Notes under the pieces: model-generated
Database searches by the model: none
Told to the model about the DNA's origin: nothing
The model's input: only the letters and a program-made list of their open reading frames with translations
Source of the DNA: Flavobacterium aquatile LMG 4008 = ATCC 11947
GTDB lineage: Bacteria; Bacteroidota; Bacteroidia; Flavobacteriales; Flavobacteriaceae
Assembly: GCF_000757385.1 (NCBI RefSeq)
Contig: NZ_JRHH01000003.1
Span: 186,001-250,000, forward strand
Reading direction: 5' to 3'
DNA: 64,000 nt
Shown here: piece by piece, positions 1 through 64,000 of the stretch
Position numbering within the stretch: position 1 is the stretch's first letter
Layout of the letters: each line of letters starts with the position of its first letter
Translations under genes and position numbers: made by a program

Positions 1-310
1 ATAATCGTAACGGAATAGAAATAAGTAATTTATCGCATTTTACGTTTTGTAAAACAGTATAAGGATTTAATAAATGTTCGAAAATTTCAAACGCTGTAAA
101 AACTGTATAAGTTTCAGTTTGCAAAGCCGTTTGATCATTGTCTAAATCTTCACCTTTTGTATTTTTTACAGTATAACCATTTTCCTCCATAATTCTAGAA
201 AACGGATTTGGAACACCTAAATCAAATATAGTTTCTGATGTAGTAATGTGTTTTTGTAAAAATTCTAAAGTATGCTTAAAGCGTTTATTTGGAAATGTTT
301 TTTCGTACAT
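1..310 (-). CDS. Class I SAM-dependent methyltransferase, C-terminus cut by window edge
   Basis: Reading the minus strand from the ATG at 308-310, the frame stays open to the window edge for 103 codons. The protein begins MYEKTFPNKRFKHTLEFL. Around residues 28-38 it has IFDLGVPNPFS, a degenerate SAM-binding motif I, and around residues 73-83 FEIFEHLLNPY, which resembles the acidic motif of class I methyltransferases. The substrate cannot be told from this fragment. It starts just upstream of the KAS III-like gene on the same strand, separated by four heptamer repeats. The family assignment is inference from motifs. Confidence 0.6.
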   Translation of the reverse strand, partial: MYEKTFPNKRFKHTLEFLQKHITTSETIFDLGVPNPFSRIMEENGYTVKNTKGEDLDNDQTALQTETYTVFTAFEIFEHLLNPYTVLQNVKCDKLLISIPLRL

Positions 311-346
311 GAAAATGAAAATTTATAGTGCAAATTTACTTTTTTC

Positions 347-374
347 TTCCGACTTCTAACTTCCAACTTCTAAC
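347..374. repeat. Heptanucleotide tandem repeat, 4 units
   Basis: Four consecutive 7-nt units: TTCCGAC, TTCTAAC, TTCCAAC, TTCTAAC. They fill the space between the methyltransferase start and the KAS III-like stop. Similar heptamers occur at several other gene borders in the window. Confidence 0.75.
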
Positions 375-378
375 TTTT

Positions 379-1437
379 TTACATTTTATAAACAATGGCA
401 TTTACATTCATTCCAGCGCCAACTGAAGCAAACATTATTACATCACCTTTGTTTAATTCTTGGTTTTCGATTTCACCTTTAACAAGTGAATCATATAACG
501 TGGGAACGGTTGCAACACTAGAATTTCCTAATTTATGAATACTCATTGGCATAATTCCATCTGGCGGAGTTTGTCCGTAAAGCTTATAAAAACGCTGGAT
601 AATTGCTTCATCCATTTTTTCATTGGCTTGATGAATCAATATTTTTTTGAGATTTGAAATATCAATTCCGCAACTATCAAGACATTCTTTCATGGCTTTT
701 GGAACATTGCTTAAAGCAAATTCGTAAATTTTTCTACCATGCATTTTTATGTAGCGAACATTAGGATCAAGATTTTTATTGAATGAACCACCAAAGAATA
801 AATAATTGGCTTCGTCATAAGTAAAAGTCGCCGATTCATGTGCTAAAATTCCACCTTCATTTTCTGTAGCTTCAATAATTGTTGCTCCAGCACCATCAGA
901 ATAAATCATCGAATCTCTATCGTGTGGATCGGTGACTCTAGATAAAGTTTCGGCACCAATAACTAAACATTTTTTAGCCATTCCAGACTTGATAAAAGCA
1001 GTAGCTTGAATTACGCCTTCTACCCAACCAGGACAACCAAAAAGCATGTCATAAGCGACACATTTTGGGTTTTTTATACGTAGATTATATTTTACTTTAG
1101 AAGCTAAACTAGGCAACATATCACCTTGAATAGCACCTTTTTTTACATCGCCAAAATTGTGTGCAAAAATAATATAGTCTAATGTTTCAGGATCAATATT
1201 GGCATTTTCAATCGCTTTTTGGGAAGCAATAGTTGCAATATCAGAGGTTATTAAATCATCGGCTACATATCTGCGTTCTTCAATTCCAGTGATACCTTGA
1301 AATTTTTCGGTAATTATTTCGTTAGGTTGTGCAAACGGCGATCCATCTTCATTTAAAAATTCATGTTTAGAAAAGTCACTATTAGAAACTATCTTCGTTG
1401 GAATATAACTTCCAGAACCTGTTATTTTTATATTCAT
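379..1437 (-). CDS. 3-oxoacyl-ACP synthase III family protein (KAS III/FabH-like)
   Basis: 352 aa, a thiolase-fold condensing enzyme. KAS III enzymes condense an acyl-CoA starter with malonyl-ACP. The expected triad is visible: Cys135 in MLFGCPGW, His269 in ILIHQAN and Asn305 in KLGNSSVAT. The glycine-rich C-terminus (FASVGAGMNVNAIVYKM) also fits the family. It differs from a housekeeping FabH by an N-terminal insertion around residues 26-40 and has no fatty-acid genes beside it, so a paralogue with another acyl substrate is possible. The next gene upstream on this strand, the truncated haemoglobin, is 129 bp away. Confidence 0.85.
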   Translation of the reverse strand: MNIKITGSGSYIPTKIVSNSDFSKHEFLNEDGSPFAQPNEIITEKFQGITGIEERRYVADDLITSDIATIASQKAIENANIDPETLDYIIFAHNFGDVKKGAIQGDMLPSLASKVKYNLRIKNPKCVAYDMLFGCPGWVEGVIQATAFIKSGMAKKCLVIGAETLSRVTDPHDRDSMIYSDGAGATIIEATENEGGILAHESATFTYDEANYLFFGGSFNKNLDPNVRYIKMHGRKIYEFALSNVPKAMKECLDSCGIDISNLKKILIHQANEKMDEAIIQRFYKLYGQTPPDGIMPMSIHKLGNSSVATVPTLYDSLVKGEIENQELNKGDVIMFASVGAGMNVNAIVYKM

Positions 1438-1566
1438 CCTGCTTTTAATGATATATTATAATGTAAATTTAGAGATAATAAATCAATTTGCAATGCAAAT
1501 GATACTATGCATGCATATATTTATGAAATTATCAATTTTAGAGATTTATTTTATCAAATATATATA

Positions 1567-1944
1567 TTATTGATTTTTTTGTGCAATTTTTATTTGCATA
1601 ATTGTTGCAATACTTAGTGCTTGGGTCTTCATTTTTTCTGAATTATCACCTTTAAAATGTTCATCAATCGTTGTGTTGAAATGATTTAACCATATTTTGA
1701 ATAATTCTGGAGATAAATATTCTTTATCATTTATGTCTAAATGTATCTGGGTAAGATTATTGCTGTATCCGCCAGTGCCTAAAATAGCTTGCGACCAAAA
1801 AGTAACTAAAATTGGTAAATGTTCTTCGAGATGAATTTTTACAACATCAGTAAAAATATAACTTATACTTTCATCAGACAAAAGTTTTTTATAAAATTCA
1901 TCTACAATTAGATGCAAATCGTCTTGGTTTTGAATATCATTCAT
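1567..1944 (-). CDS. Group III truncated haemoglobin
   Basis: 125 aa, the usual size for a 2-on-2 globin. It aligns by eye with Campylobacter Ctb: the FWSQAILGTGGY segment (Phe49-Trp50), His68 in IHLDI as the proximal haem ligand, and WLNHF around Trp85 for the G helix. Group III globins bind O2 or NO and are linked to microaerobic or nitrosative stress. The gene is monocistronic-looking, with a TAACTTTG promoter element about 19 bp upstream of the ATG. The family is clear; the physiological role is inference. Confidence 0.88.
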   Translation of the reverse strand: MNDIQNQDDLHLIVDEFYKKLLSDESISYIFTDVVKIHLEEHLPILVTFWSQAILGTGGYSNNLTQIHLDINDKEYLSPELFKIWLNHFNTTIDEHFKGDNSEKMKTQALSIATIMQIKIAQKNQ

Positions 1945-1962
1945 TTCTTAAAAATTTGTATG

Positions 1963-1970
1963 CAAAGTTA
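1963..1970 (-). promoter_or_regulatory. Bacteroidota -7 element upstream of the truncated haemoglobin
   Basis: Minus-strand TAACTTTG matches the TAnnTTTG -7 consensus of Bacteroidota. It sits 19 bp upstream of the haemoglobin ATG. I could not find a well-spaced -33 TTG. Confidence 0.55.
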
Positions 1971-2052
1971 CTCGATTCCATTCTCAATACTATGATTTAT
2001 GTCATTTTATATAAAAGTAAAAAGGTTTCAAAAATTAATTTGAAACCTTTTT

Positions 2053-2087
2053 ACTTCGTATTTCTGACTTCGTACTTACAAATTACA
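2053..2087. repeat. Heptanucleotide repeat overlapping the gcvP stop
   Basis: Heptamer units ACTTCGT, ATTTCTG, ACTTCGT, ACTTACA, AATTACA in register. The last unit covers the gcvP stop codon. This belongs to the same class as the repeats at 347, 15538, 33204 and 40374. Confidence 0.6.
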
Positions 2088-4926
2088 TATATGCCTCAAT
2101 TGGAGCACAGCTGCAAACTAAATTTCTATCACCGTAAGCTTCATCTACACGACGAACACTTGGCCAGAATTTATTTTCGGCAATATAATCCAATGCAAAT
2201 GCAGCTTGTTCTCTTGTATATGGAAAAGTCCAAGTATCACTTGTAACCATTGCTAAAGTGTGTGGAGCATTTCTTAAAATATTATTTGCATCCTCTTTAG
2301 TAGAAACTTCAATTTCTTTTCTAATAGAAATCATGGCATCACAAAAACGATCTAATTCGGCTAAATCTTCACTTTCTGTTGGCTCAATCATTAAAGTTCC
2401 AGCTACAGGAAATGAAACTGTTGGCGCGTGAAAACCATAATCCATTAAACGCTTAGCGATATCAGTTACTTTAATTCCTTTTTCTTCAAATGATCTACAA
2501 TCTAAAATCATTTCGTGTGCAGCTCTTCCCATTTCTCCAGAATATAAAATTGGGTAATGTTCTTCTAAGCGTGCTTTCATGTAATTAGCATTCAAAATAG
2601 CAAATTTTGTAGCATTTGTTACACCTTCAGCACCAAGCATTGTAATGTATCCGTAAGAAATTAAACATACTAAAGCAGAACCATAAGGTGCAGCAGAAAT
2701 TGCTGTAATCGCTTGGTCTCCACCAGTAGGAATAATTGGATTTGTTGGTAAAAACGGCACTAATTTTTCGTTTACACAAATTGGTCCAACACCTGGTCCA
2801 CCACCACCGTGAGGAATAGCGAAGGTTTTATGTAAATTTAAGTGACATACATCAGCGCCAATTGTTGCCGGATTTGTTAATCCAACTTGAGCGTTCATAT
2901 TGGCACCATCCATGTAAACTAAACCACCATTTTCGTGAATAAGTTCAGTGATTTCGCAAATAGCACTTTCAAAAACTCCATGAGTTGATGGATAAGTTAC
3001 CATTAAACAAGAAAGATTGTCTTTATGTTCTATTGCTTTCGCTCTTAAATCTTCTACATCAATGTTACCGTTTTCCATAGTTTTGGTAACGATAATTTGC
3101 ATTCCTGCCATTGCTGCCGATGCTGGATTGGTTCCGTGAGCCGAAGCTGGAATCAAACATACATTTCTGTGTTGATCACCACGAGATAAATGATAAGCAC
3201 GAATCGCCATCAAACCTGCATATTCTCCTTGCGCACCAGAATTTGGTTGCAAAGTTGTTCCTGCAAATCCAGTTATCACATTTAATTGATGCTCTAATTT
3301 TTTAAGCATTATCTGATAACCTTCTGCTTGTTCAACTGGTGCAAATGGGTGAATGCTGTTCCAGTTGGCCATTGATAATGGTAGCATCTCGGCTGCAGCG
3401 TTCAATTTCATTGTGCAAGAACCTAACGAAATCATCGAATGATTTAATGATAAATCTTTACGTTCTAATTTTTTGATATAACGCATCAACTGACTTTCAG
3501 AATGATGGTTGTTGAATACATCATGAGTTAAGAAAGTTGAAGTTCTTTCTAATGAAGTAGGTACATTATTTGTCGAACTTAATTCAGAAACTTTAAAACT
3601 TTCTTTCCCTGTTGCTTCTGCAAAAATTGAAATGATTTGATTAATATCTGAAACAGAACTAGTTTCGTTTAAAGAAATTGAAATCGTATCGGCATCAACG
3701 TAATAAAAATTCACTTCGTTTTTCTCTGCGATTGCTTTTACTTTTTGGGCATCAGCTTTTACTAAAATAGTATCAAAGAAAGAAGTATTTACATTGTAAA
3801 CGCCTAATTTATTTAAAGAATCAGCCAAAGTAACTGCCGAAGCATGTACTTTATCAGCAATATATTTTAACCCTTTTGGTCCGTGATAAACCGCATACAT
3901 TCCGGCCATAACTGCTAGTAAAACTTGAGCTGTACAAATATTAGAAGTAGCTTTTTCACGTTTGATATGTTGTTCGCGAGTTCCTAAAGCCATTCTTAAA
4001 GCACGATTTCCATTTACGTCAATAGAAACACCAATGATTCTTCCTGGCATGGAACGTTTAAATTCTTCTCTTGTAGCAAAATAAGCAGCATGTGGTCCGC
4101 CATAACCCATCGGAATACCGAAACGCTGTGACGTACCAACTACAACATCGGCACCAATTTCTCCTGGAGATTTTAGTTTTACCAATGATAAAATGTCAGC
4201 AGCTACAGCTACTTTAATTTCTTTGTCGTGTGCCTTTGCAATGAAACCTGCATAGTCATTTACTTGACCAAATTTTCCTGGATATTGTAAAATTGCACCA
4301 AAAAAGTCTGATGAAAAATCAAATGTTTCGTGGTTTCCAACAACCAATTCAACACCAATTGGAGTAGAACGCGTCTGTAAAACGGATAAAGTTTGAGGTA
4401 AAATTTCTTCAGAAACGAAGAATTTACAAATATTATTTTTCTTTTGGTCACGAGAACGAACATCATATAATAATGACATTGCTTCGGCAGCTGCAGTTCC
4501 TTCATCAAGAAGTGAAGCATTTGCAATTTCCATTCCAGTTAATTCTATAATAGTAGTTTGAAAATTCAAAATAGCTTCAAGACGACCTTGAGCAATTTCG
4601 GCTTGATATGGCGTGTAAGCCGTGTACCAACCTGGGTTTTCAAAAATATTTCTCTGAATTACCGCAGGAACAATCGCTGGATGATAGCCCAAACCTATAT
4701 ACGATTTGTAGACTTTGTTTTTATTTCCTAATTCTTGAATATGCGTTAGGTATTCGTATTCAGTCATTGGAGCGTCCAAATCTAAGTCTTTTGCTAGACG
4801 AATATTGTCTGGCACAGTTTCATAAATCAACTGATCCATATTTTCAACTCCAATAGTTTTAAACATATATTGTAGGTCGTTCTCACGCGGACCTATGTGG
4901 CGTAATGCAAAAGCGTCTGTTTTCAT
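2083..4926 (-). CDS. gcvP: Glycine dehydrogenase (aminomethyl-transferring), P-protein of the glycine cleavage system
   Basis: 947 aa, full length for the fused homodimeric P-protein. It decarboxylates glycine using PLP and passes the aminomethyl group to the lipoyl arm of GcvH. The N-terminal half begins with FALRHIGPRE. The PLP lysine is Lys700 in HLNLHKTFAIPHGGGGPG, followed by the typical glycine-rich loop. The C-terminus AYGDRNLVCSCAPIEAYM is characteristic. No gcvT or gcvH lies next to it, which is common in flavobacteria. I see no glycine riboswitch upstream, only a TACTTTTG promoter element. Confidence 0.97.
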   Translation of the reverse strand: MKTDAFALRHIGPRENDLQYMFKTIGVENMDQLIYETVPDNIRLAKDLDLDAPMTEYEYLTHIQELGNKNKVYKSYIGLGYHPAIVPAVIQRNIFENPGWYTAYTPYQAEIAQGRLEAILNFQTTIIELTGMEIANASLLDEGTAAAEAMSLLYDVRSRDQKKNNICKFFVSEEILPQTLSVLQTRSTPIGVELVVGNHETFDFSSDFFGAILQYPGKFGQVNDYAGFIAKAHDKEIKVAVAADILSLVKLKSPGEIGADVVVGTSQRFGIPMGYGGPHAAYFATREEFKRSMPGRIIGVSIDVNGNRALRMALGTREQHIKREKATSNICTAQVLLAVMAGMYAVYHGPKGLKYIADKVHASAVTLADSLNKLGVYNVNTSFFDTILVKADAQKVKAIAEKNEVNFYYVDADTISISLNETSSVSDINQIISIFAEATGKESFKVSELSSTNNVPTSLERTSTFLTHDVFNNHHSESQLMRYIKKLERKDLSLNHSMISLGSCTMKLNAAAEMLPLSMANWNSIHPFAPVEQAEGYQIMLKKLEHQLNVITGFAGTTLQPNSGAQGEYAGLMAIRAYHLSRGDQHRNVCLIPASAHGTNPASAAMAGMQIIVTKTMENGNIDVEDLRAKAIEHKDNLSCLMVTYPSTHGVFESAICEITELIHENGGLVYMDGANMNAQVGLTNPATIGADVCHLNLHKTFAIPHGGGGPGVGPICVNEKLVPFLPTNPIIPTGGDQAITAISAAPYGSALVCLISYGYITMLGAEGVTNATKFAILNANYMKARLEEHYPILYSGEMGRAAHEMILDCRSFEEKGIKVTDIAKRLMDYGFHAPTVSFPVAGTLMIEPTESEDLAELDRFCDAMISIRKEIEVSTKEDANNILRNAPHTLAMVTSDTWTFPYTREQAAFALDYIAENKFWPSVRRVDEAYGDRNLVCSCAPIEAYM

Positions 4927-4990
4927 TTAATAAATAAATATAAAATTTGTGTGTTGTTTTTAGAATCTGAAAATATTCAAATTGAAGCCA

Positions 4991-4998
4991 CAAAAGTA
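4991..4998 (-). promoter_or_regulatory. Probable gcvP -7 promoter element
   Basis: Minus-strand TACTTTTG fits TAnnTTTG and lies about 65 bp upstream of the gcvP ATG. The -33 element is unclear. Confidence 0.45.
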
Positions 4999-5084
4999 AT
5001 TATTAAACTTTTATTTTTTAGTTAAACAAAGGGTAATATTTTGAGAAATTGTTAACTAAAAACAATGTTTATTAACATATTGAT

Positions 5085-5092
5085 TAGTTTTG
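5085..5092 (+). promoter_or_regulatory. -7 element directly in front of the UbiA-like gene
   Basis: TAGTTTTG fits TAnnTTTG. It ends only 4 bp before the ATG at 5097, so a start site placed normally would give a leaderless or nearly leaderless mRNA. Confidence 0.4.
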
Positions 5093-5096
5093 TAAT

Positions 5097-5912
5097 ATGC
5101 AATTTTTCAAGAAACTTCTCGACTTCTATATCAATGCAAGTATTCATGTGGCTTTGTCTGTTTATGCCTTAGTACAATTGACTCAAATTTTGTTTACCAT
5201 TACTACTGATTTTACTACTCCTTACTTCGCTTTTTTTGGAACAATTGTAGGATATAATTTTGTAAAATACGATGCATTAGCAAGAGCTAAAAGATTGAAA
5301 ATGACACTTCAACTAAAAGCTATTGCGTTCTTGAGTTTTTTATCTTTGATTGCAACGGGATATTATTTTTTGCAACTACAAAAATCCACACAAATTATTG
5401 GTTTTGTATTTCTTGCAATAACATTATTATATACTTTGCCGTTCTTTCCCAACAAAAAAAATGCTCGAAATTGGGCTGGAATTAAAATTTACATTGTGGC
5501 ATTATGTTGGGTTGGAGTGACGCTGTTTCTACCAATAATTAATGCAGATTTACCTTTCTCAAGTTATGTTTTTTTGGTAGCAGCGCAACGATTTATTCTG
5601 ATTTTTGTAATGGTATTAATTTTTGAAATTATCGATTTGAAGTGGGACGATCCGCATTTGAAAACAGTTCCTCAGCAAATTGGAGTTCAAAAAACGAAGC
5701 GAGTTGGAATTATATTAATGTTTTTATTTGTCCTATTAGAATTTTTATCGACTGATTTTAGAATCGAATTTTTAGCTTTAAAGTTAGCGTTGGCAATCAC
5801 AACGATTGTGTTTTTATTGTTTTCAAATGAACATCGTTCAAGATATTATGCTTCATTTTGGGTTGAAAGTATTCCTATATTTTGGTGGTTATTTTTAGTG
5901 CTTTTCGGCTAA
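5097..5912 (+). CDS. UbiA-like polytopic membrane protein
   Basis: 271 aa with about seven or eight hydrophobic segments. Two short loops sit where UbiA prenyltransferases carry their Asp-rich motifs: NFVKYDALARAK near residue 57 and IIDLKWDDPHLKTVPQQIG near residue 180. The first is degenerate compared with NDxxDxxxD, so catalytic activity is uncertain. It may be a divergent flavobacterial UbiA relative of unknown substrate. The gene converges on the SRPBCC gene and overlaps it by 18 bp. It is transcribed from a -7 element immediately before the ATG. Confidence 0.6.
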   Translation: MQFFKKLLDFYINASIHVALSVYALVQLTQILFTITTDFTTPYFAFFGTIVGYNFVKYDALARAKRLKMTLQLKAIAFLSFLSLIATGYYFLQLQKSTQIIGFVFLAITLLYTLPFFPNKKNARNWAGIKIYIVALCWVGVTLFLPIINADLPFSSYVFLVAAQRFILIFVMVLIFEIIDLKWDDPHLKTVPQQIGVQKTKRVGIILMFLFVLLEFLSTDFRIEFLALKLALAITTIVFLLFSNEHRSRYYASFWVESIPIFWWLFLVLFG

Positions 5913-6347
5913 TTCTTTTAAAATAGTATTGCGTTCCAAGATGAAATTAGTTAAATATTTTTTCAGAATAAGTACATCAAATAATTTTCCAAAAATGCCA
6001 TATGGCGTTTGATATTGAATTTTATCAATCATCATTACAAATCCGTTTCCATCGATAAATGAATGTTCGTGTTTGAAGGATTTAAACTTACCTTCTACCA
6101 TTTCATCCACAAAATAATCATAAAGGTTCATCGCTGAAATGATGCTTTTGTGCGTTAAATAAAATCCGAAATGTTTGCCACGCCAAGTAACAGTTTCGTT
6201 TTTATTTATCAAACCCGAAGTTACTCCGTCAATAGCAGTTTCGTTAGATTTTACTGTAGATAATTTGTGAATATCAATATTTCTTGATAAGTCGAATATT
6301 ACTTGTTTGGATGCTTTAATTTTTGTGGAAAGGTTTATTGTTGTCAT
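5895..6347 (-). CDS. SRPBCC family protein (START/Bet v1-like ligand-binding fold)
   Basis: 150 aa. The start INLSTKIKASKQVIFDLSRNID and the pattern TWRGKHFGFYLTHKSIISAMN with FKHEHSF are typical of the SRPBCC group often annotated in flavobacteria as cell-division inhibitor-like. These proteins bind a hydrophobic ligand in a deep cavity; the ligand here is unknown. It lies downstream of the membrane-protein operon on the same strand, after a 13-bp inverted repeat. Its 3' end overlaps the convergent UbiA-like gene by 18 bp. Confidence 0.7.
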   Translation of the reverse strand: MTTINLSTKIKASKQVIFDLSRNIDIHKLSTVKSNETAIDGVTSGLINKNETVTWRGKHFGFYLTHKSIISAMNLYDYFVDEMVEGKFKSFKHEHSFIDGNGFVMMIDKIQYQTPYGIFGKLFDVLILKKYLTNFILERNTILKELAEKH

Positions 6348-6368
6348 TTTATCTTTTTAATTTAAATT

Positions 6369-6405
6369 ATAAACCTGACAGATTTTCAAAACCTGTCAGG
6401 TTTAT
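6369..6405. terminator. Strong inverted repeat between membrane operon and SRPBCC gene
   Basis: Perfect 13-bp arms ATAAACCTGACAG and CTGTCAGGTTTAT around an 11-nt loop. It stands 4 bp after the stop of the 6410 gene and could terminate the operon or act as an mRNA 3' stabiliser. There is no long T run, so factor-independent termination is not certain. Confidence 0.55.
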
Positions 6406-6409
6406 TGGT

Positions 6410-6796
6410 TTATCCATTGATAACTATTCGTTCTTCTACTTTTGTTTCACTTGCTTTTCTTTTACCTCTGAAGAAGAAATATAAGTTAAAGAACAGCATA
6501 ATTCCTAGATAGATTGAAAAACCACCAATTTTGTAGCTCAAGGCTTCGATTAGTGTTTGATAATCATTATTGTATTCGCTTATTTTAAGAATCATCAAGG
6601 CAAATCCAATGTTTAAAAGATAGAATCCTGTTTCAAATAATTTATTAGTCGCATTGGCAATTTCTTCACGACTTTTAAAAATATCCATCATATATACTTT
6701 ACTGTTTTTAAAAAGAGTTCTTGAAACATAATAAGTTAAAAACAAAGCAATTGGTAAATAAACTGCATAACCGATTAAAATTTTTGTTGTGTCCAT
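6410..6796 (-). CDS. Small integral membrane protein, paralogue of its neighbour
   Basis: 128 aa, function not recognised. Hydrophobic segments lie near residues 7-24, 55-72 and 90-110, with a basic C-terminal tail. It shares a pattern with the gene at 6809-7156: GYxxYL at the N-terminus, TNxLxxxGxYLLNIGxAxM in the middle and a hydrophobic third segment. The two look like a tandem duplication, 12 bp apart. The operon is headed by the 7153-7506 gene, whose upstream region carries the same operator as the GbsR/MarR gene. Confidence 0.7.
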   Translation of the reverse strand: MDTTKILIGYAVYLPIALFLTYYVSRTLFKNSKVYMMDIFKSREEIANATNKLFETGFYLLNIGFALMILKISEYNNDYQTLIEALSYKIGGFSIYLGIMLFFNLYFFFRGKRKASETKVEERIVING

Positions 6797-6808
6797 AATG
6801 TAAACTAT

Positions 6809-7156
6809 TTAATGAATTAATTTTTGAATGTATTTAGTAAGAATAAAAATATTGAAATAATGTAAAATCGAAATACTACAAATAATGATAGCCGATTTTA
6901 CCGATATGACTTCAATCAATTGATTGATGGAAAGGATTCTCTCCCAAGAAATCAAAGTCATAGCACAATAACCAATGTTTAAAAGATAATAGCCCACGAG
7001 CAGAATTTGATTCGTTTTCTGACACAAATCTTCGTGTTCAGGTATAAATTGAGCTACATAAATATTTCCATTTCTGTAGCAAATTTTGCCAACTTTTATT
7101 ATGATGAATGTGGTTATCAATAAGTATATTGTGTAGCCAATGATGTTGAGGTTCAT
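6809..7156 (-). CDS. Small integral membrane protein, paralogue of its neighbour
   Basis: 115 aa, three hydrophobic segments, function not recognised. The central GYYLLNIGYCAMTL closely mirrors GFYLLNIGFALMIL in the next gene, so duplication is likely. Its ATG overlaps the stop of the preceding gene by 4 bp (ATGA at 7153-7156), which points to translational coupling within one operon. Confidence 0.7.
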   Translation of the reverse strand: MNLNIIGYTIYLLITTFIIIKVGKICYRNGNIYVAQFIPEHEDLCQKTNQILLVGYYLLNIGYCAMTLISWERILSINQLIEVISVKSAIIICSISILHYFNIFILTKYIQKLIH

Positions 7157-7506
7157 TTGTTTGGGATTTTATAAATCATACTTGATAAATATATTGCTAA
7201 TATTGGAGGTATATAAATCAGTGTATAAGTGAAATAATAGATTTTGTTAATAATTGGATTCCAAATCCAAAGAGCAAAGAATATTATAACATTTGCAAAA
7301 TATATTTTATAATGAATATTGTCTTTGAACTTGAAAAGAAGAATTATTGCTAATATGATTTGTATTAAACCAGTAAGTATTGTTGAAAAGAGAGCATATC
7401 CATAATAATTTCCTGAGGGGTCATTAATTATGTAACTAATTGTTGCCAATATTATTGGTATTCCAATTGCTATTGTATTTAAAAATTTTATCGTTTTCAT
7501 AATCAT
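7153..7506 (-). CDS. Small four-helix membrane protein, first gene of the operon
   Basis: 117 aa, almost entirely hydrophobic, with four predicted membrane spans and a short basic end (YKIPNK). I do not recognise a family. It may start at the first or third codon (MIMK). It heads a three-gene operon of small membrane proteins, and a perfect 9-bp inverted repeat lies 11 bp upstream of its start. That position suggests repression or activation by the neighbouring GbsR/MarR regulator. Confidence 0.7.
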   Translation of the reverse strand: MIMKTIKFLNTIAIGIPIILATISYIINDPSGNYYGYALFSTILTGLIQIILAIILLFKFKDNIHYKIYFANVIIFFALWIWNPIINKIYYFTYTLIYIPPILAIYLSSMIYKIPNK

Positions 7507-7516
7507 CTATTATTTT

Positions 7517-7542
7517 AAACTTTCAGAAAAAAATGAAAGTTT
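7517..7542. promoter_or_regulatory. Perfect inverted-repeat operator upstream of the membrane operon
   Basis: AAACTTTCA, 8 nt, TGAAAGTTT: a perfect 9-bp dyad. The same 26 bp, with 24 identities, occurs at 8192-8217 upstream of the GbsR/MarR gene. The spacing and duplication argue that it is the binding site of that regulator; this is inference from position. Confidence 0.65.
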
Positions 7543-7555
7543 TGATTAAATTTTT

Positions 7556-7597
7556 TTACTTAATTCGTTCTTTGTTGTTGTTTTTAATTGGTCTCAT
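7556..7597 (-). other. Possible short leader ORF of 13 codons
   Basis: ATG at 7595-7597 gives MRPIKNNNKERIK and a stop. It lies between the regulator gene and the membrane operon. Its start, ATGAGACCAAT followed by AAC/AAA-rich sequence, resembles the second half of the purK leader. Translation is unproven. Confidence 0.3.
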
Positions 7598-7639
7598 TGA
7601 ATAGTTTTTTATAATATTATTTTTAAGATGTTTAAAAAA

Positions 7640-8143
7640 CTATTTCATAATTTTCACGACCAATTTTGCCAACCAATTGTCTTTGTATTCCGTCATTTTG
7701 TCCAACATATTATCTGCTTTTAGAACAAAATCATACAACTTAGTAGTTTGATCTACAAAATGTTTTTCTTCGGCAGTATTGTCTGATGTAATAGATGAAA
7801 CTTCTTTTAAAACTTTCAAAGCAGGCTTGATTTCGCGTTTGCTACGTTCTCTCGAAATTTTTACAGCTAATTCATCCAGATCTTTTTCTGCTGTAAAATA
7901 TTCGCGTCGTTCGCCGGCTTTGTATTCTTTGTACACAATTCCCCAATCCATTAATGCTCTTAAATTCATTGAAGCATTTCCTCGAGAAATTTGCAATTCT
8001 TCCATAATGTCTTCCATCGAAACTGCTTCGTGCGAAACCATCAAAAGCGCATGAATTTGCGCCATAGTCTTGTTGATTCCCCATTGGCTACCTAATGCAC
8101 CCCAAGTTTGAACGAATTTATTTTTGGCTTCTTTGAATTCCAT
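7640..8143 (-). CDS. GbsR/MarR family winged-helix transcriptional regulator
   Basis: 167 aa from the ATG at 8141-8143 (MEFKEAKNKFVQTWGALG). A longer frame opens with TTG at 8173, but the promoter -7 element TATCTTTG at 8171-8178 would place that codon at or before the transcription start, so the ATG is the real start. The winged helix spans about residues 20-95, with the recognition region ISRGNASMNLRALMDWGIV and the wing KAGERREYF. The C-terminal helices probably dimerise. A 26-bp operator copy just upstream suggests autoregulation; the twin site at 7517 suggests control of the membrane operon. Confidence 0.85.
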   Translation of the reverse strand: MEFKEAKNKFVQTWGALGSQWGINKTMAQIHALLMVSHEAVSMEDIMEELQISRGNASMNLRALMDWGIVYKEYKAGERREYFTAEKDLDELAVKISRERSKREIKPALKVLKEVSSITSDNTAEEKHFVDQTTKLYDFVLKADNMLDKMTEYKDNWLAKLVVKIMK

Positions 8144-8170
8144 TTTGATGGTTATTTCATTTTGATAGTA

Positions 8171-8178
8171 CAAAGATA
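8171..8178 (-). promoter_or_regulatory. -7 promoter element of the GbsR/MarR gene
   Basis: Minus-strand TATCTTTG matches TAnnTTTG. It lies 27 bp upstream of the ATG at 8143 and decides the start codon. The operator-like dyad at 8192-8217 covers the expected -33 region. Confidence 0.65.
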
Positions 8179-8191
8179 TATAAAAGTTTTT

Positions 8192-8217
8192 AAAGTTTCA
8201 AAAAAAAATGAAAGTTT
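8192..8217. promoter_or_regulatory. Operator-like dyad upstream of the GbsR/MarR gene
   Basis: Core TTTCA, 8 A residues, TGAAA is a perfect dyad; the outer bases are imperfect. It matches the 7517-7542 site at 24 of 26 positions with the same spacer length. It overlaps the -33 zone of the regulator promoter, a classic position for autorepression. Confidence 0.6.
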
Positions 8218-8230
8218 ATTTTAAAAATGA

Positions 8231-8262
8231 AACCGAAGCATTAAACTTCGGTTGTTTTTTTT
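8231..8262. terminator. Hairpin terminator, probably bidirectional
   Basis: AACCGAAG, 7-nt loop, CTTCGGTT, with a T run on the plus strand and TCATTTTT on the minus strand. It lies after the M3 peptidase gene (minus) and before the regulator gene. Confidence 0.7.
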
Positions 8263-8282
8263 CGCACTTCGTAATTTGTACT

Positions 8283-10307
8283 TTAAATCAATCCAGCTCG
8301 TTTCAACAAAGCATCAGCTTTCGGTTCTTGACCGCGAAACTTTTTATACAATTCCATTGGTAATTCGGTACCGCCTTTTGAAAGTACATTTTCTTTAAAT
8401 TTAGTTGCTACTTCTTTATTGAAAATTCCCTTTTCTTGGAAATAGGCAAACGCATCAGCATCTAAAACTTCGGCCCATTTATAACTATAATATCCAGAAG
8501 AATAGCCACCTTGAAAAATATGTGAAAATGAAGTACTCATACAATTATCTTCCACATCAGGATATAAACTTGTGCCAGCCATGGCTTGTTTTTCAAATGC
8601 TTTTACATCTTCAATAGTTTGCGATTTTCCGTGATAGGTCATGTCTAAAATTCCGAAACTCAATTGTCTTAAAGTTGCCATTCCTTCTAAGAAACTCGCA
8701 CTTTCTTTAATTTTTTCTACATATATCTGCGGAATGATTTCTCCAGTTTCATAATGTTTAGCAAACAATGCCAATGCTTCCGGCTCGTAACACCAATTTT
8801 CCATAACTTGACTAGGTAATTCCACAAAATCCCAATAAACAGAAGTTCCAGACAAACTTTGATAAGTTGTATTGGCTAACATTCCGTGTAATGCGTGACC
8901 AAATTCGTGAAATAATGTGGTTACTTCATTGAAGGTTAAGAGTGAAGGTTTAGTTTCTGTTGGCGGAGTAAAATTACAAACGATAGAAACATGAGGTCGT
9001 TCGTTAATTCCGTCCTTTATATATTGTGGTTTGTAAGATGTCATCCAAGCACCATTTCGCTTTCCTTTTCTTGGGAAAAAATCAGAGTAGAAAATGGCAA
9101 CCAATTTTCCTTCAAAGTCCAAAACTTCAAAAGTTTGAACATCTTCATGGTATTTGTCTATATCAAAAACTTCTTTAAAAGTAATTCCGAATAGTTTTTC
9201 AGCAACTGTAAATGCTCCATTTAAAACATTTTCCAATTTGAAATAAGGTTTTAAAATTTCATCATCAAAGTTGAATAGTTTTTGTTTTAATTTCTCAGAA
9301 TAGTAAGCTCCATCCCATTTTTCTAATTGGTCAATTCCGTCTAGTTCTTTTGCGAACGCAGTTAATTGTGCAAATTCTTTTTGAGCGGCAGGTTTTGCTT
9401 TTTCCAACAAATCATTCAAAAACGATTGCACTTTTTCAGGATTTTGAGCCATTCGTTCTTCCAAAACAAAATCAGAATGTGATTTGTAACCTAATAAATT
9501 AGCACGTTTATGACGTAATTCTACAATTCGTTTTACGTTCTCTTTATTATCAAACTCGTTATCTTGAAATGATTTTTTTCCAGCAGCGATAGCAATTTCT
9601 TTACGTAATTCACGATTATCTACATATGTCACAAAAGGTAAATAACTTGGGAAATCCAATGTAAAAACCCAACCTTCCAAATTTTTAGATTTTGCCAAAC
9701 TTGCTGCCATTTCTTTAGCACCATCAGGCAAACCTTTTAAATCTTCTTCGTTGGTTATCTGTAGTTGATAGTTGTTGGTTTCAGCCAAAACATTTTCACC
9801 ATACGTCAGTTTTGTTTTTGCTAATTCGGTATCAATTTCGCGTAATTTTAATTTGTCTTCTTCATTAAGTAAAGCTCCATTTCTTGAAAATCCTTTGAAT
9901 TTTTTATCTAATAAAGTGGCTTGTTCGGTAGTTAAAGTCAACGAATTTTTTTGATCATAAACTGCTTTTACTCGTTTGAATAAATTTTCATTTAATGAAA
10001 TATCATTACTGAATTCGGTTAATAACGGAGAAACTTCTTGCGCTATTTTTTGCATTTCGTCACAAGTTTCTGCCGAATTCAAATTGAAGAAAATCGATGA
10101 TAATCTATTTAAAGGTGCACCAGCAAAATCTAAAGCAACAATGGTATTTTCAAATGTTGGAGCATCAGAATTTGTAATTATGGCATCAATTTCGGCTTTT
10201 GCTTGCGCTATGTTTTCGATAAAAGCAGGTTTGTAATCATCTAATTTTATTTGCGAAAAAGGCGCAGTATCGTATTTTGTTTCGAATTTTTGAGTGAGTG
10301 TTTTCAT
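8283..10307 (-). CDS. M3 family metallopeptidase (peptidyl-dipeptidase Dcp / oligopeptidase A type)
   Basis: 674 aa from the ATG at 10305-10307 (MKTLTQKFETKYD); the longer TTG-initiated frame from 10334 is less likely because it would begin inside CACAAAG repeats. The zinc motif is H467-E-F-G-H471 (LFHEFGHALHGML), with the downstream metal-ligand Glu in the following helix region. The length and the ending FRGQEPKADALLKRAGLI match the Dcp/OpdA subgroup. It has no signal peptide, so it should degrade oligopeptides in the cytoplasm. An exact choice between dcp and prlC is not possible by eye. Confidence 0.92.
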   Translation of the reverse strand: MKTLTQKFETKYDTAPFSQIKLDDYKPAFIENIAQAKAEIDAIITNSDAPTFENTIVALDFAGAPLNRLSSIFFNLNSAETCDEMQKIAQEVSPLLTEFSNDISLNENLFKRVKAVYDQKNSLTLTTEQATLLDKKFKGFSRNGALLNEEDKLKLREIDTELAKTKLTYGENVLAETNNYQLQITNEEDLKGLPDGAKEMAASLAKSKNLEGWVFTLDFPSYLPFVTYVDNRELRKEIAIAAGKKSFQDNEFDNKENVKRIVELRHKRANLLGYKSHSDFVLEERMAQNPEKVQSFLNDLLEKAKPAAQKEFAQLTAFAKELDGIDQLEKWDGAYYSEKLKQKLFNFDDEILKPYFKLENVLNGAFTVAEKLFGITFKEVFDIDKYHEDVQTFEVLDFEGKLVAIFYSDFFPRKGKRNGAWMTSYKPQYIKDGINERPHVSIVCNFTPPTETKPSLLTFNEVTTLFHEFGHALHGMLANTTYQSLSGTSVYWDFVELPSQVMENWCYEPEALALFAKHYETGEIIPQIYVEKIKESASFLEGMATLRQLSFGILDMTYHGKSQTIEDVKAFEKQAMAGTSLYPDVEDNCMSTSFSHIFQGGYSSGYYSYKWAEVLDADAFAYFQEKGIFNKEVATKFKENVLSKGGTELPMELYKKFRGQEPKADALLKRAGLI

Positions 10308-10317
10308 TTTTTTTAGT

Positions 10318-10405
10318 TTCACAAAGTTTCGCAAATTAATTCACAAAGTATCACAAAGGTTTTGCGTATCTCTGTGCTAATACTTTGTGTGTCTTTGTGT
10401 AATTT
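10318..10405. repeat. CACAAAG/CTTTGTG-rich intergenic repeat with inverted arms
   Basis: Several CACAAAG units on one side and CTTTGTG units on the other, including a perfect 10-bp inverted pair CACAAAGTAT and ATACTTTGTG. It lies between purE (stop at 10406) and the M3 peptidase gene. It could form a hairpin in the purE transcript. Confidence 0.55.
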
Positions 10406-10891
10406 TTACCTTTTTAAATTTTCTGAAGATTTATTTACAGCTTCTTTTAGACTTTCCTTGTAAGAAATAATTTTATCCAAAACATTTTTGTCTGATGAAC
10501 CGATGATTTGAGCTGCTAGAATTCCGGCGTTTTTTGCTCCGTTAAGAGCAACAGTTGCGACAGGAACGCCACCAGGCATTTGCAAAATCGATAGAACCGA
10601 ATCCCAACCATCGATAGAATTACTAGATTTTACTGGAACGCCAATTACAGGAAGTGGCGACATAGATGCAACCATTCCAGGTAAATGAGCAGCGCCACCA
10701 GCACCAGCAATAATTACCGAAATACCGCGAGTGTGCGCGTTTTTACTAAAATCAAATAATTTTTCAGGTGTTCTGTGTGCCGAAACAATATCTACTTCGG
10801 TTTCGATGTCAAATCCTTTTAAGATGTCGATGGCTTCTTGCATTACTGGCATATCTGAAATGCTTCCCATTATTATGGCTACTTTGCTCAT
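10406..10891 (-). CDS. purE: N5-carboxyaminoimidazole ribonucleotide mutase
   Basis: 161 aa, class I PurE. It converts N5-CAIR to CAIR in purine synthesis, taking the product of PurK next door. The N-terminal GSISDMPVM and the SAHRTPEKLFDF segment hold the nucleotide and catalytic His. The GAGGAAHLPGMVAS and SLLSILQMPGGVPVATVAL-type segments are typical (here SVLSILQMPGGVPVATVAL). It follows purK by 76 bp on the same strand, an AT-rich spacer of 7-nt units, so the two are probably co-transcribed. Confidence 0.97.
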   Translation of the reverse strand: MSKVAIIMGSISDMPVMQEAIDILKGFDIETEVDIVSAHRTPEKLFDFSKNAHTRGISVIIAGAGGAAHLPGMVASMSPLPVIGVPVKSSNSIDGWDSVLSILQMPGGVPVATVALNGAKNAGILAAQIIGSSDKNVLDKIISYKESLKEAVNKSSENLKR

Positions 10892-10900
10892 GTTTTTATT

Positions 10901-10977
10901 TTGAATTTTGAATTATAAATTTTAAATTATTTTGATTTCATTCAAAATTTAAAATTCATAATAATTTCTAACTAATT
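10901..10977. repeat. AT-rich heptamer-register spacer between purK and purE
   Basis: Reads as consecutive 7-nt units (TTGAATT, TTGAATT, ATAAATT, TTAAATT and so on). It also contains an imperfect AT-rich inverted repeat. The register is suggestive but the sequence is low complexity. Confidence 0.4.
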
Positions 10978-12119
10978 ACTCTAATACTATTCTTAACTTC
11001 CTCTGCAACCTTTCTCGCTTCATCCATATTCTCATTTACAATCGTAACATGCCCCATTTTTCGGAAAGGTCGCGTTTCTCTTTTGCCGTAAATGTGTGGC
11101 GTTACTCCATCAATTGCCATTATTTTTTCGATGTTTTCGTAAATTACCTGTCCCGAAAAGCCTTCTTCACCTACCAAATTTACCATAATTCCGGCAACTT
11201 TACTGTCGCAATTTCCTAACGGAAGATTTAAAATGGCGCGTAAATGATTTTCAAATTGTGATGTATAACTTGCTTCAATGGTGTGATGTCCAGAATTGTG
11301 TGGTCTTGGAGCAACTTCGTTTACCAATATTTCATCGGTAACTGTTTGAAACATTTCTACGGCCAATAAGCCAACGTGATTGAATTTTTCAGAAACTTTT
11401 AAAGCAACTTCCTGTGCTTTTTGTGCAACTTTATTATCAATTCTTGCTGGACAAATTACATATTCTACCTGATTAGCTTCGGGATGAAATTCCATTTCTA
11501 CCACAGGATAGGTTTTTATTTCGCCAGAAACATTTCTAACAACAATTACTGCCAATTCATTTTTAAACGGAATAATTTCTTCAGCAATGCATTCAACATC
11601 AGGAAGATTTTCGATGTCTGTTGCTGAACGAACGATTTTTACACCGTTTCCATCATATCCGAATTCGGTACACTTCCATACGAATGGTAGCGGAAGTTTG
11701 GTTTCTATAAACTCGATAAGTAATTCTTTTTTACTGGCAAATTTTTTAAAATTCGCAGTTGGAATTCCATTTGCTTCGTAAAATTCTTTCTGAATTCCTT
11801 TATTCTGAATTAATTTCAACGTTTTTGGTGATGGAAAAACTTTTACGCCTTCATTTTCTAATTTTTCAAGTGCATCAAGATTTACCAATTCGATTTCGAA
11901 AGTCAAAACATCCACTTGTTTTCCAAAGTTGTAAACGGTTTCAAAATCCATTAAACTTCCTTGGAAAAATTTATTGCAGGCAATTTTGCATGGTGCTTCA
12001 TCACTCGGGTCAAGAACGTAAGTTTGAATATCGAATTTTCTAGTTTCGGAAAGTAGCATTTTGCCTAATTGTCCGCCGCCGAGAATTCCTAATTTAAAAT
12101 TGGAAGAAAAATAATTCAT
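10968..12119 (-). CDS. purK: N5-carboxyaminoimidazole ribonucleotide synthase
   Basis: 383 aa from the ATG at 12117-12119 (MNYFSSNFKLGILGGGQLGKM), which matches the usual PurK start. It is an ATP-grasp enzyme that carboxylates AIR with bicarbonate and ATP. GILGGGQLG opens the Rossmann-like domain; EEIIPFKNELAVIVVRN and NEVAPRPHNSGHHTIEA are the ATP-grasp core and AIR site. An in-frame upstream ATG at 12173 would add an 18-residue extension; I treat that segment as a leader ORF because a near-identical leader precedes carA. It forms an operon with purE. Confidence 0.95.
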   Translation of the reverse strand: MNYFSSNFKLGILGGGQLGKMLLSETRKFDIQTYVLDPSDEAPCKIACNKFFQGSLMDFETVYNFGKQVDVLTFEIELVNLDALEKLENEGVKVFPSPKTLKLIQNKGIQKEFYEANGIPTANFKKFASKKELLIEFIETKLPLPFVWKCTEFGYDGNGVKIVRSATDIENLPDVECIAEEIIPFKNELAVIVVRNVSGEIKTYPVVEMEFHPEANQVEYVICPARIDNKVAQKAQEVALKVSEKFNHVGLLAVEMFQTVTDEILVNEVAPRPHNSGHHTIEASYTSQFENHLRAILNLPLGNCDSKVAGIMVNLVGEEGFSGQVIYENIEKIMAIDGVTPHIYGKRETRPFRKMGHVTIVNENMDEARKVAEEVKNSIRVIS

Positions 12120-12173
12120 TTCGTCGTAGTTATTTTTGTTATTGGTCTCATGCAGTCGCTTCGCTCGTGTCAT
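12120..12173 (-). promoter_or_regulatory. Leader ORF of purK, shared in sequence with the carA leader
   Basis: The minus strand encodes MTRAKRLHETNNKNNYDE, in frame with purK. The carA leader at 63165 encodes MTRAERLRLTIKNK. Both start regions resemble each other (AACTACAACACAATG here), and the main purK start has a similar context (AACTACGACGAAATG). It may be a regulatory peptide or an alternative N-terminus. Confidence 0.5.
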
Positions 12174-12195
12174 TGTGTTGTTGTAGTTGTTTGTG

Positions 12196-12227
12196 CAAAG
12201 ATAAAGTATTCAATTTATTTTCTTCAA
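12196..12227 (-). promoter_or_regulatory. purK promoter
   Basis: Minus-strand TTG (12225-12227), 21 bp, then TATCTTTG (12196-12203). This fits the TTG / TAnnTTTG promoter pattern. The transcript would start about 15-20 bp before the leader ORF. Confidence 0.6.
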
Positions 12228-12749
12228 AATTTTCTTTGCAATCGATTTGTATCCTGGAGTGTTTTCAATTGAGTCTTTTACAAGAATTAATTGCAATTCG
12301 GGATAAATCCAATCTTGTGTTTTTCCTAGTTCGTATAGGGTTAAAATGGCATGGTATTTTCCAGCCGTTTTAGTATCTGAAATTAACCAGTCAAAACAAG
12401 CTTCTGTAATTTTTTCTATCTGATAATCAGATAAATAATTTTTTTTAGAATGTTTTTGAACCAATAACATAATAGTACGAGACATAGATCTAATTGCGCT
12501 GTCATTTTTTAATTTATATAAATTTCTGCAAATAAAATCTAAGAAATTAAAGGATAAATCTAGTTGTAAATCAAAAACTTTTTCGAGAATACAACAAGCT
12601 CTAATGTGAAGTTTGTCATCAGTTTTAAAAGAAAAATGTATTAATTCTTCTAATAAATTTAAATTCTGAATAATGAAATTTCCATTCTCAATTCGGTTTT
12701 GAGTGTGTGCCGTGCTTTTCTCTATTCGATGTAATAATTCTAAATTCAT
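12210..12749 (-). CDS. Conserved helical protein of unknown function
   Basis: 179 aa, no signal peptide or membrane segment. It is almost all alpha-helical with helix-turn-helix pairs reminiscent of HEAT-like repeats (for example LLEELIHFSFKTDDKLHIRACCILEKVF). I recognise no catalytic motif. Related flavobacterial proteins tend to sit near purine genes, and purK follows on the same strand, but I cannot give a function. Its start faces the hpt gene divergently. Confidence 0.65.
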   Translation of the reverse strand: MNLELLHRIEKSTAHTQNRIENGNFIIQNLNLLEELIHFSFKTDDKLHIRACCILEKVFDLQLDLSFNFLDFICRNLYKLKNDSAIRSMSRTIMLLVQKHSKKNYLSDYQIEKITEACFDWLISDTKTAGKYHAILTLYELGKTQDWIYPELQLILVKDSIENTPGYKSIAKKILKKIN

Positions 12750-12813
12750 TTGGTAAATATATCAAATTTGCAAAAAAGTAGAAATACTTGCAACGTAATA
12801 GTTTTTACTTCTT

Positions 12814-12821
12814 TAAATTTG
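12814..12821 (+). promoter_or_regulatory. -7 promoter element of hpt
   Basis: TAAATTTG matches TAnnTTTG and is 23 bp upstream of the hpt ATG. A TTG at 12788-12790 is 23 bp further up, slightly long for a -33 element. Confidence 0.5.
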
Positions 12822-12844
12822 CAACACAACCTAAACCAAAAAAA

Positions 12845-13375
12845 ATGATACACCTTCACGACAAAACTTTCGAGCCATTTATATCTTCAGAAGAAATAGA
12901 TTTTGCAATTAAAAATATGGCGAAGCAAATGGACGATGATTTCTTTGATGAAGTTCCGGTTTTTATTGGCGTTTTGAACGGTTCGTTTATGGTGATGGGC
13001 GATTTAATGAAACAATACCGAGGTATGTGTGAAGTTAGTTTCGTAAAAATGTCATCTTATGACGGAACAGAATCTACAAACTATGTAAAACAACTTATTG
13101 GTCTTAATGAAAACCTTGAAGGTAGAACGGTTATTATTGTTGAAGATATTGTAGATACTGGAAATACTGTTGAAGTATTAAAAGAGGTTTTTAAAGGAAA
13201 AGGAGTAAAGCATTTAAAAATTGCAACATTATTTTTCAAACCAGAAGCTTACAAGAAAGATATAAAAATTGATTACATCGGAATTAGAATTCCAAATAAA
13301 TTCATCGTTGGATACGGTTTAGACTACGATGGATTAGGAAGAAATTTACCAGACGTATATCAACTAGCACAATAA
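12845..13375 (+). CDS. hpt: Hypoxanthine phosphoribosyltransferase
   Basis: 176 aa from the ATG at 12845 (MIHLHDKTFEPFIS). A longer TTG-initiated frame overlaps the promoter and is rejected. The enzyme salvages hypoxanthine (and often guanine) with PRPP. The PRPP motif VIIVEDIVDTGNTVEVL lies near residues 96-112, and FIGVLNGSFMVMGDLM is the loop I region. The C-terminal VGYGLDYDGLGRNLPDVY is typical. adk follows 53 bp downstream, so hpt-adk probably form one transcript. Confidence 0.95.
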   Translation: MIHLHDKTFEPFISSEEIDFAIKNMAKQMDDDFFDEVPVFIGVLNGSFMVMGDLMKQYRGMCEVSFVKMSSYDGTESTNYVKQLIGLNENLEGRTVIIVEDIVDTGNTVEVLKEVFKGKGVKHLKIATLFFKPEAYKKDIKIDYIGIRIPNKFIVGYGLDYDGLGRNLPDVYQLAQ

Positions 13376-13428
13376 TAAAATGTGGGTTTGCCACTAAACT
13401 TTTAAACAACATTTAACTAAATAATAAA

Positions 13429-14001
13429 ATGATTAATATCGTTCTTTTCGGAAAACCTGGCGCAGGTAAAGGCACACAAGCTGAATTTTTAAAAGAAAAA
13501 TACAATTTAACCCATCTTTCTACAGGAGATATTTTTAGATTTAACATTAAAAATGACACCGATTTAGGCAGACTTGCAAAAACTTTCATGGACAAAGGCG
13601 ATTTGGTACCAGACGAAGTAACTATCCAAATGTTGCAAAGTGAAGTAGATAAAAACCCGCATTCGGCAGGATTTTTATTCGATGGTTTTCCTAGAACTTT
13701 AGCGCAGGCTGAAGCTTTAGATGCATTTTTAGAATCAAAAGAGCAATCGATTACTGCAACAGTTGCATTAGAAGCAGACGATAATATCTTGGTAGCACGA
13801 CTTCTAGAAAGAGGAAAAACATCGGGTAGACCAGACGATCAAGACGAAGAAAAAATTAGAAATCGTTACGACGAATACAACCAGAAGACCGCACCACTAA
13901 TGGATTATTACAAATCTCAAGGTAAATTTCATGCGGTAAATGGTATAGGAACAATTCTTGAAGTTAACGAACGATTGAATCAAATTTTCGACAAATTATA
14001 A
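13429..14001 (+). CDS. adk: Adenylate kinase
   Basis: 190 aa, short form. It interconverts ATP and AMP with two ADP. The P-loop is GKPGAGKGTQ (residues 8-17), the AMP-site motif is LSTGDIFR, and FDGFPRTLAQA is characteristic. The LID is short and lacks the four-Cys zinc site. Two consecutive terminator hairpins follow, so transcription probably ends before the CNNM-like gene. Confidence 0.97.
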   Translation: MINIVLFGKPGAGKGTQAEFLKEKYNLTHLSTGDIFRFNIKNDTDLGRLAKTFMDKGDLVPDEVTIQMLQSEVDKNPHSAGFLFDGFPRTLAQAEALDAFLESKEQSITATVALEADDNILVARLLERGKTSGRPDDQDEEKIRNRYDEYNQKTAPLMDYYKSQGKFHAVNGIGTILEVNERLNQIFDKL

Positions 14002-14007
14002 TCTAAT

Positions 14008-14048
14008 GAATTGGTCTCGAGATAAATTTCGAGCATTCAATTTTTTTT
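14008..14048 (+). terminator. adk terminator 1
   Basis: Nested stems GAATTG/CAATTTT and CTCGA/TCGAG followed by eight T residues. It lies 7 bp after the adk stop. Confidence 0.75.
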
Positions 14049-14065
14049 CAGATATTTGCAAACAG

Positions 14066-14108
14066 AAAAGGAGCTATTTCCGATATTATGGATTTAAGCT
14101 CTTTTTTT
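14066..14108 (+). terminator. Second terminator-like hairpin before the CNNM gene
   Basis: AAAAGGAGCT pairs with AGCTCTTTTT (one G-U pair) around a 21-nt loop, ending in a seven-T run. The ATG of the next gene is only 14 bp further, so this could be an attenuator rather than a plain terminator. Confidence 0.55.
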
Positions 14109-14121
14109 GTAATTTTAAATT

Positions 14122-15399
14122 ATGGAAATTTTAATAATTCTTTTTCTGATAATCCTAAACGGAGTTTTCTCAATGTCGGAAATCGCATTGATTTCAGCTC
14201 GTAAAAGCCGATTGGAAACTGCTGCCAAAAAAGGAAATACCAATGCTAAAGCAGCTTTAGATTTGGCAAACTCACCAAACGAATTTTTATCAACTGTACA
14301 AATCGGTATCACTCTTATAGGTATTCTGACGGGTATTTACTCAGGAGATAAAATAACGACAGATGTCAAATTATTCATAGAAAGTTTTGAGTCTTTAAAA
14401 CCTTACGCACAAAGTATTGCTGTTGGTATTGTGGTAGTTACATTAACATTTTTCTCTTTAGTTTTAGGAGAATTATTACCAAAAAGAATCGGACTAAATT
14501 ATCCCGAAGCTATTGCTAAAGCTGTTGCTCTTCCAATGAAAGTGGTTTCTAAAGTTACCATGCCATTCATTTGGTTACTTACAACTTCAACAGATTTTTT
14601 ATTGAGAGTTTTTCAAATTAAACCAACTGCCGACGGAAAAGTAACTGAAGAAGAAATTAAAGCAATCATCAAGGAAGGAACAGAAGGTGGAGAAATTCAA
14701 GAAATTGAACATGATATCGTAGAGCGCGTTTTTCACATTGGTGATAGAAAAGTAAACTCGTTGATGACGCATAGAAACTCAATTGTTTATCTGTCTCACG
14801 AAGATTCTGTTCAAGAAATAAAAAATAAAGTTCTAGACGAGTTACACTCTGTTTATCCAGTTTGTGATGATAATCTAGACGATGTAAACGGAGTAGTTTT
14901 ATTAAAAGATTTATTCGCAAGTTTTGAAAAAGGTGATTTCAATTTGAAGCAAATAACCAAAGATCCAGTTTATTTCATAGAACACTCTTCGGCCTATAAA
15001 GCGCTAGAAAACTTTAAATTGACTAAAGTTCATTATGCTCTAGTAACCGATGAACATGGAGTTTTTCAAGGAATCATTACCTTAAACGACATCTTAGAAG
15101 CGCTAGTTGGTGATGCTGCCGATTTCTACGAAGACGAATTTAAAATCGTCGCTCGTGAAGACGGAAGTTGGTTGGTTGACGGTCATTATTCGTTACATGA
15201 CTTTCTAACGTATTTCGATATGGACGATTTGATTGGCGATTACGAAGTGACAACCGTAAGCGGATTAATAGTAACCGAACTAGGAATCATCCCAAAACAA
15301 GGACAAAAATTGATCTGGAACAAACTAGAATTCGAAGTTCTAGACATGGACGGCGTAAAAATTGACAAAATTCTAGTAAAAAATATTAAAATTAATTAG
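14122..15399 (+). CDS. Haemolysin-family CNNM/CorC-type membrane protein (DUF21, CBS pair, CorC_HlyC)
   Basis: 425 aa. An N-terminal DUF21 domain with about four membrane segments covers residues 1-190 (ILNGVFSMSEIALISARKSR is the family signature). Two CBS domains follow around residues 215-335, then a C-terminal transporter-associated domain (WLVDGHYSLHDF... TVSGLIVTELG). Family members are linked to Mg2+ or Co2+ handling; direct haemolysis is not implied. It lies between adk and obgE on the same strand. A copy of the GGAGCGAA repeat element starts at the last base of its stop codon. Confidence 0.92.
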   Translation: MEILIILFLIILNGVFSMSEIALISARKSRLETAAKKGNTNAKAALDLANSPNEFLSTVQIGITLIGILTGIYSGDKITTDVKLFIESFESLKPYAQSIAVGIVVVTLTFFSLVLGELLPKRIGLNYPEAIAKAVALPMKVVSKVTMPFIWLLTTSTDFLLRVFQIKPTADGKVTEEEIKAIIKEGTEGGEIQEIEHDIVERVFHIGDRKVNSLMTHRNSIVYLSHEDSVQEIKNKVLDELHSVYPVCDDNLDDVNGVVLLKDLFASFEKGDFNLKQITKDPVYFIEHSSAYKALENFKLTKVHYALVTDEHGVFQGIITLNDILEALVGDAADFYEDEFKIVAREDGSWLVDGHYSLHDFLTYFDMDDLIGDYEVTTVSGLIVTELGIIPKQGQKLIWNKLEFEVLDMDGVKIDKILVKNIKIN

Positions 15400-15498
15400 G
15401 AGCGAATGGCTCGGGCATTTTAGCAAACCATATTCCTGCTTTTCGTTACAATCTTTTTTTTACAAAAAAGATTTTCTCTTCAATCAGGGCTAGATAGC
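15399..15498 (+). repeat. GGAGCGAA...ATCAGGGCTA structured repeat, copy A
   Basis: Conserved 5' part GGAGCGAATGGCTCGGGC, where GAGC pairs with GCTC, then CCTGC and the 3' part ATCAGGGCTAGATAG, where CCTG can pair with CAGG. The inner variable hairpin here is AATCTTTTTT/AAAAAAGATT. It begins on the last base of the preceding stop codon. Confidence 0.8.
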
Positions 15499-15537
15499 CA
15501 ACCATTTACATAAAATAATAGTTTTAGAAAAGGATTT

Positions 15538-15572
15538 ATCTGAAATCTGAAATCTGAAATCTGAAATCTAAA
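15538..15572 (+). repeat. Heptanucleotide repeat ATCTGAA in front of obgE
   Basis: Four perfect ATCTGAA units and one ATCTAAA, ending just before the obgE ATG at 15578. A change in copy number would alter the obgE leader. Confidence 0.85.
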
Positions 15573-15577
15573 AAACA

Positions 15578-16612
15578 ATGACAGAAGGAAATTTTGTAGA
15601 CTACGTAAAAATATATGTTACTTCCGGTAAAGGAGGAAAAGGTTCTACGCATTTACACAGAGAAAAATTTATTGAAAAAGGCGGTCCAGATGGTGGTGAT
15701 GGTGGTCGTGGTGGACACGTTTACATAAAAGGAAATAAAAATCTTTGGACATTATTTCACCTAAAATTTGTAAAACACATGCGTGCCGGTCACGGTGGCG
15801 ATGGTGGAAGTTCAAGAAGTACAGGTCACGATGGCGACGATAAATATGTAGAAGTTCCACTTGGAACCGTGGTAAAAGATATTGAAACAGGAGAAATTCT
15901 TTTCGAAATTACAGAACACGGTGAAGAACGAATTTTAGCTCAAGGAGGAAAAGGTGGTTTAGGAAACTGGCATTTTAGAAGTTCAACTAATCAAACGCCA
16001 CGTTACTCACAACCTGGAATGCCATCAACAGAGTTGGATGTTATTCTAGAATTAAAAGTTCTAGCAGATGTAGGTTTAGTAGGTTTTCCAAATGCAGGAA
16101 AGTCAACTCTATTGTCTGTTCTAACTTCAGCAAAGCCAAAAATTGCAGATTATCCGTTTACAACATTAAAACCCAATTTAGGAATTGTTTCTTACAGAGA
16201 GTTTCAATCGTTTGTAATTGCAGATATTCCTGGAATTATAGAAGGTGCAGCCGAAGGTAAAGGTTTAGGACATTATTTCTTGCGTCATATAGAACGAAAT
16301 TCAACCTTATTGTTTTTAGTTCCTGCTGATGCCGATGATATTAAAAAAGAATATGAAATTCTTTTAGACGAATTACGTCGTTACAATCCAGAAATGCTAG
16401 ATAAAGACAGACTTCTAGTAATTTCCAAATGTGATATGCTTGATGATGAACTTAAAGCCGAAATGAAACAACTTTTGGATAAATCAAAACTCGGAATACC
16501 GTATCTGTTTATTTCGTCTGTTGCACAACAAGGTTTAACAGAGTTAAAAGACAAACTTTGGGAGATGCTTAATGTAGAAGACGACAAGCCAGAAAATAGT
16601 CACGGTTTATAA
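15578..16612 (+). CDS. obgE: Obg family GTPase
   Basis: 344 aa. An N-terminal glycine-rich Obg fold spans about residues 5-160 ([32 protein letters not shown]). The G domain follows: G1 GFPNAGKST near residue 170, switch region [11 protein letters not shown]3 DIPGIIEGA and G4 ISKCD in place of NKxD. Obg proteins act in late 50S ribosome assembly and stress signalling. Acidic residues end the protein. A strong terminator follows within 5 bp. Confidence 0.96.
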
Positions 16613-16616
16613 AATA

Positions 16617-16650
16617 GAAAAAGGGTTTCAATTAAGAGACCCTTTTTCAT
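16617..16650 (+). terminator. obgE terminator
   Basis: GAAAAAGGGT pairs with ACCCTTTTTC around a 12-nt loop. The A and T tails suit termination in either direction. Confidence 0.8.
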
Positions 16651-17116
16651 TACCAATCATCATTTACCAAATTAATAATTAGTGTAAGTGTGTAATCCTA
16701 GGTAGTAAACCTGGAGATATATTTTTATATAATCTGTTTTTTTACTTGAAATATTAAATTAAATAGTATAAGTATAATAACCTTTCTAATAGGGAATAAT
16801 CATCCTATGTTGTCTAATTGTAAATTTTCGGCAAAGTAAATAATATATTTGAAACAATAGGTTTAAATTGTGTAGAAAGATATCTACATATACGTAGAAT
16901 TTGTACGACAGGATTAGTTTCGTAAAACACTTTTTTCCTAATTAAAAGTTAAAATGAAATAGTTCAGATTAGTTTTAAGCTTCTATTTTTTATTAAATCC
17001 TCAAAATTTAGTATTTTCGCACCACTAAAATTTCGCAATATTCAATTTAAACTGTAACATATTACATTTTAAGTAGACTATTAGCTAACAACAATTAACC
17101 TTTTTATATTTTCATT
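16651..17116. other. AT-rich intergenic region, no gene seen
   Basis: 466 bp without a credible ORF or RNA gene. It holds a short near-palindrome TCTACATATACGTAGA around 16882 and, about 100 bp before the S46 peptidase start, a weak -7-like element TATTTTCG. Otherwise I see nothing in it. Confidence 0.5.
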
Positions 17117-19267
17117 ATGAAAAAAATTATTTTCTCCTTAATTGCTGCAATTATGCTTGTTCCAACAAGTGTAAAAGCTGACGAAGGAATGTGGTTTTTA
17201 ATGTTCATCGAACGTTTAAATCACCGCGATATGCAAAAACTAGGCTTGCAATTAACAGCCGAAGAAATTTACAGCATCAACAACCACAGTTTGAAAGATG
17301 CTATTGTTCAATTCAATGGTGGATGTACTGCCGAAATCATTTCTAAAGACGGACTAGTATTAACAAACCACCACTGTGGTTATGATGCTATTGCCGAATT
17401 ATCATCTGCAGAGAAAAACTATCTTAAAGATGGTTACTGGGCTAAAGATAGAAAATCAGAAATGAAACCTTCTAGCTTATACGTTCGTTTCTTTGTTCGT
17501 ATGGACGATTGTACAAAACGTATTTTAGCCGTTGTAAATCCTTCAATGAGCGAAGCAGATAGAGAAAAAGCAATCAATCAAGAAATTGCTAAAATCGAAA
17601 AAGAAAACAACGATGGCGGAAAATATACTGTTTCTGTTCGTCCATTTTTCCAAGGAAATGAGTACTACTATTTTGTGTACCAAGATTACAAAGACGTTCG
17701 TTTAGTAGGAACTCCTCCAGAAAGTTTAGGAAAATTTGGTGGTGATACAGACAACTGGGAATGGCCACGTCACACTGCCGATTTCTCTATGTTTAGAGTG
17801 TATGCAAATGCAGATGGTTCTCCAGCAGAATATTCTGAGAACAACGTTCCATTAAAACCAAAACATTACTTACCAGTAAATTTAAGTGGTGTAAAAGAAA
17901 ACGACTTTGCTATGATTCTTGGATATCCAGGAAGAACCAACCGTTGGATGCCAGCTGGTGGAATTGAGCAAAACGTAAAATTTGCTTATCCTGCTTGGGT
18001 TGAAGGTGCTAAAACTGGTATGGACGGAATGAAGAAATACATGAACCAAAGCGATGCTTTAAATTTAGTGTATGCTTCTAAATTCGCTTCAACTGCCAAC
18101 TACTGGAAAAACCGTCAAGGTATGATTGATGCGTTAACTAAATTTGGAACAGCCAAATCTAAAGCAGCACAAGAAGCTAAATTCAATACATGGGCTAACA
18201 AACCAGCAAACAAAGCTAAATACGGAAACGTAGTTTCTAACATCAATAAATTCTACGCTTTAACTAACGAGAAATCACGTCACGATAATTACCTACAACA
18301 ATTATTTAGAACGACTTCTTTTGGAACAATCGGTAGAACTCTAGGTCGTCAATTAGACATGTATGTAAAAGCCGATGCTGCTAAACGTACTACAATGGCG
18401 CCACAAATTGTTGAAATGGCAACAGAAATGTTCAAAGAATTACACATTCCTGCAGAGAAAGAAATTTTAGCGGCACAATTAAAAGTATATGCTACTAAAT
18501 CTACTGGATATGCAATTGCACCAATGGTTAAGAAAATCGGAGACGAAAACAACAACGACTTCACTAAATATGTAAATGCTGCTTTCGATTTAAGTATCCT
18601 TACTTCAGTTGATAGAATCAAAGCATTCTTAGATTTACCAAGCGAAGCAATGCTTACAAACGATCCTTTGTATGCAATTTCTAACGACATGGTTGCGCAT
18701 TTTGGTGCAAAATCTGACGAAATTACTAAAGCTCAAAACGATTATGCTTCTTCTTTCCGTCTATTGGTAGAAGGTTTAAGAGAATCTAAAATTGGAGCTA
18801 TTAAATATCCAGATGCAAACTCAACGTTGCGTTTAACTTACGGAAAAGTACGTTCATTGCCAGCAGACAAACGTAATGATGCAGCAGTAAACAACTACAC
18901 AACACTTGCAGGTCAAGTTAAGAAATACAAAAAAGGAGATCAAGAATTTGATTTGCCAACACGTATTATCGAAATGAATAAAAACAAAGATTTCGGCCGT
19001 TATGCAGACAAAGACGGTTCACTTCACGTGAATTTCTTAACAGATAATGATATCACAGGAGGGAACTCAGGTTCGCCAGTTCTTAACGGAAAAGGAGAAT
19101 TAATCGGTCTAGCTTTCGACGGAAACATCGAAGCTATGGCAGGTGACGTAATCTTCGACAACAAATTACAAAGAACCATCAACGTAGATATTCGTTACGT
19201 TCTTTGGGTAATCGAAAACTACTCTGGTGCTAAACACATCGTAGACGAAATGACTTTGGTGAAATAA
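17117..19267 (+). CDS. S46 family dipeptidyl peptidase (DPP7/DPP11-like)
   Basis: 716 aa with a signal peptide (MKKIIFSLIAAIMLVPTSVKA), so it acts in the periplasm. S46 enzymes remove dipeptides from peptide N-termini and are typical of Bacteroidota that feed on protein. The trypsin-like triad is His85 or the adjacent His86 in TNHHCGYD, Asp222 in TADFSMF and Ser651 in GGNSGSP. The FGGDTDNWEWPRH motif that reads the free N-terminus is present. I cannot decide between hydrophobic (DPP7) and acidic (DPP11) P1 preference by eye. An array of terminator hairpins follows. Confidence 0.95.
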   Translation: MKKIIFSLIAAIMLVPTSVKADEGMWFLMFIERLNHRDMQKLGLQLTAEEIYSINNHSLKDAIVQFNGGCTAEIISKDGLVLTNHHCGYDAIAELSSAEKNYLKDGYWAKDRKSEMKPSSLYVRFFVRMDDCTKRILAVVNPSMSEADREKAINQEIAKIEKENNDGGKYTVSVRPFFQGNEYYYFVYQDYKDVRLVGTPPESLGKFGGDTDNWEWPRHTADFSMFRVYANADGSPAEYSENNVPLKPKHYLPVNLSGVKENDFAMILGYPGRTNRWMPAGGIEQNVKFAYPAWVEGAKTGMDGMKKYMNQSDALNLVYASKFASTANYWKNRQGMIDALTKFGTAKSKAAQEAKFNTWANKPANKAKYGNVVSNINKFYALTNEKSRHDNYLQQLFRTTSFGTIGRTLGRQLDMYVKADAAKRTTMAPQIVEMATEMFKELHIPAEKEILAAQLKVYATKSTGYAIAPMVKKIGDENNNDFTKYVNAAFDLSILTSVDRIKAFLDLPSEAMLTNDPLYAISNDMVAHFGAKSDEITKAQNDYASSFRLLVEGLRESKIGAIKYPDANSTLRLTYGKVRSLPADKRNDAAVNNYTTLAGQVKKYKKGDQEFDLPTRIIEMNKNKDFGRYADKDGSLHVNFLTDNDITGGNSGSPVLNGKGELIGLAFDGNIEAMAGDVIFDNKLQRTINVDIRYVLWVIENYSGAKHIVDEMTLVK

Positions 19268-19506
19268 ACCCATTTTGTCATTCCGTAGGAATCCCAACTC
19301 CGACTTAAGCAATTAAGTCGGAGTTTTTTTATGCATTATTTTGTCATTCCGTAGGAATCTCAACTCCGACTTAAGCAATTAGGTCGGAGTTTTTTTATAC
19401 ATCATTTTGTCATTCCGTAGGAATCTCAACTCCGACTTAAGCAATTAGGTCGGAGTTTTTTTATACACCATTTTGTCATTCCGCAGGAATCTCATCCTAT
19501 TATTTT

Positions 19507-19590
19507 GGAGCGAACGGTTCGCGAATTCTTGGTTTTCCTATTCCTGCTTTTCGCACTGCACGGCAGTTGCTACAATCAGGGCTAGATAGT
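19507..19590 (+). repeat. Structured repeat, copy B
   Basis: GGAGCGAACGGTTCG to ATCAGGGCTAGATAG. GAGC pairs with GTTC through a G-U pair. The inner hairpin is ACTGC-ACG-GCAGT. Confidence 0.8.
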
Positions 19591-19805
19591 ATTTGTATTG
19601 AAGCGATGTCAGATAAGTCGGAGTTTTTTTATGCATTATTTTGTCATTCCGTCGGAATCCCAACTCCGACTTAAGCAATTAAGTCGGAGTTTTTTATACA
19701 CCATTTTGTCATTCCGCAGGAATCCCAACTCCGACTTAAGCAATTAAGTCGGAGTTTTTTTATACACCATTTTGTCATTCCGCAGGAATCTCATCCAATT
19801 ATTTT

Positions 19806-19889
19806 GGAGCGAATGGTTCGGGAATTCTTGGTTTCCCTATTCCTGCTTTCCGCACTGCACGGCAGTTGCTGCAATCAGGGCTAGATAGT
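19806..19889 (+). repeat. Structured repeat, copy C
   Basis: Almost identical to copy B, including the ACTGC/GCAGT hairpin and the flanking TATTTGTATTGAA, as expected from a segmental duplication. Confidence 0.8.
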
Positions 19890-20040
19890 ATTTGTATTGA
19901 ATAGATGTCAGTGTTCCTTAAAACATTTGATGAAAGAAATGCTTTTATTTAATATATTTGGAAATAAATTGGCTAATAAGTAGCGCTTATCACACCAAAA
20001 TTGGGTGTATAGGCGCTGTGACGTAGCGACTATATACAAG

Positions 20041-21156
20041 TTAGTGGCAATTAAACAAAGAACATATGACGCCTGAAGAAAGATTCTTAAAAATAGATAA
20101 TAATTATTCTCTGTACAAATCAATACAACTAAACATTGACAAAAATATTTATCTTGGAGATAAGGAAAATAAACAATGTAGATTTTGTAAAAAACAACAA
20201 CCTGAAGTTACATTTAATACAATTGCTCACGCGATACCTGAATTCGTAAATAATCATAGGTTAATTAGCTATTACGAATGTGATTCATGTAATTCTAAAT
20301 TTGCAAGAACAATTGAAACCCACATGGGTGATTACATGAATGTTTATCATACTCTATCACAAGTTAAAGGGAAGAGAGGTGTTCCATCTTTTAGTCGAGG
20401 AGGAGAAAAATCTCGTGTTGACCATACTTCTGAAGGATTAAAAATTGACTCATTTGAAGGAGAAAGAGAAAATTTTGTTATAAATGAAGAAAATAATACT
20501 GTTACATTTAAAGCGATTCGAGCAACTTATATACCAATAGCAATCTATAAATGCTTGACAAAAATGGCCTTATCAATAATGGGCGATGAAGAATTGGTGA
20601 ACTTTGAAAATGCTTTAAAATGGATAAATGAAGAGAAACACGATGAAAGTGAATTCAATATTGCCAGTTTAAGATGTATTTTTTCAATTACTCCAGGTCC
20701 ATTACCTCATGATTTTACTACTTGCATGTTATTTAGAAGAAAAGATAATAACGTAGATAATGTACCATATATGCAATTTTTGTTGGCTTATGGAAATTAT
20801 ACATTCCAGATTTTTTTGGTAATGTCTAATAAAGATTCAAACTCAGGCACATCTATTATGACACCGATACCTACTCCATTTGATATTGAAAATAAATATG
20901 GGAAACCAGACTACAAAATACTGGATTTTTATTCGAAAGAAAAATGTAAAGATGATGAAGTAAGTTTGACAATGAGTTATGAAAGAATGGTAAAAAAGGA
21001 TGTTGATAATGAAGATGAATAAATTAACAGCCACTAACAAATGCTAAAACTCATGGCTAGGTTTTCGGTAAATTGTTCGTTTCTTTTTCCTAAATTCGTT
21101 CTCTATTAGTGGAGAAAACTCGGTCGCTTAGTCGCCACGAGCTCTAGCATCGACCG
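20041..21156 (+). mobile_element. Integron-type gene cassette candidate carrying an HNH gene
   Basis: The segment starts at G|TTAGTGGC (20040|20041) and ends at ACCG|TTAAGC (21156|21157), matching the G|TTRRRY crossover of integron attC sites at the right end. The left TTAGTGGC is complementary to GCCACTAAC at 21030-21038, as expected if the circular form restores an attC site. One ORF fills the unit, beginning 25 bp from the left end. No integrase is in the window. Confidence 0.5.
20066..21022 (+). CDS. HNH endonuclease-like protein (HNH_5 type) with unknown C-terminal region
   Basis: 318 aa. Residues 38-76 hold CRFC, TIAHAIPEF, a following Asn-rich turn and ECDSCNSKF: two CxxC knuckles (Cys38/41, Cys72/75), His55 and the closing Asn76. 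This is the HNH_5 arrangement. The other 240 residues are not recognised; they contain no membrane segment. HNH proteins of this kind occur in restriction, toxin and phage-defence settings, but the role here is open. The gene fills a cassette-like segment with an attC-like hairpin after it, and it has lower identity of style to its neighbours than the core genes. Confidence 0.7.
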   Translation: MTPEERFLKIDNNYSLYKSIQLNIDKNIYLGDKENKQCRFCKKQQPEVTFNTIAHAIPEFVNNHRLISYYECDSCNSKFARTIETHMGDYMNVYHTLSQVKGKRGVPSFSRGGEKSRVDHTSEGLKIDSFEGERENFVINEENNTVTFKAIRATYIPIAIYKCLTKMALSIMGDEELVNFENALKWINEEKHDESEFNIASLRCIFSITPGPLPHDFTTCMLFRRKDNNVDNVPYMQFLLAYGNYTFQIFLVMSNKDSNSGTSIMTPIPTPFDIENKYGKPDYKILDFYSKEKCKDDEVSLTMSYERMVKKDVDNEDE

Positions 21157-21164
21157 TTAAGCGC
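21030..21164 (+). repeat. attC-like imperfect hairpin
   Basis: Left arm GCCACTAAC (21030-21038) and ATGCTAAAACTCATGGC (21041-21057); right arm GCCACGAGCTCTAGCAT (21134-21150) and GACCGTTAAGC (21152-21162). The long arms pair at 14 of 17 positions, with G-U pairs at mismatches, and unpaired bases near the ends. GTTTTC (21061-21066) and GAAAAC (21114-21119) extend the stem. Total length about 135 nt, similar to long attC sites. Confidence 0.55.
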
Positions 21165-21200
21165 AAATTTTCAGAACGCATAATCCAGAAAATACATCTT

Positions 21201-21986
21201 ATGGAGATTGACATTAAACTAAAAAATCTTCGAGTTAAATTGAGACAGAATTCCAAAGAAATTATGGATGATGTTTTGAAAAGGCATGTGCCAAGAATTA
21301 GTTCAAAAGACAAATCAAAAAAAGAGATTTGTGTATTTTGTGCAAGTAAAGATAATTTAACAAAAGAACATGTTTTACCGAAATGGACATTCGAAAATTG
21401 TACCAAGAAATTCTTTGTTACAGACATAAATGGTAGCGAACAGACATATAACAAAACTACGATCCCAGTTTGTGCAAATTGTAATAATAATTTATTAGGA
21501 AGTGTTGAAAGCTATATCATTTCTATTTTTAATGATACTGATTTATCAAACTCATTTTTTAGTAATGATCAATTACACAACATAATTCGTTGGTTAGAAA
21601 TTATTGAATATAAATTTCAATTATTAGAGATTCGGAGAAAATTTATAAAATCAAAATCTTCTCAATATATTGAATACTTAAGAGATATTCCTGTTTCGAT
21701 AATGAGAGCGAATATTGATTATTCACCGAGTAAAGCAGTAACTCAAATTAGAACTGCACAGAAAAGAGTAACTGAAAAATCTAAAGTTAGTAATGGAAAC
21801 TCTTTAGTAATATTTAAAACTAAAAATGAAAGCTTCTACTTTTTTCATCATTTAAATGAGTTCATATTTTTAGAACTACCAAAGTTTGGAATAGCATTGT
21901 TTTACTTTTATTCCCAGAAATTTGAGAAAGCGGAGGTTGCCAAAGATGAAGCATTGAAAGTCATAAAGGAAGTTTACAATAGCTAA
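21201..21986 (+). CDS. Second HNH-like protein with two CxxC knuckles
   Basis: 261 aa. The N-terminal part has CVFC (Cys44/47), KEHVLPKW (His57) and VCANCNNNLLG (Cys91/94, Asn95), the same layout as the preceding gene but with little other similarity. The remaining 160 residues are unrecognised and rich in Phe, Tyr and Lys. It starts 44 bp after the G|TT junction at 21156 and could be the next cassette, but I do not find the matching GCGCTTAAC box downstream. Function unknown; nuclease activity is inference. Confidence 0.6.
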   Translation: MEIDIKLKNLRVKLRQNSKEIMDDVLKRHVPRISSKDKSKKEICVFCASKDNLTKEHVLPKWTFENCTKKFFVTDINGSEQTYNKTTIPVCANCNNNLLGSVESYIISIFNDTDLSNSFFSNDQLHNIIRWLEIIEYKFQLLEIRRKFIKSKSSQYIEYLRDIPVSIMRANIDYSPSKAVTQIRTAQKRVTEKSKVSNGNSLVIFKTKNESFYFFHHLNEFIFLELPKFGIALFYFYSQKFEKAEVAKDEALKVIKEVYNS

Positions 21987-22214
21987 AGAAATCTGTACTC
22001 ATAGTCATTGATGTAATAGTTTGTTTGCTTTTTAAGAAAGTATTCTGAACTTAAGATTTCTCATTACATTTTGCTTTAGATTTCTCCAACCTCGACAAGC
22101 TAGGGAATTCAAGTTGCAAACTATTCCAATCAACCAAAACCCAAAACCCAAAACTGTAACAAATTCCAAAACAACAGACCAATTAAGTTATCGTAAAACT
22201 TTAAAAAATGTACT

Positions 22215-23315
22215 ATGAGCAATAGAAGAAATTGGTTAAAGCAAACAAGTTTGGGTATTGTAGGTTTAGGCATTATTCCTTTAGAGGGTTTTACAATTCC
22301 TACGAAAGACAATAGCATTGAAGAAGAGGAGGTAAACCCAATTCGGTTAAGGTCAAACGAAAATCCTTATGGACCATCTGCATCAGCAAGAAATGCAATG
22401 AGTACTAGTATAAACGCCAGCAATCGCTATAACTGGGAATTGCTAGACGAACTAATTGGAAAAATTGCACAAAAACATAATGTAACGTACCAAAACATAC
22501 TATTAGGTGCAGGTTCATCAGAAATTTTAAATTTAGTGGCTTTATATTGTTCCAAAAAGCCAGGAAATCTAATTATTGCCGAAACTACGTTTGATTATTG
22601 GACAATAACTGCGGAAAATGCAGGCCTCAAAAAAAATGCAATCCCATTAACAACAGATAAAAAGCATGATTTAGCAACAATGTTAAACGCAATTGATGCT
22701 GATACCAAATTGGTTTATATATGCAATCCCAATAACCCAACAGGAACAATTTGTGATAATGAAGCACTTCTAAATTTCATAAAAGAAGCCACAAAAAGAA
22801 CCAAAGTTTTAGTCGATGAGGCTTACTTAGATTTTACAAATCAACCATCACTTGCAAATCTTGTAACAGAAAATAAAAACCTAATTATTGCCAAAACTTT
22901 TTCAAAAATATACGGTTTAGCAGGTGCACGTATCGGATATGCACTAGCGCATCCAGAAATCATAAACGAGATGAGCCAATTGCAATTTGCTACAAATGGA
23001 AGCGTAAGTACAACAGCTGCTTCCGGAGCTTTAGCATCGCTCAATGACAATAAATTTGTAGCAGAAACCATTTTACTCAATGCAGAAGCAAGAAAATATA
23101 CTATGGAACAATTGGAGAATTTAAAAATTCCGTGTATTCCATCGCATACAAACTTTATCTATTTTTCTTTAGAAAATTATAAAAAGGACTTTTTTGCACA
23201 ATTAGAAAAGAACAATATTCTGGGAACAAAGATTTACGAAGAAAAAGGAAAATGGTCAAGAATTACAATTGGTACAATGAAAGAAATGAAGCAATTCATT
23301 AAAGCATTGAAGTAA
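22215..23315 (+). CDS. Tat-exported PLP-dependent aminotransferase (class I/II, HisC-like)
   Basis: 366 aa. It begins MSNRRNWLKQTSLGIVGLG, a twin-arginine signal, so the folded enzyme is probably exported. The rest is a fold-type I aminotransferase: RSNENPYGPS, the PLP-phosphate loop GAGSSEIL, CNPNNPTGT, Asp201 in VDEAYLDF, and the PLP lysine Lys231 in TFSKIYGLAGARIGYA. It resembles histidinol-phosphate aminotransferase, but the export signal argues against histidine synthesis. No his genes are near. The substrate is unknown. Confidence 0.85.
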   Translation: MSNRRNWLKQTSLGIVGLGIIPLEGFTIPTKDNSIEEEEVNPIRLRSNENPYGPSASARNAMSTSINASNRYNWELLDELIGKIAQKHNVTYQNILLGAGSSEILNLVALYCSKKPGNLIIAETTFDYWTITAENAGLKKNAIPLTTDKKHDLATMLNAIDADTKLVYICNPNNPTGTICDNEALLNFIKEATKRTKVLVDEAYLDFTNQPSLANLVTENKNLIIAKTFSKIYGLAGARIGYALAHPEIINEMSQLQFATNGSVSTTAASGALASLNDNKFVAETILLNAEARKYTMEQLENLKIPCIPSHTNFIYFSLENYKKDFFAQLEKNNILGTKIYEEKGKWSRITIGTMKEMKQFIKALK

Positions 23316-23521
23316 ATTTAAAGCTGCAAACATTAGCCGTTTGGTTTAATGGCTGGTTTTATTTTTCTATACCAAAATTACTCAAATGAGATTTACATTT
23401 CTTTAATTCATATTGCTTAATTACCACAACTTCGCCAAACTAAAAAAAACCTTACCAACCATTGTAAATTAATAATTAGCTAAATTCTAGTTTGTTACTA
23501 TTTATTGTTAAAAAATCTATT

Positions 23522-23540
23522 TTTATTGTTTATCAATAAA
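23522..23540. promoter_or_regulatory. Dyad overlapping the DUF2975/HTH promoter
   Basis: TTTATTG, 5 nt, CAATAAA: a perfect 7-bp inverted repeat. It covers the -33 TTG, so it is a likely operator for the HTH protein encoded in the same operon (inference). Confidence 0.45.
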
Positions 23541-23555
23541 TATTTATTATATTTG
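23526..23555 (+). promoter_or_regulatory. Promoter of the DUF2975/HTH operon
   Basis: TTG (23526-23528), 19 bp, TATATTTG (23548-23555): a textbook Bacteroidota promoter, 25 bp before the ATG. Confidence 0.7.
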
Positions 23556-23580
23556 TGACATAATTTTAAACTTAATAATT

Positions 23581-24117
23581 ATGTCAAAAACAAACAACTT
23601 CGTTTTTTGGGGCTTATACGTTATAGCCTGGATCATTTTTGTAGGCTTGTCTATTGAAGCTGGCGGCCTAATAGTAAACTTCTTTTTCAGTCTTTACAAT
23701 CCAGAGTTTGTTCAAAATTTATATCAAAAGTTAGACTTAATTCAAATGTATAAAGAAAGTAAACTAGCTTTTTTTGGTGTGTATAGCTTTATTTTAATCA
23801 TTTCAATTTTAAAAGCATGCCTATTTTATGCTGTGATCAGTCTAATGCACAAAATGGATTTGTCCAAACCGTTCCACACTTTTGTAGCCAAAAAAATTAC
23901 ACAAGTTAGCTACTTTACGCTTTCCATCGGATTCTTAAGTTACATTGCCAAGGAGTTAGTGACTGACTTAAAGCATTACGGCTTTGTTCCCGATAACCTA
24001 AACCAATTTTGGGCAGACAGTCAAGCCTTTATTTTAATGGGTGCTGTAATCTACATTATTGCGATTATCTTTAAAAAAGGAGTAGATATTCAAAACGAAA
24101 ATGATTTAACCGTTTAA
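23581..24117 (+). CDS. DUF2975 family membrane protein
   Basis: 178 aa with four membrane segments (about residues 8-35, 60-85, 112-128, 150-168). The order and the downstream partner match DUF2975 proteins, which are almost always followed by a small Cro/CI-type HTH gene. The molecular role is unknown; a membrane-linked sensor or target of the HTH protein is plausible. The HTH gene starts 3 bp after its stop. Confidence 0.8.
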   Translation: MSKTNNFVFWGLYVIAWIIFVGLSIEAGGLIVNFFFSLYNPEFVQNLYQKLDLIQMYKESKLAFFGVYSFILIISILKACLFYAVISLMHKMDLSKPFHTFVAKKITQVSYFTLSIGFLSYIAKELVTDLKHYGFVPDNLNQFWADSQAFILMGAVIYIIAIIFKKGVDIQNENDLTV

Positions 24118-24120
24118 ACC

Positions 24121-24333
24121 ATGGCAATAATTGTAAACTTAGACGTGATGATGGCAAAGCGAAAAATGTCGCTAAACGAACTTTCTGAAAAAGTAGATTT
24201 GACGTTGTCCAACCTTTCCATACTTAAGACAGGAAAGGCAAAAGCAATTCGCTTCAGTACTTTAGATTCAATTTGCAAAGCATTAGACTGTCAGCCAGGA
24301 GATATTTTAGAATATTCTAATGATGAAAAATAG
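24121..24333 (+). CDS. Small Cro/CI-type HTH transcriptional regulator (YozG-like)
   Basis: 70 aa, nearly all one HTH domain: MMAKRKMSLNELSEKVDLTLSN, then LSILKTGKAKAIRFSTLDSICKALDCQPGDILEY. The last part is diagnostic for the short XRE group paired with DUF2975. It probably regulates its own operon through the dyad at 23522-23540. Confidence 0.88.
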   Translation: MAIIVNLDVMMAKRKMSLNELSEKVDLTLSNLSILKTGKAKAIRFSTLDSICKALDCQPGDILEYSNDEK

Positions 24334-24424
24334 TTTTTTCTCAATCATTTAGTAAGTGAAAATACTAAAATAGTATGGTGATAAAAATCTCCATTATATA
24401 AGTGTGGAAAATTATAAAATTTGT

Positions 24425-24454
24425 CACTCAATAATAGTCAAGGATTGTTGAGTT
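24425..24454 (+). terminator. Hairpin between the HTH gene and the 21-bp repeat array
   Basis: ACTCAATAAT pairs with ATTGTTGAGT (one G-U pair) around a 10-nt loop. There is no T run, so it could be a weak terminator or an RNA structure in a leader. Confidence 0.35.
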
Positions 24455-24509
24455 AAACCTTTGTAGAACGAAAATTATAGAAAAGAGAATTTAGCATCCG
24501 CAAGTAGAA

Positions 24510-25049
24510 ATGTACCATCAGCATAAAGATTTGAAGCATGTCAATTTAGATTTGGAGCATGTCAATTTAGATTTGGAGCATGTCAATTTAGATTTGGAGC
24601 AAGTCAATTTAGATTTGAAGCATATCAATTTAGATTTGGAGCATATCAATTTAGATTTGGAGCATGTCAATTTAGATTTGGAGCATGTCAATTTAGATTT
24701 GGAGCAAGTCAATTTAGATTTGGAGCATATCAATTTAGATTTGAAGCATGTCAATTTAGATTTGGAGTATATCTATTTAGATTTGGAGCATGTCAATTTA
24801 GATTTGGAGTATGTCAATTTAGATTTGGAGCATGTCAATTTAGATTTGGAGTATGTCAATTTAGATTTGGAGCATGTCAATTTAGATTTGGAGCACATCA
24901 ATTTAGATTTGGAGTATGTCAATTTAGATTTGGAGCAAGTCAATTTAGATTTGGAGCAAGTCAATTTAGATTTGGAGCAAGTCAATTTAGATTTGGAGCA
25001 AGTCAATTTAGATTTTTTGCAGGAAGATTCTTTACTATTGGTACTATAA
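24510..25049 (+). CDS. Possible heptapeptide-repeat protein encoded by a 21-bp array
   Basis: 179-codon frame: a 7-residue start (MYHQHKD), 23 repeats of the type LEHVNLD and a tail FLQEDSLLLVL. Repeat position 2 is Glu or Lys, position 3 His, Gln or Tyr, position 4 Val or Ile. If translated it would give an acidic regular solenoid or beta-roll; no family is recognised and no signal peptide is present. Because 21 is divisible by three, other frames are also open, so coding is not proven. The ATG has an A-rich upstream context (AGTAGAA). Confidence 0.4.
   Translation: MYHQHKDLKHVNLDLEHVNLDLEHVNLDLEQVNLDLKHINLDLEHINLDLEHVNLDLEHVNLDLEQVNLDLEHINLDLKHVNLDLEYIYLDLEHVNLDLEYVNLDLEHVNLDLEYVNLDLEHVNLDLEHINLDLEYVNLDLEQVNLDLEQVNLDLEQVNLDLEQVNLDFLQEDSLLLVL
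24531..25013 (+). repeat. Minisatellite, 23 perfect-length 21-bp units
   Basis: Consensus TTGGAGCATGTCAATTTAGAT, no insertions or deletions. Variation is confined almost entirely to bases 4-12; the 12 bases AATTTAGATTTG are unchanged except in unit 12 (AAT to TAT). The same variants recur in runs, which suggests expansion by slippage or unequal crossing-over. It is not a CRISPR array because there are no spacers. Confidence 0.95.
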
Positions 25050-25118
25050 TGTACTATCTCTCAAAGAAATTTTGTAGGTTTGTTTTATTCAGTTTACAGC
25101 AATAAATTACATTTTTAA

Positions 25119-25712
25119 ATGAAAAAAATAATTGTTCTTTTATTAATAAATTTTTCAGTGACCGTTTTCAGTCAAGAAAGAGAAGCTACTATTCTCTTTA
25201 ACGACAGCACGTCTGTAAAAGGTTTGGGTGAAATTAAAAAAGAAAAAATATATTTCAGAGTAAGCTCCTCTGATGAAGTGTCTGTATGGAATTATGATAT
25301 GGCTTATGGCTTAATTTTCTCTGGATATGGATTCTCCGAAAAATACGTTTACGTAAAACCCAATAAATACTCCAAACCAAAATTAATGGAGGTAATTGAA
25401 GAAGGAAAAGTGAATCTATATAAAGAATCTAGTTTTGGTGCACAAGTTGGTATCGGTGTTAGTGTAAGTAATTCAAACGTCGGAGCTGGACCAAACTTAT
25501 ATCATGATTATTCGACTGTTTATTACGTTAAAAGAAAAACGGAAGAATATGCTACCGATATTTCCTTCAGTTTTAAAAGCAATTCATCAAGATACTTTTC
25601 AGATTGTGATATGCTACTTCAAAAGATAAAGAAAAAAGAATTTAGAAAAAAAGATATCATTGAAATCGTTTATTTCTACAATGATTATTGCGGTGATGAG
25701 GAAGAGGATTAA
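25119..25712 (+). CDS. Secreted protein of unknown function
   Basis: 197 aa. A signal peptide (MKKIIVLLLINFSVTVFS) is followed by a beta-rich region: ATILFNDSTSVKGLGEIKKEKIYFR. The mature part has a central segment with many aromatic residues and ends in an acidic tail (DYCGDEEED). Similar flavobacterial proteins with FNDGT-like starts are annotated only as hypothetical. It follows the 21-bp array and is convergent with the macroglobulin gene. Confidence 0.7.
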   Translation: MKKIIVLLLINFSVTVFSQEREATILFNDSTSVKGLGEIKKEKIYFRVSSSDEVSVWNYDMAYGLIFSGYGFSEKYVYVKPNKYSKPKLMEVIEEGKVNLYKESSFGAQVGIGVSVSNSNVGAGPNLYHDYSTVYYVKRKTEEYATDISFSFKSNSSRYFSDCDMLLQKIKKKEFRKKDIIEIVYFYNDYCGDEEED

Positions 25713-25816
25713 ATGCAATTAGAAACCAATGTAAAGTAGGTAGGTTAGATAAGTTATGGTTCAATTTTGGATTCAAAGCGCATTGATTTAGACATTTTGA
25801 ATGTAATTTTAATAAT

Positions 25817-25852
25817 AAAAACTGCAAGACATATGACCTTGCAGTTTTTTAT
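25817..25852. terminator. Bidirectional terminator
   Basis: AAAAACTGCAAG, 9-nt loop, CTTGCAGTTTTTT. It sits between the convergent secreted-protein and macroglobulin genes and serves both. Confidence 0.85.
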
Positions 25853-25856
25853 TAAA

Positions 25857-28800
25857 CTATTCTTTAGTTTCGACTCTAATTCCTTTGGTATGACTAGTAA
25901 ATTCTGGTGCGTACATACTTTGTATTGTGGTAATTCCGTTAGAAAAATTGCCGCTATTATTTACTCTTATGTCGTATTCTATAACATAAGTTCCTTTATC
26001 TATTTTTTCAAAAAAGAAATGTGTTGCAGCATCTTTTGTACTCATATAATAACTCAAACCATCGTCCCATTTGTACTCTGACAAAACATTTATTGGTTCG
26101 AAACACGAAGCTCTCATGTCTTTTAAATGAACATATTCCATGTCTTCTTTGGCAGTAACAATTATTCTTACGGTTACCAAATCTCCTATTTTTAACGGAT
26201 TTTTAGAGTTAATTCTAACCAATTCATCACCTTTTCCGTAGTTCTTTTTTATATACAATTCTTTGGCTGTTGACAATACAGCTCCAGCGTTGCTTTTAAT
26301 CTTATCCAAGTCTTCAAAATACTGCCAATAAATACCTCCATAACCCGGAACTTTAGATTTATTTTCTACTATAATTGTAGCCATTTCTTTTTTCACTTCA
26401 TCTGCTTTCCAAGTCATTTTGATGTAACCTGTTTCGGCTTCTTTTTCACTTTCAGTTAGTTTTTTGGTCATTATTTTTTCATCGCCAATTTTGATAATCG
26501 TGTTGTCTTTTACAGTCAACAAATTGGAACCTTGCATCAATAAAGCATAAATAGCTTCGGTTGTAGCTTTTGTAGTTGACCAGTTTTTGGTTTGCTTATT
26601 TTTAAGTAACCAAACCTTCATAGCATCAACAGATTTTGTGTCATTTGTAATTTCTGAAAAGGCCTCAATAAGTAAAGCTTGCGTCTCAATTGGCGCTTGA
26701 TACCAATACCAACCTGCTTTATTTTCTAGCCAATACATTCCCCAATCTTCGTTGGTAGAAGCTGTTTCTTTTAAGCTTTCGATAATTGTTTTTGCACTTT
26801 CCTTTTTATCAAATCGATGCAATATTAACGACGCTAATCCTTTGTTATAAAGCGAGTATTGCTTCCAATTGGAGTTTATATTTTCTAGTTGTCGGTTGAT
26901 AATTGCTTTGGTTTTATCAGAAATAGGGTAGTTGTTTAAGTAAAAACTTCTTGCATAAAGATAGTGTAAGTCAGAATATAGATTAATCGTTTTTGCTTTT
27001 TCAAACTCTTTATTGTTATCAATAAATTTGCTATCCAAATAGGGAATTGCTGTTTTGGTAATTTCATCAAACGAATCGATTAATTCTTCATTTACTTTAA
27101 GTTTTTCTAAATGTCCGAGTCCAGCAACTATGTGTCTAGTGATGTATTCGCTTTCATTTCCACCGTCAAACCAAGGAAATCCACCCGATGATTTTTGCTT
27201 TTCTTTTAATTTTTTGAAAGTAAGGTCTAGAGAGTTTTTCATGTTTTCTAAATCGAAAAGCAATGCTAAATTCTTCCTTTTTTCTTCTTCGCTTTGTGCA
27301 TCTTTCAACCATGGTGTTTCGGCTAAAATTAATGATTTCAATTCTTCGTTTTGCTCTAATTTAGAAATTGGGTTACCCAATTTTTTCCAGTTTTCAAATA
27401 CATTTGCAATAGTTGGATTTTTATTAATTATTTTGGTCGCCAACACATTTGCATAATATCTAGAAAAGGTTTGCTCGGCACATTCGTGTTCATATTCCAT
27501 TAGATAAGGCAATGACTGTATAGCAAGCCAAGTAGGATTGGAAGTGTATTCAAATATAAATTGATGATTTTTTAAAGTTGATGAAGTGGTGTTTTTCAAA
27601 TTTTCAAAAGCGTATTCTTTTTTAGTATTTTCTCTTACCCAAACAGGAATGCTTTCGGTAACCAATATACTATTTGTTAAAACTGGCAAAATACTTTCTT
27701 CTCCATCAGAATGATTACCAGCTTTTGCAATTACTTTGTATTGAACACCTTGTAAGCCGCTAGGGATTGTGATGTTCCATTTTACAACAGTGTTTCCCGA
27801 TGGATTAATTGTAAAGTTTTTTACAGCGTTTTCATTATTCATTTTTACATCAATACTCTCCATGGAAGAAGCATCAAATAGTTGTAAAACCGCCATTCCG
27901 TTTTTAGCACTAGTAGTTAAGTTACTCACTTTTGCTACTAATGAAATGGTGTCGTTTTCTCTTAAAAAACGAGGCATATTAGGCACTATCATCAAATCTT
28001 TTTGAGTTACAACCGATTTTTCATCGAATGCATATTCTAAAGTTTTAGTATGTCCGAGAAGTCTTAATTTCCATTGTGTTAATTCTTCGGGAGAAGTAAA
28101 TTGGAAATTGATTTTACCTTCTTTATCTGTTTTTAATTGCGGAAAAAAGAAGGCAGTTTCGTTTTTATTAGTTCTAGTTTTTACTTTTGTCAGTTCTTCG
28201 AGTCCTTTCTTAGTTGAAATAATAATAACTCCATTTTTAGAGTCTGAACCATACAATGCAGCACCTTGCGCGCCTTTCATAACATTGATGTTACTAATGT
28301 TTTCAGGTAGTAGATTTAGTAAATCAGAAGATCTAGAGATTACTCCGTCGATAACAATTAAAGCTTCAGTATCAATATTAGATTTAGGACCTCTAATTAT
28401 AATTTTTGAAGTTGGATTAACACCATTATTATCAGTCACTATCTGTAAACCCGATACTTTTCCTAGTAATGATTGAATAGTAATTGGATTTGAGGCTTGA
28501 GATAATTCTTTTGCGCTTATTACTTGATTACTTGAAGTCACTGATCCGCTCTTTTTCTTAATTCCTAAAGCAGTAACGACGATTTCATCAAGTGCATTGG
28601 GACCATCTTTTAAAACAGGATTTATTTCGTTTTCATTTATTTCAATTTTTACTTCTTCATCCGAAAAACCAACAAAGGAGTAAACTAACTTTTCGCCTGG
28701 CGCAGCATCAATTTCATAATAACCATCAACGTCAGTAACTACACCTCTTGTAGTTCCTTTAACTACAACATTTGCACCAGGTAATGAACCACCAGAATCA

Positions 28801-31800
28801 GCTACAATCCCATAAATTAGTTTAGCGTTTTTTGGTTTTTTAGACTTTTTGGTTACTTGTTTTTTATACAAGCGATCAATTTGATAGTTTTTAGAATTAT
28901 TAAAATCAAAGCCAAACCATATTAGCGTGTTTTTTTCATTATTCAATTCTAATAGATGATTTTTTTCATTTTTTTTCTGAAGGAATAAGGTTTTAATTTC
29001 GTGTTGATTAGCATTTTTGTAATAAAAATGATTGTTGTAATTTTTGTAAGAGTTAATCGTCTCCCAACGTTCAATATGAAATACATCTAAAGAACTATCG
29101 TACATTGAGGCAAGAACTTCAAATTCGGAGCTTCTTTTATCTTGTTTGATTTTGAAACTCCAACTTTCATTGCTTCCTGGTTCTAACTTATTTCTGAAAC
29201 TTTCAATTTCAAATATGGTATTGCTTTCAACTGTAGGTTTAAATTGTATTTTCATTTCTTCTGAAAAGTATCTGTTTTCAAACACAGTTTCAACTCTAAC
29301 ATTAAAGGAATCAAATATAAGTGTGTTGATAGGAATTTTTAAAACGGTTTTAAATTGGTTTACATTTATTATTTCATTGTAAAAATAGTTCCCATCAAAT
29401 ACTGCTTCTGCATTTAAAAACAAATTGGGCACAGCACATTTTACTTCAACTAATGCATAACCATCTTTTTTTGGATCTTCATTAATTTGATGCAATGTAA
29501 CTATTTCGTTTTCACCAGCTTTTTCGTCATTAGCTGAGGTTAAATTAAAGTTTTCGATAGTTTCTATTTCATTTTGAAGTTCGTCTTTAGTTGTAAAAAC
29601 AACTTTGTACTTTCCTGATTTATAGTTTTTAATAAAATCCAAAGTCAGAAACTTATCTTTTATAGTGTTTATTTTTTTTGTGTAAACTAATTTGTTTTGT
29701 AAGTTATCATCTAAATAGGAGTTATATATTTCATAAGGAAAAAGTTTTTCAAATTCTTCTTTTGAAATTAAAGGCAGTTCAGCTACACTGAATTCTCTTG
29801 GCATAAATTTATTAGAAAACGGATTTAAGAAGTAAATTTTAATTTCCCCATTTACAGGTTTGAACTCTCCGTTTAAGTTAGTACTTGAAAAAGTAAGAAG
29901 ATTATTTTTATCCGTTCTAATCTTTTTATCAATTTTAAGATATAAAATAGTACTTTGATTTCCAACTTTTACGCTTGTTGATGCAGATTGCGTTTCACCA
30001 CTTATGTCCGTAACATCTGCAACAACATTGTATTGATAAATTATTTTATCTGATGTTGTGTAGTTTTTATCAATTATAGCTTTAAAATCAATAGTAAAAT
30101 GTCCTTTATCATCAGTTTTTGTTGATGAAATAATTTGTTCTGTTTCTTCATTTGAATACTTATTTTTAAATCTAGAATAATCAATTCTATTAATAGTGTA
30201 ATTTACAACAGCATTAGAAACAATAGCACCATTAAAAGATTTTGCTTTTCCTATAATTGAAACCATTTCATTTAATGCAAACGATTTGTTTATTTTATCA
30301 AACGAAACTTCAAATTTTGGTCGTTTATATTCTTCAACTTTGAAAGTGAAATAGTCGTTTTCTAAACCTTCTTCGTCCCAAATAGCATGCACATTCTCAA
30401 CTACGTCATAGTAGGAATCATTTTCATAATTGTCTGGTTCGTCAATTTCAATACTATAATCACCAGTTGAACCACTTTTAGGTAAGTTGAATTCTCCTGA
30501 GATAGATCCAAATTCATTAGTCTTTAGTTCAATAGTTTTTATGGCATTATCATTTGAATCATTGACAATAACTTTTACCACTAAATTTGGTAAAACTTTT
30601 AACTCTCTTTGCTTACTTTGTGCTAAAACCACTTTAAAATATACAGTTTGACCTGGTCTATAAATGGCTCTATCTAGATAAATTTTATACCTATTCTCAA
30701 TGTTTTCATTGAGTTCATTTGTGTAATATGAATTTGCGTAGTTGTTGTAAACGCGCAATGTATCTGATTGATGAATTAAAGTTAAAGTCGTTCCAACACG
30801 TATTTCTGAATCTTTTTCATGTTTAAAACTTGCCACTCCGTTTTCATTTGTAAGTAATTTAAAATCATTACTTATAACTTCGCAATTAACCAATGGTTTA
30901 CCTGTTTTTCTATGAAAAACTTCATAAATTGTAGTGTCATCTTTTTTAAAGGAATGCATTTTGATATTCGTTACATTTAGGAGCTCATAATTCAATAAAG
31001 TATTTTTAGTAGCTAAATTCAGATTTTCTGCAATAATGATATAATAGCCAATTTCTAGTTTTGGCAATAGCACTTCAGTGGAATAATTAAAATAATTCTT
31101 TTTGTTTTCTAAAATATATTTTTGAGTTGTATATGCTTTTGTGTTCTTGATAATGGAGGTAATCAAACTGTCATTGAGTTTTCTGTTCAGTTGTTTATCT
31201 GTTTTAAAAATAGAAATCTTTAATGAATCTAAATTTTTGTAATCAATGTGAGCTCTAGTCTCTTGATTTTCGTAAATAAGTGATTCAAGAGTTACATTTA
31301 ATTCTGGTTCTTCAAGGACTTTCTTTTGATAAGCGGCAGTCTTATATGCATTAGTTTTTTTATTAAAGTTTGTGATAGTGTCCAATAAAATTTTATATTC
31401 AATTAAACCATTCGCATTTACAGTTTTGTTCGCATTTGAACGTTTTAAAGAAGCTTTTTCAATAAGAATGTTTTGAATTAAAACAGAATCTTTTGCTCTT
31501 TTCTGTAGCGAGTTTAAGCTATTTTCATATTTTAATTTGTTATTATAAAAAGAGCTATTGCAATATTTTAATCGATCTAGCTCAATATCGGTGGGAACTT
31601 GTTTTGTTTCTAATTTTTGATATAGTCCAAGTATTTTACGAGTATTTGGATTTTTTACCGAATCAAATTTGGCTCCCTGAAAATCGTTGCTTGTACCAAA
31701 AAGTTGTTTCAATAATGGTTGATGATGTATTTCTAACCAAGGATTATATTTTGTTTTTAAGTGTTCAATATATTCAATTGTCAAACAATCATAAACAGTT

Positions 31801-32348
31801 GATTCGTTCAGTCTTTCTTTGCTTAAATAATCAATTATAGGTTCATAATGGCTTAATGGTGTTGATTTTAAAATAAATTCGTTTTCAATAGTTTTTTCAT
31901 ACAACGAATTAATTTTGTTTTCAAAATCTTTATTAGTCCAGGTTAAAAATGTTCCAATAGATAAGGAGTCAAGTTGGGTTCTTTTTGATAATTTACTGTA
32001 ATTACTTTGATGAAATGAGTTTAAGCATTTTGCGTAAACAAAATTCAGAATTGCTTTTGATGGAATAGAAACATAATTAATTTCACGTTGAAGATTAGTT
32101 ATTATCTTATATTGAGAATTTTCCTCAAGTGTTTGTATATATTTTGAATTATAGAAAAAGCATTTTATAATCTGTGCTTCATTTTTATTAGAACGTGCTT
32201 TTTTATAAATTTTTTCAACTTCTTTATTGGCAGATTTTATCTTGTTTGTATTTTCAAATTCTATAACTTTTGCCCATGATTTTTCATAATCTTGAGCATT
32301 GAGACTAAAAGAAATTACAATTAAAACGAAGAGTATAATTTTTTTCAT
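25857..32348 (-). CDS. Alpha-2-macroglobulin family protein with inserted carboxypeptidase-like and TonB-plug domains
   Basis: 2163 aa with a type I signal peptide (ending SFSLNAQ) and no lipobox. The N-terminal third is helical, then macroglobulin domains follow, including MG2-like YRPGQTVYFKVVLAQ near residue 563. Residues about 1173-1225 form a CarboxypepD_reg-like domain (IYGIVADSGGSLPGANVVVKG). Residues about 1240-1385 form a SusC-type plug (QSLLGKVSGLQI, VIDGVISR, GSDSKNGVIIISTKKG), with no barrel after it. The A2M core follows, with thioester motif C1623-A-E-Q1626. Bacterial A2Ms trap proteases in the periplasm; the plug suggests docking to another envelope protein (inference). Confidence 0.9.
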   Translation of the reverse strand: MKKIILFVLIVISFSLNAQDYEKSWAKVIEFENTNKIKSANKEVEKIYKKARSNKNEAQIIKCFFYNSKYIQTLEENSQYKIITNLQREINYVSIPSKAILNFVYAKCLNSFHQSNYSKLSKRTQLDSLSIGTFLTWTNKDFENKINSLYEKTIENEFILKSTPLSHYEPIIDYLSKERLNESTVYDCLTIEYIEHLKTKYNPWLEIHHQPLLKQLFGTSNDFQGAKFDSVKNPNTRKILGLYQKLETKQVPTDIELDRLKYCNSSFYNNKLKYENSLNSLQKRAKDSVLIQNILIEKASLKRSNANKTVNANGLIEYKILLDTITNFNKKTNAYKTAAYQKKVLEEPELNVTLESLIYENQETRAHIDYKNLDSLKISIFKTDKQLNRKLNDSLITSIIKNTKAYTTQKYILENKKNYFNYSTEVLLPKLEIGYYIIIAENLNLATKNTLLNYELLNVTNIKMHSFKKDDTTIYEVFHRKTGKPLVNCEVISNDFKLLTNENGVASFKHEKDSEIRVGTTLTLIHQSDTLRVYNNYANSYYTNELNENIENRYKIYLDRAIYRPGQTVYFKVVLAQSKQRELKVLPNLVVKVIVNDSNDNAIKTIELKTNEFGSISGEFNLPKSGSTGDYSIEIDEPDNYENDSYYDVVENVHAIWDEEGLENDYFTFKVEEYKRPKFEVSFDKINKSFALNEMVSIIGKAKSFNGAIVSNAVVNYTINRIDYSRFKNKYSNEETEQIISSTKTDDKGHFTIDFKAIIDKNYTTSDKIIYQYNVVADVTDISGETQSASTSVKVGNQSTILYLKIDKKIRTDKNNLLTFSSTNLNGEFKPVNGEIKIYFLNPFSNKFMPREFSVAELPLISKEEFEKLFPYEIYNSYLDDNLQNKLVYTKKINTIKDKFLTLDFIKNYKSGKYKVVFTTKDELQNEIETIENFNLTSANDEKAGENEIVTLHQINEDPKKDGYALVEVKCAVPNLFLNAEAVFDGNYFYNEIINVNQFKTVLKIPINTLIFDSFNVRVETVFENRYFSEEMKIQFKPTVESNTIFEIESFRNKLEPGSNESWSFKIKQDKRSSEFEVLASMYDSSLDVFHIERWETINSYKNYNNHFYYKNANQHEIKTLFLQKKNEKNHLLELNNEKNTLIWFGFDFNNSKNYQIDRLYKKQVTKKSKKPKNAKLIYGIVADSGGSLPGANVVVKGTTRGVVTDVDGYYEIDAAPGEKLVYSFVGFSDEEVKIEINENEINPVLKDGPNALDEIVVTALGIKKKSGSVTSSNQVISAKELSQASNPITIQSLLGKVSGLQIVTDNNGVNPTSKIIIRGPKSNIDTEALIVIDGVISRSSDLLNLLPENISNINVMKGAQGAALYGSDSKNGVIIISTKKGLEELTKVKTRTNKNETAFFFPQLKTDKEGKINFQFTSPEELTQWKLRLLGHTKTLEYAFDEKSVVTQKDLMIVPNMPRFLRENDTISLVAKVSNLTTSAKNGMAVLQLFDASSMESIDVKMNNENAVKNFTINPSGNTVVKWNITIPSGLQGVQYKVIAKAGNHSDGEESILPVLTNSILVTESIPVWVRENTKKEYAFENLKNTTSSTLKNHQFIFEYTSNPTWLAIQSLPYLMEYEHECAEQTFSRYYANVLATKIINKNPTIANVFENWKKLGNPISKLEQNEELKSLILAETPWLKDAQSEEEKRKNLALLFDLENMKNSLDLTFKKLKEKQKSSGGFPWFDGGNESEYITRHIVAGLGHLEKLKVNEELIDSFDEITKTAIPYLDSKFIDNNKEFEKAKTINLYSDLHYLYARSFYLNNYPISDKTKAIINRQLENINSNWKQYSLYNKGLASLILHRFDKKESAKTIIESLKETASTNEDWGMYWLENKAGWYWYQAPIETQALLIEAFSEITNDTKSVDAMKVWLLKNKQTKNWSTTKATTEAIYALLMQGSNLLTVKDNTIIKIGDEKIMTKKLTESEKEAETGYIKMTWKADEVKKEMATIIVENKSKVPGYGGIYWQYFEDLDKIKSNAGAVLSTAKELYIKKNYGKGDELVRINSKNPLKIGDLVTVRIIVTAKEDMEYVHLKDMRASCFEPINVLSEYKWDDGLSYYMSTKDAATHFFFEKIDKGTYVIEYDIRVNNSGNFSNGITTIQSMYAPEFTSHTKGIRVETKE

Positions 32349-32463
32349 AAAAAGTTGTTTTTATATATAGAGTATAATTTTTTTTAAATGGTTGGGATGA
32401 AAAAAAATATTTTTCAATTTATTAATTTTTTCCCTAAAAACAACCATTCTACAAACCTTTTCT

Positions 32464-32471
32464 TATTTTTG
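32464..32471 (+). promoter_or_regulatory. -7 promoter element of the TPR gene
   Basis: TATTTTTG fits TAnnTTTG and lies 19 bp upstream of the ATG at 32491. Confidence 0.45.
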
Positions 32472-32490
32472 AACATTCAATAACTAAATT

Positions 32491-33177
32491 ATGAAATTCA
32501 TACCGTTTATCATTCTCCTAATTTCCTTCAATATGATGGCAGAAACCGATTTCGACAAAGCGGAAAAATTGTATAATCAAGAGAAATTTGATCAGGCTAA
32601 AGTACTTTTTGAGAGTTATTTGAAAACCAACCCAAGTAGTTACAAAACCGTGGAATATCTTGGAGATATTGCAGGCCATCAAAAAAAATGGGACGAAGCC
32701 ATTAAACATTATAAAGTTCTTAAAATACATTTCCCAAAAAGTGCCAATTACTTTTACAAATTTGGTGGCGCAATGGGTATGAAAGCCAAATCGGTCAATA
32801 AATTCAAAGCACTCGGAATGATAGACGAGATAGAAAGTTCTTTCCTAACGGCTGCCAAATTAGACCCAAAACACCTAGAATCACGCTGGGCTTTAGTAAT
32901 GCTTTACATAGAATTACCCGGAATTGTAGGAGGAAGCGAGAAAAAAGCCATCAAATATTCGGATGAATTAATGGAACTATCCAAAGTAGATGGCTATCTG
33001 GCAAAAGGGTATATCGACGAGTATTTTAAAAGATATAAAAAAGCAGAAGTAAATTATATAAACGCACACGAAATTGGTAACTCAAAAACTACATTTCAAA
33101 AGCTCTATAATTTATATTTGAACAAATTAAAAGACAAAACAAAAGCTACTAAGCTAAAACAACAATTCGAAAAATAG
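32491..33177 (+). CDS. Secreted tetratricopeptide-repeat protein
   Basis: 228 aa with a signal peptide (MKFIPFIILLISFNMMA). At least two TPR-like helix pairs are visible: FDKAEKLYNQEKFDQAKVLF and WDEAIKHYKVLKIHFPKSANYFYKFG, with a third near AAKLDPKHLESRWALVMLYIE. TPR proteins mediate protein contacts; no partner is evident. It precedes the Mpl-like ligase by 62 bp, a spacer that holds heptamer repeats. Confidence 0.8.
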   Translation: MKFIPFIILLISFNMMAETDFDKAEKLYNQEKFDQAKVLFESYLKTNPSSYKTVEYLGDIAGHQKKWDEAIKHYKVLKIHFPKSANYFYKFGGAMGMKAKSVNKFKALGMIDEIESSFLTAAKLDPKHLESRWALVMLYIELPGIVGGSEKKAIKYSDELMELSKVDGYLAKGYIDEYFKRYKKAEVNYINAHEIGNSKTTFQKLYNLYLNKLKDKTKATKLKQQFEK

Positions 33178-33203
33178 ATTAAAGTATTTGTTGGGTTTTT
33201 ATC

Positions 33204-33231
33204 TTCCAACTTCTAACTCCCATCTTCTAAC
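33204..33231 (+). repeat. Heptanucleotide repeat in front of the Mpl-like gene
   Basis: TTCCAAC, TTCTAAC, TCCCATC, TTCTAAC, ending 8 bp before the ATG at 33240. It is closely similar to the repeat at 347-374. Confidence 0.75.
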
Positions 33232-33239
33232 TATAAAAA

Positions 33240-34595
33240 ATGAGAACACATTTCATAGCAATCGGCGGAGCAGCCATGCACAATCTTGCAATAGCATTAC
33301 ACAATAAAGGATATCAAGTTACAGGAAGCGACGACGCTATATTTGAGCCATCAAAATCACGTTTAGAAAAGAAAGGTTTGCTACCAATTGAAATGGGCTG
33401 GTTTCCCGAAAAAATTACTTCAGATATTGAAGCAATCATTTTAGGAATGCACGCCAAAGCAGACAATCCAGAGTTGTTGAAAGCCGAAGAATTAGGTTTA
33501 AAAATCTATTCGTATCCCGAATTTTTATACGAACAATCTAAAAATAAAACCCGAGTGGTTATTGGAGGTTCACACGGAAAAACAACCATAACTTCAATGA
33601 TTTTGCACGTAATGCATTATCATAATATTGAAGTCGATTATATGGTTGGCGCGCAATTAGAAGGTTTTGATACGATGGTTCATCTTACAGAAACCAACGA
33701 CTTTATTGTTCTGGAAGGCGATGAATATTTATCATCTCCAATAGACAGACGACCGAAATTTCATTTGTATCAACCCAATATTGCATTACTTTCTGGAATT
33801 GCTTGGGATCATATTAACGTGTTTCCAACCTTTGAAAACTATGTAGAACAATTTGAAATTTTCGTAAATCAAATTACTAAAGGTGGAATTCTTGTGTATA
33901 ATGAAGAAGACGAAACCGTTAAAAAAGTAGCCGAAGAAACTACAAATACCATAAGACGTTTACCGTATGCAACACCAAACTATTCAGTTGAAGACGGAAC
34001 AACATTGTTAGAAACTCCAGAAGGACCAATGCCAATAGAAGTTTTTGGCGCTCACAACTTAAACAATCTTGCTGGTGCAAAATGGATTTGCCAAAATATG
34101 GGCGTTGACGAAGCCGATTTCTACGAAGCCATTGCCAGTTTTAAAGGCGCAAGTAAACGTCTAGAAAAAATTGCCGAAGGAAAAGGAAAAGTAGCTTACA
34201 AAGATTTTGCACATTCACCAAGCAAAGTATCGGCAACTACCAAAGCGGTTAAAAATCAATATCCAAATAGAACATTAATTGCGTGTTTAGAACTACACAC
34301 TTACAGTAGTTTGAACGCCGAATTTCTAAAAGAATATCAAAACGCACTTGACGCAGCCGATGTTGCAGTAGTTTTCTATTCACCAGATGCAGTAAAAATT
34401 AAGCAACTAGAAGAAGTAACTTACGACCAAATTGCACAATCGTTTCAAAGAGAAGATTTAATTATTTACACCAATCCAGCCGATTTTAAGAATTTCTTAT
34501 TCAGTCAAAATTTCGATAATTCAGCATTACTATTAATGAGTTCAGGAAATTATGGCGGATTGAATTTTGATGAGGTTAAGGAATTGATGAGGTAA
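33240..34595 (+). CDS. mpl: Mur ligase family protein, UDP-MurNAc:tripeptide ligase (Mpl)-like
   Basis: 451 aa. The N-terminal nucleotide-binding domain starts HFIAIGGAAMHNLAIAL and is MurC-like. The central ATP site is VIGGSHGKTTITSMI near residues 104-118, followed by LEGDEYLSSPIDRRPKF and the ligase motif LSGIAWDHINVF. The C-terminal domain includes KDFAHSPSKVSATTKAV. Mpl joins recycled tripeptide to UDP-MurNAc in peptidoglycan recycling. The N-terminal and DHINVF signatures favour Mpl over MurC; substrate remains inferred. Confidence 0.8.
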   Translation: MRTHFIAIGGAAMHNLAIALHNKGYQVTGSDDAIFEPSKSRLEKKGLLPIEMGWFPEKITSDIEAIILGMHAKADNPELLKAEELGLKIYSYPEFLYEQSKNKTRVVIGGSHGKTTITSMILHVMHYHNIEVDYMVGAQLEGFDTMVHLTETNDFIVLEGDEYLSSPIDRRPKFHLYQPNIALLSGIAWDHINVFPTFENYVEQFEIFVNQITKGGILVYNEEDETVKKVAEETTNTIRRLPYATPNYSVEDGTTLLETPEGPMPIEVFGAHNLNNLAGAKWICQNMGVDEADFYEAIASFKGASKRLEKIAEGKGKVAYKDFAHSPSKVSATTKAVKNQYPNRTLIACLELHTYSSLNAEFLKEYQNALDAADVAVVFYSPDAVKIKQLEEVTYDQIAQSFQREDLIIYTNPADFKNFLFSQNFDNSALLLMSSGNYGGLNFDEVKELMR

Positions 34596-34605
34596 GATTG
34601 GTTTT

Positions 34606-35062
34606 GTCATTTCGAAGGAATCTCACTAGTTTTTACACAAAAGATTTCACGCACAGTTTGTCATTCCGTAGGAATCTCATTTTAAGTACGTAATTATGAT
34701 TGAATACACAGAAGGAATTTATACATTTTATGTTTACATTTTGACTAATAAAAACAAAACGGTTTTATATACTGGTGTACTAATAATATAAAATTACGTT
34801 TGCATCAACATGAGAGTAAATTTAATCCAAATAGTTTTACAGCGAGATATAATGCTCATTTTTTAATTTATTACTAAAAGTTTGGATGGATTCAATTAGC
34901 AATTGAAAGGGAAAAGGAAATAAAGAATCTTTCAAGAGAAAAGAAATTGAATTTGATAAAGGAAATTAATCCAAGTTTAGAATTTTGGAATGAGCATTTT
35001 AAATAAAAGATTCCTACGGAATGACAAGATTGCGCATAGTTTGTCATTTCATAGGAATCTCA
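34606..35062. repeat. Palindromic GTCATTCCGTAGGAATCTCA repeats flanking a decayed gene
   Basis: Four copies: plus-oriented at 34606-34625, 34660-34679 and 35043-35062, and inverted at 35009-35025. The two nearest the GIY-YIG pseudogene face each other as terminal inverted repeats. The same palindrome (ATTCC-GTA-GGAAT core) occurs in the 19.3-19.8 kb array. Confidence 0.75.
34696..35006 (+). pseudogene. Decayed GIY-YIG nuclease gene
   Basis: The ATG at 34696 opens MIEYTEGIYTFYVYILTNKN and LYTGV, the GIY-YIG core as YVY and YTG. One base is missing near 34779-34781 (GTACT instead of GTAACT), which leads to a stop at 34789. In the restored frame the protein continues NNIKLRLHQHESKFNPNSF, meets a nonsense TAA at 34875 where related proteins have Glu, and resumes FGWIQLAIEREKEIKNLSR to the natural stop at 35004-35006. 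Intact relatives are about 100-aa YhbQ-like nucleases. It is flanked by inverted palindromic repeats. Confidence 0.85.
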
Positions 35063-35068
35063 ATACTT

Positions 35069-35707
35069 TTACTTTCCATAGCTAAAATGCCCAACAATTT
35101 CATAACTAAATAAACAATCTTCAAGAACTTGTCCGCCACCAACATTGTGAACTAAAAGCGGTCGTTTTCCATCTGCTGATTTTTTATGAGTTACAATTCC
35201 GATATGAGGTAATTTTCCGTTAATCATCCAAGTTACAATTTCGCCAGTTTTATAATCGTTTGCATTATTTGAAACTTCCAATTTTTTACCTTTTCGAGTA
35301 AAGAAAACTTCAAGATTGGGAACTCTTCTGTGATCAATATTGGTGTCGGGTTTTTTCAAACCCCATTTTTTTAAATTTGGATATAACGAAAAATTGGCTT
35401 TCAAATCTTCGTGGACTTCCTTTTGCAAATCAATCCCAAGTTTTCTGTAAGCGCGAATAACCACATCGGTACAAACACCTTTATTTTTAGGAACATCACC
35501 ATTTGGATATTTTATGCCAATATAACTTGGATCGTATTGAATCGTTTCATCAATTATAGAAATGGCTGCATTGGACAATTTCTCCTGAAAAGTAATCGGA
35601 TTTTCAATTACCATTGAACTTGATTCAGTAGTATTCGATGCTAATTTATCAGATTCTTTGCATCCAAAAGAGAAGCCAATTAAGAGTAAAAAGGGAAGTA
35701 GTTTCAT
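35069..35707 (-). CDS. DUF1287 family lipoprotein
   Basis: 212 aa. The signal peptide ends in a lipobox (IGFSFGC), so it is an envelope lipoprotein. The DUF1287 core includes YPNGDVPKNKGVCTDVVIRAYRKLG, where Cys is the probable nucleophile of a papain/NlpC-like fold, and LPHIGIVTHKK, which supplies His. HNVGGGQVLEDCLF follows. The Cys-His pair suggests hydrolase or amidase activity, unproven for the family. It stands alone on the minus strand between plus-strand genes. Confidence 0.85.
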   Translation of the reverse strand: MKLLPFLLLIGFSFGCKESDKLASNTTESSSMVIENPITFQEKLSNAAISIIDETIQYDPSYIGIKYPNGDVPKNKGVCTDVVIRAYRKLGIDLQKEVHEDLKANFSLYPNLKKWGLKKPDTNIDHRRVPNLEVFFTRKGKKLEVSNNANDYKTGEIVTWMINGKLPHIGIVTHKKSADGKRPLLVHNVGGGQVLEDCLFSYEIVGHFSYGK

Positions 35708-35801
35708 TGATGTTTTTTATTCAAACGAAAATTGTATTCATTTTATTTTGAACTGATTAAAAAATTAATTTAATTTGTATTATAATAAAAGCCAAATAGT
35801 T

Positions 35802-36485
35802 ATGTACACACCAATAAATCAATGGGCTGAAGACGATCGCCCAAGAGAAAAATTTCTGCTAAAAGGAAAATCTTCCTTATCCGATTCCGAATTACTTGCA
35901 ATATTAATTGGTTCAGGCTCACGAAATGAAAGCGCGGTTCAGTTATGTCAACGTATTTTAGCTTCCGCAAACAATAATTTGAATCAACTAGGAAAACTTT
36001 CCATTGCGCAACTTACCGAATTTAAAGGAATAGGTGAGGCAAAAGCCATTGCAATCGCAGCAGCTTTAGAATTAGGACGAAGACGTAGATCGGAAGATGC
36101 AGAAGAACTGAAAAAAATAAGTTCAAGTAAAGCAGTTTTCGAAATCATGCAACCCATAATTGGGGAATTACCACACGAAGAATTTTGGATTTTATACCTC
36201 AATAATTCCAATAAAGTAATTCACAAAGCGCAACTTTCTAAAGGTGGAATTACAGGAACAGTTGTAGATAGTAGAATTGTTTTTAAAACAGCTTTCGAAC
36301 AAAACGCCACTTCAATAATTCTCACTCACAATCATCCATCAGGAAAATTAGCGGCTAGCCAAGCTGATATTGAAATTACAAAAAGGCTGAAACTTGCAGG
36401 AGAACAATTAGAAATTTTGATTCTAGATCATATTATTATCACCGAAAGTGGTTATTATAGTTTTCAAGACAACGGAATATTTTAA
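35802..36485 (+). CDS. radC: RadC family JAB/MPN-domain protein
   Basis: 227 aa from the ATG at 35802 (MYTPINQWAEDDRPREKF); the longer TTG frame is rejected. A helix-hairpin-helix region near residues 70-85 (LTEFKGIGEAKAIAIAAALELG) is followed by the JAB metalloprotease-like domain with ILTHNHPSGKLAASQADIEIT, which carries the His-x-His and Asp metal ligands. Despite its name, a direct role in DNA repair is doubtful. The length is usual for chromosomal RadC. Confidence 0.93.
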   Translation: MYTPINQWAEDDRPREKFLLKGKSSLSDSELLAILIGSGSRNESAVQLCQRILASANNNLNQLGKLSIAQLTEFKGIGEAKAIAIAAALELGRRRRSEDAEELKKISSSKAVFEIMQPIIGELPHEEFWILYLNNSNKVIHKAQLSKGGITGTVVDSRIVFKTAFEQNATSIILTHNHPSGKLAASQADIEITKRLKLAGEQLEILILDHIIITESGYYSFQDNGIF

Positions 36486-36544
36486 GAAAATAGTAAGAAA
36501 ATAAACGATTTTGTTTGAGTAACTTGCGGCATAATTTTTTATTC

Positions 36545-37174
36545 ATGCTTCAAACAAAAAACGTAACTTTTTTTTACAATAAAGAAACACAATTTACCTT
36601 TCCCGAGTTAAAATGTAATGCTTCTGACGTACTTTTAATTACGGGAAATTCAGGAAAAGGAAAGACTACTTTGCTGCATCTTTTAGCAGGTTTGTTACGT
36701 CCAAAAAACGGCGAAATTTCAATTGAAAACACTAATATTAGTTCGCTTTCAGAGAAAAAATTAGATCAATTTAGAGGAAAAAATATCGGCTTGATATTAC
36801 AACAATCACATTTCATTGCGTCAATGTCAGTTCTTGAAAATGTTGTCTTAGCTTCGTGGTTAGCAACAGGAAAAAAAGCAATTCTAAAAGCTGAAAAACT
36901 GTTAGCCGAATTGGATTTAGAAAATCAAAAACACAAATTACCTTCACAATTAAGTATCGGTCAGCAACAACGTGTTTCCATTGCAAGAGCATTAATAAAC
37001 GAACCAAAATTACTTTTGGCAGATGAGCCAACATCAAGTTTAGATGATGAAAATGCCTTTAAAGTTGCCGATTTATTAGAAAAATTATCTAAAGAATACA
37101 AAGCGGCATTGGTAATTGTAACCCACGATTCTAGATTGAAAAATAAATTTACTAACCAAATAAATCTCAACTAA
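36545..37174 (+). CDS. ABC transporter ATP-binding protein (LolD/MacB type)
   Basis: 209 aa from the ATG at 36545. Walker A is GNSGKGKTT, the Q-loop LILQQSHF, the signature LSIGQQQRVSIARAL, Walker B LLLADEPTSSLDDEN and the H-loop VIVTHD. Everything needed for ATP hydrolysis is present. It is translationally close to the permease gene (1 bp between stop and next ATG). Together with the His-rich permease and the DUF3299-like protein it probably forms a metal-related export or uptake system. Confidence 0.92.
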   Translation: MLQTKNVTFFYNKETQFTFPELKCNASDVLLITGNSGKGKTTLLHLLAGLLRPKNGEISIENTNISSLSEKKLDQFRGKNIGLILQQSHFIASMSVLENVVLASWLATGKKAILKAEKLLAELDLENQKHKLPSQLSIGQQQRVSIARALINEPKLLLADEPTSSLDDENAFKVADLLEKLSKEYKAALVIVTHDSRLKNKFTNQINLN

Positions 37175-37175
37175 G

Positions 37176-38432
37176 ATGATAGCAAAACTAGCTTGGAGAA
37201 ACATTTGGTTCAAACCGTTAAATACACTTTTAAGTATTATTTTATTATCCTCAAGTGTAGCGATAATTACAGTTTTAATTTTGTTGCAAAAACAATTTGA
37301 AGAGAAATTCTCAAGTAATATTGACGGTGTTGATTTGGTTCTTGGTGCTCAAGGTAGTCCGATGCAATTGATACTTTCATCGGTGTATCATATTGATAAT
37401 CCAACAGGAAATATCAGTTATGATTCCGCTAAAGTGTGGATGAATCATCCGTTTATTGAGAAGGCAATTCCGTTGGCATTTGGTGATAATTACCGCGGAT
37501 TTAAAATCGTTGGAACCAATTCGGATTATTTAGATAAGTACAAAGCCAAAATTTCGAAAGGTAAATTATTTGATAAAAATTTTGAAGTCGTTGTAGGAAG
37601 TGAAGTGGCTCAAAAATTGAAGTTAAAAATTGGCGACACGTTTCACGGAACTCATGGTGATGCAAAAGAAGGAGAAGTTCACGAACATATTGATTATAAA
37701 ATTACAGGAATTGCGTCTCCAACAGGAAGCGTAATTGACAATCTAATTCTTTCAAACATTCCTAGTGTTTGGCAAATGCATGGAAATCATGAAGACGAAA
37801 ATCCGGCTCATGGAGAAGAAGGTCACGTTCATAAAGAAGACGAGCACGAACATCACGAGGATGACATAACTTTGAACGAACCCAATATGGAAATTACCGC
37901 CGTTTTATTAAAGTTTAGAAATAAAATGGGTATTGTAATGTGGCCAAGAATTATTGCTCAAAACACTAAAATGCAAGCAGCATCGCCAGCAATTGAAGTA
38001 AATAGAATTTTTAGTTTGTTTGGAATAGGTTTGAAAGCGTTGGAATATTTGGCTTATGCTATTATGTTGATTTCTGGAATATCCATTTTTATCGCGCTTT
38101 ACAATCGATTGAAAGAACGAAAATATGAGTTTGCCTTAATGCGAATTAACGGCGCAAGTAGATTTCAACTTTTATCATTAATTCTGATAGAAAGTCTTAT
38201 TTTATGCTTCGTTGGATTTTTATTTGGAACAATTTTTGGTAGGTTTGCATTAGGATTTATTTCTAATTCTGCCGAAGACGATTTTAAAATGGCATTCAAT
38301 CCAATGGAAATTGTTTGGGAAAAAGAATCCATTTTATTAATTGCAACATTAGTAGTAGGAATCATCGCTGCGTTAATTCCGGCAATAAAAGCATATCAAT
38401 TAAATATATCAAAAACATTAGCAAATGCATAA
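37176..38432 (+). CDS. ABC transporter permease (FtsX/MacB fold) with a His-rich loop
   Basis: 418 aa. One N-terminal membrane segment (about residues 15-38), a large periplasmic domain and three C-terminal segments (about 285-310, 330-355, 385-405) give the MacB/FtsX layout. Around residues 204-231 the periplasmic part has a run with at least nine His and many Glu/Asp (GHVHKEDEHEHHEDD), typical of Zn2+ or other metal binding. The neighbour set ABC ATPase, permease, DUF3299-like protein resembles zinc-responsive Zrg-type clusters in proteobacteria. It overlaps the next gene by 8 bp. Confidence 0.85.
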   Translation: MIAKLAWRNIWFKPLNTLLSIILLSSSVAIITVLILLQKQFEEKFSSNIDGVDLVLGAQGSPMQLILSSVYHIDNPTGNISYDSAKVWMNHPFIEKAIPLAFGDNYRGFKIVGTNSDYLDKYKAKISKGKLFDKNFEVVVGSEVAQKLKLKIGDTFHGTHGDAKEGEVHEHIDYKITGIASPTGSVIDNLILSNIPSVWQMHGNHEDENPAHGEEGHVHKEDEHEHHEDDITLNEPNMEITAVLLKFRNKMGIVMWPRIIAQNTKMQAASPAIEVNRIFSLFGIGLKALEYLAYAIMLISGISIFIALYNRLKERKYEFALMRINGASRFQLLSLILIESLILCFVGFLFGTIFGRFALGFISNSAEDDFKMAFNPMEIVWEKESILLIATLVVGIIAALIPAIKAYQLNISKTLANA

Positions 38433-38913
38433 CAAGATTAAATTAGTCATCGTTTTATTTTCAGCTTTATTATTTTTTAGTTTTTCTGATAAAGAAAAGT
38501 CTATTTTGGATTCAACAGCAATTTCAAAAGTTGTTGCTGGAGATACAATCACTTGGAAATTATTAGGAGAAATTAAATTCAATTTGAAGAAACATCCTAA
38601 ATATGGTGAAGTTCAGTTTCCGGTTGTCAATGATAAAGTAAAATTGAGAGGAAAAAAGAAAGTTTACATTTCGGGTTTCATTGTTCCTATTGATAATAAA
38701 AGTTACGCGTTAAGTAAAAACGTATTTGCATCTTGCTTTTTCTGCGGAAAATCGGGTCCAGAATCTATCGTTGGTTTGCATTTTAAAAACGGAACTCCTA
38801 AACTAAAAACCGATCAATATGTAACCATAGAAGGAACTTTTAGATACAACGAAGACGATGTTGACGATTGGATTTATAACTTGGATAATGCCGTAATTGT
38901 AAAAGGAGATTAA
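38425..38913 (+). CDS. DUF3299-like exported protein
   Basis: 162 aa with an N-terminal signal or anchor segment. The core VYISGFIVPIDNKSYALSKNVFASCFFCGKSG resembles DUF3299, including two close Cys (CFFC) that could bind metal or redox-cycle. The ATG lies inside the end of the permease gene, which indicates coupling. Its role is likely to assist the ABC system in metal handling (inference from context). Confidence 0.7.
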   Translation: MHNKIKLVIVLFSALLFFSFSDKEKSILDSTAISKVVAGDTITWKLLGEIKFNLKKHPKYGEVQFPVVNDKVKLRGKKKVYISGFIVPIDNKSYALSKNVFASCFFCGKSGPESIVGLHFKNGTPKLKTDQYVTIEGTFRYNEDDVDDWIYNLDNAVIVKGD

Positions 38914-39603
38914 ATGTTTCAAGATAAAATTACCGATGTTTTTTTTGATTTAGATCATACACTGTGGGATTTTGATAAAAATTCGGAGTTGGCTTTTGAT
39001 AAAATTTTTAAAGAAAATTATCATCCAATTGATACCAAATCTTTTGTTGAAATTTATGCTCCAATCAATCAAGCATGTTGGAAATTGTATCAATTTGATA
39101 AGATTACTCACGAAGAATTACGCTACAGGCGATTGAAAGATTCATTCGACAGTTTGAATTATTCAATTTCTGATGAACAAATTAATCAAATTTCCATAGA
39201 CTATATAACGTTTCTTCCTGAAAATAATATTTTATTTGAAGGAGCAAAAGAAGTTTTAGAGTATTTAAATGCAAAATACAATCTGCATATTATAACCAAT
39301 GGTTTTGCCGAAGTACAATATAAAAAAATCAATAACTCTGGAATTTCACATTATTTCGAAACCATTACCAACTCTGAAATGGCCGGCGTAAAAAAACCAA
39401 ATCCCAAAATTTATGAGCATGCTTTAAATTTGGCAAAAGCCGAAAAACAAAACGCTATAATGATTGGCGATTGCATCGATGCCGATGTAAAAGGCGCATT
39501 AGATTTTGGAATTTCTGCCATTTTTTTCAATCCCGAAAAAAAAGAAGTACCTTTAACCGTTCCATCCGTTACTCATTTAACAGAACTTAAAAATTTATTA
39601 TAG
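38914..39603 (+). CDS. YjjG family noncanonical pyrimidine nucleotidase (HAD superfamily)
   Basis: 229 aa. HAD motif I is FFDLDHTLWDF, motif II IITNG, motif III Lys in AGVKKPNPKIYEHAL and motif IV IGDCIDADVKGA. The opening and WDFDKNS are typical of YjjG, which dephosphorylates noncanonical pyrimidine nucleotides and so cleans the pool. It starts directly after the preceding stop codon. Confidence 0.9.
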   Translation: MFQDKITDVFFDLDHTLWDFDKNSELAFDKIFKENYHPIDTKSFVEIYAPINQACWKLYQFDKITHEELRYRRLKDSFDSLNYSISDEQINQISIDYITFLPENNILFEGAKEVLEYLNAKYNLHIITNGFAEVQYKKINNSGISHYFETITNSEMAGVKKPNPKIYEHALNLAKAEKQNAIMIGDCIDADVKGALDFGISAIFFNPEKKEVPLTVPSVTHLTELKNLL

Positions 39604-40374
39604 ATGAAAAAAATACTTTCAATTATCGTGCTTTTTGTGATTACTTTCAACAGTTTTGCTCAAGATTTAAACAATTATAAGTATGCTTTAGTTCCTGCAA
39701 AATTTAGTTTTTTAAAAACAGCCGATTTGTATCGAATGAATACGTTGACTAAAATGTTCATGGAAAAATATGGTTTTGAAACTTATTTAGATTCTGAAAT
39801 TCTTCCAACAGAGTTTGCAATGGATAATTGCAATAAAGTTTATGTTGATATTGTTGCAAATAATACAATGATGTCAACAAAATTAAAAATTGTTTTGAAA
39901 GATTGTAAGAATAACATTTTATATACGTCAGAAGAAGGTAAAAGCCGTGAAAAAGAATATAAAGTTGCTTATAATCAAGCGCTTAGAATGGCATTCGATA
40001 ATTTTGAAGTTTTGAAATCACATGTTTATCAACCTTCGCAAAAAAGTTTAGAAATGATTGGCGAACCAGCTCAAGCTTCAATTAAAGAAGAAAAAGCAGT
40101 TGTTGTTGAAGAGAAAGCAGCTCAAGGAGTTGCTGCAACTGCACCAAAAGTTTCAGTGTCAACTTTATACGCACAGCCAATTGCAAATGGATTTCAACTT
40201 ATTGACACTGAGCCTAAAGTGATTTACAAAATATACAAAACATCTGTTAAAGATTATTTTACTGCTGTGAAAGGAAACCTTAACGGAGTTTTAATTTCAA
40301 AAAACAACGAATGGTTTTTTGAATATTATCAAAACGATAAATTAGTTTCAGAAAAAGTAGAGGTAAAATTCTAA
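39604..40374 (+). CDS. Secreted protein of unknown function
   Basis: 256 aa with signal peptide MKKILSIIVLFVITFNSFAQ. A folded N-terminal region (YALVPAKFSFLKTADLYRMNTLTKMFMEKYGFETYLDSE) is followed by an Ala/Glu/Lys/Val-rich linker (about residues 150-180) and a short beta-rich C-terminal domain. I recognise no catalytic motif. The ATG follows the upstream stop with no gap, so it belongs to the same transcript as the ABC and nucleotidase genes. Confidence 0.7.
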   Translation: MKKILSIIVLFVITFNSFAQDLNNYKYALVPAKFSFLKTADLYRMNTLTKMFMEKYGFETYLDSEILPTEFAMDNCNKVYVDIVANNTMMSTKLKIVLKDCKNNILYTSEEGKSREKEYKVAYNQALRMAFDNFEVLKSHVYQPSQKSLEMIGEPAQASIKEEKAVVVEEKAAQGVAATAPKVSVSTLYAQPIANGFQLIDTEPKVIYKIYKTSVKDYFTAVKGNLNGVLISKNNEWFFEYYQNDKLVSEKVEVKF

Positions 40375-40401
40375 ACTGAACACTGAGCATTGAACACTAA
40401 T
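40374..40401. repeat. Heptanucleotide repeat between convergent genes
   Basis: AACTGAA, CACTGAG, CATTGAA, CACTAAT. It fills the 22-bp gap between the secreted-protein stop and the rarA stop and overlaps both stop codons. Confidence 0.65.
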
Positions 40402-41674
40402 AATTATACTTATCTTTCCAACGATTTTTTAAAAATTCTCTCGTTCCATTTTCTCTAGAATTACTTCCTGGATCGTAGAACTTAGTTTCCCTAATTGCAT
40501 CAGGTAAATATTCTTGTTCGCTAAAATTATTGGCATAATTATGAGAATATTGGTATTCGTCTCCATAACCCAATTCTTTCATTAATTTAGTCGGCGCATT
40601 TCGTAAATGAATTGGAACTGGTAAATCGCCAGTTTGTTTCACAACAGCTTGTGCTTCGCCAATTGCCATATAACTGGCATTACTTTTTGGAGAAGTTGCT
40701 AAATAAACCGCACATTGACTCAAAATAATTCTACTCTCTGGATAACCAATTGTTGCAACTGCTTGAAACGTATTATTTGCCATGATAAAAGCCGTCGGAT
40801 TGGCATTTCCAATATCTTCACTCGATAAAATCAACATTCTTCTGGCTATAAATTTCACATCTTCGCCACCTTCAATCATTCGAGCCAACCAATAAACTGC
40901 TCCATTTGGATCACTTCCACGAATTGATTTTATAAAAGCCGAAACAATATCATAATGTTGCTCACCAGTTTTGTCATACAATACTGTATTTTGTTGCACC
41001 AATTCCAAAACTTTTTCATTGGTAATCAAAATTTGACCTTCAGGGCTTGCGTTTACAACAAGTTCAAAAATATTTAATAGTTTGCGTCCATCGCCACCAG
41101 AAAGTCGCAATAAAGCCTCCGATTCTTTGATTTTTATTTTTTTAGACGAAATTATAGTGTCTAATTTCATCGCTCGTTCCAAAAGTGCCATCAAATCTTC
41201 CTTAGAAAACGGATTTAAAACATAAACCTGACAACGTGACAATAACGCCGGAATAACCTCAAAACTCGGATTTTCAGTCGTAGCTCCAATCAATGTAACC
41301 CAACCTTTTTCAACCGCTGCCAAAAGCGAATCTTGCTGCGATTTACTAAAACGATGAATCTCATCAATAAACAAAATTGGGTTTTTAGCGGTGAACAATC
41401 CGCCACTTTGTTTCGCCTTTTCAATCACGTCGCGAATGTCTTTTACGCCACTATTTATCGCACTCAATTCATAAAACGGACGATTACTTTGCTTAGCAAT
41501 AATCTGTGCCAAAGTCGTTTTTCCAGTTCCAGGCGAACCCCAAAAAATCATTGACGGAATAACACCACGAGCAATCTGTTGGGTCAACGAACCGCTCGGT
41601 CCAACCAAGTGCAACTGACTAATGTAATCTTCTAATTTCTGCGGACGAATGCGTTCGGCTAAAGGTGCTTCCAT
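40397..41674 (-). CDS. rarA: Replication-associated recombination protein A (MgsA/RarA AAA+ ATPase)
   Basis: 425 aa. Walker A is [12 protein letters not shown] near residues 44-55, Walker [11 protein letters not shown] near residues 99-108, and sensor 1 ATTENPSF. The C-terminal half has the tetramerisation domain with [23 protein letters not shown], diagnostic of the family. RarA acts at stalled forks together with SSB and the beta clamp. The gene faces a repeat element and the rhomboid gene divergently. Confidence 0.95.
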
Positions 41675-41704
41675 GTGGTAAAATTACGGATTTAATTTTT
41701 TTTT

Positions 41705-41788
41705 GGAGCGAATGGTTCGGTCTTTTTTTGCAATCCGTTTTCCTGCTTTCCGTTCTACTTCGTGCCACTGCAATCAGGGCTAAATAGT
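41705..41788 (+). repeat. Structured repeat, copy D
   Basis: GGAGCGAATGGTTCGG to ATCAGGGCTAAATAG. GAGC pairs with GTTC. It lies between rarA and the rhomboid gene; the inner part has a weaker hairpin than other copies. Confidence 0.75.
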
Positions 41789-41899
41789 TTTCCATTTTTG
41801 CATAAATCAATTTTCAAAACAACATTTCGTAAAATAGAAATTCTGACAAAATAGCATTAAATAATTATTGGTTGTATTTTTGATAACCACAATGTCACT

Positions 41900-42679
41900 A
41901 TGAGACACACTAACGAACTTAATCATTTTAAATTTTCACCAGCAACATGGATAATTCCATCGTTTTTCTTGGTTGTAATTTGGTTTGTTTTTTACGTAGA
42001 CAATTCGTTTAATCTTCATTTAAACACACACGGAATTCTACCAAGAACTTTATCTGGTTTGCAAGGCGTGGTTTTTAGTCCGTTTTTGCATGGCGATTTG
42101 AGCCATATTGCCAATAATTCCTTGCCACTTTTTATTTTAACAACCGCTTTGATTTATTTTTACAGAGAAGTTTCGCTAAAAGTGTTGGTATATGGAATAT
42201 TTTTTTCAGGAATTATCACTTGGATTATTGGTCGAGAATCTTATCATATTGGCGCAAGCGGATTAATTTATGTTTTAGTTTCCTTCATTTTCTTTAAAGG
42301 AATGATGACACAATATTACAGATTAATGGCTTTGTCGCTTGCCGTTGTAGTTTTATACGGCGGAATGATTTGGTATGTTTTTCCCGATGTAGATCACAAA
42401 ATTTCGTGGGAAGGACATCTTGCGGGATTACTAACCGGATTTGTTTTTGCAGTAAAATTTAAAACTCCAGACTACAAAAAAGATATACAATATGAATGGG
42501 AAAAACCCGATTTCAATCCAGAAGAAGATGCTTTTATGAAACGATTTGATGAAAACGGCAACTTCGTAAATCCACCAAAACCTGAAGAGATTTTAGAAGT
42601 TGAAGAAGAACAAACACGTCTCGAACCTGTGAAGTATGTTTATGTTTTTAGGGAAGCGACTGACGATAACAAACATTAA
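41900..42679 (+). CDS. Rhomboid family intramembrane serine protease
   Basis: 259 aa with about six membrane segments. The catalytic dyad is Ser120 in HIGASGLIY and His173 in WEGHLAGLLTG. The conserved HGDLSHIANN of TM2 supplies the oxyanion-side His and Asn. A 75-residue cytoplasmic tail after the last helix is charged (Glu/Asp/Lys). Rhomboids cut membrane proteins; the substrate is unknown. A terminator inside repeat copy E follows. Confidence 0.93.
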   Translation: MRHTNELNHFKFSPATWIIPSFFLVVIWFVFYVDNSFNLHLNTHGILPRTLSGLQGVVFSPFLHGDLSHIANNSLPLFILTTALIYFYREVSLKVLVYGIFFSGIITWIIGRESYHIGASGLIYVLVSFIFFKGMMTQYYRLMALSLAVVVLYGGMIWYVFPDVDHKISWEGHLAGLLTGFVFAVKFKTPDYKKDIQYEWEKPDFNPEEDAFMKRFDENGNFVNPPKPEEILEVEEEQTRLEPVKYVYVFREATDDNKH

Positions 42680-42687
42680 AAAGATTA

Positions 42688-42802
42688 GCTAACTAGCCCT
42701 GATTGTAGAGAAAATAAAAAACCTTTCTGGGTTTCAGAAAGGTTTTTTATTGCAGCGAAAAGCAGGAACATGGATTACAAGAATGCACAAGCCATTCGCT
42801 CC
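42688..42802 (-). repeat. Structured repeat, copy E, carrying a terminator hairpin
   Basis: Inverted relative to the other copies. The conserved ends read GGAGCGAATGGCTTG and ATCAGGGCTAGTTAG on the minus strand. The inner hairpin is the 14-bp stem AAAAAACCTTTCTG / CAGAAAGGTTTTTT. Confidence 0.8.
42716..42748. terminator. Bidirectional terminator inside repeat copy E
   Basis: 14-bp perfect stem with a 5-nt loop and A/T tails. It stands between the convergent rhomboid and rlmB genes and can end both transcripts. Confidence 0.8.
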
Positions 42803-42815
42803 TAATTTATCTTGT

Positions 42816-43550
42816 TTATTGACGTTGTCTAACTGCTTCATACAAAAAAGCTCCGCAAGCCACAGAAACATTCAGCGAACCGATAGTTCCAAACATTGGT
42901 AACTTAGCTTTAGCATCAACAATTTTCAAAACCGATGGATTGATTCCGCGGTCTTCGCTTCCCATAATGATGGCAATTGGTTCGTTTAGAGCAATGTCAT
43001 AAATGTTATCTTCGGTTTTTTCGGTTGCCGCAACGGTTTTTATTCCGCTTCCTTGAAGGTAAAAAATCGCGTCTTTAATATGGTCTACTTTACAAATTGG
43101 CACATTAAAAACCGCACCAGCTGATGTTTTAACAGTATCACCATTTACTGGTGCCGAACCTGTTTTTTGAACTATAATTCCATCAACTCCAGTACATTCT
43201 GCAGTTCTAATTATGGCACCAAAATTTCTAGCATCGCTCAATTGGTCAAGGATTAAAAACAACGGCATTTTTCCGCTTTCTACAACGCTGTCAACCAAAG
43301 TTTCAAGTTTTACAAAAGAAATAGGAGCAATGGTTGCCACCGCGCCTTGATGATTATTAGGAGTTAATCGGTTTAATTTTTCTACCGGAACGTACGAGAA
43401 ATTGATGCTGTTTTTTTTCATCGCTTTCATCAATTCCTGCATCAATTCGCTTTGCGCATCGCTTTGAACAAACACTTTATCGATTTCTTTTCCTGCGTTG
43501 ATCGCTTCAATAATCGCTCTAATTCCGAAGATTTGGTTTTCTTTTTCCAT
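42816..43550 (-). CDS. rlmB: 23S rRNA (guanosine-2'-O)-methyltransferase RlmB, SPOUT/TrmH family
   Basis: 244 aa. The N-terminal L30e-like substrate-binding domain (IFGIRAIIEAINAGKEIDKVFVQ) precedes the knotted SPOUT domain. Motif 1 is LDQLSDARNFGAIIRTAECTGVDG, motif 2 IIMGSEDRGINPSVL, motif 3 IGSLNVSVACGAFLYEAVRQR. These fit RlmB, which methylates G2251 of 23S rRNA in E. coli; related TrmH-family members are hard to exclude by eye. Confidence 0.88.
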   Translation of the reverse strand: MEKENQIFGIRAIIEAINAGKEIDKVFVQSDAQSELMQELMKAMKKNSINFSYVPVEKLNRLTPNNHQGAVATIAPISFVKLETLVDSVVESGKMPLFLILDQLSDARNFGAIIRTAECTGVDGIIVQKTGSAPVNGDTVKTSAGAVFNVPICKVDHIKDAIFYLQGSGIKTVAATEKTEDNIYDIALNEPIAIIMGSEDRGINPSVLKIVDAKAKLPMFGTIGSLNVSVACGAFLYEAVRQRQ

Positions 43551-43603
43551 GGCGCAAAGGTAAACTTTTTTGGGAAGGTTTAAAAGTTTAAATGGTTAAG
43601 AGT

Positions 43604-45271
43604 TTAAAATGTTGCTTTCAAACTAATATGTACAATAGAATTGGATAGTTTTATGGCTTGATCTTTCGTGCTTCCATTGGCGTAAACTAAGTTGAAAAGT
43701 CCGTTTTTGGTAAGCAATCCAAAGCCAAAACCAAGTCCGAGCAAATTGTCCTTTATATTAGTAGTTTTATCTTGATAATAGGCGTAATCAATTATAGAAT
43801 GCACATAAATATTGGACGAAAGTATATAGCGATATTCGGTCAAAATAGAGGAGAAGACATTGCCTTGCAAACTATTTTCATTGAATCCACGAATAGAATT
43901 TATTCCTCCAAATCGATACAATTCGTTAATAATATATTCTTCACTTTGCAAATAAAAATTCTGACTTTTAATATTGACAACGTTTTTATTGTTGAGATAA
44001 AAATTGTGTTTTAAATTCAAACTTCCAAAAAACTGATTGTTACTTTGAAACTGCGATTCACGTTTTCCGGTTCCAAGTTTAATGACATAATTACTTTTTT
44101 CGGGAAATAAAAAATCGTCTGGTTTAAAATTAACAAACTCAAAAGTTGATGTTATAAATTGGTTTTCAAAATCACTTAAAGTTGAAGTATTCACATTATT
44201 AATATCACTCGATTCTGCCGATTGATAACCCAAATACAATCGCGTATTGTAATTAAAGTAGTAACCCAAATCTATCGAGGTTTGCGTATTTTGAAACGTG
44301 CTGTCTTGTTTGAAAATATTCAATTGCGCTTTCAACCCAATAGGACTTTTGAAAATATATGGAAGTTCTACGCCAAGATTAAACGTCTTTTGATCTTCGC
44401 CATTGCTTTTCCAGTACAATGCCAACTTTTCGCCAGAGTTCAAAATGTTGTTCAAAGTCAAGTCTAAATATCCGTTAAAAATTACTTTCGAATTTTCGTC
44501 GTTAGAAAATCCAATAAAACCATCAAACGTATTTGCTTTAGCCTTTTCCAAATAAACATACACTTTCGTAGAATCTTTGGTAAATAAAATCTCAGGATAT
44601 TTCGTCTGTTTTACAAATCGATATTGCTCAATGTCTTTATAAAGTTTCTCCAAATTCTGCTGATTAAAAACCTTATTGCGGTACATTCGTTTTAAATTCT
44701 TCTTGTGACCTTCTGGGAATTTGTCGTAACCATTAATTACAATATCGTTCAGTTGCCGTTTTTGTTCAGTAGCAATATTCAAATCGGCAGTAACAAAACC
44801 ATTTTTGTTTTTCACATTAACCAATTTCACCTTTGCCATCGAAAAACCTTTCACTTCAAGTTTCTTGACAATAGCATTTAAAAACGATTCACTCTCTTGA
44901 AAAGGAAGTTTCAAAGTATCACTTTTCGTATCAAAAAGATTTTCAATTTCACCAGATTTTTTTTCACCTATATATATATGTATAAAATTAGTTTTCTTAC
45001 CAATATCATATTTGTATAAAAAAGTGCTATCATTTTGTTTGTCGCTTTCAAGAATTTGCTGTTCTAAAAAACCTAATTTCAACAGTTTATCCGAAAATAA
45101 AATAGTTTCATCAGCCACGCCTTTTGCATTACTAAACGATTTAGAATAAGTAATCGAATCAATAACCTTATTTTGTTTATCATTCGCGCCAATAATTTTC
45201 AAATGCATATTCTTTTGCCCAAAACTAGTAAGGCAAATTAAAAGCATGAAAGTTAAAGTAAATCTATTCAT
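43604..45271 (-). CDS. Omp85/BamA-TamA-like outer-membrane protein
   Basis: 555 aa with signal peptide MNRFTLTFMLLICLTSFG. The N-terminal 200 residues include one or two POTRA-like segments (VNVKNKNGFVTADLNIATEQKRQLNDIVINGY). The rest alternates beta strands and ends with an aromatic C-terminal residue (SLKATF), as in 16-stranded Omp85 barrels. SIRGFNENSLQGNVF is the RGF motif of the family's internal loop. It is smaller than BamA and is probably a TamA-like or flavobacterial special-purpose insertase. Confidence 0.85.
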   Translation of the reverse strand: MNRFTLTFMLLICLTSFGQKNMHLKIIGANDKQNKVIDSITYSKSFSNAKGVADETILFSDKLLKLGFLEQQILESDKQNDSTFLYKYDIGKKTNFIHIYIGEKKSGEIENLFDTKSDTLKLPFQESESFLNAIVKKLEVKGFSMAKVKLVNVKNKNGFVTADLNIATEQKRQLNDIVINGYDKFPEGHKKNLKRMYRNKVFNQQNLEKLYKDIEQYRFVKQTKYPEILFTKDSTKVYVYLEKAKANTFDGFIGFSNDENSKVIFNGYLDLTLNNILNSGEKLALYWKSNGEDQKTFNLGVELPYIFKSPIGLKAQLNIFKQDSTFQNTQTSIDLGYYFNYNTRLYLGYQSAESSDINNVNTSTLSDFENQFITSTFEFVNFKPDDFLFPEKSNYVIKLGTGKRESQFQSNNQFFGSLNLKHNFYLNNKNVVNIKSQNFYLQSEEYIINELYRFGGINSIRGFNENSLQGNVFSSILTEYRYILSSNIYVHSIIDYAYYQDKTTNIKDNLLGLGFGFGLLTKNGLFNLVYANGSTKDQAIKLSNSIVHISLKATF

Positions 45272-45277
45272 AATTAG

Positions 45278-45379
45278 GAGCGAATGGCTTGGGCTTTATC
45301 AGTAATCCATATTCCTGCTGCCTTTCCAAAGTCCCGATAAAAAATCGGGAGCTTTTCCCTTGCATCAGGGCTAGATAGT
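45278..45379 (+). repeat. Structured repeat, copy F
   Basis: GGAGCGAATGGCTTGGGC to ATCAGGGCTAGATAG. The inner hairpin is CCCGAT/ATCGGG, flanked by AAAG/CTTT. It lies between the Omp85-like gene start and the ribosomal operon. Confidence 0.8.
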
Positions 45380-45600
45380 AAATTATTTTAATTTTTGTTA
45401 ACGTTGTAAAAATAACGCAAAAAACCAGTATTTCATATAAAATAAATTCTGTTAAAGAATTGTGTTGAAATAGCCCTAAAACTGAAGATTAAATTTAAAA
45501 CAGAAATTTAATAGCGGCTATTCTTTATTGCATTAAAAAACAAATAATTAGTTCGTAAAAAAATTAATTAATTATGATTTTTTTATTAGAAAATAATTAC
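45380..45600. other. AT-rich region upstream of the ribosomal operon
   Basis: About 220 bp with no ORF or RNA gene seen. It leads into the rpsL promoter and may hold activator or UP-like A/T tracts. Confidence 0.4.
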
Positions 45601-45626
45601 TACATTTGCAACCCCTAAAAAGTGGG
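45601..45626 (+). promoter_or_regulatory. Promoter -7 element and GC hairpin at the head of the ribosomal superoperon
   Basis: TACATTTG (45601-45608) fits TAnnTTTG. Directly after it CCCC (45612-45615) pairs with GGGG (45623-45626), so the mRNA would carry a hairpin at its very 5' end. The ATG of rpsL is 35 bp further. Confidence 0.6.
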
Positions 45627-45661
45627 GATTTAATAAATAAAAGAAAAATTAGTATTTAATT

Positions 45662-46045
45662 ATGCCAACAATTCAACAATTAGTAAGAACAGGAAGAACT
45701 CAAATCACTAAGAAGAGTAAATCGGTTGCTTTAGATTCTTGTCCTCAAAGAAGAGGTGTTTGTACGCGTGTTTACACTACTACTCCAAAAAAACCAAACT
45801 CTGCAATGCGTAAAGTTGCGCGTGTACGTTTGACTAATGGAAATGAAGTGAATGCTTACATCCCAGGAGAAGGACACAATCTACAAGAGCACTCGATAGT
45901 ATTAGTGCGAGGCGGAAGAGTAAAAGATTTACCAGGAGTTAGATACCACATTGTTCGTGGTGCGCTAGATACATCTGGTGTAGCAGGAAGAACACAACGT
46001 AGATCTAAATACGGTGCAAAACGTCCAAAAGAAGCAAAAAAGTAA
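45662..46045 (+). CDS. rpsL: 30S ribosomal protein S12
   Basis: 127 aa, first gene of the superoperon. S12 sits at the decoding centre. [12 protein letters not shown] is intact with Lys43, so the usual streptomycin-sensitive residue is present. [13 protein letters not shown] contains the Asp that is often methylthiolated. rpsG follows 61 bp later. Confidence 0.99.
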
Positions 46046-46106
46046 ATCTAAACTAGTTATTAGTTTTTAATGTAAAAATTAAAATCAGTAACAAAAAAAC
46101 GAAGAA

Positions 46107-46583
46107 ATGAGAAAAAGAGCGGCAAAGAAAAGACCACTTTTACCAGATCCAAAATTTAACGATCAATTAGTTACACGTTTCGTGAACAACTTGATGTGGG
46201 ATGGTAAAAAATCTACAGCGTTTAAAGTGTTTTACGATGCAATGGATATCGTAGAAGCAAAAAAGAATAATGACGAGAAATCATCATTAGAAGTATGGAA
46301 AGATGCGTTAACTAACGTTATGCCTCACGTAGAAGTACGTAGTCGTAGAGTTGGTGGAGCTACATTCCAAATTCCAATGCAAATTCGTCCAGACAGAAAA
46401 ATCTCTATGGCAATGAAGTGGATGCTTCTTTATGCTCGTAGAAGAAATGAAAAATCTATGGCTCAAAAACTATCAGGCGAAATCTTAGCTGCGGCTAAAG
46501 AAGAAGGTGCTGCAGTTAAAAAGAGAATGGATACTCATAAAATGGCTGAAGCAAATAAAGCATTCTCACATTTTAGATTTTAA
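46107..46583 (+). CDS. rpsG: 30S ribosomal protein S7
   Basis: 158 aa. S7 binds the 3' major domain of 16S rRNA and starts head assembly. [17 protein letters not shown] is the N-terminal arm, [18 protein letters not shown] the conserved beta hairpin region. fusA starts 10 bp after its stop. Confidence 0.99.
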
Positions 46584-46593
46584 TTCATAAGAA

Positions 46594-48750
46594 ATGGCTA
46601 GAGATTTAAAATTAACTAGAAATATTGGTATTGCAGCTCACATTGATGCTGGAAAAACTACCACTACAGAACGTATTTTGTTCTACACAGGAAAATCACA
46701 CAAAATTGGTGAAGTACACGATGGTGCTGCAACAATGGACTGGATGGCGCAAGAGCAAGAAAGAGGTATCACAATTACTTCTGCTGCTACAACTTGTGAA
46801 TGGAGTTTTCCAACAGAACAAGGTAAACCATTACCAAATTCGGTAGATTACCATTTTAATATTATTGATACTCCTGGACACGTTGACTTTACCGTAGAGG
46901 TAAACCGTTCATTACGTGTACTTGATGGTTTAGTTTTCTTGTTTAGTGCTGTTGATGGTGTTGAGCCACAATCTGAAACTAACTGGAGACTTGCTGATCA
47001 ATACAGAGTTCCTCGTATGGGATTCGTAAACAAAATGGACCGTCAAGGTTCTAACTTCTTAATGGTTTGTCAACAAGTTAGAGACATGTTAAAGTCTAAC
47101 GCTGTTGCGATTACTTTGCCAATTGGTGAGGAAAATGACTTTAGAGGAGTTGTTGACTTAGTGAAAAATCAAGCTATTGTATGGCATGATGAAACTCAAG
47201 GAGCAACTTTTGATATTGTTGAGATTCCTGCTGATATGGTTGCAGAAGTTAAAGAATACAGAGATATCCTTATTGAAGCAGTTGCTGATTATGATGAAAA
47301 TCTTCTTGATAAATACATGGAAGATCCAGACTCTATCACAGAAGATGAGATCAATAACGCTTTAAGAGCAGCTACAATTGACATGGCTATCATTCCTATG
47401 ATTGCAGGTTCTTCTTTCAAAAATAAAGGAGTTCAATTCATGTTAGATGCAGTTTGTAAATATTTACCATCTCCATTAGATAAAGAAGGTATCGAAGGAA
47501 TTCACCCTGATGATGCTGAATTATTAGAAGAAGATCAAAAGAAAATCTTACGTCGTCCTGATGTAAAAGAGCCGTTCGCAGCTTTAGCATTTAAAATTGC
47601 TACTGACCCTTATGTTGGTCGTTTAGCTTTCTTCCGTGCATACTCAGGTCGTTTAGATGCTGGTTCATATATCTTGAACACACGTTCAGGTAACAAAGAA
47701 AGAATTTCTCGTATCTACCAAATGCACGCTAACAAACAAAATCCAATCGATTATATCGAAGCTGGAGATATTGGAGCAGCAGTTGGATTTAAAGATATCA
47801 AGACTGGAGATACAATGTGTGATGAAAAACACCCAATTATTCTTGAGTCAATGAAATTCCCTGCACCAGTAATTGGTATCGCTATTGAGCCAAAAACTAA
47901 AGCAGACGTTGATAAAATGGGTATGGCTTTAGCAAAATTAGCTGAAGAAGATCCAACATTTACAGTTAGAACTGATGAAGCTTCAGGTCAAACTATCATT
48001 TCAGGAATGGGTGAGTTACACTTAGACATCCTTGTAGATAGAATGAAACGTGAATTCAAAGTTGAAGTAAACCAAGGTGAGCCTCAAGTAGAATACAAAG
48101 AAGCTTTCACAAAAACTGCAACACATAGAGAAACTTACAAAAAACAATCTGGAGGTCGTGGTAAATTCGGTGATATCGTATTTACACTTGAGCCAGCAGA
48201 TGCAGTTGATGGTAAAGTTCCTGTAGGATTGCAATTTATAAATGCTGTGAAAGGTGGTAACGTTCCTAAAGAATATATTCCATCTGTTGAAAAAGGTTTC
48301 CGTGAAGCAATGAAAACTGGTCCTTTAGCAGGATACCAAGTAGATAGCTTGAAAGTAACTTTAACTGACGGATCTTTCCACCCAGTCGATTCAGATGCTC
48401 TTTCTTTCGAATTAGCAGCTAGAATGGGTTATAGAGAAGTAGCAAAAGCGGCAGGAGCAATTATTCTTGAGCCGATTATGAAAATGGAAGTTATTACACC
48501 TGAAGAAAACATGGGAGATATCGTTGGTGATATCAACCGTCGAAGAGGTCAAGTAAATGACATGGGAGATAGAAATGGAGCTAAAACTATTAAAGCTGAC
48601 GTTCCATTATCAGAAATGTTTGGTTATGTTACTACATTAAGAACACTTTCATCAGGTAGAGCAACATCTACTATGGAATTTTCTCACTATGCAGAAACAC
48701 CTTCAAATATATCTGAAGCAGTTATCAAAAAAGCAAAAGGAAACGCATAA
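46594..48750 (+). CDS. fusA: Translation elongation factor G
   Basis: 718 aa, standard EF-G that moves tRNA and mRNA through the ribosome. G1 is [15 protein letters not shown], switch [14 protein letters not shown] and G4 NKMDR. Domain IV includes [13 protein letters not shown] and the C-terminal [16 protein letters not shown]. It follows rpsG closely. There is no tuf gene after it, unlike in enterobacteria; rpsJ follows after 11 bp, which is usual for Bacteroidota. Confidence 0.99.
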
Positions 48751-48761
48751 TATTTATCAAG

Positions 48762-49067
48762 ATGAGTCAAAAAATTAGAATAAAATTAAAATCTTACGAT
48801 CACATGTTGGTAGATAAATCTGCTGAAAAGATTGTAAAAACTGTAAAAAGTACAGGTGCTGTTGTAACCGGTCCTATTCCGTTACCAACTCACAAAAAAA
48901 TATTTACTGTATTACGTTCTCCTCACGTTAACAAAAAATCGAGAGAACAATTTGAAGTTATGTCTTACAAAAGACTAATCGATATTTACAGTTCATCTTC
49001 AAAAACTATTGACGCTTTAATGAAATTAGAGTTGCCAAGTGGTGTAGAAGTAGAAATCAAAGTTTAA
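48762..49067 (+). CDS. rpsJ: 30S ribosomal protein S10
   Basis: 101 aa. S10 is a head protein and, with NusB, an antitermination factor. [21 protein letters not shown] and [29 protein letters not shown] are the family signatures. A 102-bp gap with a 12-bp inverted repeat separates it from rplC. Confidence 0.99.
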
Positions 49068-49088
49068 GTACTTTAAAAAATAATAGTC

Positions 49089-49123
49089 TTAAGTATTAGA
49101 GTATTAATTATTCTAATACTTAA
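49089..49123 (+). promoter_or_regulatory. Hairpin between rpsJ and rplC
   Basis: TTAAGTATTAGA and TCTAATACTTAA form a perfect 12-bp stem around 11 nt. It lies in the first sizeable gap of the S10 region and may be an attenuator or processing site. Confidence 0.5.
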
Positions 49124-49169
49124 TTCTTTATGAATAAAAATCAATTTATTAATTAATAATTAGTTTACT

Positions 49170-49787
49170 ATGTCTGGGTTAATTGGAAGAAAAATCGGCA
49201 TGACTAGCATTTTCGACGAGAACGGGAAGAACATTCCTTGTACAGTAATCGAAGCTGGACCTTGTGTCGTTACCCAAGTCAGAACCAATGAGGTTGACGG
49301 GTATGAAGCCTTACAACTTGGTTTCGATGACAAAACAGAAAAACACGCCACTAAAGCTGACTTAGGTCACTTTAAAAAAGCTGGTACTTCTGCAAAAAAG
49401 AAAGTCGTTGAATTCCAAAGTTTTGAAGGAGAGTTTAAACTTGGTGATAGCATCACTGTTGATGTTTTCAGCGAAGGAGAATTTGTTGATGTACAAGGTG
49501 TATCAAAAGGTAAAGGTTTTCAAGGTGTTGTTAAACGTCACGGTTTTGGTGGTGTTGGACAAGCAACACACGGTCAACACAACCGTTTAAGAGCACCAGG
49601 TTCAGTTGGAGCATCTTCTTATCCATCACGTGTATTCAAAGGAATGCGTATGGCTGGAAGAATGGGTGGTGATAATGTTAAAGTTCAAAATCTTAGAGTT
49701 TTGAAAGTAGTTGCTGAAAAGAATCTACTTGTTGTTAAAGGAGCTATTCCTGGATGCAAAAACTCTTATGTAATCATTCACAAGTAA
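49170..49787 (+). CDS. rplC: 50S ribosomal protein L3
   Basis: 205 aa. L3 is an early assembly protein near the peptidyl-transferase centre. [17 protein letters not shown] opens the protein, and [34 protein letters not shown] is the conserved central extension region (shown here by its ends). Its stop codon shares one base with the rplD start (TAATG). Confidence 0.99.
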
Positions 49788-50416
49788 TGGAAGTAAAAGT
49801 TTTAGATATCAAAGGAAAAGATACTGGGAGAAAAGTTCAACTTTCTGATTCAGTATTCGGTATAGAGCCAAATAAACATGCGGTATATCTTGATGTTAAG
49901 CAATATCTTGCTAATCAAAGACAAGGAACTCATAAAGCTAAAGAAAGAGCTGAAGTTGCTGGAAGTACTCGTAAAATTAAGAAGCAAAAAGGTACAGGTA
50001 CTGCTCGTGCTGGTAGTGCAAAAAATCCATTGTTCAAAGGTGGAGGTACAGTTTTCGGTCCAAGACCAAGAAGCTATTCTTTCAAATTGAACAAAAGCTT
50101 AAAGCGTTTAGCAAGAAAATCTGCTTTCTCTTTAAAAGCGAAAGAATCAAATATAGTAGTAGTAGAAGATTTTACTTTTGACGCTCCAAACACTAAAAAC
50201 TTTTTATCAGTTTTAAGTGCTTTAGGGTTAGAAAATAAAAAATCTCTATTTGTGTTGGGTGATTCAAATAAAAATGTATATTTGTCGTCACGCAATTTAA
50301 AAGCTTCTAACGTAGTAACTAACTCAGAATTAAGCACTTACGCAATATTAAACGCGAATAATTTAGTGCTTTTAGAAGGTTCTTTAGAAGGAATTGAAGA
50401 AAATTTAAGTAAATAA
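49787..50416 (+). CDS. rplD: 50S ribosomal protein L4
   Basis: 209 aa from the ATG at 49787, which overlaps the rplC stop by one base; the longer frame from 49754 lies inside rplC and is rejected. [21 protein letters not shown] is the exit-tunnel loop region ([11 protein letters not shown] visible). In E. coli L4 represses its own operon; whether this holds here is unknown. Confidence 0.98.
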
Positions 50417-50422
50417 CAAGCC

Positions 50423-50713
50423 ATGAGTATCATAGTTAAGCCTATTATTACAGAAAAAATCACCAAAGATGGTGAGATTTTCAATCGTTTTGGTTTCGTT
50501 GTAGATAAAAAAGCTAACAAAGTACAAATTAAGAAAGCTGTTGAAGCAACTTATGGAGTATCAGTCGTTAGTGTTAATACAATGAATGTTAGACCAGATA
50601 GAACTACTAAATACACTAAAAGTGGTTTAATAAGTGGAAAGTCAAATGCTTACAAAAAAGCAATTGTACAAGTACAAGAAGGAGAAACAATAGATTTTTA
50701 CAACAATATCTAA
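50423..50713 (+). CDS. rplW: 50S ribosomal protein L23
   Basis: 96 aa. L23 lies at the tunnel exit and docks trigger factor and SRP. IIVKPIITEKITK and KKAVEATYGVSVVSVNTMN are typical. It is 6 bp after rplD and 9 bp before rplB. Confidence 0.98.
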   Translation: MSIIVKPIITEKITKDGEIFNRFGFVVDKKANKVQIKKAVEATYGVSVVSVNTMNVRPDRTTKYTKSGLISGKSNAYKKAIVQVQEGETIDFYNNI

Positions 50714-50722
50714 TAAATTAAG

Positions 50723-51547
50723 ATGTCAGTAAGAAAATTAAAACCTATTACCCCGGGTCAGCGTTTTAGAGTTGTTAATGGTTTTGACGCCATTACAACT
50801 GATAAGCCGGAGCGTTCATTGATCGCACCGATAAAAAACTCAGGAGGTAGAAATAGTCAAGGAAAAATGACCATGCGTTACACAGGCGGTGGTCACAAAC
50901 AAAGATATCGTATCATTGATTTTAAAAGAACTAAAGTTGGTGTTCCAGCTAAAGTGAAATCAATTGAGTACGATCCGAACAGAACTGCTTTTATCGCATT
51001 ATTATGGTATGCTGATGGAGAGAAAACGTATATCGTTGCTCAAAATGGTTTACAAGTTGGACAAACTGTAGTGTCTGGCGAAGAAGCTTCTCCAGAAATT
51101 GGAAATACTTTACCATTAAGTAAAATTCCATTAGGAACTGTAATTTCATGTATTGAATTACGTCCAGGACAAGGAGCTACTATTGCTAGAAGTGCAGGTA
51201 CTTTTGCTCAATTAATGGCAAGAGATGGAAAGTATGCTACAATTAAAATGCCATCAGGAGAAACAAGATTAATCTTGTTGACTTGTTCAGCTACAATTGG
51301 AGCAGTATCTAATTCTGATCATCAATTAATTGTATCTGGTAAAGCAGGTAGAACTAGATGGTTAGGAAGAAGACCAAGAACAAGACCAGTAGCCATGAAC
51401 CCTGTCGATCACCCAATGGGTGGTGGTGAAGGTCGTTCATCTGGAGGTCATCCACGTTCTAGAAAAGGTCTTCCTGCTAAAGGTTATAGAACTCGTTCTA
51501 AAGTTAACCCGAGTAATAAGTATATTGTTGAACGCAGAAAGAAATAA
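50723..51547 (+). CDS. rplB: 50S ribosomal protein L2
   Basis: 274 aa, full length. L2 helps shape the peptidyl-transferase centre. The C-terminal [20 protein letters not shown] holds the conserved His needed for activity. It is tightly packed with rplW and rpsS. Confidence 0.99.
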
Positions 51548-51557
51548 TTAGATAGAC

Positions 51558-51836
51558 ATGGCACGTTCATTAAAAAAAGGACCTTTTGTACACTACAAAT
51601 TAGATAAGAAAGTTCAAGAAAATATTGAAAAAGGAAACAAAGGTGTTGTTAAGACTTGGTCTAGAGCATCTATGATTACTCCTGATTTCGTAGGACAAAC
51701 TATCGCAGTACACAATGGTCGTCAATTTGTTCCAGTTTATGTAACTGAGAACATGGTAGGACACAAATTAGGAGAATTTTCACCAACAAGATCATTTAGA
51801 GGTCACGCTGGAGCAAAAAACAAAGGTAAAAAATAA
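51558..51836 (+). CDS. rpsS: 30S ribosomal protein S19
   Basis: 92 aa. S19 pairs with S13 in the 30S head. [15 protein letters not shown] and [21 protein letters not shown] are diagnostic. It lies 10 bp after rplB and 6 bp before rplV. Confidence 0.99.
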
Positions 51837-51842
51837 GAAGCA

Positions 51843-52253
51843 ATGGGAGTTCGTAAAAGAGAAACAGCAGACGCAAGAAAAGAGGCTAACAAGTCTATAG
51901 CTTTTGCAAAATTGAATAACTGCCCTACTTCACCTAGAAAAATGCGCTTAGTAGCAGACTTGGTAAGAGGTCAGAAAGTGGAAAGAGCTTTAAATATATT
52001 AAGATTTAGCTCAAAAGAAGCTTCAAGAAAATTAGAGAAATTAGTATTATCTGCAATCAACAATTGGGAGCAGAAAAATGCTGAAGGAAATGTTTCAGAA
52101 GCAGGCTTGTTTATAAAAGAAATCCGTGTTGATGGTGGAATGATGTTAAAAAGACTTCGTCCAGCTCCACAAGGAAGAGCACACAGAATAAGAAAACGTT
52201 CAAACCACGTAACAATCGTGTTAGGAGCTAATGATAACACACAAAGCAATTAA
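51843..52253 (+). CDS. rplV: 50S ribosomal protein L22
   Basis: 136 aa. L22 lines the exit tunnel with a long beta hairpin; [22 protein letters not shown] is at the hairpin tip and sets macrolide access. [17 protein letters not shown] is the N-terminal signature. Confidence 0.98.
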
Positions 52254-52258
52254 TTAAG

Positions 52259-53014
52259 ATGGGACAAAAGACAAATCCAATAGGAAACAGACTTGGTATC
52301 ATCAGAGGATGGGATTCAAACTGGTATGGTGGAAATGATTACGGTGATAAAATCGCTGAAGATTATAAAATCAGAAAGTATATTCATGCTCGTTTATCAA
52401 AAGCTAGTGTATCAAAAATAATTATCGAGAGAACTTTAAAACTTGTAACCGTTACTATCACTACTGCAAGACCTGGTATTATTATCGGAAAAGGTGGACA
52501 AGAGGTAGACAAGTTGAAAGAAGAACTTAAGAAAATTACAGACAAAGAAGTTCAAATCAACATCTTTGAAATTAAAAGACCTGAGTTAGACGCTTATTTA
52601 GTTGCAACAAGTATCGCTCGTCAAATCGAAAGCCGTATTTCATACAGAAGAGCTATTAAAATGGCTATCGCAGCAGCAATGCGTATGAATGCAGAAGGTA
52701 TTAAAGTTTTGATTTCTGGTCGTTTGAATGGTGCTGAAATGGCACGTTCAGAAGGTTTTAAAGAGGGAAGAATTCCTTTGTCAACTTTCAGAGCTGATAT
52801 TGATTACGCACTTGGAGAAGCTCATACTACTTATGGTAGAATGGGAATCAAAGTATGGATCATGAAAGGTGAGGTTTACGGAAAACGTGATTTATCTCCA
52901 CTAGTTGGAATGGATAAAAAACAAGCTTCTGGTGGAAAAGGTGGAGACTCTCCAAGAGGAGATAGAAAACCTTACAACAAAGGTGGTAAACCAGATGCAC
53001 GTAAAAGAAAGTAA
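52259..53014 (+). CDS. rpsC: 30S ribosomal protein S3
   Basis: 251 aa. S3 contains the KH domain ([18 protein letters not shown]) and forms part of the mRNA entry. The last 30 residues are a Gly/Lys/Arg/Asp-rich extension ([18 protein letters not shown]), longer than in E. coli. Confidence 0.98.
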
Positions 53015-53033
53015 TTTTTTAAATTAAAGAAAA

Positions 53034-53459
53034 ATGTTACAGCCTAAAAGAACAAAATACCGTAAGGTACAAAAAGGTAGAATGAAAGGTGTTTCTCAAA
53101 GAGGACACATGCTTTCAAGTGGAATGTTTGGAATTAAATCTGTACATGAAAATGGTATGTTTTTAACTTCACGTCAAATTGAAGCTGCACGTATTGCTGC
53201 AACTCGTTTCATGAAAAGAGAAGGACAACTATGGATTAATGTATTTCCAGACAAACCTATAACAAAGAAACCTCTTGAGGTACGTATGGGTAAAGGTAAA
53301 GGTGCCGTTGAATATTGGGCTGCCGTTGTTAAACCCGGAAAAATTATGTTTGAAGTTGGAGGAGTTCCTTTGTCAGTTGCAAAAGAGGCATTACGTCTTG
53401 CGGCTCAAAAGCTTCCAGTAAAAACTAAGTTTGTTGTCGCTAGAGATTTCGAAGCATAA
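53034..53459 (+). CDS. rplP: 50S ribosomal protein L16
   Basis: 141 aa. L16 positions tRNA at the A site. [19 protein letters not shown] and [22 protein letters not shown] are typical. rpmC starts 13 bp after the stop. Confidence 0.99.
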
Positions 53460-53472
53460 TATACATAAAATT

Positions 53473-53661
53473 ATGAAACAATCAGAAATTATTAGTCTGT
53501 CTACAGCTGAGTTACAAGTTAGACTTAGTGAAGTAAAGAAAACATACGCTGAATTAAAAACCGCTCACGCTATTTCACCAATTCAAAACCCTCTTCAAAT
53601 TAGAACAATGAGAAGAGCGGTAGCAAGATTGGCAACTGAATTAAGCAAAAGAGAATTGTAA
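53473..53661 (+). CDS. rpmC: 50S ribosomal protein L29
   Basis: 62 aa from the ATG at 53473 (MKQSEIISLSTAELQ); the longer frame from 53431 runs into rplP and is rejected. The two-helix pattern with RRAVARLATELSKREL is typical. It lies at the tunnel exit next to L23. Confidence 0.97.
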   Translation: MKQSEIISLSTAELQVRLSEVKKTYAELKTAHAISPIQNPLQIRTMRRAVARLATELSKREL

Positions 53662-53672
53662 TCTGCTGAAAG

Positions 53673-53933
53673 ATGGAAGATAAAAGAAATTTAAGAAAAG
53701 AAAGAATTGGTGTAGTTACTAGCAACAAAATGGAGAAATCTATTGTTGTTTCTGAAACAAGAAGAGTAAAGCATCCAATGTATGGTAAGTTCGTGTTAAA
53801 AACTAAGAAATATGTTGCACACGACGAAACAAACGACTGTAACATTGGTGATACAGTAAAGATCATGGAAACAAGACCTTTATCTAAGTTGAAATGTTGG
53901 AGATTAGTTGAAATCATTGAAAGAGCTAAGTAA
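53673..53933 (+). CDS. rpsQ: 30S ribosomal protein S17
   Basis: 86 aa, OB fold. [18 protein letters not shown] and [19 protein letters not shown] are signatures, and [18 protein letters not shown] the C-terminal strand. rplN follows 2 bp later. Confidence 0.98.
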
Positions 53934-53935
53934 TT

Positions 53936-54304
53936 ATGGTACAACAAGAATCAAGATTAAAAGTAGCAGATAACACAGGAGCAAAAGAGGTTTTGACTAT
54001 CCGTGTTTTAGGAGGAACGAAACGTCGTTATGCCTCTGTTGGAGATAAAATTGTAGTGTCAATTAAAGATGCAACACCAAACGGAAACGTGAAAAAAGGT
54101 GCTGTTTCTACTGCAGTTGTTGTACGTACCAAAAAAGAAGTGAGAAGAGCTGATGGATCTTATATCAGATTTGACGATAACGCTTGCGTATTGTTGAATG
54201 CTGCTGGAGAAATGAGAGGAACTCGTGTTTTTGGTCCGGTTGCCAGAGAACTTCGTGAAAAACAATTCATGAAAATTGTATCATTAGCACCAGAAGTGCT
54301 TTAA
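53936..54304 (+). CDS. rplN: 50S ribosomal protein L14
   Basis: 122 aa. L14 forms part of an intersubunit bridge. [19 protein letters not shown] and [24 protein letters not shown] bracket the conserved fold. Confidence 0.99.
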
Positions 54305-54312
54305 TTCGATTA

Positions 54313-54630
54313 ATGATGACAAAGTTAAAAATTAAATCAGGCGATGTAGTAAGAGTTATTGCTGGAGACCACAAAGGTACAGAAGGTAAAGTTCTTAGAG
54401 TTGACCGTGAGAAAAATAAAGCGATCGTTGAAGGTGCTAACATGGTTTCAAAACATACGAAACCAAGTGCTAAAAACCCTCAAGGTGGAATCGTTAAGAA
54501 AGAAGCTCCTATTCATATTTCTAATTTAGCTTTAATAGATCCAAAATCTAAAGAAGCTACAAAAACTGGAATTAGAGTAGAAGGAGATAAGAAAGTGAGA
54601 TTTTCTAAAAAATCAAATCAAGTATTATAG
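54313..54630 (+). CDS. rplX: 50S ribosomal protein L24
   Basis: 105 aa (the second codon is also ATG and could be the start). It carries the KOW motif [21 protein letters not shown]24 initiates 50S assembly. rplE follows 2 bp later. Confidence 0.98.
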
Positions 54631-54632
54631 TT

Positions 54633-55184
54633 ATGGCATATATCCCTAGACTAAAAGAGGAATACAAGAGCAGAGTTATCGCTGCTCTTAAAGAAGAGTT
54701 CGGTTACAAAAACGTAATGCAAGTTCCTAAACTTGAAAAAATCGTTATTAGCCGTGGAGTTGGTGCAGCTGTATCAGATAAAAAATTAGTTGACTACGCA
54801 GTAGATGAATTAACTAAAATTACTGGTCAAAAAGCTTTAGCTACAATTTCCAAAAAAGACGTAGCGTCATTCAAACTAAGAAAAGGAATGCCGATTGGAG
54901 CAAAAGTTACTTTACGTGGAGAAAGAATGTATGAGTTTTTAGATAGACTTATTACTTCAGCTTTACCTCGTGTAAGAGACTTTAGCGGAATCAAAGCTAC
55001 TGGATTTGATGGAAGAGGAAATTACAACTTAGGAGTTTTGGAGCAAATCATTTTCCCAGAAATTGATATTGATAAAGTAAACAAAATTTCAGGTATGGAT
55101 ATTACTTTTGTAACTTCAGCAAGCACTGATAAAGAAGCAAAATCATTATTAGCAGAATTAGGTTTACCTTTTAAAAAGAATTAA
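54633..55184 (+). CDS. rplE: 50S ribosomal protein L5
   Basis: 183 aa. L5 binds 5S r[22 protein letters not shown] and [20 protein letters not shown] are diagnostic. rpsN follows 3 bp later. Confidence 0.99.
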
Positions 55185-55187
55185 GAC

Positions 55188-55457
55188 ATGGCTAAAGAAT
55201 CAATGAAAGCCCGCGAGGTTAAGAGAGAAAAAACGGTAGCTAAGTATGCTGAAAAGAGAAAAGCTTTATTAGAAGCTGGAGACTATGAAGGTTTACAGAA
55301 ATTACCTAAAAATGCTTCACCAGTTCGTTTACACAATCGTTGTAAATTGACAGGTAGACCAAGAGGTTATATGCGTCAATTCGGTCTTTCACGTGTAACA
55401 TTCCGTGAAATGGCTAACCAAGGATTAATTCCAGGAGTAAAAAAAGCTAGCTGGTAG
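55188..55457 (+). CDS. rpsN: 30S ribosomal protein S14 (zinc-free type)
   Basis: 89 aa, the long form with a single Cys ([23 protein letters not shown]) rather than the CxxC zinc ribbon. S14 sits in the 30S head. An unusual 140-bp gap with a strong hairpin follows before rpsH. Confidence 0.98.
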
Positions 55458-55469
55458 TTAGTTTATTTG

Positions 55470-55523
55470 AGCAGATAATTGTACATTTGCCAGCTTTTAG
55501 CCGGTAACGTACAATTATCTGCT
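55470..55523 (+). promoter_or_regulatory. Long hairpin between rpsN and rpsH
   Basis: Perfect 15-bp arms AGCAGATAATTGTAC (55470-55484) and GTACAATTATCTGCT (55509-55523); the loop adds TTGCC/GGTAA pairing. A TACATTTG promoter-like element lies inside (55482-55489). It is a candidate regulatory RNA or internal promoter/terminator of the spc-type segment. Confidence 0.6.
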
Positions 55524-55597
55524 TTAAAAAATGAGTTTAATGGCTTCAGGTTCAGCGGAATAGTTCTTCTGAAAACCGTCGCCAAAATTTTATAAAT

Positions 55598-55996
55598 ATG
55601 TATACAGATCCAATTGCAGATTATCTTACGAGAGTTAGAAATGCAGTGAGAGCTAACCACAAAGTGGTTGAGATTCCAGCATCTAATCTTAAAAAAGAAA
55701 TCACAAAGATTTTATTCGATCAAGGATATATCTTAAGTTACAAATTTGAAGACAACACCGTTCAGGGTTCAATCAAAATTGCTTTAAAGTATGATAAAGA
55801 TACTAAAGAGCCAGTAATTAAAGATATCCAAAGAATTAGTAAACCAGGTTTACGTAAGTACGCAGGTGCTTCTAAATTACCAAGAATCTTAAATGGTTTA
55901 GGTATTGCTATTGTTTCTACATCAAAAGGATTGATGACTGGAAAACAAGCTAAGCAATTAAATGTTGGTGGAGAAGTAATTTGTTACGTATACTAA
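55598..55996 (+). CDS. rpsH: 30S ribosomal protein S8
   Basis: 132 aa. S8 binds 16S helix 21 and in E. coli represses the spc operon through its mRNA. MYTDPIADYLTRVRNAV and the C-terminal IVSTSKGLMTGKQAKQLNVGGEVICYVY are typical. The 140-bp leader hairpin upstream makes autoregulation possible here, unproven. Confidence 0.99.
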   Translation: MYTDPIADYLTRVRNAVRANHKVVEIPASNLKKEITKILFDQGYILSYKFEDNTVQGSIKIALKYDKDTKEPVIKDIQRISKPGLRKYAGASKLPRILNGLGIAIVSTSKGLMTGKQAKQLNVGGEVICYVY

Positions 55997-56010
55997 TTAA
56001 AAGCTAAACG

Positions 56011-56553
56011 ATGTCAAGAATAGGTAAAAATCCAGTTGCAATCCCTGCCGGAGTTACTGTTGAAGTAGCAGAAGGAGTGGTTACAGTTAAAGGAAAATTA
56101 GGTCAACTTACACAGGAGTTTTCGGACGTAACTGTTAAAATTGAAGAAGGTCAAGTAATTGTTGAGAGATCATCAGATCACAAAGACCAAAGAGCTAAAC
56201 ATGGTTTATACAGATCATTAATCAATAACATGATTATTGGTGTATCTACTGGTTTCACTAAAGAATTAGAGCTTGTGGGTGTGGGATACAGAGCTTCAAA
56301 TCAAGGTCAAAAACTTGATTTAGCTTTAGGATTTTCTCATAATATCGTTTTAGAAGTTGCGCCAGAGGTTACTTTGGAAACAATTTCAGAAAAAGGTAAG
56401 AACCCTATCGTAAAACTTACATCTTATGATAAACAACTTTTAGGTGCTATCACTGCGAAAATTAGAAATTTCCGTAGACCAGAACCATATAAAGGAAAAG
56501 GTATCAAGTTTGTAGGTGAAGTATTAAGAAGAAAAGCAGGTAAATCAGCTTAA
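56011..56553 (+). CDS. rplF: 50S ribosomal protein L6
   Basis: 180 aa, two similar halves. MSRIGKNPVAIPAGVTVEV and the C-terminal RRPEPYKGKGIKFVGEVLRRKAGK-type end (PEPYKGKGI visible) identify it. L6 lies near the factor-binding site. Confidence 0.99.
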   Translation: MSRIGKNPVAIPAGVTVEVAEGVVTVKGKLGQLTQEFSDVTVKIEEGQVIVERSSDHKDQRAKHGLYRSLINNMIIGVSTGFTKELELVGVGYRASNQGQKLDLALGFSHNIVLEVAPEVTLETISEKGKNPIVKLTSYDKQLLGAITAKIRNFRRPEPYKGKGIKFVGEVLRRKAGKSA

Positions 56554-56564
56554 AAATATAGATT

Positions 56565-56918
56565 ATGTCATTAACAAAATCTGAAAGAAGACAGAGAATC
56601 CAGTATAGAATAAGAAAGATTGTAAGCGGTACTGCTGCAAGACCAAGACTTTCTGTATTCAGAAGTAACAAAGAAATCTATGCTCAGCTCATAGACGATG
56701 TCAATGGTGTTACTCTATTAGCTACTTCATCTAGAGATAAAGGAGTAGATTCTAAAGGAACAAACGTAGAAGTTGCTACACTAGTTGGAAAATTAGTTGC
56801 AGAAAAAGCGTTACAAGCCGGTATCGATACAGTAACTTTCGATAGAGGAGGTTATTTATATCACGGTCGTATTAAATCATTAGCAGAAGGCGCAAGAGCG
56901 GCTGGACTTAAATTCTAA
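56565..56918 (+). CDS. rplR: 50S ribosomal protein L18
   Basis: 117 aa. L18 binds 5S r[23 protein letters not shown] and [22 protein letters not shown] are signatures. rpsE follows 6 bp later. Confidence 0.99.
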
Positions 56919-56924
56919 TATATT

Positions 56925-57446
56925 ATGTCTAAATATAAAAATGTAGAATTAGTAAAACCTAGTGGTCTTGAATTAAAAGATCGTTTGGTTAGTGTAAATC
57001 GTGTTACCAAAGTAACAAAAGGTGGTAGAGCTTTTGGCTTTTCTGCAATTGTTGTTGTAGGTGATGAAAATGGAGTAGTTGGTCACGGATTAGGAAAATC
57101 TAAAGACGTTTCTGAAGCAATTGCGAAAGCAGTAGAAGATGCTAAGAAAAATCTAGTAAGAATTCCTTTAAGTGGACAATCTGTTCCTCACGAACAAAAA
57201 GGTAAATTTGGTGGAGCTCGTGTATTCTTAATGCCTGCATCTCATGGTACAGGAGTTATTGCTGGTGGTGCTGTTCGTTCAGTATTAGAATCAGTAGGTA
57301 TTCACGACGTATTATCAAAATCTCAAGGGTCTTCTAATCCACACAACGTGGTGAAAGCAACTTTTGATGCATTACTACAAATGAGAAGCGCTTACACTGT
57401 TGCAAAACAAAGAGGTGTTTCTTTAGAGAAAGTTTTTAAAGGTTAA
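56925..57446 (+). CDS. rpsE: 30S ribosomal protein S5
   Basis: 173 aa. S5 supports decoding accuracy. The RNA-binding part is [43 protein letters not shown] is the conserved C-terminal domain. Confidence 0.99.
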
Positions 57447-57458
57447 TTCAAGGAAATT

Positions 57459-57641
57459 ATGGCTAAATTATTAGTAAAACAAGTTAGAAGTAAAATCAAC
57501 TGTCCTCTTACACAAAAAAGAGGTTTAGAGGCTTTGGGTTTAAAAAAAATGAATCAAGTTGTAGAACATGATTCAAACCCAACTATCCTTGGAATGATCA
57601 ATAAAGTTAAACACTTAGTTTCCGTAACGGAAGTTAAATAA
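57459..57641 (+). CDS. rpmD: 50S ribosomal protein L30
   Basis: 60 aa, the usual size. LVKQVRSKINCPLTQKRGLEALGLKKMNQ is the L30 core (first part KQVRSKINCP). It lies between rpsE and rplO. Confidence 0.97.
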   Translation: MAKLLVKQVRSKINCPLTQKRGLEALGLKKMNQVVEHDSNPTILGMINKVKHLVSVTEVK

Positions 57642-57653
57642 CAATTTATAGTT

Positions 57654-58106
57654 ATGAATTTAAGTAACTTACAACCTGCTGAAGGTTCTACGCACAATCA
57701 AAACAAAAGATTAGGTAGAGGAGAAGGTTCTGGTAAAGGTGGTACTTCTGCAAGAGGTCACAAAGGAGCAAAATCTCGTTCTGGTTATTCTAAGAAAATT
57801 GGTTTTGAAGGAGGGCAAATGCCACTTCAAAGACGTGTACCTAAGTTTGGTTTCACAAATGTTAATAGAATTGAGCATCAAGGTGTAAATCTTGATACGC
57901 TACAAGCTTTAGTTGATAACGGAATTGTAACCGATACTGTAGATTTCTCAGTATTAGTTGAAAACCGTTTAGCTACCAAATCTGAATTAGTGAAGATTTT
58001 GGGTAGAGGAGAATTAAAAGCAAAATTAAAAGTAACTGCTCACAAATTTACTGCTACTGCAAAAGCTGCAATTGAAGCAGCGGGTGGAGAAGCAGTAACA
58101 TTATAA
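57654..58106 (+). CDS. rplO: 50S ribosomal protein L15
   Basis: 150 aa. The glycine-rich N-terminal arm RLGRGEGSGKGGTSARGHKG enters the 50S core. GFEGGQMPLQRRVPKFGF is diagnostic. secY starts 12 bp later. Confidence 0.99.
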   Translation: MNLSNLQPAEGSTHNQNKRLGRGEGSGKGGTSARGHKGAKSRSGYSKKIGFEGGQMPLQRRVPKFGFTNVNRIEHQGVNLDTLQALVDNGIVTDTVDFSVLVENRLATKSELVKILGRGELKAKLKVTAHKFTATAKAAIEAAGGEAVTL

Positions 58107-58118
58107 TATTCTGACTTT

Positions 58119-59462
58119 ATGAAGAATTTTATTGAATCGTTTAGAAATGTTTGGAAAATTGAGGAGTTAAAGAATAGAATTCTTTGGACTCTTGGTTTAT
58201 TAGTTATTTATCGCTTTGGCGCTCACGTAACTTTACCTGGAATCGATGCTACTCAATTGGCTGGGCTTGAAGGACAAACAAAAGAAGGAATAGGATCTAT
58301 TCTTGATATGTTTACTGGAGGTTCATTCTCTAAAGCATCTGTTTTCGCATTAGGTATCATGCCTTACATTTCTGCTTCAATTGTAGTTCAGTTAATGGGA
58401 ATAGCAATTCCTTACTTGCAAAAATTACAAAAGGATGGTGAAAGTGGAAGAAAGAAAATTAACCAAATAACACGTTGGTTAACAATCGGAATTACACTTC
58501 TTCAAGGTCCAGGTTATATCTATAACTTGTACAGAACTATCCCTAATAGTGCATTTTTGTTAGGTTTTGATTCGTTTTCATTCTTATTTTCATCAGTTTT
58601 AATTTTAACCACAGGTACAATTTTTGCAATGTGGTTGGGAGAAAAGATAACTGATAAAGGGATTGGAAATGGTATTTCATTATTGATTATGGTTGGAATT
58701 CTTGCAAGATTGCCTGAAGCATTTTTACAAGAGGTTACTTCAAGAATGGAAGGAGCTAACGGAGGTTTGATGCTAATTGCTATTGAAATTATTGTTTGGA
58801 TGCTTGTTATTATAGCTTGCGTACTTTTAGTAATGGCAATTAGAAAAATTCCAGTGCAATATGCAAGAAGAACGAATGCAGGTGATTTCGAACAAGATAT
58901 GTTAGGTGGAAACAGACAATGGATTCCATTAAAACTTAATTCAGCAGGTGTTATGCCGATCATTTTTGCGCAAGCAATTATGTTTATCCCTGCAGCTTTA
59001 GCTGGTTTATCTCAGTCAGAAACATCGCAATCAATTGCAGGTGCGTTTAGTAATATGTTCGGATTTTGGTATAATTTAGTATTTGCTTTATTAATCCTTA
59101 TCTTTACATTCTTTTATACAGCAATTACAGTTCCTACAAATAAAATGGCAGATGATTTAAAGAGAAGTGGTGGATTCATTCCAGGTATTAAGCCAGGTGT
59201 TGAAACTTCAGATTTTTTAGATAAAATCATGTCATTAATAACATTTCCAGGCGCATTATTCCTTGCATTAATTGCTGTGTTCCCAGCTTTAGTAGTAAGT
59301 ATTGGTGTTCAACAATCTTGGGCTATGTTCTATGGCGGAACTTCTTTGATTATTATGGTAGGAGTTGCAATCGACACTATTCAACAAATAAACACTTATT
59401 TATTGAATAAGCATTATGATGGTTTAATGAAAAGTGGTAAAAATAGAAAAGCAGTAGCTTAA
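58119..59462 (+). CDS. secY: Preprotein translocase subunit SecY
   Basis: 447 aa with ten membrane segments, the channel of the Sec system. [12 protein letters not shown] marks TM1 and the plug follows at [31 protein letters not shown] (ends quoted: [20 protein letters not shown]). The cytoplasmic loop [20 protein letters not shown] is intact. Its place after rplO is universal. Confidence 0.99.
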
Positions 59463-59467
59463 TTTTT

Positions 59468-59683
59468 ATGGCAAAACAATCAGCAATAGAACAAGACGGA
59501 TCAATAATTGAAGCATTATCAAATGCTATGTTCCGTGTAGAATTAGAAAACGGACATATCGTTATCGCACACATCTCTGGAAAAATGCGTATGCATTACA
59601 TTAAATTGTTACCTGGTGACAAAGTAAAACTAGAAATGAGTCCTTATGATTTGTCTAAAGCAAGAATCACTTACAGATACTAA
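59468..59683 (+). CDS. infA: Translation initiation factor IF-1
   Basis: 71 aa, a single S1-like OB domain: [20 protein letters not shown] and [19 protein letters not shown]. It starts 5 bp after secY and precedes rpmJ. Confidence 0.99.
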
Positions 59684-59695
59684 AGTTATTTAAAA

Positions 59696-59812
59696 ATGAA
59701 AGTAAGAACATCAGTAAAGAAAAGAAGCGCAGAATGTAAGATTGTGCGTAGAAAAGGAAGATTATACGTTATTAACAAAAAGAATCCTAGATTTAAACAA
59801 AGACAAGGATAA
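59696..59812 (+). CDS. rpmJ: 50S ribosomal protein L36 (zinc ligands lost)
   Basis: 38 aa: starts [19 protein letters not shown] and ends NPRFKQRQG. Compared with the zinc-binding form, Cys11 is Ser, Cys27 is Asn and His33 is Phe; only Cys14 remains, so it should not bind zinc. It is short but unmistakable, 12 bp after infA and 2 bp before rpsM. Confidence 0.97.
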
Positions 59813-59814
59813 TT

Positions 59815-60189
59815 ATGGCAAGAATAGCAGGGGTAGATATACCTAAAAACAAAAGAGGTGTTATAGCACTTACCTATATCTTCGGAGTAGGAAAAAGTAG
59901 AGCTATTGAGGTTTTAGAAAAAGCTCAAGTAAGCCAAGATATTAAAGTTCAAGATTGGAATGATGACCAAATCGGAGCAATTCGTGAGGCAATTTCTTTT
60001 TACAAAATTGAAGGAGAACTACGTTCAGAAACTTCATTAAACATCAAACGTTTAATGGATATCGGTTGTTACAGAGGAATTCGTCATAGATCTGGTCTTC
60101 CATTAAGAGGACAAAGAACTAAAAACAATTCTAGAACAAGAAAAGGTAAAAGAAAAACTGTTGCTAACAAGAAAAAAGCAACTAAATAG
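59815..60189 (+). CDS. rpsM: 30S ribosomal protein S13
   Basis: 124 aa. [30 protein letters not shown] (first part [14 protein letters not shown]) and [23 protein letters not shown]-type C-terminus ([12 protein letters not shown]) identify it. The basic tail contacts tRNA at the P site. Confidence 0.99.
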
Positions 60190-60197
60190 TAAGTAAT

Positions 60198-60581
60198 ATG
60201 GCTAAAGCAAGTACAAAAAAACGTAAGGTTATTATTGAATCTTCAGGCGAAGCTCATATTAGTGCTACCTTTAACAACATCATCATCTCGTTAACAAACA
60301 AGAAAGGTGAAGTAATTTCTTGGTCTTCTGCCGGTAAAATGGGTTTCAGAGGTTCAAAAAAGAATACTCCTTATGCAGCTCAAATGGCTGCCGAAGATTG
60401 TGGTAAAGTAGCATTAGAAGCTGGATTGAAGAAAGTTAAAGTTTATGTAAAAGGTCCAGGTAATGGAAGAGAATCTGCTATCAGATCATTACATAACAGT
60501 GGAATTGAAGTAACAGAAATCATTGACGTTACTCCAATGCCTCACAACGGATGTCGTCCTCCAAAAAGACGTAGAGTATAA
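60198..60581 (+). CDS. rpsK: 30S ribosomal protein S11
   Basis: 127 aa. [20 protein letters not shown] and the C-terminal [18 protein letters not shown] are diagnostic; the Asn-Gly pair near the end can form isoaspartate in relatives. A 120-bp gap follows before rpsD. Confidence 0.99.
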
Positions 60582-60583
60582 TT

Positions 60584-60701
60584 TTTACTGTTTTTTCAGT
60601 AAATAATACAACTATAATTAAGTATAACAAGAGAAAGAACAAAGATTATCGAAGGATTTATTGACCTGAATTCATAATCTCTATCTCAAAACAATTTTAA
60701 A
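60584..60701 (+). promoter_or_regulatory. rpsD leader with two weak hairpins
   Basis: TTTACTG/CAGTAAA (60584-60603) and AGATTAT/ATAATCT (60643-60680). The gap is long for this operon and precedes S4, which controls the alpha operon in other bacteria. A regulatory role is inference. Confidence 0.35.
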
Positions 60702-61307
60702 ATGGCAAGATATACTGGTCCAAGTACTAAAATCGCTCGTAAATTTGGCGAAGCAATTTTCGGAGCTGATAAAGCATTCGAAAAAAGAAATTATCCTCCT
60801 GGACAACACGGGATGGCTAAAAAAAGAGGTAAAAAATCTGAATATGCTGTCCAGTTGATGGAAAAGCAAAAAGCTAAATATTCTTATGGAATTTTAGAAA
60901 AACAATTCAGAAACTTATTCGAAAAAGCAGCAGCTTCTAAAGGTGTAACTGGTGAAATCCTTTTACAATTATGTGAAGCACGTTTAGATAACGTTGTTTT
61001 TAGAATGGGAATCGCTTCTACAAGAAGAGCAGCAAGACAAATCGTTTCTCACCGTCACATTACTGTAAATGGTGAATTAGTAAACATCCCATCATACCAC
61101 TTAAAACCTGGTGATGTAGTTGCAGTTCGTGAAAAATCAAAATCTTTAGAGTCAATTGAACGTTCTTTATCAAACTCTAGTCATGTTTATGAATGGATTA
61201 CTTGGAATAATGATACTAAATCTGGTACGTTCGTAACTGTTCCTGCTAGACTTCAAATTCCAGAAAACATTAAAGAACAATTAATCGTAGAGTTGTACAA
61301 CAAATAA
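60702..61307 (+). CDS. rpsD: 30S ribosomal protein S4
   Basis: 201 aa. S4 binds the 5' domain of 16S rRNA and starts 30S assembly. [21 protein letters not shown] and the S4 domain [26 protein letters not shown] (part [19 protein letters not shown]) are clear. The N-terminal zinc Cys residues are absent, as in many Bacteroidota. Confidence 0.99.
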
Positions 61308-61328
61308 TAATTGACACTAGTCTAAATT

Positions 61329-62321
61329 ATGGCAATATTTAATTTTCAAAAGCCCGATAAAGTTATCATGATCGATTCAACCGATTTTGAAGGTAAGTTT
61401 GAGTTCAGACCTTTAGAACCTGGTTACGGATTGACAGTTGGTAATGCACTTAGAAGAGTTTTACTTTCTGCACTAGAAGGTTATGCTATCACATCTACAA
61501 GAATTGAAGGTGTTGAGCATGAGTTTTCTACTATTTCAGGAGTTGTTGAAGATGTTACAGAAATTATCCTTAATCTTAAACAAGTACGTTTCAAACGTCA
61601 AATTGAAGATATCGATAACGAATCAGTAACTATATCTATAACTGGTAAAGAGCAAATTACTGCTGGCGATTTTCAAAAGTTTATCTCTGGTTTTCAAGTT
61701 TTAAACCCAGATTTAATCATCTGTAATCTAGATTCAAAAGTTAATTTCAACATGGAATTAACAATTGAAAAAGGTAGAGGATACGTTCCTGCAGAAGAAA
61801 ATAAAAAGCAAAATGCTGCTATCGGTACAATCTTTACAGATTCTATCTTTACACCAGTGAAGAACGTGAAATATGCTATTGAAAATTTCCGTGTTGAGCA
61901 AAAAACAGATTATGAAAAATTAGTTTTCGAAATTAAAACTGATGGTTCAATCAATCCAAAAGACGCTCTTACTGAAGCTGCAAAAGTATTAATTCACCAC
62001 TTCATGTTATTCTCAGATGAGCGAATCACTCTTGAGGCAGACGAAATCGCTCAAACAGATTCATACGATGAGGAATCATTACATATGAGACAATTGCTTA
62101 AAACTAAGCTTGTCGATATGGATTTATCTGTAAGAGCATTAAATTGCTTAAAAGCAGCTGAAGTTGATACATTAGGAGACCTTGTCTCTTTTAACAAACA
62201 CGACTTAATGAAGTTCCGTAACTTCGGTAAAAAATCGTTAACAGAACTAGATGAACTTGTAGCTGTTAAAAATTTAACCTTCGGAATGGATTTGTCAAAA
62301 TATAAATTAGATAAAGACTAG
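61329..62321 (+). CDS. rpoA: DNA-directed RNA polymerase subunit alpha
   Basis: 330 aa. The N-terminal assembly domain includes [20 protein letters not shown]. The C-terminal domain (about residues 250-320) has [22 protein letters not shown] and [14 protein letters not shown], which binds UP elements and activators. It lies between rpsD and rplQ. Confidence 0.99.
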
Positions 62322-62350
62322 TTTCTTTATCAAGTTAAATAGCATTTAAA

Positions 62351-62848
62351 ATGAGACACGGAAAAAAATTCAATCACTTAAGCAGACAGACTGGACATAG
62401 AAAATCTATGTTAGCTAATATGGCTTGTTCATTAATTGAACACAAACGTATTAACACAACTGTTGCTAAAGCAAAAGCGCTTAAACAATTCGTTGAGCCT
62501 TTAATCACTAAATCAAAAGAAGATACTACTCACAATCGTCGTATAGTATTCGCTTACCTTCGCAACAAATACGGAGTTACTGAACTTTTTAGAGAAGTAG
62601 CTGCTAAAGTTGGTGATCGTCCAGGTGGATACACTCGTATCATCAAAGTTGGAAACCGTTTAGGTGATAACGCTGATATGGCAATGATCGAACTTGTAGA
62701 TTTCAACGAACTTTACAATGGTGGTAAAAAAGAAGAGAAAAAAGCTAAAAGCCGTCGTGGTGGAAAAGCTAAAAAAGCTGAAGCAACTGTTGCAGAAACA
62801 GAAGCTCCAGAAACTACTTCAGAAGAAACTACTGATAAAGCAGAATAA
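62351..62848 (+). CDS. rplQ: 50S ribosomal protein L17 with acidic/basic C-terminal tail
   Basis: 165 aa. [20 protein letters not shown] is universal. The core ends near residue 125; the remaining 40 residues are Lys/Arg- then Glu/Thr-rich ([18 protein letters not shown]), a flavobacterial extension. It is the last gene of the superoperon and is followed by a terminator. Confidence 0.98.
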
Positions 62849-62869
62849 TGAATTCAATTTCATAAATAT

Positions 62870-62904
62870 AAAGGATAAGCTAGTACTAGTTTATCCTTTT
62901 TTTT
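62870..62904 (+). terminator. Terminator of the ribosomal superoperon
   Basis: AAGGATAAGCTAG, TA, CTAGTTTATCCTT with one G-T mismatch, followed by eight T residues. It ends the rpsL-rplQ transcript. Confidence 0.9.
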
Positions 62905-62940
62905 ATGTTCCAATTGTAAATAAATATTCTGTAAAATTAA

Positions 62941-63049
62941 GGAGCGAATGGCTCGGGCTTTATCAGTAATCCATGTTCCTGCTTTCCGCAGTATCTTTAT
63001 TATTTTAAAGAAAAATAATAAAGGATACTTGCTCCAATCAGGGCTAAAG
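62941..63049 (+). repeat. Structured repeat, copy G
   Basis: GGAGCGAATGGCTCGGGC to ATCAGGGCTAAAG. The inner hairpin is the longest in the window, AGTATC TTTATTATTTT / AAAATAATAAA GGATACT. It lies between the superoperon terminator and the carA promoter. Confidence 0.8.
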
Positions 63050-63099
63050 AAGAAACTAAAGGAATGTTTATAAACTTTTACAAAACAACACTCAAATAA

Positions 63100-63130
63100 T
63101 TGCAAGATTTGAGTTAATAAAATAACTTTG
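63100..63130 (+). promoter_or_regulatory. carA promoter
   Basis: TTG (63100-63102), 20 bp, TAACTTTG (63123-63130). The leader ORF starts 35 bp and carA 89 bp downstream of the -7 element. Confidence 0.7.
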
Positions 63131-63164
63131 CAAAACACAATACAACACTACTAAACTACAAATA

Positions 63165-63209
63165 ATGACTCGAGCAGAGCGACTGCGTTTGACCATTAAA
63201 AACAAATAA
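63165..63209 (+). promoter_or_regulatory. Leader ORF of carA
   Basis: Encodes MTRAERLRLTIKNK and a stop, 9 bp before the carA ATG. It is closely similar at DNA level to the purK leader (ATGAC-CGAGC--AGCGACTGC----GACCA-TAA). Both the leader start and the carA start have the context AACTACAA. It is a candidate regulatory peptide or RNA target. Confidence 0.55.
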
Positions 63210-63218
63210 CTACAACAA

Positions 63219-64000
63219 ATGAAGTACACGACAAGACCACAAGCCATACTTTTACTTGCAGACGGAACCATATTCTACGGCAAATCAATCGGAATCTCAG
63301 GAACAACTTTTGGTGAAGTATGCTTTAATACCGGAATGACAGGTTACCAAGAAATTTTCACCGATCCATCGTATTTCGGACAAATAATGGTAGCCACAAA
63401 TCCGCACATAGGAAATTACGGCGTAAATGAAAACGAAGTAGAATCAGAAAAAATAATGATTTCTGGATTAGTTTGTAAAAATTTCAGCTTCAACCACTCA
63501 CGTCCAGATTCAGAAAGTAACTTATACGATTATTTCGAAAAACAAAATCTAGTGTGCATCTCAGATGTAGATACAAGAGCGTTAGTTGGATACATAAGAG
63601 ACAACGGAGCACAAAATGCCGTAATCTCAACAGACGGAACTTCAATCGAAGAACTAAAAAAACAACTAGAAAATGTTCCAAATATGGTTGGTTTAGAACT
63701 AGCTTCTAAAGTTTCAACCAAAGAACCCTATTTCTTCGGAAACGAAAATGCAACTTTCAAAATCTCAGCTTTAGATCTTGGTATCAAAAGAAACATCCTA
63801 AGAAATCTAGCAAAAAGAGATTGCTACATAAAAGTTTTTCCATACAATACTTCTTTCGAAGAGTTAAAGTCTTTCAATCCAGACGGATATTTTCTGTCAA
63901 ATGGTCCTGGTGATCCTGAGCCTTTAGAAGGTGTTATAAATGTTGCTAAACAAATTATCAATACCGACAAACCAGTTTTCGGAATTTGTCTTGGTCACCA
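63219..64000 (+). CDS. carA: Carbamoyl-phosphate synthase small subunit, 3' end beyond window
   Basis: 260 codons are visible from the ATG at 63219 (MKYTTRPQAILLLADGTIFYG). The N-terminal domain includes GEVCFNTGMTGYQEIFTDPSY. The glutaminase domain begins SALDLGIKRNILRNL, then FLSNGPGDPEP, and the sequence stops at FGICLGH, which contains the catalytic Cys. CarA supplies ammonia for carbamoyl phosphate, used for arginine and pyrimidines. It has its own promoter and a leader ORF. Confidence 0.97.
   Translation, partial: MKYTTRPQAILLLADGTIFYGKSIGISGTTFGEVCFNTGMTGYQEIFTDPSYFGQIMVATNPHIGNYGVNENEVESEKIMISGLVCKNFSFNHSRPDSESNLYDYFEKQNLVCISDVDTRALVGYIRDNGAQNAVISTDGTSIEELKKQLENVPNMVGLELASKVSTKEPYFFGNENATFKISALDLGIKRNILRNLAKRDCYIKVFPYNTSFEELKSFNPDGYFLSNGPGDPEPLEGVINVAKQIINTDKPVFGICLGH

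Follow-up and report, generated by a model that had tools for sequence, protein, structure and literature searches.

We interpret the leaders of carA and purK in the window (the whole 64,000-nucleotide stretch of DNA analysed here) as two copies of a start-codon cassette that is dispersed and probably mobile and carries an anti-start able to mask one or the other of two start codons; we give this interpretation a probability of roughly 0.55. Members of this family would be non-coding and short, at about 50-95 bp, and would be dispersed over the start codons of genes in sense orientation. Each copy would start with an ATG at the place of the native ATG, behind the gene's own 5'UTR. A variable stem-loop would follow, then the anti-start, in most cases CATNNN, then ACCNTTAAAAAACAATA, a stretch rich in A, and finally the working start codon, with the three bases before the latter expected to complement NNN.

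Two copies at carA and purK

The original prediction of a shared device at the start of carA and purK was right (Table 1). A promoter element followed by a small ORF stands before carA (TAACTTTG and the 14-codon ORF MTRAERLRLTIKNK), and TATCTTTG and ATGACACGAGCGAAGCGACTGCATGAGACC are likewise present before purK, the latter beginning at 12173 on the minus strand. The separate small purK ORF predicted at 12120-12173, on the other hand, is not there: the copy has no in-frame stop, and the frame of the upstream ATG runs on into purK as a 401-aa ORF (10968..12173), in which PurK homology sets in at residue 26 (NF004679) or 28 (TIGR01161). Start contexts described as near copies are partly ordinary A/C-rich 5'UTR, as an element-free purK (L235) has the same AACTACAACAACACA before its ATG. 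Promoter elements similar to TAACTTTG and TATCTTTG precede leaderless purK and carA genes too.

Both copies match R1, a covariance model of the element's second half, and both are rows of its alignment (carA copy, L002, 63186-63221, 40.6 bits; purK copy, L166, 12152-12117, 35.2 bits). The carA anti-start contains CGT, giving a G-U wobble with AUG, while in the purK partner, CGA-A-ATG, one extra base (A) offsets the pairing, which is imperfect in the window.

The core CGAGCNNAGCGACTGC occurs exactly only at the carA and purK sites in the 3.49-Mb genome, with four more places at one or two mismatches. Within the window alone it is indecisive, with two matches at up to three mismatches and two or more in 21 of 100 shuffles. 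Across genomes, the predicted likeness of the carA and purK DNA proved genuine, as the core exceeds chance: allowing one mismatch, the pattern GRCNCGAGCNNAGCGACTGCAT was found 58 times, in 42 of the 398 same-genus genomes scanned (Flavobacterium, judged by copies common to named records), and the reversed pattern gave none.

Table 1. Positions of the two start-codon elements, their parts and a weaker third copy in the window
Feature	Position	Strand	Basis or remark
TAACTTTG promoter element, 5' of carA	63123..63130	+	sequence
carA copy of start-codon element, upstream ATG to carA ATG	63165..63221	+	sequence
Leader ORF MTRAERLRLTIKNK, 14 codons, ending 9 nt 5' of carA	63165..63209	+	peptide unconserved across family
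First stem-loop region, ATG ... GAGCAGAGCGACTG ... CGT	63165..63188	+	analogy with other copies
carA anti-start CGTTTG, complement of CAAATG 63216-63221 with one G-U	63186..63191	+	sequence, R1
CAA + carA ATG, pairing partner of anti-start	63216..63221	+	sequence, R1
carA, ATG at 63219, cut by window end	63219..64000	+	homology; 372 aa in L002
TATCTTTG promoter element, 5' of purK	12203-12196	-	sequence
purK copy of element, upstream ATG 12173 to purK ATG 12119	12117..12173	-	sequence, R1
purK anti-start CATGAG	12147..12152	-	sequence, R1
purK, 383 aa from ATG 12119	10968..12119	-	NF004679, TIGR01161, both above cut-off
Weaker third copy of second half, AATGAG...CGAATT, intergenic, away from gene starts	7562..7598	-	R1, 28.5 bits

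Distribution in the genus and phylum

The element is dispersed. A scan of named genomes with GACNCGAGCNNAGCGACTGCAT, in which the two bases before GAC were left free, returned 47 copies on 41 contigs, mostly labelled Flavobacterium or Flavobacteriaceae with a few Chitinophagaceae or Puia, and a similar pattern matched 5 of 395 genomes sampled across the phylum. The second half, CATNNNACNNTTAAAAAACAATA, was found 17 times as an exact match in 199 genomes (control, 0): 15 matches precede an ORF of at least 80 aa, one (L388) precedes a 25-codon frame and one (L392) lies away from a start. One of the 17 is in this genome, 5' of a Xaa-Pro-aminopeptidase-like gene. With R1, 45 of 61 genus genomes match at E ≤ 0.05, with a maximum of 22 matches in one genome and seven in this one; among the six of these seven that were listed, five lie at gene starts and that at 7562-7598 elsewhere. 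At a threshold of 0.001, R1 matched 24 of 296 genomes of the phylum sample, belonging to 11 genera, and two other genera of the family held 23 and 16 copies. Counts from different searches are not independent, because the G-handle and named genome_contigs records partly overlap.

The largest subfamily has the form ATGAAATGAGCAT..(stem-loop)..ATGCGAATTACATATGACCGATAAAAAACAATAAATATCAACATATG. At least 14 of the 50 carA upstreams examined (out of 57) follow the same leader plan with another stem-loop, some of them degenerate, for example ATGAAGCTTTTTAAGTTTCAT and then ACACAATTAAAAAAACAATACAAATTAAAGA + ATG. Tandem copies of two to four units were seen at L037/L082, L074, L057, L146, L153 and L287, the array of L146 combining two types of stem-loop. 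The second half has 18 matches in G341, which is related at class level; several of them have equal scores, and the two examined (L482, L496) lie away from long genes and beside masked bases. The 18 matches may represent another arrangement and are not countable as start-codon copies, because L482 and L496 are both away from long genes.

Position at start codons and carrier genes

Copies stand at start codons and duplicate them. All 47 copies from the GACNCGAGCNNAGCGACTGCAT scan, whose first two bases were free, start with ATG, and 38 of them have the start of an ORF of at least 60 aa 49-58 nt downstream; the others comprise five with a tandem copy, two at a contig end and two with neither. 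Similarly, 65 of 70 R1 matches in the genus open an ORF of at least 60 aa whose frame is closed 1-39 codons upstream, or 59 of 64 once six rows of the model's own alignment are set aside, against a background at the same loci of 377 out of 5693 ATGs (6.6%) passing this gene-start criterion. These 70 loci remain from 72 after removal of two in L447 that repeat L406, and were drawn as 30 plus 40 mostly next best by score, some copies already in the set being skipped. In the phylum sample, 24 of 27 R1 matches lie at an ORF of more than 60 aa, the exceptions being L485 and, with masked flanks, the two in G341. Information content in the flank preceding the upstream ATG does not exceed 0.8 bits in 34 long-subfamily copies and 1.1 bits in 28 A-type copies, compared with 1.7-1.9 bits for the ATG itself, at which the pattern used to gather the long subfamily begins.

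There is no pathway theme among the carrier genes. Those above curated cut-offs are purK, carA, pyrH, lpxB, cinA, leuS, queA and a cob(I)yrinic acid adenosyltransferase gene; genes for an AsnC/Lrp-like regulator, a fumarylacetoacetate-hydrolase-like protein and a Xaa-Pro-aminopeptidase-like protein fall below the cut-offs; an ABC transporter, lpdA, an RND pump, a histidine kinase, lipB and kdpC were named by eye only. A carrier family whose proteins start with MKDLFG had no NCBIfam match at 1e-20.

The anti-start covaries with the start region of the gene

Across the family, it is the complementarity to the start region of the gene that is conserved. The anti-start, usually CATNNN, lies about 27-38 nt 5' of the gene; its NNN is the complement of the base triplet that immediately precedes the start codon. 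It was located in 90 of 97 members as CAT, CAC or CGT 27-38 nt before the start, so that its presence, unlike the flank pairing, is partly given by construction; the members without it are one A-type copy and six carA 'B' hairpin leaders. NNN and its partner take ten Watson-Crick forms (TTG/CAA, ATG/CAT, CTG/CAG, GCT/AGC, GGC/GCC, GTC/GAC, TAC/GTA, TCG/CGA, AAC/GTT and TTT/AAA), and three others (GAG/CGA, GAA/TGA and CGA/GAG) pair only if adjacent G.A and A.G are allowed. When 79 of the 80 A and C members were collapsed, 49 distinct combinations remained, spread over 27 gene groups; of these combinations, 23 paired at all three positions, compared with a mean of 7.4 and a maximum of 15 in 5000 shuffles.

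Similar results were obtained with alignment A1, which consists of 45 of the 90 members, hand-picked as one or a few per gene with mispaired members kept. Here 83.6% of cells are paired (73.9% when shuffled) and 26 are doubly changed (9.6 when shuffled). The A1 pairing score is 0.228 against 0.088 for shuffles (0/500) and at most 0.138 for slid controls, with the caveat that, at the inner two NNN positions, 21 and 20 of the 45 rows have non-standard pairs, many being G.A. In the largest subfamily (34 rows), the outer helix is 98% paired and varies little, and the inner helix is 71.5% paired. The A2 score leans towards pairing because pairing is built into the A2 model.

NNN covaries with the flank of the gene start, both among A-type copies (19 of 55 pair at all three positions, 9.1 when shuffled) and in the long subfamily (28 of 33), and in neither case was the value reached in 3000 shuffles. 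With the flank of the upstream ATG, on the other hand, there is no clear covariation in A-type copies (9 of 55, 5.4 when shuffled; 164 of 3000 shuffles as high) or in the long subfamily (6 of 33, 3.2 when shuffled; 17 of 3000 as high). The covariation thus picks out the gene's start as the putative constrained pairing partner. In addition, GTG starts are paired with CAC in leaders L045 and L145 and in R1 matches L461 and L463, of which the latter opens a 23-codon frame only; as a counterexample, CAC stands with an ATG start in three degenerate carA leaders. Orthologues of pyrH differ by compensating pairs (TTG/CAA and TAC/GTA).

Predicted folding and a possible role in initiation

Whether treated as RNA or as DNA, five window pieces of 30-34 nt do not fold better than their shuffles (z -1.12 to +0.77), nor do the two longer window leaders (z -0.96 and +0.64) or the first stem-loop region of the carA copy. 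L086 (z -1.97) and L423 (z -2.87) do fold, in both cases with the anti-start on the upstream ATG; when L423 is given its real flank, its minimum-energy fold leaves the ATG of the gene open. The mean predicted occupancy of the anti-start is 0.41 for the upstream ATG and 0.37 for the gene start in 35 long copies, and 0.26 and 0.17, respectively, in 64 A-type copies. These predictions suggest that the two starts would compete.

Within the mRNA, two partners would be available to the anti-start, the upstream AUG and the start region of the gene. Since pairing with one would exclude pairing with the other, the cassette may decide which start codon is open, so that translation would be affected and initiation at the gene tuned rather than destroyed. 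Bacteroidota do without Shine-Dalgarno sites. The A-rich stretch would be a low-structure sequence of the kind that favours initiation, as outlined for F. johnsoniae (PMC6847099). The pairing of a start codon in a 5' hairpin, as in the proposed masking, is familiar from RNA thermometers and riboswitches; these are specific to their regulator and are not scattered in near-identical form across unrelated genes.

Empty sites, gain and loss

Sites without the element are common. Upstream regions of purK were examined in 95 cases (108 genomes had a purK match), and 11 carry the element, six from a set of 90 and five further known carriers. In many of the element-free ones, the promoter element and an A/C-rich stretch are followed directly by the purK ATG. 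The empty purK site L235 has TTTATCTTTGCGCAAACAACTACAACAACACA before its ATG, and the window matches 31 of these 32 bases before the element and then the purK ATG follow. At carA, the empty L319 and the filled L320 have AAATTTGCAAAATATCTAATTACAA in common before the start codon or the element, respectively.

A tree of 57 purK rows, in which carriers (33) are over-represented, requires at least 11 changes, or three on well-supported branches alone, as compared with 18.7 when shuffled. The purK element is therefore clustered on the tree but has been repeatedly gained or lost. Moreover, one genome has near-identical elements 5' of two unrelated genes (L471/L493). The copies would appear to move as units.

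A general target duplication of 16-18 bp, suggested by AACTACAAC flanking the element at purK and carA, was considered and rejected, L078 being a case that shows one. In 30 rows outside purK and carA, the duplication beyond the start codon amounts to 5.1 of 14 matches, against 4.8 when shuffled (17% as high), if the L074 tandem and L078 are left out, and to 5.66 against 4.87 (0.7% as high) if they are included. No terminal inverted repeats were found, both ends being ATG on the same strand, and no transposase was found with the element. A search of plasmids and phages with one long copy, and of viral_contigs with two exact patterns, gave no match.

Comparison with known repeats and alternative explanations

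No Rfam 15 family reaches its gathering score over the window leaders or in 25 loci, apart from Flavo-1 elsewhere; the best sub-threshold match over the carA leader is STnc480 (22.6 of 72 bits). No description of the element was recognised in a search of open-access articles. It is apparently an undescribed repeat, short and dispersed, whose site and structure are both unusual.

In IS200/IS605 elements, the ends are recognised by pairing with an internal guide. This offers the main rival explanation, by analogy: the anti-start might be the DNA-level guide of a non-autonomous single-strand element, with ATG as the cut or target at both ends, the pairing serving movement of the DNA and masking in the mRNA being a by-product. 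We regard it as a serious contender, albeit an unlikely one. As in IS200/IS605 (guide details from general knowledge), an internal sequence is complementary to the end or target, CATNNN covarying with N'N'N'ATG at the right end, and there is generally no duplication beyond the ATG. The ATG at each end with CAT between and the tandem arrays of 54-56-nt units also fit, and target recognition by reprogrammable base pairing is outlined for IS608 (PMC5934647). However, a guide to ATG alone leaves the preference for start codons over other ATGs unexplained, and the flank of the left ATG does not clearly covary with the guide beyond CAT/ATG. In addition, unlike IS200/IS605, the element has no transposase alongside and is restricted to start codons, and a survey of 15 genomes (one of which, G687, has no element match) located Y1-type transposase genes at 13 places in 11 of them, with no second-half motif at up to two mismatches in the flanks examined.

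The same genes bear on a comparison with REP/TnpA-REP (RAYT) systems, including the Bacteroidetes subclass 2.6, which as outlined in PMC6006769 are likewise short, non-coding, palindromic and dispersed; Y1-type genes are present in several element-bearing genomes. Unlike these repeats, the element stands at start codons in sense orientation with a covarying anti-start, and the four Y1 flanks examined carry other palindromes. A RAYT/REP origin was rejected: GAGCGCAGCGACTGG near the Y1 gene of L299 belongs to a different palindrome, CGCGAATCCTTTCGCG, that flanks this gene. MITEs and Rickettsia palindromic elements, the latter entering coding genes in frame according to the parts of PMC10969869 drawn on here, are also short, non-autonomous dispersed repeats compatible with gene expression. 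They differ from the element, which ends in ATG on the same strand at both sides, has neither terminal inverted repeats nor a general duplication past the start codon, and does not lie inside ORFs. TAACTGA repeats of Beggiatoaceae, some Bacteroidetes and Cyanobacteria are similarly dispersed near start codons of unrelated genes, and a translational role has been suggested for them; unlike the element, they are heptamer direct repeats, and the abstract describes no duplicated start codon or anti-start (PMC4679880).

An improbable alternative is a host cis-regulatory RNA, i.e. a regulon with a trans-acting protein or sRNA that spread to new genes by rare recombination and is not selfish. The purK leader is indeed far more conserved than its flanking 5'UTR (about 0.2 for the whole leader and 0.6 for the 5'UTR, at a 4-fold divergence of 0.56-0.65 and in a set enriched for carriers; the 0.09 of the 24-nt core is biased by the search), and orthologues such as pyrH differ by compensating pairs. 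Even at purK, however, such an RNA would be patchy (11/95), with at least three changes on the tree and 11 in the most parsimonious case; its target genes would lack a theme, and it would occur as near-identical copies within one genome (L471/L493).

The leader peptide originally predicted for carA and purK, which would respond to nucleotide or arginine status through attenuation or coupling, is very improbable: purK, pyrH and carA are all carriers and a mere 9 nt separate the carA leader ORF from carA, but the reading fails because the element precedes genes without a common theme (no shared pathway in 27 N-terminal groups of the A and C set), few purK genes carry it and the peptide is unconserved. 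The refuting test originally proposed for the leader peptide thus went against it. Leader ORFs in 47 A-type copies range from 4 to 31 codons or are open beyond 32; codon 5 is variable and is a stop (including TAG) in several copies; in the commonest subfamily the ORF is just Met-Lys-stop (36 of 70 copies), and the purK leader in this genome has no stop. Internal stops and the MK-stop subfamily rule out a conserved leader peptide, and a functional peptide from the upstream ORF is unlikely. Some form of translational coupling may nevertheless operate.

Returning to the start-codon cassette, we also put forward, tentatively and with less confidence than the cassette itself, that the start codon is the integration site of a new class of parasite or control cassette, which would bring a duplicated start, its own initiation region and an anti-start contested by the old and new starts, such that initiation could shift from the former to the latter and essential genes survive. 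The choice of start codons as sites could be made either on RNA or on transcribed DNA. If the cassette interpretation is true, a repeat would have rewritten the start codon and 5' end of as many as about twenty genes, essential ones included, in a single genome of some flavobacteria, and some annotated starts may be wrong, e.g. the 18-residue PurK extension here. The copies would provide a natural test of start-codon choice in Bacteroidota and raise the question of which process recognises a start codon as an insertion site.

Other repeats and leaders

A 25-nt module near ACACGAGCGNAGCGACTGCCGAAGG lies inside Flavo-1-like and other intergenic repeats (L126, L129, L131, L133, L138-L142, L164 and L165); it has its core in common with the carA/purK leader and is not positioned at a start codon. 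A different insertion in the purK 5'UTR, with variants, is present in L167, L170, L174, L220 and L231 and consists of a small hairpin (e.g. AGGCAATATGCC) and a GAACAGACAAAGTAAA-like stretch. Public MAG contigs L057, L058, L060, L068 and L074 are labelled Rhizobium, Bifidobacterium breve, Klebsiella pneumoniae or Sphingobacterium; their leaders and genes look flavobacterial, and the labels may be wrong. The window contains an S4-Flavobacteria ribosomal protein leader (RF03141) above its gathering score at 60644-60679 (+) and four matches to Flavo-1 (RF01705), at 15428-15495 (-), 41735-41785 (-), 42691-42773 (+) and 62971-63049 (-), the last lying just upstream of the carA promoter.
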